Below are positions 1-32,640 of a stretch of DNA of 32,640 bases, piece after piece; positions within the stretch are counted from its first letter, which is position 1; the number at the start of each line of letters is the position of its first letter. The stretch lies in NCBI GenBank assembly GCA_900316955.1, contig ONEX01000028.1, positions 1 through 32,640 on the forward strand, written 5' to 3'. Made by a program: the position numbers and the translations under genes. The notes under the pieces were generated by a model, which ran no database searches, had not been told where the DNA came from, and saw nothing but the letters and a program-made list of their open reading frames with translations. The stretch is from an uncultured Bacteroidales bacterium. Its GTDB lineage: Bacteria; Bacteroidota; Bacteroidia; Bacteroidales; UBA932.

Positions 1-1
1 A

Positions 2-367
2 GATAACTGGCTGGTTTGTAATGGGTTGATTCTTCCGACCAACTATGTGGACGTTGCCCGGTTCGAATCGATCTATGGCACCCACAACCGGTTCCGGGTG
101 TTCTTGTCCAGCCCCAGGCAGCGGGAGGAGGCGATGCTGGCCAAGATGGCGGAGCAAAGGGGTGTCATGTTCGAGGACCAGGAGGCCCGGATCCTTTGCG
201 GAGACACTTGCAAGCAAATGTTCGGAACCCGCGATCCGCGCCGGCTGGATGGGCCCGGCCGGATCCGGCTGGCCCAGCAGCTCCGGCGTCAATACAAGCT
301 TACCTTCCGGCAGCTGGCCACCCTGGTCCGGCTCCCCGAGACGGAAGTCCGGGCCCATGTCCGCTGA
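2..367 (+). CDS. C-terminal fragment of a probable RAYT/IS200-like transposase, cut by the window edge
   Basis: The frame is open from base 2, so this is the 3' part of a gene that begins before the window; the TTG at 26 need not be a start. About 121 residues are visible. They begin with a block containing ILPTNYVDV and FESIYGTHNRFRVFL and end in a basic segment (IRLAQQLRRQYKLTFRQLAT) that looks like a helix-turn-helix. I recall this arrangement from the C-terminal part of Bacteroidales REP-associated tyrosine transposases; this is recognition by memory, and the catalytic HUH and Tyr motifs lie outside the window. The stop is followed at once by a palindromic non-coding segment, which fits a RAYT-type neighbourhood. 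It could also be another DNA-binding protein. Confidence 0.5.
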   Translation, partial: DNWLVCNGLILPTNYVDVARFESIYGTHNRFRVFLSSPRQREEAMLAKMAEQRGVMFEDQEARILCGDTCKQMFGTRDPRRLDGPGRIRLAQQLRRQYKLTFRQLATLVRLPETEVRAHVR

Positions 368-377
368 GCGCCTCCGC

Positions 378-518
378 CGCCAAACAGCCGCACAACAATC
401 CCCCACTGAGCGCACCCAGCGTATTCCGCGGTGCGCCAGGGGCCGATTTCGGGCATCGGCGCACAGCGAACCCCGCTATGAGCTCGTAAAACGATGACCT
501 GCGTGCGGCTGTTTGGCG
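378..518. repeat. 16-bp perfect inverted repeat enclosing smaller palindromes
   Basis: CGCCAAACAGCCGCAC at 378-393 is the exact reverse complement of 503-518. The roughly 110 bases between the arms contain smaller inverted repeats, for example GCGCAC/GTGCGC and GCCGAT/ATCGGC. The arms start 11 bases after the transposase-like stop. The rest of the gene-free stretch up to the tRNA (519-624) is GC-rich and shows no convincing gene. Confidence 0.75.
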
Positions 519-624
519 AAACCCGGTCCCCAGGGCGAAAACCGCCCCCGGCGACCCCCAGACCCAAGGCGAAAATCGGACCCAGGCAAGAAAACGATCA
601 CCCCACCTCCCACCCGCCCCGCCG

Positions 625-655
625 AAAACAAGAAAGCCCGGCATCGGGGCCGGGC
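625..655 (-). terminator. Intrinsic terminator of the tRNA-Gly transcript
   Basis: A 7-bp GC-rich stem (636-642 with 649-655, six-base loop) is followed on the minus strand by a T-rich stretch, TTTCTTGTTTT. It lies 10 bases past the 3' end of the tRNA in its direction of transcription. Confidence 0.8.
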
Positions 656-664
656 GTAGAGGGG

Positions 665-737
665 AGCGGAATACGAGGTTCGAACTCGCGACCTTCGGCT
701 TGGGAAGCCAACGCTCTACCAACTGAGCTAATTCCGC
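665..737 (-). tRNA. tRNA-Gly, anticodon CCC
   Basis: The minus strand reads as a full cloverleaf. The acceptor arm GCGGAAT pairs with ATTCCGC (731-737 with 666-672), the D-arm has AGCTCAGTTGGTAGAGC, and the T-arm has GTTCGAACCTC-type bases. The anticodon stem TTGGC/GCCGA encloses the loop TTCCCAA, giving anticodon CCC. The discriminator base is T (U73), usual for bacterial glycine tRNAs. The 3' CCA is not encoded. An intrinsic terminator follows directly. Confidence 0.95.
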
Positions 738-815
738 GTGGGAAGACAAAGGTACGGATAGTTTCCGAAAAAACCAAGGGGATGCGACCGGATATTAAGA
801 TTTGAAAACAAATCA

Positions 816-845
816 TTGATTTTCGGTGACGATTTATTATCTTTG
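816..845 (+). promoter_or_regulatory. Bacteroidota-type promoter of the glutamine synthetase gene
   Basis: TTG (816-818), a 19-base spacer and TATCTTTG (838-845) fit the Bacteroidota -33/-7 consensus. The predicted start of transcription is near 851, giving a leader of about 20 bases before the ATG at 872. Confidence 0.75.
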
Positions 846-871
846 TTGGACTACAAACTACACAATTGATA

Positions 872-2386
872 ATGGACGCACGTATTGAACTGAATCCCAA
901 CGAAGTGGTGGCGTTCCTGGGCAAGCTGCCGCAGGAGTTCACCCGGGCCGACATGATCGAGTTCATCTGCAAGAAGGGTATCCGGATGGTGGACTTCATG
1001 TATCCCGCCGAGGACGGGCGGGTGAAGACGCTGAACTTCACCGTGAACAATCTCGCATATGTGGAGACGATCCTGACCGAGGGCGAGCGGGTCGATGGTT
1101 CCAGCCTGTTCCCTTCCTTCATCGAGGCGGGCAACAGCGACCTGTATGTGATCCCGCGGTACCGGACCGCGTTCGTGGATCCTTTCAATGAGATTCCGAC
1201 GCTGTGCTTCCTGTGCAGCTTCTTCACGAAGGACGGCGAGCCGTTCGACTGCGCCCCCTACATGACCCTGATGCGGGCGGAGGACGCGTTCTACCAGTCC
1301 ACGGGCCTGACTTTCGAGGCGATGGGCGAGCTGGAGTACTATGTCATCACCGATGCCGATCCGCTCTTCCCGGCCACGGACCAGAAGGGTTACCACGAGT
1401 CCGAGCCGTTCGCGAAGCTGAACGATTTCCGCCGCGCGTGCATGGTCCATGTGGCCAAGACCGGCGGCCAGATCAAGTATGGGCACAGTGAGGTGGGCAA
1501 CTTCACCCTCGAGGGGAAGATCTACGAGCAGAACGAGATCGAGTTCCTGCCGAACCCGGTGGAAACGGCCGCCGACCAGCTTCTGCTGGCGAAATGGGTC
1601 ATCCGGAACCTCGCGTACCAGTGGGGGCTGGACGTGTCGTTCGCCCCGAAGATCACCGTGGGCAAGGCCGGCTCCGGCATGCACATCCACATGCGCCTGA
1701 TGCAGGACGGCAAGAACGTCACCCTGGGCCCGGACGGCCGGCTCTCGGAGGTCGCCCGCCGCGCCATCGCCGGCCTGATGCTGATGGCCCCGTCCATCAC
1801 CGCCTTCGGCAACAAGAACCCCACCTCGTACTTCCGCCTCGTCCCGCACCAGGAGGCGCCGACGAACGTGTGCTGGGGCGACTGCAACCGCTCCGCCCTC
1901 GTCCGCGTGCCGCTGGGATGGTCCTCCGGGGTGGACATGTGCACCCGGGCCAATCCGCACGAGAAGCCGGTTCCCGCCGACACCACCGACAAGCAGACCT
2001 TCGAGATGCGCAGTCCCGACTGTTCCGCCGACATCTACCAGCTCATGGCCGGCCTGTGCGTCGCCGCCCGCAAGGGCCTGGAGCTTCCTGTCGATGAGGC
2101 CCTGAAGATCGCGGCCGACAAGTATGTCGACATGGACATCCACAAGCGCGAGAACGCCGCCCGTCTCGCGACGCTCGACTCCCTCCCCACCTGCTGCGCG
2201 GAGTCCGCGGCCTGCCTGGAGCAGGCCCGCGCCGCCTACGAGGAAGCCGGCGTTTTCAAGCCCCGGATGATCGACGGAATCATCACCGCCCTCAAGAGCC
2301 ACCACGACAAGCACCTCCACGCCGACGCCAAGAAGGACCCGGCGCTGATGCGGAAACTGGTGGACCAGTACTTCTACTGCGGCTAG
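872..2386 (+). CDS. glnA: Glutamine synthetase (type I-like)
   Basis: Makes glutamine from glutamate, ammonia and ATP in the cytoplasm, the main entry of ammonium into biosynthesis. The protein is 504 residues. A beta-grasp N-terminal part carries DGSS (residues 75-78), followed by the catalytic domain with GELEYY (152-157), the substrate/metal strand GSGMHIHM (267-274), NKNPTSYFRLVP near 314-325, NRSALVRVP near 339-347 and EMRSPDCSADIY further on. It is somewhat longer than classical GlnA (about 440-470) and far shorter than GSIII (about 700). I see no clear copy of the tyrosine adenylylation loop, so control by adenylylation is not supported. The start is the ATG at 872, two codons after an in-frame TTG, because the promoter is only about 25 bases upstream. 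It is a monocistronic unit with its own promoter and terminator. Confidence 0.9.
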   Translation: MDARIELNPNEVVAFLGKLPQEFTRADMIEFICKKGIRMVDFMYPAEDGRVKTLNFTVNNLAYVETILTEGERVDGSSLFPSFIEAGNSDLYVIPRYRTAFVDPFNEIPTLCFLCSFFTKDGEPFDCAPYMTLMRAEDAFYQSTGLTFEAMGELEYYVITDADPLFPATDQKGYHESEPFAKLNDFRRACMVHVAKTGGQIKYGHSEVGNFTLEGKIYEQNEIEFLPNPVETAADQLLLAKWVIRNLAYQWGLDVSFAPKITVGKAGSGMHIHMRLMQDGKNVTLGPDGRLSEVARRAIAGLMLMAPSITAFGNKNPTSYFRLVPHQEAPTNVCWGDCNRSALVRVPLGWSSGVDMCTRANPHEKPVPADTTDKQTFEMRSPDCSADIYQLMAGLCVAARKGLELPVDEALKIAADKYVDMDIHKRENAARLATLDSLPTCCAESAACLEQARAAYEEAGVFKPRMIDGIITALKSHHDKHLHADAKKDPALMRKLVDQYFYCG

Positions 2387-2427
2387 CCGCGAAAGAAAGT
2401 CAGTCCTAATCTTTTGGCAAATAATAC

Positions 2428-2456
2428 AATCCAGCCCCGTCAGGGTTGGATTTTTC
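2428..2456 (+). terminator. Intrinsic terminator of glnA
   Basis: A 10-bp stem (2428-2437 with 2443-2452, one G-T pair, five-base loop) runs into a T tract at 2451-2455. It lies about 40 bases after the glnA stop. Confidence 0.85.
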
Positions 2457-2479
2457 AATTCTCATTTAGTCCAAAATTC

Positions 2480-2543
2480 ACAGGCCCGACGCATCACTGC
2501 GTCGGGCCCGCTACTTAACCTAAACTTAAACTATGAAAAACTT
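2480..2543 (-). ncRNA. Candidate small RNA on the minus strand between glnA and pcrA
   Basis: A promoter-like pair reads leftward from inside the 3' end of pcrA and no minus-strand gene follows. The predicted transcript starts near 2543. Its 5' part is complementary to a start-codon-like stretch (CTTAAACTATGAAAAA at 2525-2540). A perfect 10-bp hairpin follows (2484-2493 with 2498-2507, loop TCAC). The T run after the hairpin is weak (CTGTGAATTTTGG), so the end could also be the next hairpin at 2428-2452. Alternatively the hairpin is simply the pcrA terminator. Confidence 0.4.
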
Positions 2544-2548
2544 CAGTA

Positions 2549-2578
2549 CAAAGATACGAAAGTTTTTCTTTATAGCAA
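2549..2578 (-). promoter_or_regulatory. Orphan Bacteroidota-type promoter, minus strand
   Basis: On the minus strand TTG (2578-2576), a spacer of exactly 19 bases and TATCTTTG (2556-2549) match the consensus as well as the glnA promoter does. It lies just past the pcrA stop at 2580-2582 and points away from pcrA toward the hairpin at 2484-2507. Confidence 0.55.
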
Positions 2579-2579
2579 G

Positions 2580-5027
2580 TTAAATGTGACGAATCTTAGC
2601 ATATTTCAATAGTAAAATTTTATCGCCAAATTCTTCAAATGCAATATCTGCCTTGATATCCGGCACTTCGCCCGATAGTTTTAGGACTTTTCCAACTCCA
2701 AAACGGTTGTGTTCGATCCGGTCGCCCACGTGGAAGCTGGACATGGGGTCCGGGGTGAATTCCGCATCCGGCACCTTGGGCGGCAACGGCCTGTTCAACA
2801 GGGCCTCCCGGCTAGTCACCCGCGGTGTCCCAACAGGACTAACCGTTCCGCCGGTCACAACCCTATTTGTCCGGACGGGCATCCCGTTCCTGTCATTCCG
2901 AGCGGCCACCGGCCGCGAAGGAATCTCTCTCCCCCCCCCGAACCTTCCGAACCGGAAGCCCGGATGATCGTCGTCATCGACCGAACGCTCCACCTGGAAG
3001 TCCTCCTTGCGCAGCGGATTCTGCAGGTACTGCGGCGCGATCTCGCGGAGGAAGCGGCTGGGGGCGTTGCTTTCGTGCTTGCCGTTGCGCATGCGCGTCT
3101 GGGCGAAGGTAAGCGCCACCGCCGACTTGGCGCGCGTGAGGGCTACGTAGAACAGGCGGCGCTCCTCCTCCAACTCCTGCTCCGTGAGCATCCAGCCGCC
3201 GGATGGGAACAGGTTCTCCTCCATGCCGGACACGAAGACGTACGGGAACTCCAGGCCCTTGGCGGAATGGGCCGTCATCAGGGCCACCTTGTTGGAGGTT
3301 TCGTCATCGGCCACGTCCACGCTGGACAGCAGCGAGATGTTCTCCAGGAAGGCCGGCAGGGTGACGAGCGGGAGCTCGGAATCGGGCACTTCCCCGTGCC
3401 CGTCCTCCAGCATCTCGTTGCGGTACTCCCCTTGCACCTCCTCCACGTAGCCCGCCACGCTGTCCAGGAGTTCCTGGACATTCGCGGCGCGGGCCTGCCC
3501 CTCGATGGAGTTGTCACTCTTATAGAAAATGTACAGCCCGGACTCGTTGGCGAGGGTTTTCGCCGCCTCGTACGCGTCCGTCTGCTCCAGCGTTTCCGCC
3601 ACCTTGGCGATCATCGAGCAGAAGCCGCGGATCTTGCCGACGGCGGCGGCGCGGAGGCCGAAGGTCTCGAGGTCCTCCGCCCAGGCGGCGCCGTACAGCG
3701 AAGTTCCCTTCGCCTGCGCCGCCGCGGCGAGGGCGGCCAGCGACGTGTCGCCGATGCCCCGCGCCGGCTTGTTCACCGCTCGCTTGAACGACTCGTCGTC
3801 GTTCGTGTTCGCGGCCAGCTTGAAGTACGCCATCATGTCCTTGACCTCCGCCCGCTCGAAGAAGGAGTTCCCCGAGTAGATGATGTACGGGATGTTCCGC
3901 TTGCGGAGCTGCTCCTCCAGGGCACGGGACTGGGCGTTCGTGCGGTACAGGATGGCGAAATCCTCGTACTCGGCGTGGACTTCGTGCATGCGCTGCAGGA
4001 TCGCGGAGGCGATGAGGGCCGCCTCCTCCTGCTCCGTATAGGCGCGCACGAGCCGGATTTTCTCCCCTTCCTCGCCCATGGACACACACTGCTTGGGGAT
4101 GCGGCCTTCGTTATTGGCTATCAGGGTGTTAGCAGCGTTCACAATGTTCCGCGTGGACCGGTAGTTGCGCTCCAGGCGGAAGGTTTTCGCCTCCGGGAAG
4201 TCCTTCTTGAAGTTCAGGATGTTCTCGATCTTGGCGCCGCGGAAGGCGTAGATGGACTGGGAGTCGTCCCCCACCACGCACAGGTTCCGGTGCTGCGCCG
4301 CGAGCTTCTTGAGGATCAGGTACTGCGCGTAGTTCGTGTCCTGGTACTCGTCCACCATGATGGCGTCGAAGCGCTCGGAGATGGATGCCAGCGCGTCGGG
4401 GCTCTGCTTCAGCAGGATGTTCATGTACAGGAGGATGTCGTCGAAGTCCATCACCCCCGACTGCCGGCACAGCTGGCAGTAGGCCTGGTACACGCGGAAG
4501 ATCTCCGGCTTCTTGTGCAGGCGGTCCTCCTCGCGGTAGCCTCCGGCGCCGTTCGCGTACGGCGTGGGCGTGACCAGGTCGTTCTTCGCCTTGGAGATGC
4601 GGGCGAGCACCTCCTTGGGCTTGTACATCTTGTCGTCCAGGCCCAGCCGCTTGAGGCAGTCCTTGATGGCGCTCACCGAATCGGCCGTGTCATAGATGGT
4701 GAAGGTAGGGGGAAAGCCGATGGCGTCGGCGAACTCCCGCAGGAAGCGGATGAAGACGGAATGGAAGGTGCCCATCCAGATGCGGCGGGCCTTGCGCTCC
4801 CCCACCATCTGGCCGATGCGCTCCTTCATCTCGCCGGCCGCTTTCTTGGTAAAGGTCAGGGCCAGGATCCGGGAGGGATCCGTCCCCTGTTCGATCATAT
4901 AGGCGATTCTGGAAGTCAAGACGCGGGTCTTCCCGGAGCCTGCCCCCGCCACGATCAGCACCGGTCCTTCCACACATTCAACCGCTTGCCTCTGCTCCTT
5001 GTTCAAATCCTCGAGTATCGCGCTCAT
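2580..5027 (-). CDS. pcrA: UvrD/PcrA-type superfamily 1 DNA helicase
   Basis: A 3'-5' ATP-dependent DNA helicase for repair and for clearing protein-DNA roadblocks. All SF1A motifs are present: Walker A AGAGSGKT (residues 27-34), Ia ALTFTKKAAGEM, II VDEYQDTN, III VVGDDSQSIYAFRG, IV LERNYRST, V TAHSAKGLEFPYVFVSGMEE and VI RRLFYVALTRA. A linker follows, then a C-terminal module (FHVGDRIEHNRFGVGKV) typical of the PcrA tail. The ATG at 5027 is preferred to the in-frame TTG at 5036; the protein is 815 residues. The oddity is in the linker: it contains a stretch encoded by a genomic palindromic repeat (2892-2928) and a run of nine G on the coding strand. It is divergent from nqrA. PcrA and UvrD cannot be told apart with certainty from this reading. 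Confidence 0.93.
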   Translation of the reverse strand: MSAILEDLNKEQRQAVECVEGPVLIVAGAGSGKTRVLTSRIAYMIEQGTDPSRILALTFTKKAAGEMKERIGQMVGERKARRIWMGTFHSVFIRFLREFADAIGFPPTFTIYDTADSVSAIKDCLKRLGLDDKMYKPKEVLARISKAKNDLVTPTPYANGAGGYREEDRLHKKPEIFRVYQAYCQLCRQSGVMDFDDILLYMNILLKQSPDALASISERFDAIMVDEYQDTNYAQYLILKKLAAQHRNLCVVGDDSQSIYAFRGAKIENILNFKKDFPEAKTFRLERNYRSTRNIVNAANTLIANNEGRIPKQCVSMGEEGEKIRLVRAYTEQEEAALIASAILQRMHEVHAEYEDFAILYRTNAQSRALEEQLRKRNIPYIIYSGNSFFERAEVKDMMAYFKLAANTNDDESFKRAVNKPARGIGDTSLAALAAAAQAKGTSLYGAAWAEDLETFGLRAAAVGKIRGFCSMIAKVAETLEQTDAYEAAKTLANESGLYIFYKSDNSIEGQARAANVQELLDSVAGYVEEVQGEYRNEMLEDGHGEVPDSELPLVTLPAFLENISLLSSVDVADDETSNKVALMTAHSAKGLEFPYVFVSGMEENLFPSGGWMLTEQELEEERRLFYVALTRAKSAVALTFAQTRMRNGKHESNAPSRFLREIAPQYLQNPLRKEDFQVERSVDDDDHPGFRFGRFGGGREIPSRPVAARNDRNGMPVRTNRVVTGGTVSPVGTPRVTSREALLNRPLPPKVPDAEFTPDPMSSFHVGDRIEHNRFGVGKVLKLSGEVPDIKADIAFEEFGDKILLLKYAKIRHI
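2892..2928. repeat. Palindromic repeat GTCATTCC...GGAATCT inside pcrA
   Basis: GTCATTCCGAGCG and GAAGGAATCTCT flank a 12-base centre containing GGCC palindromes. The same outer blocks occur at 10995-11023. In the pcrA frame the element encodes REIPSRPVAARND within the flexible linker. Confidence 0.8.
2931..2939. repeat. Run of nine C inside pcrA (nine G on the coding strand)
   Basis: An uninterrupted homopolymer next to the palindromic repeat, encoding three glycines. Runs of this length are prone to slippage. A one-base change would shift the frame after the helicase motifs and remove the C-terminal module. Confidence 0.85.
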
Positions 5028-5110
5028 AGCTACCAAATCTTTTTACGAAAATAGCGAAAAAATGCGTAAATTCGCACATTATATTAAGTAAACACAAATT
5101 TACTGCAATA

Positions 5111-6451
5111 ATGTCTAACCAGCTCGATTTGAAAAAGGGCCTCGACATCCCCGTGAAGGGTGCCGCCGCCCAGAAGGTCGCCAAGACGGTCAAACCGGGC
5201 GTCGTCGCTGTCAAACCCACTGATTTCAAGGGATTTCTTCCGAGACTGCTCGTGAAGGAAGGTGACCGCGTCCTCGCCGGCTCCCCCGTTCTCGCCGACA
5301 AGCAGAAGCCCCAGATCCTCGTCACCTCGCCCGTCAGCGGCACGGTGAAGAGCGTCGTCCGGGGTGACAAGCGCAAGCTGCTCGCCGTCCTCGTCGAAGC
5401 CGACGCCTCCCAGGAGTATGTCGATTTCGGCAAGAACGTCCCCGCCGATGCGGAAGCGGTGAAGGCGCTTCTCCTCAAGACCGGCCTCTGGAACGCCCTC
5501 ATCCAGCGTCCCTACGGCATCCAGGCCGATCCCGACCTGCGCCCGAAGGCCATCTTCGTCTCCACGTTCAGCACCGCCCCGCTCGCGGCCGACACCGAGT
5601 TCACCCTCGGCAACCGGCTCGCGGACATCCAGGCCGGCGTGAACGCCCTCGGCAAGCTCACCGACGGCGGTGTCCATCTCACCGTGAACAAGGCCGTCTG
5701 GAACAGCAGCCCGTTCCACAAGGTGGAGAATGCCATCGTCCATTCCGTGAGCGGCAAGCACCCCGCCGGCAACGTGGGCGTGCAGATCAGCCACATCGCG
5801 CCCATCCAGAAGGGCGAGACCGTGTGGACGATGCCCGTCACGCTCCTCGCGGCCCTCGGCCACGTGATCAACACCGGCAAGCTGGACCTCACCCGCAAGG
5901 TGGCGGTCACCGGCCCGGTGGTCGCCGATCCCGCGTACGTCGTCGCCCTCCCGGGCACGCCCGTCCGCGAGCTCACCGACGTCCCGGCCGACGCCCGCGT
6001 CATCGGCGGTGACGTCCTTACCGGCGAGAACCTCGGCGCCGACGGCTTCCTCGGCTTCTTCCAGGACCAGCTCACCCTCCTGCACGAAGGCACGGAGCGC
6101 GAGTGGTTCGGCTGGGCGAAACCCTTCCGCCCGAAAGTCCACAGCTCCTCCTGGTGCTACTTCTCCTGGCTCACCCCGGGCAAGAAGTACGACATGGACA
6201 CCAACCTCCACGGCGGCCCGCGCGCCTTCGTCGAGACCAAGTGCTTCGAGGACGTGACCCCGATGGACATCTTCCCCATCTACCTGATCAAGGCCTGCCT
6301 CGCGGGCGACATCGAGAAGATGGAGAAGTTCGGCATCTACGAGGTCCTGCCCGAAGACCTGGCCCTCTGCGACTACGTGGACCCTTCCAAGAACGACATC
6401 CAGGCCATGATCCAGCAGGGTATCGACCTGATGATTAAAGAAATGGCATAA
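5111..6451 (+). CDS. nqrA: Na+-translocating NADH:quinone oxidoreductase subunit A
   Basis: Peripheral cytoplasmic subunit of the Na+-NQR respiratory pump, which moves Na+ out while passing electrons from NADH to quinone. The 446-residue length is normal for the family. The N-terminus has the family pattern KKGLDIPVKG and DFKGFLPRLLVKEGDRVLAG (a biotinyl-lipoyl-like fold), and the C-terminal half has the conserved block around HSSSWCYFSWLTPGKKYD. The ATG is 60 bases from the divergent pcrA side and opens the six-gene nqrABCDEF operon, with only 3 bases before nqrB. No clear consensus promoter was found in the 83-base divergent region. The identification is secure from sequence and gene order. 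Confidence 0.96.
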   Translation: MSNQLDLKKGLDIPVKGAAAQKVAKTVKPGVVAVKPTDFKGFLPRLLVKEGDRVLAGSPVLADKQKPQILVTSPVSGTVKSVVRGDKRKLLAVLVEADASQEYVDFGKNVPADAEAVKALLLKTGLWNALIQRPYGIQADPDLRPKAIFVSTFSTAPLAADTEFTLGNRLADIQAGVNALGKLTDGGVHLTVNKAVWNSSPFHKVENAIVHSVSGKHPAGNVGVQISHIAPIQKGETVWTMPVTLLAALGHVINTGKLDLTRKVAVTGPVVADPAYVVALPGTPVRELTDVPADARVIGGDVLTGENLGADGFLGFFQDQLTLLHEGTEREWFGWAKPFRPKVHSSSWCYFSWLTPGKKYDMDTNLHGGPRAFVETKCFEDVTPMDIFPIYLIKACLAGDIEKMEKFGIYEVLPEDLALCDYVDPSKNDIQAMIQQGIDLMIKEMA

Positions 6452-6454
6452 GTT

Positions 6455-7609
6455 ATGGCAGACGAAAAGAAACCCGGCCTCTTCGAAAAAGGCGGCAAGC
6501 TGTACTGGCTTCACTCTACCATCGATGCGTTCGACACCTTCCTCCGCGTCCCGGGCACGGTGACCGCGAAAGGCGCCCACGTCCGTGACGGCATCGACCT
6601 CAAGCGCGTCATGATCATGGTCGTCATCGCCCTCGTCCCGGCCGCCCTGTTCGGCATGTACAACGTGGGCCTGCAGACCTCCCTCACCTACGGTCTCGAC
6701 TGGACCTTCTGGCACATGTTCTGGTACGGCCTCCTGCGGATGCTCCCGCTGTTCGTCGTATCCTATGTCGTGGGCCTTGCCATCGAGTTCGGCTCCTCCC
6801 AGATCCGCGGCGAGGAAGTGAACGAGGGCTACCTCGTCACCGGCTTCCTCATCCCGCTCATCGTCCCGGTGGACGTCCCCCTGTGGATGCTCGCCCTCGC
6901 CGTGGCCTTCTCCGTGATCTTCGTCAAGGAGGTCTTCGGCGGCACCGGCATGAACATCTGGAACCCGGCCCTCGTGGCCCGCGCCTTCCTGTTCTTCTCC
7001 TATCCTTCGTCCATGTCCGGCTCCTCCGTGTGGGTGTCCAAGACCTGGGTCTCCGCCCTCAAGGACGTCGATGCGGTCTCCGCGGCCACCCCGCTCGCGA
7101 TCGCGCACGACGGCGGCTTCGACGCCGCGACCGGCGCCGTGGGCCAGTACTCCTTCATGGACATGTTCTACGGCTTCATCCCCGGCTCCACCGGTGAAAC
7201 CAGCGTGATCGCCATCCTCCTCGGCGCCATCCTGCTCGTCTGGACGGGCGTGGCTTCCTGGAAGATCATGGTCTCCTCCATCGCCGGCGGCCTCCTCGTG
7301 GGCTGGCTCGGCCAGCTCGCCGGCGCCACCGCCGTCCCGTGCTACTACCAGCTGGTGATGGGCGGCTTCCTGTTCGGTTCCGTCTTCATGGCCACCGACC
7401 CGGTGACCGCGGCCCAGACCGAGACCGGCAAGTGGATCTACGGCTTCCTCGTCGGCGCCCTCGCCGTCGTGGTGCGCCTGTGGAACCCGGGCTACATGGA
7501 GGGCATGATGCTCGCCATCCTGTTCATGAACACGATGGCCCCGCTCATCGACCACTGCGTCGTCACGGCCCACGTGAACCGTCGCGCGAAGAAAGTGACA
7601 ACCGCCTAA
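6455..7609 (+). CDS. nqrB: Na+-translocating NADH:quinone oxidoreductase subunit B
   Basis: Large membrane subunit that carries a covalently bound FMN and riboflavin and forms the main ion path. It has 384 residues, a cytoplasmic N-terminus (about 50 residues) and many hydrophobic helices (for example RVMIMVVIALVPAALFGMY). The flavinylation site is at D206-A-V-S-A-A-T212, with Thr212 the expected FMN acceptor. The usual motif is Dxx(S/T)GA(T/S), so here the glycine is replaced by alanine, while NqrC keeps the glycine. Attachment of FMN needs the transferase ApbE, which is not next to this operon. It lies in the nqr operon between nqrA and nqrC. Confidence 0.96.
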   Translation: MADEKKPGLFEKGGKLYWLHSTIDAFDTFLRVPGTVTAKGAHVRDGIDLKRVMIMVVIALVPAALFGMYNVGLQTSLTYGLDWTFWHMFWYGLLRMLPLFVVSYVVGLAIEFGSSQIRGEEVNEGYLVTGFLIPLIVPVDVPLWMLALAVAFSVIFVKEVFGGTGMNIWNPALVARAFLFFSYPSSMSGSSVWVSKTWVSALKDVDAVSAATPLAIAHDGGFDAATGAVGQYSFMDMFYGFIPGSTGETSVIAILLGAILLVWTGVASWKIMVSSIAGGLLVGWLGQLAGATAVPCYYQLVMGGFLFGSVFMATDPVTAAQTETGKWIYGFLVGALAVVVRLWNPGYMEGMMLAILFMNTMAPLIDHCVVTAHVNRRAKKVTTA

Positions 7610-7621
7610 AGGAATCGCGCT

Positions 7622-8452
7622 ATGAATACCAACAACAACGTCTATACTGTTATCTATACGACCCTCATCGTGGTCGTCGTAGCCGCGCTCCTGGCCTTCG
7701 TGTCCCAGTCCCTCAAGGGCAAGCAGGATGCGAACGAGAAGGCCGACACGATCTCCCAGATGCTCACGGCCGCCCAGTTCGGGACCAAGGCCGAGTTCCA
7801 GAAGGCCGGCAACGCCGCCGTCCTCGCCAAGTATGCCGAGGAGATCGGCCAGGCCTTCACCATTAATGTCAACGGCGAGAAAGTCCAGGACCTGGACCTC
7901 ACCAAGGTGTACAGCCCGAAAGAGCTCAAGCGCCAGAACTACAACATCAAGGGCGGCGCCAACAAGACCGGCGAGCCCGAACTGCCCGTGTTCGTCTTCA
8001 AGAACGGCAAGACCGTGGTCCCCATCTACGGAGCCGGTCTGTGGGGTCCGGTCTGGGGCTACATCGCCTTCGAACAGGACCTGAAGACCATCGCCGGCGC
8101 CTATTTCGACCACGAGTCCGAGACCGCCGGCCTCGGCGCCAAGATCAAGGATGACCCCGCCTTCCAGGCCGAGTTCGTGGGCGAGCAGCCCGACTTCTCG
8201 CAGGCCAATGTCTTCGAGATCGTGAAGGGCGGCGCCCCGGCCGCTGACGGCAAGTCCCTGATGGACAACAAGATCGACGCCATCACCGGCGCGACGATGA
8301 CCTCCCAGGGCCTGGATGCCGCCATCGACACCTGGCTCGGCGCCTATGCCAAGTACTTCCAGGCCGCCGCGCCCAAGCAGGATTGCTGCGGCGGGGAAGG
8401 TTGCGAAGGCGAAGGCGAGCACTGTGAAAACCAAGAAGCTACGGAGGAGTAA
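7622..8452 (+). CDS. nqrC: Na+-translocating NADH:quinone oxidoreductase subunit C with Cys-rich tail
   Basis: Periplasm-facing subunit that carries the second covalent FMN. A single N-terminal membrane helix (about residues 8-28) precedes the FMN-binding domain, with YGAGLWGPVWGYIAF near 136-150 and the flavinylation motif D219-A-I-T-G-A-T225 (Thr225 the expected acceptor). After the usual end of the domain there is an extra tail of about 25 residues holding Cys255, Cys256, Cys261 and Cys268 among Gly/Glu (DCCGGEGCEGEGEHC), followed by an acidic end. I do not know this tail from the well-studied proteins; metal binding is only a guess. The nqrD ribosome site GGAGG lies within the last codons. 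Confidence 0.95.
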   Translation: MNTNNNVYTVIYTTLIVVVVAALLAFVSQSLKGKQDANEKADTISQMLTAAQFGTKAEFQKAGNAAVLAKYAEEIGQAFTINVNGEKVQDLDLTKVYSPKELKRQNYNIKGGANKTGEPELPVFVFKNGKTVVPIYGAGLWGPVWGYIAFEQDLKTIAGAYFDHESETAGLGAKIKDDPAFQAEFVGEQPDFSQANVFEIVKGGAPAADGKSLMDNKIDAITGATMTSQGLDAAIDTWLGAYAKYFQAAAPKQDCCGGEGCEGEGEHCENQEATEE

Positions 8453-8455
8453 GCC

Positions 8456-9070
8456 ATGAATGCAAAACTGAAAGAAACCATTCTCAACCCGATTTTCAAG
8501 GGTAATCCGATCACCGTCCTGGTGCTGGGCATCTGCTCTTCCCTCGCGGTGACCGTCACGATGAAGGGTGCGCTCGTCATGGCCCTCTCCGTCATCGTGG
8601 TCACGGGCATCTCCAGCCTGATCCTCTCCCTGCTGCGCAACACCATCCCGGGCCGCGTGCGTATCATCGTCCAGCTCGTGGTGGTCGCGATGATGGTGAT
8701 CCTGGTGGACCAGATCCTCAAGAGCTTCGAAGCCACCTACGCCATCGACAAGCAGCTGTCCGTGTACATCGGCCTCATCATCACGAACTGCATCGTGATG
8801 GGCCGCATCGAGGCGTTCGCCCTGGGCAACAAGCCCTGGCCCTCCTTCCTCGACGGCGTGGCCAACGGGGCCGGCTACGGCCTGATCCTGATGATCGTCG
8901 CCTTCTTCCGGGAGCTTCTCGGAAGCGGCACCCTCTTCGGGATCGACATCCTGAACCGTTTCGGCTATGTCCCGAACAACCTCGTGATCCTGCCTCCGTT
9001 CGCCCTCATCCTCCTGGGATGCATCGTGTGGGTCCAGCGGAGCATCCAGAAAGACCTCCAGGAAAAATAA
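8456..9070 (+). CDS. nqrD: Na+-translocating NADH:quinone oxidoreductase subunit D
   Basis: Integral membrane subunit, 204 residues, six predicted helices, homologous to NqrE and to RnfE. Together NqrD and NqrE hold an intramembrane iron centre. The cysteines expected for this are present: Cys27 in VLVLGICSSLAV and Cys112 in IITNCIVMGRIEAFA. It starts 3 bases after nqrC with GGAGG upstream. RnfE is the main alternative by sequence, but nqrA, nqrB and nqrF in the same operon settle it as NqrD. Confidence 0.95.
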   Translation: MNAKLKETILNPIFKGNPITVLVLGICSSLAVTVTMKGALVMALSVIVVTGISSLILSLLRNTIPGRVRIIVQLVVVAMMVILVDQILKSFEATYAIDKQLSVYIGLIITNCIVMGRIEAFALGNKPWPSFLDGVANGAGYGLILMIVAFFRELLGSGTLFGIDILNRFGYVPNNLVILPPFALILLGCIVWVQRSIQKDLQEK

Positions 9071-9082
9071 CAGCGCCGCCCT

Positions 9083-9679
9083 ATGGAATATCTCAGCTTA
9101 TTCGTAAAGTCCATCTTCGTGGACAATATGATCTTCGCCTACTTCCTGGGAATGTGCTCATTCCTGGCGGTGTCGAAGAATGTGAAGACGGCTGCGGGCC
9201 TGGGTCTCGCCGTGATCGCCGTCCTTCTGATCACCCTTCCGGTCAACTATCTCCTCAACACCTATGTGCTGGCCCCCGACGCCCTCATCGAAGGGGTGGA
9301 CCTGAGCTTCCTCAGCTTCATCGTCTTCATCGCGGTCATCGCCGCCATCGTGCAGATCGTGGAAATGGTCGTGGAGAAGTTCTCCCCGGAACTGTACTCC
9401 TCCCTCGGTATCTTCCTGCCGCTGATCGCGGTGAACTGCGCCATCCTGGGCGGTTCCCTGTTCATGCAGCAGAAGGACTTCCTGAACATCGGTGAAGCCG
9501 TCGTCTATTCCCTCGGTTCCGGTATCGGCTGGTTCCTCGCCATCGTCTCCCTCGCGGCGATCCGCGAGAAGATGGCCTACTCCAACGTGCCGCCGGCACT
9601 CAAGGGCCTGGGCATCACCTTCATCACGGTGGGTCTGATGGGCATCGCCTTCATGACCTTCATGGGCATTGCACTGTAA
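9083..9679 (+). CDS. nqrE: Na+-translocating NADH:quinone oxidoreductase subunit E
   Basis: Integral membrane subunit, 198 residues, partner of NqrD in an inverted-topology pair. The iron-centre cysteines are Cys25 ([14 protein letters not shown]) and Cys119 ([13 protein letters not shown]). Several hydrophobic helices follow each other with short loops, and the length is usual. It lies 12 bases after nqrD and 16 bases before nqrF. It is homologous to RnfA, and assigned as NqrE by operon context. Confidence 0.95.
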
Positions 9680-9695
9680 TCCGGAGGAACGCGTT

Positions 9696-10940
9696 ATGAC
9701 AAATACCATTCTTTTCGCCATCCTCGTGATGTTCGTGGTCACGCTCATCCTCGTGGCCCTGCTCCTTTGGATCAAGAGCGCCCTCACCCCGTCCGGTTCC
9801 GTCAAGGTCTCCATCAACGGAGGCTCCAAGGAACTGGAGGTCACCCCCGGCGGCGACCTGATGCACACCCTCGCCGACCACGGCATCTTCCTCCCTTCCG
9901 CCTGCGGCGGCAAGGCCAACTGCGGACAGTGCAAACTGCAGGTCCTCGAAGGCGGCGGAACCATCCTCCCCACCGAGACCGGTTTCTTCTCCCGCAAGCA
10001 GATCAAGGACGGCTGGCGCCTCGGCTGCCAGGTCAAGGTCAAGGACAACCTCCAGATCGCCGTTCCGGAATCCGCCCTCAGCGTGAAGAAGCTCGAGTGC
10101 GAAGTCATCTCCAACGAGAACGTCGCGACCTTCATCAAGGAATTCACCGTCCGTCTCCCGGAAGGCGAGCACATCGACTTCAAGTCCGGCGAGTACATCC
10201 AGATCGACATTCCGGAGTACGAGGCCGATTTCTCCGACATGGGTGTCGCTCCCATCTATATGGGCGACTGGGAGAAGTACGGCATCACCTCCCTGAAGTT
10301 CAAGAACACGGTTCCCACGATCCGCGCCTACTCTATGGCCTCGTATCCGGCCGAGAAGGACGTCATCAAGCTGAACGTGCGTATCGCCACCCCTCCGTTC
10401 GACCGCACGCAGCCGAAGGGCGTGTTCAAGTTCGTCCCGGGCGTTCCTCCGGGAATCGCCTCCACCTATGTCTTCTCCCGCAAGAAAGGTGACAAGGTGA
10501 TGATCAGCGGCCCTTACGGCGAGTTCCTCCTTCCGAAGGACGACCCGGACACCCAGGAATACATCTTCGTGGGCGGCGGCGCCGGCATGGCTCCTCTGCG
10601 CAGCCACATCATGCACCTGTTCAAGACCCTCAAGACCAAGAAGCCGGTCCGCTTCTTCTACGGCGCCCGCGCCCTCGTCGAGGCCTTCTACCTGGAGGAC
10701 TTCGCCGAGATCGAGAAGGAGTTCCCGAACTTCCACTTCACCCTGGCCCTCGGCGTGAAGTACACCCCCGGCTTCGTCCACAACGTGATGTACGAGACCT
10801 ACCTCAAGAACCACGAGGCTCCCGAGGACATCAAGTACTTCATGTGCGGCCCGCCCATGATGGTCAAGTGCGTGAACGAACTCCTCGACTCCCTGGGCGT
10901 TGCTCCCGAGAGCATCCTCTACGATAATTTTGGCGGTTAA
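9696..10940 (+). CDS. nqrF: Na+-translocating NADH:quinone oxidoreductase subunit F
   Basis: Entry subunit that oxidises NADH through FAD and passes electrons to a 2Fe-2S cluster. From the N-terminus there is one membrane helix (about residues 5-25), then a ferredoxin domain with Cys70, Cys76, Cys79 and Cys111 (CGGKANCGQC plus GWRLGCQV), the same spacing as in characterised NqrF. An FAD domain with IRAYSMASYP and an NAD(P) domain with GGGAGMAPLRSHI and MCGPPMM complete the protein. The ATG at 9696 has GGAGG nine bases upstream and is preferred to an earlier in-frame TTG at 9669 that would overlap nqrE. It is the last gene of the operon, followed by a bidirectional terminator. Confidence 0.96.
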   Translation: MTNTILFAILVMFVVTLILVALLLWIKSALTPSGSVKVSINGGSKELEVTPGGDLMHTLADHGIFLPSACGGKANCGQCKLQVLEGGGTILPTETGFFSRKQIKDGWRLGCQVKVKDNLQIAVPESALSVKKLECEVISNENVATFIKEFTVRLPEGEHIDFKSGEYIQIDIPEYEADFSDMGVAPIYMGDWEKYGITSLKFKNTVPTIRAYSMASYPAEKDVIKLNVRIATPPFDRTQPKGVFKFVPGVPPGIASTYVFSRKKGDKVMISGPYGEFLLPKDDPDTQEYIFVGGGAGMAPLRSHIMHLFKTLKTKKPVRFFYGARALVEAFYLEDFAEIEKEFPNFHFTLALGVKYTPGFVHNVMYETYLKNHEAPEDIKYFMCGPPMMVKCVNELLDSLGVAPESILYDNFGG

Positions 10941-10961
10941 TCGCTCCGCGAACCCTTACAG

Positions 10962-10992
10962 AAAAACCCGACTCAATCGAGCCGGGTTTTTT
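10962..10992 (+). terminator. Bidirectional terminator between nqrF and the DUF47 gene
   Basis: AAAACCCG (10963-10970) pairs with CGGGTTTT (10983-10990), and after one A-C mismatch CTC pairs with GAG. The T tract is at 10987-10992 on the plus strand. The minus strand also reads GGGTTTTTC, so it can end both converging transcripts. Confidence 0.88.
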
Positions 10993-10994
10993 AT

Positions 10995-11023
10995 GTCATT
11001 CCGAGCGAAGCGAAGGAATCTCT
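10995..11023. repeat. Palindromic repeat GTCATTCC...GGAATCT at the nqrF/DUF47 junction
   Basis: The outer 13 and 12 bases are identical to those in pcrA at 2892-2928; only the centre differs (AAGC here). It fills the gap between the terminator T tract and the DUF47 gene, whose TAG stop (11022-11024) overlaps the last bases of the element. Confidence 0.8.
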
Positions 11024-11678
11024 ACTCATGCAGGAACCGCATCATCATCAGGCGGATGCAGTCGGCGACGTGTTTCTGGGAGTCGGTGGCTTTTTCGAGG
11101 GTTTCCGCGAGATTCTTGTACTTGGTCATTTCGCGCATATCCTGCTCTTCGGCGAAGATGTAGCCGATGTATTCCTCGTAAGCGTCGTCCGCGGCGTGTT
11201 CCATCTCGGTCACGCGGTCGCAGAGGAGGGAGATGGCCGTGGCCTTGTCCCGGATGTGCCAGATCAGGGGGAGGAGCTCCTGCAGGGCGTGCGCCTCGCC
11301 GCGGATGAGCTGCGCGAGGTCCTGCAGCTGCTGGTCGATCTTGCGGGGCTTGTAGATCTGCACGGCCTTCGCGGCATCCTTGATGACGTCCAGGCTGTCG
11401 TCCATCGACATCGCGATGGTCGACAGGTCCGTGCGGCTCAGGGAACCCATCAAGCGCTCGGAGAGCTGCTCGCGGAACTCCTGCAGAAGGGCGTCGCCCT
11501 GCGTCTCGCAGGCCTTGATCTCCCGCTGGAGCATGTTCCACTGGACAGGGTCCACGTTGTCGAGCATCCGGACCAGCGTGTCGGAGCACTGGCACAGCAG
11601 CTCCGCCTGACGGGTGAAGAAGGGCGTCAGGTCACGTTTTCCGTCGAAAAGGTGCCGTAAAGTTCGTAAAAGATGCAT
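11022..11678 (-). CDS. DUF47 / PhoU-like protein, probable phosphate transport regulator
   Basis: 218 residues, almost all helical, with the heptad-rich pattern and acidic metal-binding style stretches of the DUF47/PhoU-like family (for example MSMDDSLDVIKDAAKAVQIYK near the middle and DRVTEMEHAADDAYEEYIGY near the C-terminal third). Family members usually sit beside a Pit-type phosphate transporter and are thought to regulate it. Here no pit gene is adjacent, so the partner must be elsewhere or the role differs. The start ATG at 11678 is followed by basic MHLLRTLRHLF. The gene stands alone and shares the bidirectional terminator with nqrF. The family call is firm; the function is inferred. 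Confidence 0.8.
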   Translation of the reverse strand: MHLLRTLRHLFDGKRDLTPFFTRQAELLCQCSDTLVRMLDNVDPVQWNMLQREIKACETQGDALLQEFREQLSERLMGSLSRTDLSTIAMSMDDSLDVIKDAAKAVQIYKPRKIDQQLQDLAQLIRGEAHALQELLPLIWHIRDKATAISLLCDRVTEMEHAADDAYEEYIGYIFAEEQDMREMTKYKNLAETLEKATDSQKHVADCIRLMMMRFLHE

Positions 11679-11804
11679 AAAATTATTTTTTACGCTCGCA
11701 TGTTTTTAATCCTCAGAGGATAAAAAACAGTGAAAGTGAATAAAAAACATAAAAAGTTTCAGGTCGGCGCCGTTTTTCCGAGCCGGACAGTCCGTTTCCC
11801 TTCG

Positions 11805-11812
11805 TAGTTTTG
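11805..11812 (+). promoter_or_regulatory. -7 element TAGTTTTG upstream of the surface lipoprotein pair
   Basis: It matches TAnnTTTG and lies 25 bases before the ATG at 11838. No TTG is found at the right distance upstream, so this is a half-supported promoter. Confidence 0.45.
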
Positions 11813-11837
11813 CAGCAACGAAAAGTTGTGCTGAACC

Positions 11838-12863
11838 ATGTCAAAAGGCCGGATTCTGAAATACATTCCCTTACCTGTCTTATCCCGCATCGGGCGCCGT
11901 CGGTCTGCGGCAAAACCGGGTGCGTTCTGGCACCTGCCGGCCTTTTTGTTTCTCGCCTGTACGCCCCAGATGCTGCCGGATGAATCCGTCCCGGCGGCCC
12001 GGAAAACGCAAATATATATAAACGCAGCCGGAAAAGCAAGCCTTCAGGGCCTGGACCTGCTCTTTTTCCAGGACGGTCCCCTTTACCGCCTGGACGCCTA
12101 CCAGCACCTGGACCGCGTTTCCGGCACCCGCGTGACGGGCACCTCGTCCGCGGCCGCCAGGAAGGTCGTCATCCTGTCCAACTACCCCAGGGACAGCTAC
12201 GCGTGGAGCGGGATCCGGAGCCTCGGGTCCCTCACGGACCTTCCCTTCCGGCTCGCGGACGAGAACCCGGACGCGCCGATGCTGTACGGCGAGTCGGAGG
12301 CCGGGAAGATGGGCCAGGTCACCCTCCGGCCCATGCTCGCGCAGATCACCCTCCGCTCCATCGCCTGCGATTTCAGCGGCCGGGCGTACGCCGGGGAGAA
12401 GCTGCAGGACGTGCGCGCCTACCTGACCTACGCCTCGGAGGAGTGCCGGCCGTTCGCGCCGGAGGAGCCCCCGGCCGCCTGGCTGAATGCCGGCCGGCTG
12501 GACGAGGCGGGCACCGCGGCGCTCGCCCACCCCGAGGCCGTCCTGCGGACGCTCGCCGCATCCCTGGGCGGGCGCATCTACCCGTCGGCCGGGTTCTACT
12601 GCTACCCGAACCCGGCGGACGGCACCGACTTCGGCAGCCCCGTCACCCGCCTCGTCATCGAGGGAAAGCTCCGGGGCACGACCTACTACTATCCCATCGA
12701 CCTGCCCGGCCTGGAGGCCGACGTGCAGTACCGGATGGACGTAACCCTCACACGGACCGGCACGACCGATCCGGACACCCCGGCCGTCTCCGGGTCCATC
12801 CGCCTGGAAAGCCAGGTCCTGGACTGGGACGGACGCGACTGGGAAGACATACATTACCGTTGA
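11838..12863 (+). CDS. Surface lipoprotein, fimbrillin/Mfa2-like family
   Basis: 341 residues. The long basic N-terminus (MSKGRILKYIP... RIGRRRS) leads to a hydrophobic stretch and the lipobox FLAC with Cys41, indicating lipoprotein export. The mature part has the beta-rich, low-lysine style of Bacteroidales fimbrillin and fimbrial anchor proteins. The C-terminus carries the repeating family pattern VTLTRTGTTDPDTP followed by VLDWDGRDWEDI. By analogy it would be an anchor or accessory subunit of a type V pilus on the outer membrane. A 19-base gap with GGAGGAGA leads to the DUF4906 gene, so the two are probably one operon. No major-fimbrillin gene is visible beside them. The specific subunit role is inferred. 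Confidence 0.65.
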   Translation: MSKGRILKYIPLPVLSRIGRRRSAAKPGAFWHLPAFLFLACTPQMLPDESVPAARKTQIYINAAGKASLQGLDLLFFQDGPLYRLDAYQHLDRVSGTRVTGTSSAAARKVVILSNYPRDSYAWSGIRSLGSLTDLPFRLADENPDAPMLYGESEAGKMGQVTLRPMLAQITLRSIACDFSGRAYAGEKLQDVRAYLTYASEECRPFAPEEPPAAWLNAGRLDEAGTAALAHPEAVLRTLAASLGGRIYPSAGFYCYPNPADGTDFGSPVTRLVIEGKLRGTTYYYPIDLPGLEADVQYRMDVTLTRTGTTDPDTPAVSGSIRLESQVLDWDGRDWEDIHYR

Positions 12864-12882
12864 TTGATGGAGGAGACAAGCG

Positions 12883-14157
12883 ATGAGAAGAATCGGCATC
12901 CTGCGTGTGTTGTTGTTAAGCTTGGTGATAGGATGCAATAGTTGGAACAGGGAACCCGGGCGCGCCGGTACCGCGCTCGTCCTGGAGGCGGGAAGCGGGA
13001 TGCCGACCCGGTCGTCCTTGCCGGACGACCGGCTTGTCTCCGATATCAATCTGTTGATCTACAACGGGGAAGGCCTGCTGGAAGAGCGGCGGTACCTCAC
13101 GTCCCGGCAATTCACCGTCCAGGACGGGACCGTCTCCCTGAAGACCACCCTCCTGACCGGCGTCCCGTACGACATCTTCGTCGCCGCCAACCTCGGCTAC
13201 GCCCTCCCGGCGCTCTCGCGCCAGGACGTGGAGTCCTACCGCTACTACATGGCCTATCCCGACGAATACAGCCGGGGCATGCCCATGAGCGGGCGGCTGG
13301 ACGGCTACGTGAGCGAGGGCGAGACCGAGGTCCGGATCCCGCTCGTGCGGACGATGGCCCGGATCGACCTGGTCCTGGACCGGACGGAACTCCGCAGCGA
13401 CGTCACCTTCCTGGTCACGTCCGTGACCGTCGGCAACGGCCCGTCGTCGGTGCGGCTCTTCGGAGACAGCAAGGCGGAAGGGGCCACGCAGGTGTTCTCG
13501 GGCGGATTCACGCTGGACGGCAGGCAGGTCCAGGCGCTGAACATCGACCAGTCCCCGGGCGTGAGCGGCCGCGTGAGCCTGTACCTCCCGGAAAACCTGC
13601 AGGGAGACCTGCTGGACACGGACGACGAGACCGAAAAGCAGTTCTCGGAGGGCCCCTACGGCCGGGTGTGCTCCTACCTCGAGATCCGGGGTTCCTACCA
13701 CTCCGACACGTGGCACTCCCGCGCGGGCGAGCCGCTGATCTACCGCTTCTACCTGGGCGACGGGCCCGGCAACTTCGACGTGTTCCGCAACACGGCCTGC
13801 CAGGTGACGGTCCATCTGCAAGGGACCGGCCTGGACGAGGACAGCTGGCGCGTGGACAAGAGCCGGCTCATCCCGGAAACCCGCTTCGACCTCCACCCGG
13901 CCGCGTACAACGAATGCCGGAGCGGGGAGGATTTCCACCTCTGGTGTGACGTCTCCCCGCCCGACACCTGGTTCGAGATCGAGCCCGTCGCCTGGGACGA
14001 CGACGACCGGGTGCACGACCTGTATTCCTTCGACATCGACCCGGACGGACACGGACTCACCATCCACACGCGGAAAGGCGGGTCCGTGATGGTCTATTTC
14101 AAGGCCGGGCCGCCCGTGAACCGGGACACCCTCGCCCTGCTGGTCATCGACCCGTAG
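12883..14157 (+). CDS. DUF4906-type surface lipoprotein
   Basis: 424 residues. A short signal peptide ends in lipobox LVIGC (Cys18). The body shows the features I associate with DUF4906/fimbrillin-related proteins: an N-terminal domain beginning near DINLLIYNGEGLLEERRY, a middle strand VSLYLPENLQG, a conserved block YLEIRGSYHS and RFYLGDGPGNFDVFRNTACQ, and a beta-rich C-terminal domain. These proteins are thought to be pilus tip or accessory proteins or surface adhesins of Bacteroidales. It is translationally close to the upstream lipoprotein and is followed by a separate promoter for a glycosyltransferase. The function is inferred from the family only. Confidence 0.7.
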   Translation: MRRIGILRVLLLSLVIGCNSWNREPGRAGTALVLEAGSGMPTRSSLPDDRLVSDINLLIYNGEGLLEERRYLTSRQFTVQDGTVSLKTTLLTGVPYDIFVAANLGYALPALSRQDVESYRYYMAYPDEYSRGMPMSGRLDGYVSEGETEVRIPLVRTMARIDLVLDRTELRSDVTFLVTSVTVGNGPSSVRLFGDSKAEGATQVFSGGFTLDGRQVQALNIDQSPGVSGRVSLYLPENLQGDLLDTDDETEKQFSEGPYGRVCSYLEIRGSYHSDTWHSRAGEPLIYRFYLGDGPGNFDVFRNTACQVTVHLQGTGLDEDSWRVDKSRLIPETRFDLHPAAYNECRSGEDFHLWCDVSPPDTWFEIEPVAWDDDDRVHDLYSFDIDPDGHGLTIHTRKGGSVMVYFKAGPPVNRDTLALLVIDP

Positions 14158-14162
14158 AAGCG

Positions 14163-14193
14163 TTGGGAATGACGGAGAATTATCGTACATTTG
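14163..14193 (+). promoter_or_regulatory. Promoter giving a nearly leaderless glycosyltransferase mRNA
   Basis: TTG (14163-14165), a 20-base spacer and TACATTTG (14186-14193) match the Bacteroidota consensus. The ATG at 14201 is only eight bases past the -7 element, so transcription should start at or just before the start codon. Confidence 0.6.
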
Positions 14194-14200
14194 TGTTGCG

Positions 14201-15067
14201 ATGCCCTATTTCACCGTCATCATCCCCGCCTTCGACACGGCCCACTACGTGGACCGCTGCCTGCGGAGCCTGCAGGCCCAGACCTTCCGGGACTGGGAAG
14301 CCGTCTGCGCCGACGACGGCAGCATGGACGGCACAGGCGCGAAGATGGACCGGTTCGCGGCGGAAGACCCCCGCTTCCGGGTCCTCCATCTCCCGCACGC
14401 GGGCGTCTGCGTCGCCCGCAACGAGGCCATCCGGCAGGCGCAGGGACGGTACGTCGTCTGCCTGGACAGCGACGATTTCCTCCACCCGCAGATGCTGGAG
14501 ATCTGCCACCGGCTGGCGGAAAGAGACGGTTCCGACGTCATCGCCTTCGATTATGACCACGCCTACCGCAACCGAATGATCCTCCGGCAGTTCCTGCATC
14601 TTCCGGAGCCCCGCCGCGTGTGTTTCAAGGACTTTGGGGACTTCGCGACGGTCGTCACGGAGGACATCTTCGACTGGGCCACGGAGTACAGCCGCCCCCG
14701 GCGGAAACTGGCCACGCGGCACTGCCAGTCCTGGCGGCGCGTGTACCGGAAAGAGGTCGCGGAAGGCATCCCCTTCCCCCCGGGCATCATGTACGGCGAC
14801 TTCCCCTGGTGGAGCGCCGTGATGCTCCGCGTCCGGAAGGCGACGCTCACCGGCCTGCCGCTGTATTTCTACTATCCCAACCGGACCAGCTACGTATTCT
14901 CGTCCGCGAACGAGTACAAGGTGGAAAGCCTGCGGAAAGCCATCCGCGAGGCCGAAAAGACCTATGAGAATGTGGATCCCGGCATCCGGGAGCGCTGGGA
15001 GCGGGAATTCCTCCAGCCCTTTCAGGCGAAGCTCGCCAAGAAGGAGAAGCGCTTGCGGAAAAGATAG
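14201..15067 (+). CDS. Family 2 glycosyltransferase
   Basis: 288 residues. The N-terminal GT-A domain opens with YFTVIIPAFDTAHYVDRCLR, has the nucleotide-sugar aspartates in CADDGSMDGT and the DxD-type metal site in VVCLDSDDF, and the block GVCVARNEAI between them. The C-terminus is basic (KLAKKEKRLRKR). It would transfer a sugar from a nucleotide donor during surface polysaccharide or glycan synthesis; the donor and acceptor cannot be read from the sequence. It has its own promoter and faces the minus-strand sugar cluster. Its last 46 bases overlap the end of the convergent RgpF-like gene. Confidence 0.88.
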   Translation: MPYFTVIIPAFDTAHYVDRCLRSLQAQTFRDWEAVCADDGSMDGTGAKMDRFAAEDPRFRVLHLPHAGVCVARNEAIRQAQGRYVVCLDSDDFLHPQMLEICHRLAERDGSDVIAFDYDHAYRNRMILRQFLHLPEPRRVCFKDFGDFATVVTEDIFDWATEYSRPRRKLATRHCQSWRRVYRKEVAEGIPFPPGIMYGDFPWWSAVMLRVRKATLTGLPLYFYYPNRTSYVFSSANEYKVESLRKAIREAEKTYENVDPGIRERWEREFLQPFQAKLAKKEKRLRKR

Positions 15068-15861
15068 TGCAGGTAGCGGCCCCAGGCGCGCAAGGGGCTC
15101 GCCCCGAGGAACGCGCGCCGGTACTCCTCGCCATAAAGGCGGTCCAGATCGGCGGTCACGGCATCGGCCATCGCCGGATCAGCCGTCGAGAGCGCCTGCG
15201 CGACCGCCGGGCCAAGGCTGCCACCGTGCCGGGTGAAGGCCGATTTCTTCAGGAAAGGAAAGCCCTGCCTCGAGAGGCGTCCCACGGCATTGTAAATGGC
15301 CTTCCCGCGCAGTTCCCACAAGCCCGCATAAGAGGCTTGATGCGCCTCCAGCAGGCGTACAAGGCCGTTTTCATACTGGTTGCACACGTCTTCCTTCCGC
15401 CCGAGCGCCTCAACCCCGGTCAGGAATTCCGCGAACCAGGGAGCGCGGAAAACGGACGGTTTCAGGCCGATGAACCACGACTGCAGGTGCCGCCCGTGCC
15501 GGGAAGGATTGAGCACGAGCCCGAAGGCGTCCGTGCCCAGAGCCTCCATCCGCTGCAGGTACGGCTCCAGCGAGCACAGCGGCCCCACGACAGAGTCATT
15601 GACCAGATAGACGAAGTCATAGCCCGCCAGGTCCGCCTGCCGGAACGCCCGCTTGTACGAGCCGAAATCGTACTCGCCGTGGCGCGCGGCCTCGTAGGAG
15701 ACCACCAGCGGGGCGAACTTTTCCGCCTCGCCGGTTTGCAGGTCGCAGTCCGTCGCCAGGACGATGTCGCCGAGGGCGCGCAGCGCCTCCAGGTAGCGGA
15801 GCGCCGCCTCCCCCACCACGCCCTGCGGGTCGTAGAAAGCGAACAGGAACAGGCGTTTCAT
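15022..15861 (-). CDS. Rhamnan synthesis F (RgpF)-like protein
   Basis: 279 residues from the ATG at 15861 (MKRLFLFAFYDPQG); an upstream in-frame extension overlaps the previous gene and was rejected. The sequence follows the RgpF pattern: KRLFLFAFYDPQGVV at the start, the mid-region YDFGSYKRAF, DFVYLVNDSVVGPL, then SWFIGLKPSVF. RgpF-like proteins act in the assembly of rhamnose-containing or other cell-surface polysaccharides. The ATG overlaps the stop of the upstream gene by four bases (ATGA). It is the last gene of the uvrA-linked cluster and its 3' end overlaps the convergent glycosyltransferase by 46 bp. No terminator was found. Confidence 0.8.
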   Translation of the reverse strand: MKRLFLFAFYDPQGVVGEAALRYLEALRALGDIVLATDCDLQTGEAEKFAPLVVSYEAARHGEYDFGSYKRAFRQADLAGYDFVYLVNDSVVGPLCSLEPYLQRMEALGTDAFGLVLNPSRHGRHLQSWFIGLKPSVFRAPWFAEFLTGVEALGRKEDVCNQYENGLVRLLEAHQASYAGLWELRGKAIYNAVGRLSRQGFPFLKKSAFTRHGGSLGPAVAQALSTADPAMADAVTADLDRLYGEEYRRAFLGASPLRAWGRYLHYLFRKRFSFLASFA

Positions 15862-16757
15862 CGGTACGGAGCCAGGATATGGTCGATCATGGAACCCGGA
15901 ACGGGATCCGTCGCGGACGCGCCTTTGTAGGAGGTCTTCTGGAACAGGGCCTGGGAGCACACCTCGTGCAGGAGGGCTTCGTCATAGGGCTTGTCGCCGT
16001 AGTCGTGCCACAGGCGATGGATGGGATCCTGGTCCAGGGAGGGCATCTGCGCATACAGCTCCGCGGCGCGGGGATTGGCCGCCACCGTCTGCGAGAAGAG
16101 CAGCTGGTGGACGAAATAGTCCACGGTGGAGTCCTCGGCGGCCCAGTAGGCCCGCATCGCCTCCCGCCAGACCTGGAGGAGGTAGGAGCCCTTCGCGGCC
16201 CGGATGAAGCAGTTCTGGATGCCGGCATAGGCGCCGAGCCCCACTTCTCCGCCCTTGTACACGAAGAAATCGGCCTCCCAGAGCCATTCGGGCAAGGGAG
16301 CGTCCAGATACGAGGTGGCGTCCATCCAGACGCCGCCGTAGCGGTACAGGAGCTCCACCCGGCAGATGTCGGCGAAATGCGCCGCCCGCATCTTCCCCGT
16401 CTTCCAGAGCTGGACGACATGGTCGGACAGCGTGATCCAGTCGAAGACCGTCTTCCCGTCCAGGACCACGAGCTCCGCCCCGGCGTACCGGCGGATGCTG
16501 TCCAGGCAGCACCGGATCACCGGCGGCGCCTGGTCCAGTCCCTGCAGCCACAGCGTGAACACGCGGCGCGGCGCCGTGCGGTCCGGCCGGTCCTCCGGGA
16601 CGGCTTCCGCGGCCTTCACATACGGCCGCAGGTACGCCTTCGAGGCCCGCCAGATCGCCCGCCCGCGCGCCTGCCGGCGCTGGAGGCGGGGCCGCCAGAG
16701 CGCGTTGAACACATGGCCGCCCAGGGCCACCCGGGTAAAGTACAGGAGACGTCTCAT
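15858..16757 (-). CDS. Capsular polysaccharide synthesis glycosyltransferase (GT32-like)
   Basis: 299 residues. After a basic N-terminal region the protein shows RVFTLWLQGLDQAPPVIRCC, FADICRVELLYRYGG and VWMDATSYL, the pattern of the capsular synthesis/GT32 group in which the D of the DxD-like motif binds the metal and nucleotide sugar. The C-terminus has NPRAAELYAQ and DHILAPYR. It probably adds a single sugar to a surface polymer. It overlaps both neighbours by four bases (ATGA at each junction), indicating translational coupling in a four-gene sugar cassette. The substrate is unknown. Confidence 0.8.
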   Translation of the reverse strand: MRRLLYFTRVALGGHVFNALWRPRLQRRQARGRAIWRASKAYLRPYVKAAEAVPEDRPDRTAPRRVFTLWLQGLDQAPPVIRCCLDSIRRYAGAELVVLDGKTVFDWITLSDHVVQLWKTGKMRAAHFADICRVELLYRYGGVWMDATSYLDAPLPEWLWEADFFVYKGGEVGLGAYAGIQNCFIRAAKGSYLLQVWREAMRAYWAAEDSTVDYFVHQLLFSQTVAANPRAAELYAQMPSLDQDPIHRLWHDYGDKPYDEALLHEVCSQALFQKTSYKGASATDPVPGSMIDHILAPYR

Positions 16758-17695
16758 CGGAAATGGGTCAGGAGGAAAAGCTTGATGAGCGACTGCCGGA
16801 ACTTGCCGATATGGTAGCCGGAGGTGATGGGGATGACGCGGACGGCCGGGGCCAGGAACGGATATTCCCGGAACAGGTCCCGGTTGTGCTGGAAGCCGGC
16901 CCAGGCCGCGCGGAGGAAGATCTCCTCCCGGAGGCCGGACACCGGCGAGGGGTCCTGCCCCTCGAAGTGGACGTACAGGTCCAGCAGGTTCCGGGCGGAG
17001 TTCACGCGCCGGATCTTCTGCGGCGCCCGCGTCGCGGAGGCGCTGACAGACCGGTCGTAGTGGTACAGGCCCTCCTTCAGATGGACGACCTTCCGGGCCT
17101 TGAACAGGATCTGCGAGCTGAAGACGATGTCCTCATGCATCGCGTATTTGGGGACGAAAACGCCGTCGTAGAGGCTCAGGAGGCAGAATTTGTTCCACAC
17201 GTACCCATAGGCGTCATAGGTGTAGAGCCGGTGCCGGAAGAGGTCCGGATCGGCGCAGGAACTGTCTTTCTCGCGGTCCAGCTTGCTCCGGTTCGGATAC
17301 TCCTTCCAGAAGTCGTACACGACGATGTCGGCCTCCGTTTCCTCCGCCTTCCGGACGAGTTTCTCCACGGCCGCGGGCTCCAGCCAGTCGTCGGAGTCCA
17401 CGTGCAGGACATACTTCCCCGACGCGGCGTCCAGGCCGGTCTTGCGGGCGTGCGGGAGGCCGCCGTTCTCCTTGGAGATGATGCGGACGCGCGCCTGCAG
17501 GGCCGGATCCTGCTTCCCCAGGAGGTCGCGGAGGATCTCCACCGTGCGGTCCTTGCCGCCGTCGTCCACGAAGATGAACTCGATGTGGGGATAGGTCTGC
17601 GCGAATAGGCTGTCCGCGCAGCGGGCGATGTAGTTTTCCACGCCGTACATCGGCACGATGACGGAAACGAGGGGGGTATTCGAAGCGGTTTTCAT
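16754..17695 (-). CDS. Family 2 glycosyltransferase
   Basis: 313 residues from the ATG at 17695 (MKTASNTPLVSVIVPMYG). The GT-A domain shows VSVIVPMYGVENYIARC, FIFVDDGGKDRT, ENGGLPHARKTGLDAA and the metal site YVLHVDSDDWLEP, all classical for family 2. The second half carries MHEDIVFSSQ and a hydrophobic/basic end. The open frame continues 66 codons upstream, but that part lies inside the preceding gene, and the ATG forms an ATGA overlap with its stop, which decides the start. Sugar donor and acceptor are unknown. Confidence 0.88.
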   Translation of the reverse strand: MKTASNTPLVSVIVPMYGVENYIARCADSLFAQTYPHIEFIFVDDGGKDRTVEILRDLLGKQDPALQARVRIISKENGGLPHARKTGLDAASGKYVLHVDSDDWLEPAAVEKLVRKAEETEADIVVYDFWKEYPNRSKLDREKDSSCADPDLFRHRLYTYDAYGYVWNKFCLLSLYDGVFVPKYAMHEDIVFSSQILFKARKVVHLKEGLYHYDRSVSASATRAPQKIRRVNSARNLLDLYVHFEGQDPSPVSGLREEIFLRAAWAGFQHNRDLFREYPFLAPAVRVIPITSGYHIGKFRQSLIKLFLLTHFR

Positions 17696-18531
17696 AGTCC
17701 AAGGGTGGCAAAGCGGTCCGGAATCCGGACCACGAGTTTGAGACCGGCCATCGCCGGCTTGTTCCACGCGTACGGCGGCCGGCACACGGTCTGGAAGCGG
17801 CGGGCAAAGCGCGTCCACCGGTCGAAGTCCAGGGCTTTCTTCTCCGTGACGAGGCGGATCGTGCGGGCGCGCTTGTCCAGGTGGCGCTGCCACCCCTGCG
17901 CGCGCCGGTCCGCATCGGCGAAGCGATCCTGCAGCTGCTTCATGTCGAAGTAGCCAAAATGGAACAGGTATAAGTCTTTGATGATGTGTAGGTTATAGCC
18001 TTCCACGCGATGGAAGCCACTGCCCCAGCGGAGGGGCTTTCCCAGCACCGAAGCCTTCGTGTACCGGGTGCCCAGCTGCGCATAATGCCGCTGCTCCAGG
18101 AAGGGCCGGTCCCCGGTGATGTCCCCTTCCTCGCCCAGTTTCTGGCCCACGTCCAGGCCCAGGCCGGAAACGGCCGTGGGCACGTCCAGGCCTGACAGGA
18201 ACTCCGCGAGCCCGACCCCGAGTTTGGGGTCCACGGCGAGCATCTCGTCGGCGTCCGTGCCGATGACGAGGTCGTACCCGGCCGCGAACAGTCGCGCAGC
18301 CTCGTCGGAGATGCGCTCGATGCGGCCCTTGTCGGCCCGGGCCACCTGCCCGCCGACGCGGTCGCAGGGGATCACATGGGCCTTCGGGCACCAGTCGGGA
18401 AGCGGCTGGTCGCGCCCGTCCAGGAGGATGTAGAGGTTCTCCTCCCCGAGCTGGCCGCCGTACCAGGCGGTCCATTTCCGGAGGTAGAACGCGTCGCCGC
18501 GCACCATCGTTATGGCCGCGATCCGTTTCAT
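17692..18531 (-). CDS. Glycosyltransferase family 2-like protein
   Basis: 279 residues. MKRIAAITMVRGDAFYLRKW at the start and YDLVIGTDADEMLAVDP near residue 85-100 are typical of the Glyco_tranf_2_4/GT92-like branch, with the DADE acidic patch as the probable metal site. Later RVEGYNLHIIKDLYLFHFGY has the conserved histidine region. The ATG overlaps the uvrA stop by four bases, so this sugar gene is translationally coupled to a DNA-repair gene, an unusual pairing. The acceptor is unknown. Confidence 0.8.
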   Translation of the reverse strand: MKRIAAITMVRGDAFYLRKWTAWYGGQLGEENLYILLDGRDQPLPDWCPKAHVIPCDRVGGQVARADKGRIERISDEAARLFAAGYDLVIGTDADEMLAVDPKLGVGLAEFLSGLDVPTAVSGLGLDVGQKLGEEGDITGDRPFLEQRHYAQLGTRYTKASVLGKPLRWGSGFHRVEGYNLHIIKDLYLFHFGYFDMKQLQDRFADADRRAQGWQRHLDKRARTIRLVTEKKALDFDRWTRFARRFQTVCRPPYAWNKPAMAGLKLVVRIPDRFATLGL

Positions 18532-21416
18532 CCGCGCAAGTATTTGGCCGTGAATGTGTCACCCTTCGCCGCCAGGTCCTCCGGCGTGCCGGCGAAGACC
18601 ACTTCGCCGCCCCGGTCGCCCGCGTCCGGACCCAGGTCGATCACCCAGTCCGCGCTGCGGATGACGTCCAGGTTGTGCTCCACCACGACCACGGAATGGC
18701 CGCGGGAAAGCAGGGCATCGAAAGCCTTCAGGAGCTTCTCCACGTCGTAGAAATGGAGGCCCGTCGTGGGCTCGTCGAACATGAACAGGATCTTGTCCTT
18801 GCGCGGCTTGTCGTCGTTCTTGCTCAGGCTCAGGAAGTAAGCGAGCTTGATGCGCTGGCTCTCGCCGCCCGACAGGGTGCTGGAGGGCTGGCCCAGCTTG
18901 ATGTAGCCGAGGCCCACGTCCACGAGCGGCTGCAGCTGCCCGGCGATGGACTTGGCGATGTCCTCGGGCTGCGCGGAGAAGAAGGCGATGGCCTCCTCCA
19001 CGCTCATGTTCAGGATGTCGTCGATGTTCTTGTCCTTGTACCGGACTTCCAGGATCTCCGGCTTGAAGCGCTTGCCGCCGCAGGACTCGCACACCATGGT
19101 GACATCGGCCATGAACTGCATGCCGATCTTCACGAAACCGTCGCCCTGGCATTCCGGGCAGCGGCCGCCTTCCTGGTTGAAGGAGAAGAAGGACGGGGTG
19201 AAGCCGTTGATCTTCGCGAACTGCTGGTCGCTCAGGAGCTTGCGAATGTCGTCATAGACCTTCAGGTAGGTGACGGCGTTGGAGCGGGAGCTCTTGCCGA
19301 TGGGGTTCTGGTCCACGTACTCTACGCGGGTGACGCGGTCCAGGTTGCCGGACAGGCCCTTGAAGGTGCCGGGCAGGTCGCCGGTCTCGTTGATGCGGCG
19401 GTGCAGGGCCGGGAACAGGATGTCGCCGACGAGCGAGGACTTGCCGCTCCCGGACACGCCGGTGACGACCGTCAGCACGCCCAGCGGGAACTGCACGTCG
19501 ATGTCCTTGAGGTTGTTCTGCATCGCCCCGTTCACGGTGATGGAGTACTGCCAAGGCCGCTTCGTGCGGACGTACGGCTTCCGTTCGCCGGTGAGGTACT
19601 GGAGGGTGAGCGAACGCTTCAGTTCCTCCGGGGTAAACTGCTCCACAACGCCCTGGAAGACCACTTCCCCACCATGGACGCCGGCTTTCGGGCCCATGTC
19701 GATGAGGAGGTCCGCCGCGCGGATAATCTCCGGGTCGTGCTCCACCACGACGACGGTGTTGCCGATGTCGCGGAGGCGCTTGAGGACCGCGATGAGGCGG
19801 TCGGTGTCGCGGGGGTGCAGGCCGATGGACGGCTCGTCCAGGATGTACATGGACCCGACCAGCGAGCTGCCGAGCGCGGTCACGAGGTTCACGCGCTGGC
19901 TTTCGCCGCCGGAGAGGGTGTTCATCGCGCGGCTCAGGGTGAGGTACCCGAGGCCCACGTCCTGGATGCAGTGCAGCCGGAAGACGATCTCGTCGATGCA
20001 CTTGCCCGCGATGCCGCGCTCGTAGTCCGACAGCCGGACGGTGTCGAAGAACGCGAGGAGCTCGTCGATGGTCATCGACAGGAGCTCGTGGATGTTCTTC
20101 CCGCCCACGCGGACGTAAAGCGCCTCCTTCCGGAGCCGGCTGCCGCCGCAGGCGTGGCAGGTGGTCCGGCCGGAATAGCGGCTGAGCATGTATTTGTACT
20201 GGATCTTGTAGCGGTTCTGGTTGACCCACTCGAAGAACTCGTCGATGCCGACGATGGCGCTCTCGTCCATCACGCCGTTGCTCCGGGCGGTCCAGAGGGT
20301 CTTTTTCTGCGCTTCCGTGAGCTTGCAGTACGGGGTGAAGACGGGGATGTCGTACTTCTCCGCGTTCTTGACCACGAGGTCCTTGAACCAGCTCATCTTG
20401 TCGCCGCGCCAGCAGGCGACGGCGCCGTCGTAGATGGTCTTGGTCTTGTCCGGAACGACGAGGTCCTCACTGATACCGATGATCTTTCCCAGGCCGCCGC
20501 ACGTGGGGCACGCCCCCAGCGGGCTGTTGAAGCTGAACAGGTACTCGTCCGGCTCGCGGAAAGTCATCCCGTCGAGCTCGAACCTGGAACAGTACGCCTT
20601 CCGCTTCCCGTCCAGCACGATGGACATATCCCCCTCCCCCTTGTCGAACGCCGTCTGCACGGAATCCAGCAGGCGCGTCCGGAGGTCATCCATGACGGTT
20701 GGTGAGCCTGTCGAACCACCGTCATGCCCGACGGTTGGTGAGCTTGTCGAACCACCGTCATTCCCGGCCTGACCGGGAATCTTCGCGCGGTCCACCAGCA
20801 AATGCAAGTCCTCCGGGTAGTGCCCGTCCATCTGCATCACGTCCTCGATGCGGAGGACCTCCTGGGTGCCCAGGTCGAAGAATCGGCCGTAGCCTTCCTC
20901 CTTGAGCTGGAGCATGAGCTCGACCTTGTCCTTGCGGTCCTTCCAGCGGATGTCGGAAAGGATGTAGACCGTGTGCGCCTCGCCGTCGAAGATGTCGCGG
21001 AGGACGTCCTGGACGGTATGGGCCTTCACTTCCAGCCCGCTCACGGGGGAATAGGTACGGCCGATGCGGGCGAAGAGGAGCCGCAGGAAGTCGTAGATTT
21101 CCGTGGTGGTGGCGACGGTGGAACGGGGGTTCCGGATGTTCACCTTCTGCTCGATGGCGATGGCCGGCGGGATGCCCTCGATCATCTCCACGTCGGGCTT
21201 GGACATGCGGCCCAGGAACTGGCGGGCGTAGGACGACAGGCTCTCGGCGAACCGGCGCTGGCCCTCGGCGAACAGCGTGTCGAACGCGAGGGACGACTTC
21301 CCGCTCCCGGAGATGCCCGTGACCACCACGAGCCGGTTCCGCGGGATCTCCACCGTTATGTCCTTGAGGTTGTTGACCTTCGCCCTTCGTATGATGATAT
21401 TCCCTTCTGCTGGCAT
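18528..21416 (-). CDS. uvrA: Excinuclease ABC subunit A
   Basis: Damage-recognition ATPase of nucleotide excision repair. It has two ABC modules: Walker A GISGSGKSS near residue 34 and GVSGSGKSS in the second half, with signatures LSGGESQRVNL and LSGGESQRIKL. The zinc module CPECQGDG...CESCGGKRF is intact, but the first zinc site is incomplete: CPTCGGLG is present while the partner CxxC is reduced to a single Cys (AYCSRF). The ATG at 21416 is chosen over a TTG at 21422; length 962. A stretch at about residues 212-241 (AKIPGQAGND then two 12-residue repeats) is encoded by genomic repeats inserted in frame. Four sugar genes follow in the same unit. Confidence 0.95.
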   Translation of the reverse strand: MPAEGNIIIRRAKVNNLKDITVEIPRNRLVVVTGISGSGKSSLAFDTLFAEGQRRFAESLSSYARQFLGRMSKPDVEMIEGIPPAIAIEQKVNIRNPRSTVATTTEIYDFLRLLFARIGRTYSPVSGLEVKAHTVQDVLRDIFDGEAHTVYILSDIRWKDRKDKVELMLQLKEEGYGRFFDLGTQEVLRIEDVMQMDGHYPEDLHLLVDRAKIPGQAGNDGGSTSSPTVGHDGGSTGSPTVMDDLRTRLLDSVQTAFDKGEGDMSIVLDGKRKAYCSRFELDGMTFREPDEYLFSFNSPLGACPTCGGLGKIIGISEDLVVPDKTKTIYDGAVACWRGDKMSWFKDLVVKNAEKYDIPVFTPYCKLTEAQKKTLWTARSNGVMDESAIVGIDEFFEWVNQNRYKIQYKYMLSRYSGRTTCHACGGSRLRKEALYVRVGGKNIHELLSMTIDELLAFFDTVRLSDYERGIAGKCIDEIVFRLHCIQDVGLGYLTLSRAMNTLSGGESQRVNLVTALGSSLVGSMYILDEPSIGLHPRDTDRLIAVLKRLRDIGNTVVVVEHDPEIIRAADLLIDMGPKAGVHGGEVVFQGVVEQFTPEELKRSLTLQYLTGERKPYVRTKRPWQYSITVNGAMQNNLKDIDVQFPLGVLTVVTGVSGSGKSSLVGDILFPALHRRINETGDLPGTFKGLSGNLDRVTRVEYVDQNPIGKSSRSNAVTYLKVYDDIRKLLSDQQFAKINGFTPSFFSFNQEGGRCPECQGDGFVKIGMQFMADVTMVCESCGGKRFKPEILEVRYKDKNIDDILNMSVEEAIAFFSAQPEDIAKSIAGQLQPLVDVGLGYIKLGQPSSTLSGGESQRIKLAYFLSLSKNDDKPRKDKILFMFDEPTTGLHFYDVEKLLKAFDALLSRGHSVVVVEHNLDVIRSADWVIDLGPDAGDRGGEVVFAGTPEDLAAKGDTFTAKYLRG
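20694..20764. repeat. Two tandem 36-base units inside uvrA
   Basis: The units start at 20694 and 20730 with period 36 and differ at only a few positions. Each begins GACGGTTGGTGAGC and ends CGAACCACCGTCAT, making a near palindrome. The unit length is a multiple of three, giving NDGGSTSSPTVG and HDGGSTGSPTVM in UvrA. Confidence 0.9.
20757..20783. repeat. Palindrome GTCATTCCCGG...CCGGGAATCT inside uvrA
   Basis: ATTCCCGG (20760-20767) is the reverse complement of CCGGGAAT (20773-20780). The outer GTCATTCC and GGAATCT match the elements at 2892 and 10995. On the uvrA strand it encodes KIPGQAGND, the same element frame and direction as in pcrA (EIPSRPVAARND). Confidence 0.8.
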
Positions 21417-21434
21417 GTCCAAAAGATTAGCTTA

Positions 21435-21442
21435 CAAAGTTA
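21435..21442 (-). promoter_or_regulatory. -7 element TAACTTTG of uvrA
   Basis: It matches TAnnTTTG on the minus strand, 19 bases before the ATG at 21416. No -33 element is clear. Confidence 0.5.
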
Positions 21443-21455
21443 CGGATTTTTTGCG

Positions 21456-21463
21456 TATTTTTG
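21456..21463 (+). promoter_or_regulatory. -7 element TATTTTTG of msrA
   Basis: It matches TAnnTTTG on the plus strand, 21 bases before the msrA ATG. It lies back to back with the uvrA element, so the 67-base spacer holds two divergent promoters. Confidence 0.55.
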
Positions 21464-21483
21464 AGGCCGCAACGAGAAGTCCT

Positions 21484-21984
21484 ATGACCCAAGACCTGTA
21501 TTTCGCCGCCGGATGTTTCTGGGGCGCCCAAAAGTTTTTCGCCAAGGTGAAGGGCGTGACCTTCACCGAGGTGGGTTTCGCGAACGGTTTCACCGAGAAC
21601 CCCACCTACAAGGAAGTGTACACGGACCAGACCGGCTACGCCGAAACGGTTCACCTCCAATACGATACGGACATCATCACGGAAGAGCGCCTGACGGAGC
21701 TGTTCCTCAAGGCCATCGACCCGCTCAGCCTCAACAAGCAGGGCGAGGACGAAGGCACCCGCTACCGCACCGGCGCCTACTTCGTGACCGAGGCGCAGGT
21801 CCCCGGCATCTCCGCCGCCCTGGACCGCTGCGCCGCCGCCCTCGGCCAGCCCCTCGCCGTGGAGCTCCTCCCCCTCCGGAACTTCTACCGCGCCGAGGAA
21901 TACCACCAGGACTACCTCGAAAAGAACCCCACCGGCTACTGCCACCTCTCCCCCGCCATCTTCCGCATCGCCGAGGAGGCATAA
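21484..21984 (+). CDS. msrA: Peptide-methionine (S)-S-oxide reductase
   Basis: Reduces S-methionine sulfoxide in proteins back to methionine. 166 residues with the catalytic motif GCFWG near the start (Cys11 the catalytic cysteine), then the family blocks EVGFANG, PTYKEVYTDQTGYAE, DPLSLNKQGEDEGTRYRTGAYF and EEYHQDYLEKNPTGYCHL. The ATG at 21484 is chosen because the motif begins eight residues later and a -7 element is just upstream; the open frame upstream runs into the uvrA region and is not needed. The usual resolving cysteine is probably that in TGYCHL. It is a single gene divergent from uvrA; no msrB is fused or adjacent. Confidence 0.95.
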   Translation: MTQDLYFAAGCFWGAQKFFAKVKGVTFTEVGFANGFTENPTYKEVYTDQTGYAETVHLQYDTDIITEERLTELFLKAIDPLSLNKQGEDEGTRYRTGAYFVTEAQVPGISAALDRCAAALGQPLAVELLPLRNFYRAEEYHQDYLEKNPTGYCHLSPAIFRIAEEA

Positions 21985-21991
21985 TCGGCCT

Positions 21992-22034
21992 ATGTACCCC
22001 AATGAGGCCTCGTTTCGGATTCCGAAGAGGCCCG
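21992..22034. repeat. Partial duplicate of the start of the gene at 22448
   Basis: ATGTACCCCAA, a variable 5-6 bases and CCTCGTTTCGGATTCC occur here and again at 22448-22490, followed in both by an AAGA.GCC-like stretch. Here the frame closes after about 20 codons, so this looks like a decayed copy. Confidence 0.65.
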
Positions 22035-22118
22035 ACCGGCCATGTACCCCGTAGGCCCTCCCGCCTATCCCCAGTGTCCTCCATCGGTACCACCAGCGAC
22101 AATCGCCATCAAACGCCA

Positions 22119-22341
22119 TGTACAAGTCTAGCTTGTACAACGAAATGTGGCTATGACACGGTTTCCCACGTACAAGTCTCCTGGAATAGGCGCTACAGTG
22201 GCTGAAAGGGCGGAGGCATGAACATAGAATCCTCCACACAAGCACATCGACTTGTACAAGCGAGACTTGTACAGGCATAGAATGAGGATAAGATAGGGGG
22301 CCTGGAACCCTCGAGTTCCATGTACACTGCCGATGTGTACA
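22119..22341. repeat. Cluster of GTAC-centred inverted repeats
   Basis: TGTACAAG-TCTAG-CTTGTACA is a perfect 8-bp hairpin at 22119-22139. GACTTGTACA occurs at 22249 and 22264, its reverse complement with one change at 22169, and TGTACA again at 22321 and 22336. The 463-base gene-free stretch 21985-22447 contains these sites and the partial duplication; no convincing gene was found in it. Confidence 0.65.
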
Positions 22342-22419
22342 ATGGTTTACTCTGTCAATCGGAACATTACTCTCCGTGCATCGGAGCATTGTCCAGCGGG
22401 GCATTTCGGAGGAATTCCG

Positions 22420-22427
22420 TATCTTTG
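22420..22427 (+). promoter_or_regulatory. -7 element TATCTTTG of the small unknown gene
   Basis: An exact consensus match 20 bases before the ATG at 22448. No TTG is found at 19-20 bases upstream. Confidence 0.5.
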
Positions 22428-22447
22428 CAACAAAGAAAGATTCGCCC

Positions 22448-22774
22448 ATGTACCCCAAGTTCATCCTCGTTTCGGATTCCAAGAAGCCGCTCGTAGGCAC
22501 GTTTGTCTATGGGATGGTGTGGAACCATAAGGACTTGTTCGAGGCCTATGAGAAGGCCCACGGTTATGTGAAGGTCCATGGTGGGGGCTGGTACGAGAAG
22601 GATGATGCGCGCAAGACGGTCACCCTGTACGGCGGGTCCGGGGACTACGGGGAGCCGCGTCTCCTGTTCCTGAACCGCATTCCGCGGGAATTGGAGGAAT
22701 ACTCGTTCTATTATACGCCCATCCACGGTCTGCCGGGGAACAAGCTGGACCTCACGGACGTGGAGTGGTTCTGA
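22448..22774 (+). CDS. Small conserved-looking protein of unknown function
   Basis: 108 residues starting MYPKFILVSDSKKPLVG. I do not recognise the family with certainty. The protein is soluble, with no signal peptide or membrane segment, rich in aromatic and Gly residues (KVHGGGWYEKDDARKTVTLYGGSGDYGEP) and ending LDLTDVEWF. The regular hydrophobic/charged pattern and a consensus -7 element 20 bases before the ATG argue that it is real. The open frame extends 24 codons further upstream but would run across the promoter. A decayed copy of its first 40 bases lies 456 bases upstream. It converges on the yccF operon with a 40-base gap. Confidence 0.7.
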   Translation: MYPKFILVSDSKKPLVGTFVYGMVWNHKDLFEAYEKAHGYVKVHGGGWYEKDDARKTVTLYGGSGDYGEPRLLFLNRIPRELEEYSFYYTPIHGLPGNKLDLTDVEWF

Positions 22775-22814
22775 AGGCCGCCAGGCCGAAGTGCTACCAG
22801 GCCACCGGGCCGCG

Positions 22815-23183
22815 CTAGCGGACCTCCTTCCCGAACGGGAAGATGGAGTTGATCGCCATCCGGAAGTGGAGGATGCCGAAGGGGATGCCCACGATGGTGA
22901 TGCAGAAGATGAGGCCGAAGATCGCGTGGATGATGGCGATCTCCCACCAGCCCAGCAGGATCCACAGCAGATTCATCACGATGGACAGGCAGCCCGGTTC
23001 GCCGGGCTTGTCCACGAGTTCGTGCCCGAAGGGCCACAGCGCGTAGCCGCCCAGCTTGAACAGCTGCACGCCGAACGGGATGCCGATGATCGTGATGCAC
23101 ATCAAGAGGCCCACGAGGAAATAGATGATGGCGACGAGGATGCCGCCGAGGATGAGCCAGAGAAGGTTGCCGATGGAGTTCAT
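22815..23183 (-). CDS. YccF-family inner membrane protein
   Basis: 122 residues made of two similar halves, each with a hydrophobic helix pair and the sequence CITIIGIPFG or CITIVGIPFG (about residues 29-38 and 91-103), followed by a WPFG or FPFG ending. This duplicated pattern is the YccF domain. The function of the family is not established; it is a small inner-membrane protein. The ATG overlaps the HAD gene stop by four bases, making it the last gene of a six-gene minus-strand operon. No terminator was seen in the 40 bases after the stop. Confidence 0.88.
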   Translation of the reverse strand: MNSIGNLLWLILGGILVAIIYFLVGLLMCITIIGIPFGVQLFKLGGYALWPFGHELVDKPGEPGCLSIVMNLLWILLGWWEIAIIHAIFGLIFCITIVGIPFGILHFRMAINSIFPFGKEVR

Positions 23184-23830
23184 GGAAGGTCGAGGGTAAG
23201 CAGTTGGGAAAAGTCGTCGATGATGAAGTCCGCGCCGGCGGCGGCGAGGTCCGCGCGCGAGGCGTTGCCGTAGGTGACGCCGCAGGTGCGGGCGCCGGCG
23301 CCCCTGCCCATCGCGATGTCCACGGGCATGTCGCCCACGACGAGGGTCTCATCGGCCTGGAAACCCAGGTCCGCCATCGTCTTCAGGACAGGCTCGGGAT
23401 GGGGTTTTGCGTGCGTGACGCTGTTCGCGCCCAGGATGTAGGTGATGTAGGGGGCCAGGCCCATCTCCTGCAGGAACTCTTTCAGGGAGCCATAGCTTCG
23501 GGATGACGCGATCGTGAGCACATACCCCCTGCCGCGAAGCGCCTCCAGCGTCTCCAGCACATGCGGGAACACCTTGGGCACCAGCAGCTTGCGGTTCTCC
23601 ACGAAGATGGCGCGGTAGGTCTGGGCGCACAGGGCGACATCGGCCTGGGAAATCCCCGGGAACAGCTGCTCGAACCCCTTCTCCAGGGGCAGGCCGATGG
23701 TGGCGGCGATCGTCTCCTCGTCCCGCGCGGGATACCCCAGCTTCGCGAGCGTCTGCCGCATCGTCAGCACGATATTGGCCCTCGTGTCCCCGAGGGTCCC
23801 GTCGAAATCCAGGATGATGAGCTTGACCAT
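23180..23830 (-). CDS. HAD-superfamily phosphatase, phosphoglycolate phosphatase-like
   Basis: 216 residues from the ATG at 23830. Motif I is DFDGT with nucleophile Asp8 and acid/base Asp10, motif II is TIASS, motif III is the Lys in HAKPHPEP, and motif IV is VVGDMPVDIAMG. The cap between motifs I and II is the small helical type of the Gph/PGMB-like group. Substrates of this group range from phosphoglycolate to pyrophosphate and sugar phosphates, so the exact one is open. The frame continues upstream within the bcp gene, but the ATG four bases after the bcp stop is the sensible start. Confidence 0.88.
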   Translation of the reverse strand: MVKLIILDFDGTLGDTRANIVLTMRQTLAKLGYPARDEETIAATIGLPLEKGFEQLFPGISQADVALCAQTYRAIFVENRKLLVPKVFPHVLETLEALRGRGYVLTIASSRSYGSLKEFLQEMGLAPYITYILGANSVTHAKPHPEPVLKTMADLGFQADETLVVGDMPVDIAMGRGAGARTCGVTYGNASRADLAAAGADFIIDDFSQLLTLDLP

Positions 23831-23834
23831 GGGC

Positions 23835-24287
23835 CTACCCGAGAATCTGGCCGGCGGCGTTCTTGGTGTCCACCTTCTCGATGATGCGCTCGAGGATGCC
23901 GTTCTCGTCGAAGATGAAGGTGCGGCGGAGGGTGCCCATGGTGGTCTTGCCGTACATCTTCTTCTCGCCCCAGGCGCCGAAGTCCTGCAGCATCTGCAGG
24001 GACGTGTCCGCGAGCAGCCGGAACGGGAGCTCATACTTCGCCCGGAAGCCGGCGTGCGACTTCGCGCTGTCCTTGCTCACGCCCACGACATTGTACCCCG
24101 CGGCCGTCAATTCCGCATAGTTGTCGCGGAAGGAGCACGCCTCGGCCGTGCAGCCGGACGTATTGTCCTTGGGATAGAAATAGACGATGGTCTTGCGGCC
24201 CTGGCCGATGAAATCCTCCGACCTCACGGCGTTCCCGTCCTGGTCCACGACCTCGAAGGACGGCATCTTGTCTCCGATTTTGAGCAT
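23835..24287 (-). CDS. bcp: Thioredoxin-dependent thiol peroxidase (peroxiredoxin, BCP type)
   Basis: Reduces hydrogen peroxide and organic peroxides using thioredoxin. 150 residues, standard length. MLKIGDKMPSFEVVDQDG opens the fold; the active site is YFYPKDNTSGCTAEACSFRD with peroxidatic Cys46 and likely resolving Cys51, the atypical 2-Cys arrangement of BCP. Conserved GVSKDS and ADTSLQML follow. The ATG at 24287 is chosen; a longer open frame lies antisense-like within the neighbouring transporter. It is part of the minus operon, 11 bases after the EamA gene. With msrA nearby it suggests oxidative-stress functions on both sides of the spacer. Confidence 0.94.
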   Translation of the reverse strand: MLKIGDKMPSFEVVDQDGNAVRSEDFIGQGRKTIVYFYPKDNTSGCTAEACSFRDNYAELTAAGYNVVGVSKDSAKSHAGFRAKYELPFRLLADTSLQMLQDFGAWGEKKMYGKTTMGTLRRTFIFDENGILERIIEKVDTKNAAGQILG

Positions 24288-24298
24288 AAGGTTCGAGA

Positions 24299-25225
24299 TT
24301 AGTCCGTCTTCGCGGCGCCGGCCCAGATGACGCCGGCGAGGATGGCGGCGCAGCCGAGGGCGGCCAGCGGCGTCATCCGCTCGCCGAGGAACAGCGTGGC
24401 GGTAAGCAGCGTGAAGACGGGGTTGAGATAAACGTAATTGGTGGAACTGACGTTCCCGAGTTTGTCGATGACGAGGTTCCAGGCGATGAAACAGGCCAGG
24501 GAGGCCACGAGGCCCAGGAAGAGGAGATTGCCCCAGACCGGGAACGGCCGCAGGAGCTCCAGCGAGAAGCCGCGGTCGGAGCCGAACAGGAACGGAATGA
24601 TGGTCAGGAGCCCGTAGAAGAAGACTTTCCGGGTGGCGGTGACCGTGCCGTAGCGGTTGGTCATTTCGCCCATGAACAGGCTGTAGAGGGCCCAGCAGAG
24701 GGCCGCGCCGATGGCGAGGAGGTCGCCGAGGGGCGACAGCCGGAGGCGGGAGCCCTCGAAGGCGACGAGCGCCATGCCGGCGAGCGCGAGGACGGTTCCG
24801 CCGATGAGCGGCCAGCCGAGGCGGACCTTCTCCAGCGAGGCGGCGAAGCGGCCGCGGCCGAAGCGGCGGTAGAGCAGCGTGAAGAGGGCCGTGAACAGCG
24901 GAGCGGAACAGACGAGGAACGAGACGTTGCTGGCCTGCGTATGGGCCAATGCCGTATTCTCCGTGAGGAAGTAGAAAGAGCCGCCGGTAATGCCCAGGAA
25001 CAGGAACACGAGTTCCTCCTTCCATCCGTACCACAGCTTCCTGTCGCGCCCGGTCAGGAGAATGTACAGCCAAATCCCGGCATAGGCCAGGACGAACCGG
25101 ATCCAGAAGATGTCGACCGGATGCAGGCCCGCGCCGATGAGGACCTTCGTGCACACGAAGGTCACGCCCCACACGAGCACGACGGCCAGCGCGAGCAGGT
25201 GGTACCGCAGCCTACTCTCCCCCAT
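24299..25225 (-). CDS. EamA-family (DMT superfamily) transporter
   Basis: 308 residues with about ten predicted membrane helices arranged as two EamA repeats. The first opens LALAVVLVWGVTFVCTKVLI; the second begins near LLAIGAALCWALYSLFMGEM and ends with YLNPVFTLLTATLFLGERMT, the most conserved end of the family, and a hydrophobic C-terminus. Such proteins export or import small metabolites; the substrate cannot be inferred. Its start overlaps the 3' end of nnrD by 14 bases, so the two are probably translated together. Confidence 0.88.
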   Translation of the reverse strand: MGESRLRYHLLALAVVLVWGVTFVCTKVLIGAGLHPVDIFWIRFVLAYAGIWLYILLTGRDRKLWYGWKEELVFLFLGITGGSFYFLTENTALAHTQASNVSFLVCSAPLFTALFTLLYRRFGRGRFAASLEKVRLGWPLIGGTVLALAGMALVAFEGSRLRLSPLGDLLAIGAALCWALYSLFMGEMTNRYGTVTATRKVFFYGLLTIIPFLFGSDRGFSLELLRPFPVWGNLLFLGLVASLACFIAWNLVIDKLGNVSSTNYVYLNPVFTLLTATLFLGERMTPLAALGCAAILAGVIWAGAAKTD

Positions 25226-26069
25226 CGTACAGTTCCTTGAATCCGCGATACAGGTAGTCGGCCAGGTCCAGGCTGGCGTAGGCCTCCGCCGTGCGCTCCT
25301 CCGTGAGGAGGTCGCCGGCGCGGCCGTGGAGCCAGACGGCCAGGGCGGCGGCGTCGGGCGCGGCGTAGCCGCGCGCCAGGAGCCCGCCGAGGAGGCCCGT
25401 CAGGACGTCCCCGCTCCCGCCTTTCGCCAGGCCCGCGTTACCGGTCGTGTTGACTAGGCAGCCGCCGTCGGGCGTAAAGATACGCGTATGGTAGCCTTTC
25501 ATCACGAGCGTGCAGCCGGCGGCGGCGCAAAGCGCCTGCACGCGGCGGTCACGCTCCTCGTCGCTGCCGAAAGGCAGCAGGCGCCGCAGTTCGCCGAGGT
25601 GCGGCGTAAGCACCGCGCCCGGCGGAAGGCAGGCCTGCCAGTCCGGCACTTCGGAGAGGAGGTTCAGCGCGTCGGCGTCCAGGACCGTCGGCACGCGCCG
25701 CTGCCGGGCCATGCCCAGCAGCAGAAGCAGCGCTTCCGCCGTCTCCGGCCGCCGCCCGAGCCCCGGCCCCACCGCGATCGCGGTGTACCGGTCCATCGGC
25801 ACGGGCACGCGGCTGAACGCCTCGCCCGCCTCCTCCGACAGCATCGCCGAAGGGAACCGGCTTACCACGGCCTGCAGCGCCCGCGACGTGGAATGCAGCG
25901 TCACGAGACCGCATCCGGACCGGACCGCCGCCCCCGTCGCCAGCACCGCCGCGCCGGGCATCGTCTGGCACCCCGCTACGATGAGCAGGTGCCCGAAGTC
26001 GCCCTTGTGGCTCTCCTCGGCCCGCCGGAGCAGGCGTGGACGCAGGTATGCGGGATCGATCCAGGTCAT
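25212..26069 (-). CDS. nnrD: ADP-dependent NAD(P)H-hydrate dehydratase, stand-alone domain
   Basis: Repairs damaged NADH/NADPH hydrates in the cytoplasm. 285 residues of ribokinase-like fold: GDFGHLLIVAGCQTMPGAAVLA near residue 23-44, AVGPGLGRR, VLDADALNLL, LTPHLGEL and the nucleotide site NTTGNAGLAKGGSGDVLTG. In many bacteria this domain is fused to the epimerase NnrE (YjeF N-terminal domain). Here the N-terminal half is absent and no separate nnrE is in the window. It lies 13 bases after the DUF3298 lipoprotein gene and overlaps the EamA gene by 14 bases. Confidence 0.92.
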   Translation of the reverse strand: MTWIDPAYLRPRLLRRAEESHKGDFGHLLIVAGCQTMPGAAVLATGAAVRSGCGLVTLHSTSRALQAVVSRFPSAMLSEEAGEAFSRVPVPMDRYTAIAVGPGLGRRPETAEALLLLLGMARQRRVPTVLDADALNLLSEVPDWQACLPPGAVLTPHLGELRRLLPFGSDEERDRRVQALCAAAGCTLVMKGYHTRIFTPDGGCLVNTTGNAGLAKGGSGDVLTGLLGGLLARGYAAPDAAALAVWLHGRAGDLLTEERTAEAYASLDLADYLYRGFKELYDGGE

Positions 26070-26082
26070 CGGCAGGAAAGGA

Positions 26083-26991
26083 CTAGTCGAGGTCCAGCAA
26101 AGCCTTCGCCTCCGGCGTCAGGTACGGGAGGATGTCGGCGTAGGGAACCGTGAATTCGGGCATGCCGGCGGCATAGGCCGCGATCTCATACTGCTGATAG
26201 GTGAAGACGAGCCCCTCCTCGGAAGGATACGGGGTCCACGCCGGGAAAGGAACGACACCGGTCTCCAGGAAGAGGTAGTTGTCCAGCTCTTCCTGGGTGA
26301 TCTCCATGTCCTCATCGGAAAAATACTTCGTAAGCCCCTTGCGGAGCAGCGGCTGGATGGCGTCCAGGCTGGCCGGATCCAGCATCTTGTCCACCAGGAC
26401 GCCGTCCTTCTTGTCGAAGGTCAGGCCGCCGCGGCCGGTCACGCCGCCGTGGGCCCCGCCCAGATAGACATAATCCTGGGAGAGGAACACGACGTACTTG
26501 TCCGTCTCGCGGTCCTTCAGGAGGTTGAACTCGTACTCCCAGCCGGGCATCTCGTCGAGGATCTCCTTCCGCTGGTCCTCGGTGAGGCCGTCGTTCTCCT
26601 CGATGCTCGCAACCCGCTCGTCATAATCTTCCTGCGCCTGCTTGCCGATGGATTCCAGCGCCTTGCCGCGGTAGTATTCCAGGAGGAGGTCCGTCTTGTC
26701 CGTACTGCCCTCATAGGCCGGGAACAGCCGCTCCTCCTCGTACGAGCCGATATGGCTGAGCTGCCCGTCCATCACGTCGACGAGCGACGCGCGGATGCGG
26801 TCCGCCGCGGCGCCCTGCCCGGCCACCGGCAGCTCCACCTTGATGGACAGGTCCGCATGGGCGAGGGAATCCTCATAGTTCACAGTCTCGGTTTGCAGGT
26901 CCTTCCCGCCGGAAGGACGGCACGCCACGGCCGCCAGGATGGCCAGCCCGATGGCGAAAATCTTTCTCATCGTTTTCATCGCTTGCATCAT
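26083..26991 (-). CDS. DUF3298-domain lipoprotein (RsiV-like ectodomain)
   Basis: 302 residues. Signal peptide with lipobox AAVAC (Cys24), then a mostly helical middle part and the DUF3298 domain, recognised by YVYLGGAHGGVTGRGGLTFD and the family ending VFTYQQYEIAAYAAGMPEF. In Bacillus RsiV a related domain binds lysozyme and triggers sigma-factor release, but here there is no sigma factor beside it, so that role is not implied. Several in-frame ATGs occur at the start (26991, 26988, 26979, 26970); the one at 26979 would give a more usual signal peptide. First gene of the six-gene minus operon, with a -7 element at 27009-27016. Confidence 0.82.
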   Translation of the reverse strand: MMQAMKTMRKIFAIGLAILAAVACRPSGGKDLQTETVNYEDSLAHADLSIKVELPVAGQGAAADRIRASLVDVMDGQLSHIGSYEEERLFPAYEGSTDKTDLLLEYYRGKALESIGKQAQEDYDERVASIEENDGLTEDQRKEILDEMPGWEYEFNLLKDRETDKYVVFLSQDYVYLGGAHGGVTGRGGLTFDKKDGVLVDKMLDPASLDAIQPLLRKGLTKYFSDEDMEITQEELDNYLFLETGVVPFPAWTPYPSEEGLVFTYQQYEIAAYAAGMPEFTVPYADILPYLTPEAKALLDLD

Positions 26992-27008
26992 GCAAATGTT
27001 TGCAACCT

Positions 27009-27016
27009 CAAAGATA
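27009..27016 (-). promoter_or_regulatory. -7 element TATCTTTG of the DUF3298-to-yccF operon
   Basis: Exact consensus on the minus strand, 18 bases before the ATG at 26991. No -33 TTG is found at the proper distance. Confidence 0.55.
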
Positions 27017-27044
27017 ACAAAAACGAGCGGTTCGTCCTATCATT

Positions 27045-27052
27045 TATTTTTG
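27045..27052 (+). promoter_or_regulatory. -7 element TATTTTTG of the DIP1984-family gene
   Basis: Consensus match on the plus strand, 31 bases before the ATG at 27083 and back to back with the minus-strand element at 27009. Confidence 0.5.
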
Positions 27053-27082
27053 TTAAATTTGAAGGACTTATCCAACAAGCTT

Positions 27083-27535
27083 ATGAAACTGGCAGAAGCA
27101 TTGAATCAGCGGGCGGACCTGCAGAAGCGGATCGCCCAACTGCGCGAAAGACTCGCCAACAACGTCAAGGTCCAGGAAGGCGACCAGCCCGCGGAGAAAC
27201 CGGAGGACCTCTTCCAGGAGCTGGGCGGTTCCCTGAAGCAGCTGAAGGACCTGATCGTCAGCATCAACCGCACCAACCAGGAGACGGTGTGGGAAGGGAA
27301 GACATTGACGGAAATCATCGCGGAGAAGGATACCCTGTCCATGCACATCGCCGCCCTCCGCGCGGCCCTGGACGCCGCGAACGTCCGCAGCGACCGCTAC
27401 TCCCGCAACGAGATCAAGTTCGTCCGCACCATCGACGTGAACGCCCTCCAGAAGCGGGTGGACGACCTCTCCCGCGACCTCCGGCAGCTGGATTCCCAGC
27501 TCCAGCAGGCGAACTGGACGACGGACCTGAAGTAG
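27083..27535 (+). CDS. DIP1984-family protein
   Basis: 150 residues, almost entirely helical and probably coiled coil. The family blocks are clear: MKLAEALNQRADLQKRIAQL at the start, VQEGDQPAEKPEDL, INRTNQETVWEGKTLTEII, RSDRYSRNEIKFV and QLQQANWTTDLK at the end. The family is named after a Corynebacterium protein, and members are sometimes labelled septicolysin on weak grounds; the real function is unknown. The ATG at 27083 is chosen because the family begins exactly there; the frame stays open upstream into the divergent promoter region. It is a single gene, followed by a candidate structured RNA. Confidence 0.9.
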   Translation: MKLAEALNQRADLQKRIAQLRERLANNVKVQEGDQPAEKPEDLFQELGGSLKQLKDLIVSINRTNQETVWEGKTLTEIIAEKDTLSMHIAALRAALDAANVRSDRYSRNEIKFVRTIDVNALQKRVDDLSRDLRQLDSQLQQANWTTDLK

Positions 27536-27556
27536 GTCGAACGGAAAAGAACAAAA

Positions 27557-27755
27557 GCCGGGGCAGGGCGGGCACACCTCCGGACGGGAGGTAAAAACGT
27601 CCACTCCACTTTAGGTGATCCGGGAAACGGAGCCGCTCCCAATGCAGTATCGTATGGCTCCGCACCGCGTACAGACGCACATTTCAAACCGCATTCCGCA
27701 CTACCGCGTGCCGACTGCCCAGGCTGCCTCCCCCACTCCGGGGGAGGTTTTTTTT
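27557..27755 (+). ncRNA. Candidate structured RNA between the DIP1984 and esterase genes
   Basis: The gene-free stretch folds into a long closing helix, 27557-27575 with 27708-27724 (about 15 pairs, small bulges). Inside are three hairpins: 27576-27581 with 27587-27592, 27628-27634 with 27656-27662 (7 perfect pairs) and 27667-27670 with 27675-27678. A strong terminator follows at 27727-27755. No TAnnTTTG promoter was seen, so it might instead be a structured 3' UTR processed from the DIP1984 mRNA. I could not match it to 6S, SRP, RNase P or tmRNA. Confidence 0.45.
27727..27755 (+). terminator. Strong intrinsic terminator
   Basis: CCTCCCCC (27727-27734) pairs perfectly with GGGGGAGG (27740-27747), with a five-base loop and eight T. 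The T run overlaps the stop of the convergent esterase gene. It ends the DIP1984 transcript or the candidate RNA. Confidence 0.9.
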
Positions 27756-28647
27756 AATGTCGTCGAACCCCTTTCGGCGAGGCGGGAGTCATGATCATGC
27801 GCTCGTATTCCTCGCACAGGCGGCGCTTCGCCTGCTTGCTGCGTTCCTGCCAGGGGAAAAGGATGTCGAAGGCGTGCGTGTCGCCCGGGAAGACATCGAC
27901 TCGGGCATCGACCCCGGCGGCCTGGAGGTTCCGGACGTAGGCGAGCGTCTCGTCATAGAACGGCTCCCCGTCCAGCACATAGGTATAGCAGGGAGGGAGC
28001 CCCGCATAGTCCGTCGCACGGGCAGGAGACGCATAGGCGGGCACATCGGCCTTGCCATAGAGCTCGCCCAGGTACTTGCGCCAGCCCTTGTGATTCCGCT
28101 TCGTGCCCCAGGTCAATCCCGGGTTATCGGCCGATGACGCCGTGTCCTCGCAGTCCAGCATCGGATAGAGCGGCAGCTGCAGCGCGACGGGCACCTCCCC
28201 CTTGTCGCGGGCATAGAGGCAGACCGCCGCCGTGAGTCCCCCGCCCGCGCTCTCGCCGCCGACAACGATTCGGGTCCGGTCGATGCCAAGCTCATCGGCA
28301 TGCGCATACATCCACACCAGCGCCGCATAGCAATCTTCCAGGGCGGCCGGATACGGCGCCTCCCCCGCCAGCCGGTACTCCGGGCTGACCACCACCGCCC
28401 CATACCGCTCCGCCAGCATCTTCCCGCACGACACCAGCATCATATAATTCCCGCCCGTGATATATCCCCCGCCGTGTATCCACAGGATTCCCGGGACGCG
28501 TCCATCGGCACTTTTGGGCTCCAGCACCTTCACCTTCATCTCCCTTCCGCCCGTGTCGATCCCGACCGTCCTGAGCGCAAGCTCCCTCCCCTGCGCAAGC
28601 ACAGGGAGAAAGGACAGCATGAGGATGGATAAGAGTCTGTGGTTCAT
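27754..28647 (-). CDS. Exported alpha/beta-hydrolase (HSL-type esterase)
   Basis: 297 residues from the ATG at 28647 (two codons after an in-frame TTG). An N-terminal signal peptide (MNHRLLSILMLSFLPVLAQG) points to export to the periplasm. The oxyanion-hole motif HGGG is at about 58-61 and the nucleophile elbow GESAGG has Ser133. An acidic member near VLDGEPFYDE and a His in GDTHAFDIL complete the triad, as in the hormone-sensitive-lipase family. It likely hydrolyses short esters or acetyl groups on carbohydrates; the substrate is unknown. It has its own -7 element at 28657-28664. Confidence 0.9.
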   Translation of the reverse strand: MNHRLLSILMLSFLPVLAQGRELALRTVGIDTGGREMKVKVLEPKSADGRVPGILWIHGGGYITGGNYMMLVSCGKMLAERYGAVVVSPEYRLAGEAPYPAALEDCYAALVWMYAHADELGIDRTRIVVGGESAGGGLTAAVCLYARDKGEVPVALQLPLYPMLDCEDTASSADNPGLTWGTKRNHKGWRKYLGELYGKADVPAYASPARATDYAGLPPCYTYVLDGEPFYDETLAYVRNLQAAGVDARVDVFPGDTHAFDILFPWQERSKQAKRRLCEEYERMIMTPASPKGVRRH

Positions 28648-28656
28648 TTTCAATCA

Positions 28657-28664
28657 CAAAGATA
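28657..28664 (-). promoter_or_regulatory. -7 element TATCTTTG of the esterase gene
   Basis: Exact consensus on the minus strand, 10 bases before the ATG at 28647, giving a very short leader. No -33 TTG is found at the right distance. Confidence 0.55.
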
Positions 28665-28666
28665 GC

Positions 28667-28690
28667 AAAAAAGCCGCCGCTGTGGCGGCT
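28667..28690 (-). terminator. Terminator of the HARE-HTH-like gene transcript
   Basis: AGCCGCC (28672-28678) pairs with GGCGGCT (28684-28690), loop GCTGT. On the minus strand it is followed by TTTTTT. It lies about 105 bases past the stop at 28796 and just before the esterase promoter. Confidence 0.75.
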
Positions 28691-28697
28691 CAAGTGT

Positions 28698-28780
28698 CGA
28701 TGGTGGTCCATGAAGTGGGACACCGTCGGCGTTTTACCCCCATTATCGCTGATGGTGGTCCCGTGGATGGACCACCATCG
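28698..28780. repeat. Two competing hairpins sharing one arm
   Basis: CGATGGTGGTCCA (28698-28710) is the exact reverse complement of 28768-28780. GATGGTGGTCC at 28751-28761 can pair with the same right arm (28769-28779) to give an 11-bp hairpin with a seven-base loop. It lies between the esterase and the HARE-HTH-like gene in their transcribed spacer. Confidence 0.75.
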
Positions 28781-28795
28781 GCACATCTCACACGA

Positions 28796-29002
28796 TCATA
28801 TCATCAACCGGATCCGCCCGTCGGCCTTGACGAAGGTTTCCGGATGGGCCATGATGACCGCGTAGACCTGCTTGTCGGAGACGGGCTTGCCATCGCGGCG
28901 CACATAGAGCCTGCGCGCGTTGATTTCGCGGGCGATCTGGTCCGTCTTCATGCCGTAGCCGGCTGAGGCGAGGAGATAGACGATGGCTTCGGGGAGGGAC
29001 AT
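28796..29002 (-). CDS. Small HARE-HTH-like winged-helix protein
   Basis: 68 residues. AIVYLLASAGYGMKTDQIAR, RRLYVRRDGKPVSDKQVYA and ETFVKADGRIRL follow the pattern of the HB1/ASXL/restriction-endonuclease HTH (HARE-HTH) fold, a winged helix used for DNA contacts and here present alone. It would be a small DNA-binding or adaptor protein; partner and target are unknown. The start ATG is at 29002. It lies on the boundary between the GC-rich chromosome and the AT-rich region, followed by the repeat at 28698-28780 and a terminator. Confidence 0.65.
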   Translation of the reverse strand: MSLPEAIVYLLASAGYGMKTDQIAREINARRLYVRRDGKPVSDKQVYAVIMAHPETFVKADGRIRLMI

Positions 29003-29045
29003 GGCCTATGCTTTTTCACAAAGGTAGGAAGAAAAATGGATTGTT

Positions 29046-29088
29046 GTTGCCCGTGGCGTCGCTGCCGCAGGCTCCATGACAGCTTTCA
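29046..29088 (+). repeat. 43-base direct repeat, left copy
   Basis: 43 bases with five differences from 29698-29740; the last stretch CTGCCGCAGGCTC.ATGACAG is nearly identical. With the right copy it brackets the gene at 29157-29564 and its candidate antisense RNA. Confidence 0.8.
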
Positions 29089-29108
29089 CTCTTTCTATAT
29101 CGCAGGGC

Positions 29109-29139
29109 TTGCGCAGGTTCAAGATGTTTTCTATTTTTG
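29109..29139 (+). promoter_or_regulatory. Promoter of the 135-residue accessory gene
   Basis: TTG (29109-29111), a 20-base spacer and TATTTTTG (29132-29139). The ATG at 29157 is 18 bases after the -7 element. Confidence 0.65.
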
Positions 29140-29156
29140 TTAAAACGAATTGTGCT

Positions 29157-29564
29157 ATGGAGATTCCGAGGGGTAACAGCCGGGAAGAGATTAAAACCCG
29201 GAAACAAATCATTAAAGACTTTTATGCAACCTGGATTGCCGAGCATCCAGAGAAGAAAGTGTATAACAAGTCATTGAAGGCAGATATTCACATAAAGTTT
29301 CTGTCCATCAATGAGACAGTGGGCCACGCTTCTGGGACATATGAATCCACTGAAGCTGTCTTACGTTTCACTGAAATACTGGAGAATGCCAAGGTTGTAA
29401 ACCGCAAACCCAAAAAACAAGAAGACAAGAATCAGAAAATGTTTTCTGAAATTATCATTCTCCTATATGGGGCAGTCAAATTGACCATCGGAAGACAGAA
29501 GAACACAGGAGAATACATTCAGTACTGTATTACTGTGCCTGGTTCCAGAATGCACAAAAAATAA
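29157..29564 (+). CDS. Small accessory protein of unknown function, possibly a BECR-fold nuclease-like domain
   Basis: 135 residues starting MEIPRGNSREEIKTRKQII. The promoter at 29109-29139 and the AT-rich composition place the start here, not at an in-frame ATG at 29076 that lies upstream of the promoter. The C-terminal half reads MFSEIIILLYGAVKLTIG then IQYCITVP, which resembles the Gly-x-VKL(T)xG ... YCIT pattern that I associate with phage-type Barnase/EndoU/ColicinE5/RelE-like domains. That is a weak match from memory. I recall similar proteins from Bacteroidota mobile regions. It is bracketed by 43-base direct repeats 652 bases apart and ends in a terminator. Confidence 0.6.
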   Translation: MEIPRGNSREEIKTRKQIIKDFYATWIAEHPEKKVYNKSLKADIHIKFLSINETVGHASGTYESTEAVLRFTEILENAKVVNRKPKKQEDKNQKMFSEIIILLYGAVKLTIGRQKNTGEYIQYCITVPGSRMHKK

Positions 29565-29656
29565 AAAGCCGCCTAGGCTGCGACTTTTCGATGGGGCTCG
29601 TATCAAGAACGACTTGAGAGGGTTGTCAACCCTTTCCGAATTCCCCGTGACGATTC
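29560..29656 (-). ncRNA. Candidate small RNA on the minus strand, tail-to-tail with the 135-residue gene
   Basis: A good promoter (29662-29692, minus) should start RNA near 29656. About 95 bases downstream is the terminator at 29564-29588, whose minus-strand side ends in TTTTTATTTTTT. In between is a hairpin AGGGTTG/CAACCCT near 29617-29631. No protein frame is present. The RNA would overlap the end of the plus-strand gene only at the shared terminator. Confidence 0.45.
29564..29588. terminator. Bidirectional terminator
   Basis: AAAAG-C-CGC (29564-29572) pairs with GCG-A-CTTTT (29580-29588) with one C-A mismatch and a seven-base loop. It ends the plus-strand gene, and on the minus strand it is followed by a longer T-rich stretch (TTTTTATTTTTT). 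Confidence 0.75.
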
Positions 29657-29661
29657 CGATG

Positions 29662-29692
29662 CAAATGTAGACACTAAATACCAAATTTGCAA
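29662..29692 (-). promoter_or_regulatory. Orphan promoter, minus strand
   Basis: TTG (29692-29690), a 20-base spacer and TACATTTG (29669-29662) read leftward into non-coding DNA toward the terminator at 29588-29564. Confidence 0.55.
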
Positions 29693-29697
29693 ATATA

Positions 29698-29740
29698 GTT
29701 GTCCGCGGCGGCACTGCCGCAGGCTCAATGACAGCTTTCA
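29698..29740 (+). repeat. 43-base direct repeat, right copy
   Basis: Second copy of the element at 29046-29088, same orientation, 38 of 43 bases identical. Confidence 0.8.
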
Positions 29741-29786
29741 GCGGCTCGCGTAGGCGGGAAGGCGCTTGACGTCGAACTCCTCCTTT

Positions 29787-29812
29787 TACAGTCCCGGCCA
29801 GCCGGGACTGTA
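29787..29812. repeat. Perfect 12-bp palindrome with a two-base loop
   Basis: TACAGTCCCGGC (29787-29798), CA, then its exact reverse complement (29801-29812). No T tract follows on either strand, so it is not a usual terminator; it looks like a REP-type element. The rest of 29741-29865 holds no visible gene. Confidence 0.7.
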
Positions 29813-29865
29813 ACGTCCTCAAACAATGTTGAGAAAGCAGTCAGCATTCTTAACAATAGCGAAGA

Positions 29866-29896
29866 TGAAAAACGGAGTCTCGATTGAGGCTCCGTT
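29866..29896 (-). terminator. Terminator of the Sel1-deiminase-unknown operon
   Basis: AACGGAGTCTC (29871-29881) pairs with 29886-29896 (11 pairs, one T-G), loop GATT. On the minus strand CCGTTTTTC follows. It lies 26 bases past the operon's last stop. Confidence 0.8.
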
Positions 29897-29921
29897 AACT
29901 GTCTTATCCATATTGTGCTTA

Positions 29922-30623
29922 CTATCGATAGAAAGCCCAAGCTCGTTCGTCTTGCTTGAACTCTTTCTTCTTTTCATAGTAAATATAACCTTTCTTGTGG
30001 GTCTTCTCAACGAATTCGCCCACATTTTCCCTCGGTTTGCTTAAGGGCACTTCGCACTCTTTTACGTCATTGTCATGCCAATAGACTCTCATCCCCCCAT
30101 CAATGACATTTACACCCATAAACAACGCATTGTAGAAATACGTGGATCGCTCATCAACTGTTTGAGTAAAAAGTAAACCAGGAATTGTCTTCACTTCCTC
30201 TACCCGGAAAGCGCGAATGAGCACGGATGCACGGTATTCCGGATTCTCTGGATGGCGGTTGTCTTCAAAAGTTATATCAACACCGGAAACATGCGTGTGC
30301 AGGCTGCCTATTGGGAAAGATGGCAGCGGATTCGGTTTCTTTTGAGGATTATCAGGATTTCGGTGATACACGATGTAATCTTTGACCACATTCCTTTCTT
30401 CATGATAATAGAATTCGACCGTGTGCAAATAAACACGTCTAATCACATTGCCAATGCCGTCCAAGACGACGAAATGACCGCCATAAAGCAATTTAGCTGC
30501 AATCTGCTTAAAAGGGGGAATTAGAGAATCCTCGCGTTCAGTTTTACCTTCTCCATGTGCTCCATCAAAACCAGAGAGATACTTGTTAAGACTCTCAGAG
30601 ATGTCAATTGTATTGTTAGCCAT
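29922..30623 (-). CDS. Protein of unknown function, weak resemblance to the AAG/MPG DNA-glycosylase fold
   Basis: 233 residues, soluble, no signal peptide or membrane segment. I do not recognise a named family with confidence. Visible blocks are FKQIAAKLLYGGHFVV, VYLHTVEFYYHEE, PIGSLHTHVSGVDITFED and YRASVLIRAFRVEE. Their order and spacing recall alkyladenine DNA glycosylases (A..LLG, VE.Y, a YG/H segment, then VLIRA), so an AAG-like fold is possible; the catalytic residues are not clear. The C-terminus is Lys-rich (EKTHKKGYIYYEKKKEFK). It starts 12 bases after the deiminase-like gene and is last in a three-gene operon with a good terminator behind it. The region is AT-rich compared with the chromosome to the left. 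Confidence 0.6.
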   Translation of the reverse strand: MANNTIDISESLNKYLSGFDGAHGEGKTEREDSLIPPFKQIAAKLLYGGHFVVLDGIGNVIRRVYLHTVEFYYHEERNVVKDYIVYHRNPDNPQKKPNPLPSFPIGSLHTHVSGVDITFEDNRHPENPEYRASVLIRAFRVEEVKTIPGLLFTQTVDERSTYFYNALFMGVNVIDGGMRVYWHDNDVKECEVPLSKPRENVGEFVEKTHKKGYIYYEKKKEFKQDERAWAFYR

Positions 30624-30635
30624 ATTGGGTGTGTT

Positions 30636-31490
30636 TTAAGCTTCTTCTAGTGTCACTGGCGCCGGGTCGACCTGGATGTTCCAGGTAACGCAATGCAGGG
30701 CCCCGCCGGCGTGGATGATGTCTTCACAGGGGCCGATGTATTCTATCTGCTTGTCCGGGAAGAGATCGATGAAAAGGGACTGTACATCACGGGACTCTGC
30801 AATTGGCAGCCACGGTACAAAGATACAATCTTTTACCTGCAAATAGTTCAAGAAGGCCCAGGAAAACTTGCTGATACGAGGGCCTTTGTAATGCAGTTCT
30901 TCTACTTTGAAGTGAGGAGCAAGAGCATCCAGCAGTCGCTTCCGAAGATATGGATCAGTGTCGATGTAGTTGTTCAGGAGAACACGCTCCCCTCCTATGT
31001 ATCGGACCATACCATCCGCATGGCCAAATATCTCATAACGATCCCAAGGGATGATGACCAGTTCGGCAAAGAAAAGGTTTTCAAGGGCATTGACAAGCGC
31101 TTCCCGACTGTAATGAGGATTCTCTTTGAAGATCTTGTCTGTCATTATAACTTTGTCTCCACAAGGGACGACATTGCCGCCGTCCATGACGATATCCGTG
31201 GTGATGCAGTTCAGGCCAAGTTCCTTGCAGATTGCTTTGTACTGTGGGATATATCCCGAATAACCCTGAAGGTAATCCGGATTATACCGATACAAGAGAA
31301 AGAGATCCTTCTCCAATTGAATAGGCATATAATCCCGTGCCCAGATATACTTTGAACTCTCTGTCCTCGGCAGCCACTCAAATTCAATCCCCTTACCATG
31401 CAGGGCCTGGACAAGTTCCATCGAAACTGGCTGGTAATAACTGAAGCCTTTCGCCAGATAGACTTTATTGGTTTGATTGTCTTGAATCAT
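30636..31490 (-). CDS. Agmatine deiminase / peptidylarginine deiminase-like enzyme
   Basis: 284 residues from the ATG at 31490, which lies one base after the upstream stop; a longer frame to 31568 would overlap the Sel1 gene. The amidinotransferase-fold motifs are all present: WARDYMPIQ (50-58), MDGGNVVPCGDKVIMTDKI (102-120), GHADGMVRYIGGERVLLNNY (156-175) and GGALHCVTW (262-270) with catalytic Cys267; the general-base His157 and substrate Asp53 and Asp159 positions are kept. It should hydrolyse a guanidino group (agmatine to N-carbamoylputrescine, or an arginine residue), releasing ammonia. No partner genes for putrescine synthesis are adjacent, so the substrate is open. It is about 50-80 residues shorter than many agmatine deiminases. 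Confidence 0.85.
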   Translation of the reverse strand: MIQDNQTNKVYLAKGFSYYQPVSMELVQALHGKGIEFEWLPRTESSKYIWARDYMPIQLEKDLFLLYRYNPDYLQGYSGYIPQYKAICKELGLNCITTDIVMDGGNVVPCGDKVIMTDKIFKENPHYSREALVNALENLFFAELVIIPWDRYEIFGHADGMVRYIGGERVLLNNYIDTDPYLRKRLLDALAPHFKVEELHYKGPRISKFSWAFLNYLQVKDCIFVPWLPIAESRDVQSLFIDLFPDKQIEYIGPCEDIIHAGGALHCVTWNIQVDPAPVTLEEA

Positions 31491-31491
31491 A

Positions 31492-32259
31492 TTACTTTGT
31501 CTTTGTATGTTTTTTCCATCCATGCTCTGCAGCAATTCTATCCAACTCGTCAGCTCTGTCCTTGTCAACCTTGGTACCGATGCCCTTCCTGTAGAAACGT
31601 GCCAGGTTGTGCTCGGCGCAGGCTCCAGCCCCGTTTTCTACAGCCTTGGAGACCCATTCAAACGCCTTCTCTTCGCAAAGAGGAACGCCATATCCATTTT
31701 CATAGCATAACCCAAGTTCATTCATGGCCATTTCGCCGCCTAAATCCGCGCCCATCAATGCCATAAGCACTCCTCGTTCTAGATTACGATACTTGCCCTC
31801 ACGGAAGAGATAAATGTTAGCCAGATTACCCATAGCGTCCACATCCCCTCTTTTTGCCGCTTTCTCATACCAGTATACTGCCCAACGGAGGCTTTTCCGC
31901 AAACCGAGCCCCTGATCATAAGCAAAACCGATATTGTTCATTGCCCCAGAAGATCCCTGTTCAACCAGATTCCAAAGTACAGTCAGATGTGACGGATAAT
32001 CTCGCTCCCCAAACCATCCAACAGACAAACCGTATGCGAGCGCATTTCCCGCGCGCCAACTCCCCATTTCAAATGCATCCTCCAAATAGTTCTTGCCCTC
32101 CAATGCCCTGCCCTCAGTAATTAGATCCATCGCCTCAGCATACATAACCTCCGCCGGACAGTCAGGGTTGAAGTCTTCAACCTTCCGAACTGGCGTAAGC
32201 ATCGCGTGGGAGAAAACAGTAAATTCAATTTCTTGATCTATAATTGCTGGCTTTTTCAT
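31492..32259 (-). CDS. Sel1-repeat protein
   Basis: 255 residues built of Sel1-like helical repeats, seen as AMNNIGFAYDQGLG, WAVYWYEKAAKRGDVDAMGN, AMNELGLCYENGYGV and EHNLARFYRKGIGTKVDKD. Such repeats form a solenoid for protein-protein contacts. There is no signal peptide, so it is likely cytoplasmic. First gene of the operon with the deiminase-like enzyme (stop and start one base apart) and the unknown protein, with a good promoter at 32310-32340. A scaffold or regulator for the deiminase is a reasonable guess, nothing more. Confidence 0.87.
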   Translation of the reverse strand: MKKPAIIDQEIEFTVFSHAMLTPVRKVEDFNPDCPAEVMYAEAMDLITEGRALEGKNYLEDAFEMGSWRAGNALAYGLSVGWFGERDYPSHLTVLWNLVEQGSSGAMNNIGFAYDQGLGLRKSLRWAVYWYEKAAKRGDVDAMGNLANIYLFREGKYRNLERGVLMALMGADLGGEMAMNELGLCYENGYGVPLCEEKAFEWVSKAVENGAGACAEHNLARFYRKGIGTKVDKDRADELDRIAAEHGWKKHTKTK

Positions 32260-32309
32260 TATGTTAGCATTTAATTATTTAACAATCAATCACTTGCAAG
32301 TTTCGCCAG

Positions 32310-32340
32310 CAAAGATAGCCAGTTCGTCATGAACAGCCAA
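32310..32340 (-). promoter_or_regulatory. Promoter of the Sel1-deiminase-unknown operon
   Basis: On the minus strand TTG (32340-32338), a 20-base spacer and TATCTTTG (32317-32310). The leader before the ATG at 32259 is about 45 bases and AT-rich. Confidence 0.65.
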
Positions 32341-32422
32341 ACAAAAAAAGTTAAAAAGTGTTAAAGGATAAAAAAGAGTTATTACGATTGATTGTGAATG
32401 ACTGTATACGTAAAATTGTTCG

Positions 32423-32430
32423 TATATTTG
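32423..32430 (+). promoter_or_regulatory. -7 element TATATTTG of the right-edge RNA
   Basis: It matches TAnnTTTG and is followed by a structured, terminator-ended segment. No TTG is found at 19-20 bases upstream. Confidence 0.5.
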
Positions 32431-32435
32431 AATCG

Positions 32436-32582
32436 GTCGATAAGACACAACACGACGAGCCATTCAGTTGGAGCAAAAGTCCCCGCCCGTGAAGGCTCAC
32501 CTTCCGGTAATCTCGTGTTGCGCAGACTGGGGCAATCTTTTGAAGGTGACTAATAAGTGATTATTGGTCACCTTCCTTTTTT
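32436..32582 (+). ncRNA. Candidate leader RNA or small RNA with terminator/antiterminator
   Basis: CAACACGACGAG (32448-32459) pairs with CTCGTGTTG (32512-32520). GAAGG (32491-32495) pairs with CCTTC (32500-32504). The 15-bp terminator stem is at 32542-32575. TCACCTTC (32497-32504) is also exactly complementary to the left terminator arm GAAGGTGA (32542-32549), so two exclusive folds are possible. A GTG-started 23-codon frame (32489-32560) ends inside the terminator loop and could be a leader peptide. The segment reads like a regulated leader for a gene beyond the window, or a stand-alone RNA. Confidence 0.5.
32542..32582 (+). terminator. Strong intrinsic terminator at the right edge
   Basis: GAAGGTGACTAATAA (32542-32556) pairs with 32561-32575 (15 pairs, one T-G), loop GTGA, followed by six T at 32577-32582. 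Confidence 0.88.
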
Positions 32583-32640
32583 CCTCGCCGACTGTATCGC
32601 TTTTTCGAGAGAGTTCTGGTCAAAGCAATATTTACCTCCG
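32568..32640 (-). CDS. Possible C-terminal end of a gene cut by the right edge
   Basis: On the minus strand one frame is open from the edge and ends with TGA at 32570-32568, giving 23 residues that end NSLEKAIQSARKKGR. The composition looks like a natural helical, basic protein end, but a second frame is also open over this short distance. Its stop lies within the right arm of the terminator hairpin. The call is tentative. Confidence 0.3.
   Translation of the reverse strand, partial: GGKYCFDQNSLEKAIQSARKKGR

Follow-up and report, generated by a model that had tools for sequence, protein, structure and literature searches.

The 32,640-bp stretch of Bacteroidales DNA analysed here (the window) carries the same short palindromic blocks inside two DNA-repair genes and in an intergenic spacer. 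This raises the questions of what the repeat is, how far it has spread and how it comes to be translated. Protein-coding palindromes were first described in Rickettsia. The two genes, a pcrA-type helicase gene (2580..5036, minus strand) and uvrA (18528..21422, minus strand), were assigned by family models and structure alignment. The outer blocks that the first-pass annotation had seen were found where it placed them, with GTCATTCC...GGAATC arms at 2892-2925 in pcrA, 20757-20781 in uvrA and 10995-11020 in the spacer. The complete repeats, all on the plus strand, are a longer REP variant in pcrA (2892..2928; identified by pattern, translation and folding), a REP with a C/TGTC tag in uvrA (20757..20783; pattern, translation and comparison with orthologues) and an intergenic copy of the GTCATTCCGAGCGAAGCGAAGGAATC type (10995..11023; pattern), flanked by genes for which we keep the earlier labels nqrF and DUF47. 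Minus-strand translation gave EIPSRPVAARND in PcrA and KIPGQAGND in UvrA, in agreement with the peptides, shared strand and shared phase previously proposed.

The window contig is one of 38 in a genome of 3.13 Mb. The pattern GTCATTCCN{4,34}GGAATC matched this genome 80 times, 40 times per strand, versus 0 for the reversed control. The claim that pcrA and uvrA carry in-frame insertions of a genome-wide repeat stands, the element being abundant and not confined to the window. Removal of nested matches left 77 copies. A sister subfamily, GTCATGCC...GGCATC, gave 28 matches versus 2 in the control, and a broader pattern joining both, GTCATNCC...GGNATC, gave 134 versus 4. Over 37 genomes of the genus, including this one, joint counts ranged from 4 to 134; the genomes with the lowest counts are at background since the controls reach 1 to 10. 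At least 113 GTDB contig stretches contain the exact 25-mer GTCATTCCCGGCTTGACCGGGAATC. Among the 80 matches listed for it, 51 were titled Bacteroidales or Bacteroidia (many from the rumen), 10 Fibrobacter, and 19 belonged to others, from Sphingomonadaceae to TM6.

The repeat unit consists of a C/TGTC tag, an 8-bp stem (ATTCCCGG or ATTCCGGG) and a 5-nt loop. The tag was CGTC in 48 of the 77 copies, TGTC in 26 and different in 3. Fifty-three copies were 25 nt long, each with an 8-nt stem beginning with AT and a 5-nt loop, mostly CTTGA; their stems, fully paired in 51 cases, were ATTCCCGG, ATTCCGGG and, once, ATTCCCGA. The other 24 copies had other lengths, some with just a 5-bp outer stem. Over the 77 copies, the tail was CTC (44), CTA (16), CTT (8) or CTG (4) in nearly all, and thus departs from the described CCA. 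Among 90 subfamily copies in the fetched segments, 15 pairs of neighbours lay within 60 nt of each other, with tags inside in 12, outside in 2 and in tandem in 1.

These traits place the element in a described superfamily. According to Di Nocera, De Gregorio and Rocco (2013; PMC3733652), CGTC REPs combine an unpaired tag at one end, CGTC and often TGTC or CCTC, with an 8-9 bp stem beginning with AT and a 4-5 nt loop, mostly end in a 3-nt tail fitting CCA, pair mostly as HH (tags outside) and rarely as TT (tags inside), and occur in five phyla, Bacteroidetes included. The tag, as CGTC or TGTC, the stem and loop (in 53 of the 77 copies) and the lack of a RAYT flanked by the repeat (0 of the 19 loci examined) were all found here, whereas the orientation of pairs was the reverse of the published pattern. 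GTAG REPs and REPtrons, recognised by a GTAG tag and a RAYT flanked by the repeat, do not match, the tag being C/TGTC and the RAYT flanks different. We assign the element to the CGTC-tagged REP superfamily by its described traits, without a family number, and call it a variant because its tail is CTC instead of CCA and its pairs have tags inward instead of outward.

Whether copies lie in coding frames was judged by codon usage, the model having been trained on 22 stretches from the window. Two earlier classifiers had been discarded, one scoring antisense about as highly as coding sequence and the other locking onto antisense frames. PcrA escaped the codon model, which also accepted at least two chance matches, one per subfamily: C22:96103 (GFRVTDQEGND) and, in the sister subfamily, L283, both dropped by judgement. 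The model called 24 copies; with C22:96103 subtracted and PcrA added, 24 of the 77 copies lie in the coding frames of 22 genes. The first-pass annotation was thus right about both genes that it named and incomplete, at least 22 being interrupted. For 17 of these 22 genes, a family model (Pfam, NCBIfam) covers the insert or borders it. The interrupted repair genes encode PcrA, UvrA, a second UvrA-type protein, RecN (two copies) and an AlkD-like DNA-alkylation-repair protein. The others encode methionyl- and cysteinyl-tRNA ligases, MurB, MtaB, two nucleotidyltransferases, an endonuclease/exonuclease/phosphatase (EEP), an OEP protein, M20 and M16 peptidases, and A2M, GH3, MFS and kelch proteins; ORFs L006, L023 and L028 have weak or no annotation and, together with L278, weak or no family support. 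In the sister subfamily, 15 of the 28 copies lie in supported frames and, without L283, add six genes (an epimerase/dehydratase, a CYTH protein, a sigma-54 regulator, shikimate kinase, MetH and one unannotated ORF), the insert in shikimate kinase lying beyond its domain.

In other genomes, supported frames, as judged by the same window-trained model, hold 24 of the 122 exact copies in the 113 stretches. Twenty-two of these 24 ORFs were scanned, and UvrA (L211) and a nucleotidyltransferase (L215) were found to be interrupted at the same sites as here. Additional in-frame hosts were DNA polymerase I (two copies in the ORF), a class I tRNA synthetase, MurB, a tRNA pseudouridine synthase and a tRNA methyltransferase-type protein. 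By hand tally, the phase reading IPG.. or VIP.. was used by 19 of the 24 in-gene copies here and by 19 of 24 in the set of named genomes (38/48 versus one half, binomial p 3e-5); a few of the sites counted are common to several genomes through descent, and the expectation of one half is approximate, since the number of open phases varies with the loop.

Both inserts in the window map to places where solved relatives vary in length. In UvrA, residues 214-248 replace seven residues (209-215) of Thermotoga maritima UvrA 3PIH, the alignment gap extending from residue 213 to 249 of the query and from 208 to 216 of 3PIH. In PcrA, the copy, which folds as a 5-bp outer stem with an inner GC-rich hairpin, sits in the linker after UvrD_C (to residue 646) and before the Tudor domain (from 770); the gap relative to 1PJR extends from residue 678 to 764 of the query, for residues 653 to 669 of the structure. 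Judging from alignments and domain borders, the insert sites in general are probably loops or linkers. The uvrA REP adjoins two tandem 36-bp units (20685..20756, plus strand; by sequence comparison), located at 20685-20720 and 20721-20756 and read as GGSTSSPTVGHDGGSTGSPTV. They are 89% alike and each contains GGTGAGCYTGTCGAACCACC; the second opens with GTCATGCCCGAC, which serves as left arm in the sister GTCATGCC repeat. The 36-mer core matched the genome nine times at up to 3 mismatches. These units had been announced as near-palindromes and they are present, but the 36-base unit is weak as a palindrome (-7.2 kcal/mol).

The neighbourhood of the uvrA copy differs between relatives. UvrA of G003 (94-95% identical) and of L211 (86%) both have the REP without the 36-bp units, whose position is occupied by a CGTC-ATGGCCGA hairpin in G003 and by another sequence in L211. 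The REP that G000, G003 and L211 have in common is adjoined by a different sequence in each of them. UvrA of G005 and G019 (76-78% identical) has no insert at the site. KIPGQAGND was missing from the aligned UvrA sequences of the genus other than that of G003. Together with the abundance of the element, this means that neither of the observations named by the first-pass annotation as refuting was made. The PcrA linker of G017 has a similar copy (3 differences). In G003 this linker holds GTCATTTC...GAAATC arms; in G019 it contains two tagged hairpins of other kinds.

G003 is the closest relative searched; 18 gene segments were queried and 16 found (all except MFS and kelch). The same element was present in 6 of the 16 (nucleotidyltransferase, AlkD-like, OEP, UvrA-2, MetRS and GH3), with a different number of units in OEP and UvrA-2. 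A2M had one REP unit with another stem, and M16 only GTCATTTC...GAAATC arms, not recognised by the hairpin scan. The remaining eight lacked the element: RecN (both sites), MurB, M20, EEP, the second nucleotidyltransferase, CysRS, MtaB and the dehydratase. The RecN sites were empty in G005 and G019 as well, and the MFS site held two other tagged hairpins in G019. Filled, empty and exchanged sites are directly observed between sister species, as are copy number and position in coding frames. At several empty sites the host linker differs too, so these sites do not demonstrate clean insertion into unchanged sequence. In MtaB of G003, the sequence opposite the second REP could be what is left of a decayed copy. 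MurB and RfbB of G003 gave hairpin-like matches that fall within conserved host sequence and were put down to chance. The MetRS and MtaB peptides of G005 and G019 were rejected as other REPs because the hairpin scan found no tagged hairpin there.

Third codon positions were compared between G000 and G003 in the seven genes sharing elements. Differences were found at 3 of 93 positions inside the elements versus 159 of 983 in the flanks (Fisher p 2e-4), a count that takes in only sites still recognised as shared. The low divergence is compatible with recent insertion, conversion or constraint. Constraint would be expected if the coding copies were kept for the DNA or RNA hairpin itself (mRNA stability, attenuation or protein binding) and not as tolerated insertions, and the finding of different yet palindromic repeats at the sites of relatives (A2M in G003; PcrA and MFS in G019) points in the same direction. 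However, conversion or recent insertion would look alike among recognisably shared sites, and 8 of the 16 genes do without such a hairpin in G003. Retention for the hairpin is improbable, if slightly less so than the alternatives considered below.

The left edge of the window bears on mobility. Positions 2..367 (plus strand) encode the C-terminal fragment of a RAYT/Y1-type transposase, interrupted by the contig edge. Its RAYT-like character, proposed from the letters alone, was upheld by its similarity to another protein of this genome, a Y1 transposase (29% identity, E 5e-11); the fragment by itself had no Pfam match, and no inverted repeat of at least 9 was found at positions 1-900 of the window. 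This genome contains four Y1-transposase genes in addition to the fragment, and Y1 matches were obtained in 27 of the 37 genomes searched. Mobilisation of the REP by these RAYT genes, following the REPtron model of GTAG REPs, could be envisaged on this basis. We examined 19 Y1 loci, four from this genome and 15 from others of the genus (49 Y1 matches in 23 genomes). None had the element on both sides. The single locus with any copy nearby, L344, had one degenerate copy about 1.3 kb away, and at another locus the transposase gene itself contained a pattern match. At least 9 of the 19 were bracketed on either side by the same palindrome, unrelated to the REP. Copy number did not track Y1 gene number over the 23 genomes (Spearman 0.30, p 0.16; per Mb 0.15, p 0.49), and 7 of the 23 had no Y1 match and yet 6 to 33 pattern matches, the higher of which exceed their controls. 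None of the RAYTs seen in PMC3733652 was flanked by CGTC units either. The link drawn by the first-pass annotation between the RAYT fragment and the spread of the repeat was not supported, and we regard RAYT-driven mobilisation as slightly less probable than retention for the hairpin. No cognate transposase for the REP emerged from the 19 Y1 loci examined, and no target-site duplication could be established for its copies.

Five of the 28 interrupted genes function in repair (PcrA, two UvrA, RecN and AlkD-like), and repair genes may be taken to make up 3, 5 or 8% of a genome. At these assumed shares, p is 0.001, 0.012 and 0.07, respectively; the counts take genes as equal and do not weigh their length. 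PcrA and UvrA prompted the finding, however, and without them the proportion is 3 of 26 (p 0.04, 0.14 and 0.35). The enrichment in repair genes is suggestive only. It is relevant to the speculation of Di Nocera et al. that insertions in repair genes are retained since they alter repair and generate mutator lineages. DNA polymerase I with two copies in another genome would agree with this proposal, and PMC3733652 stresses the repair category too, but the interrupted genes also include those of tRNA, cell-wall and transport proteins, and RecN carries no insert in G003, G005 or G019. Selection for mutators appears unlikely, a little more so than mobilisation by RAYTs. Finally, chance, compositional similarity or assembly artefact can be dismissed with near certainty in spite of the fragmentation of the assembly into 38 contigs, because the reversed-pattern controls are near zero (0 and 4 versus 80 and 134 matches) and named genomes, assembled separately, have inserts at identical sites (L211 UvrA and L215 nucleotidyltransferase).

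We consider it very likely that this CGTC-REP variant is a miniature mobile sequence that is tolerated within genes where it keeps the frame. The element would be a 28-bp hairpin-forming sequence, probably spreading as single-stranded DNA through a Y1/HUH-type transposase acting in trans. Most copies are located outside supported coding frames. Those entering genes would survive if the frame were kept, no stop were introduced and the site were a surface loop or an interdomain linker, the insert adding about 9 residues and, where repeats are joined in series, up to about 30. The most frequently kept phase is the one that reads IPGQAGND or VIPGLTGNL, and a permissive site, once used, would gain or swap further repeats. 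The route of mobility, most of the loop positions and the near-neutrality for the host protein are what we infer in this scheme. More tentatively, REPs might still be moving in the genus by means of a non-assigned enzyme, permissive sites in proteins of repair and of other housekeeping functions (UvrA, PcrA, A2M and MFS) being repeatedly re-occupied or rewritten by different palindromes that would form a genus-wide supply of loop peptides, with selection for the IPGQAGND/VIPGLTGNL phase; the tags-inward pairing might then mark a CGTC-REP lineage with its own mode of spreading.

This kind of repeat was already known. The first-pass annotation knew of no such insertions in pcrA or uvrA of Bacteroidales. 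A search of one library by title and abstract start retrieved no report of them in this group, and a search with the letters of the element retrieved only papers unrelated by title. The novelty is nevertheless restricted, CGTC REPs in Bacteroidetes and REPs in uvrA and UvrD/Rep-type genes having been in print since 2013. PMC3733652 lists REPs (GTAG and CGTC together) in excinuclease, uvrA, UvrD/Rep-type, other repair and tRNA synthetase genes, includes uvrB and dnaE among the interrupted genes of R. conorii, and reports protein-coding palindromes in scattered species of several phyla. Our analysis adds a genus with filled, empty and exchanged coding sites, and sixteen genes in which matched sites have the same, a different or no repeat between two sister species. 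Two questions dating from 2013, the mobiliser of CGTC REPs and the effect of repair-gene insertions on the host, become testable by direct comparison.

Known systems resemble the element to different degrees. The CGTC REPs described in PMC3733652 share with it the C/TGTC tag, the 8-bp AT-stem, the 5-nt loop, the absence of a flanked RAYT and intragenic copies; they differ from it in that our element has a CTC tail, tags-inward (TT) pairs and subfamilies of other lengths, such as the PcrA copy, and in that presence, absence and exchange are resolved here between sister species. GTAG REPs and RAYT REPtrons are likewise short paired hairpin repeats, with Y1 transposases in the same genome, but they have a different tag, and the RAYTs here are bracketed by other palindromes. 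The analogy with Rickettsia palindromic elements is closer than the first-pass annotation knew because PMC3733652 equates RPE-4 and RPE-6 with CGTC repeats, a likeness that follows from that paper's description and crosses phyla. The longer Rickettsia palindromes (RPE-1 and others), about 150 bp according to PMC10969869, do not belong to this family; what they have in common with the REP described here is in-frame palindromic insertion tolerated by proteins.

Repeats were also read as peptides. In two of the fetched sequence stretches, L036 and L038, protein linkers near position 1501 were read as the successive repeats PVVRQAHQP, VPEPVEGP, EIPGQARN, and PDQVGND, as if the entire linker were derived from palindromes. 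In G019, the genome of a related species of the same genus, a further repeated peptide, ASLRDPVRANAPxRVS, was present in frame in the genes encoding UvrA (L041) and A2M (L305), which are unrelated to each other.

Additional repeats were detected in the window. Inverted repeats with cores of the CTTGTACAAG type were located at positions 22119-22273, with a spacing of 93 nt, and a direct repeat of 43 nt (88% identity) was present at positions 29046-29088 and 29698-29740, with a spacing of 652 nt.

In the genus, the same palindrome was found at both flanks of the RAYT-type gene at L141, L142, L335, L338, L339, L341, L345, L346, and L347, and the bracketing palindrome varied between these nine loci. 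The palindrome of L142 was shared by L343, another Y1-transposase locus. Two long palindromes of the type GATGGTGGTCCA...TGGACCACCATC were present in the window at positions 28694-28784. Palindromes of this type are perhaps the true REP family of the L141 RAYT, the pair resembling the palindromes present at both flanks of the L141 Y1-transposase gene.
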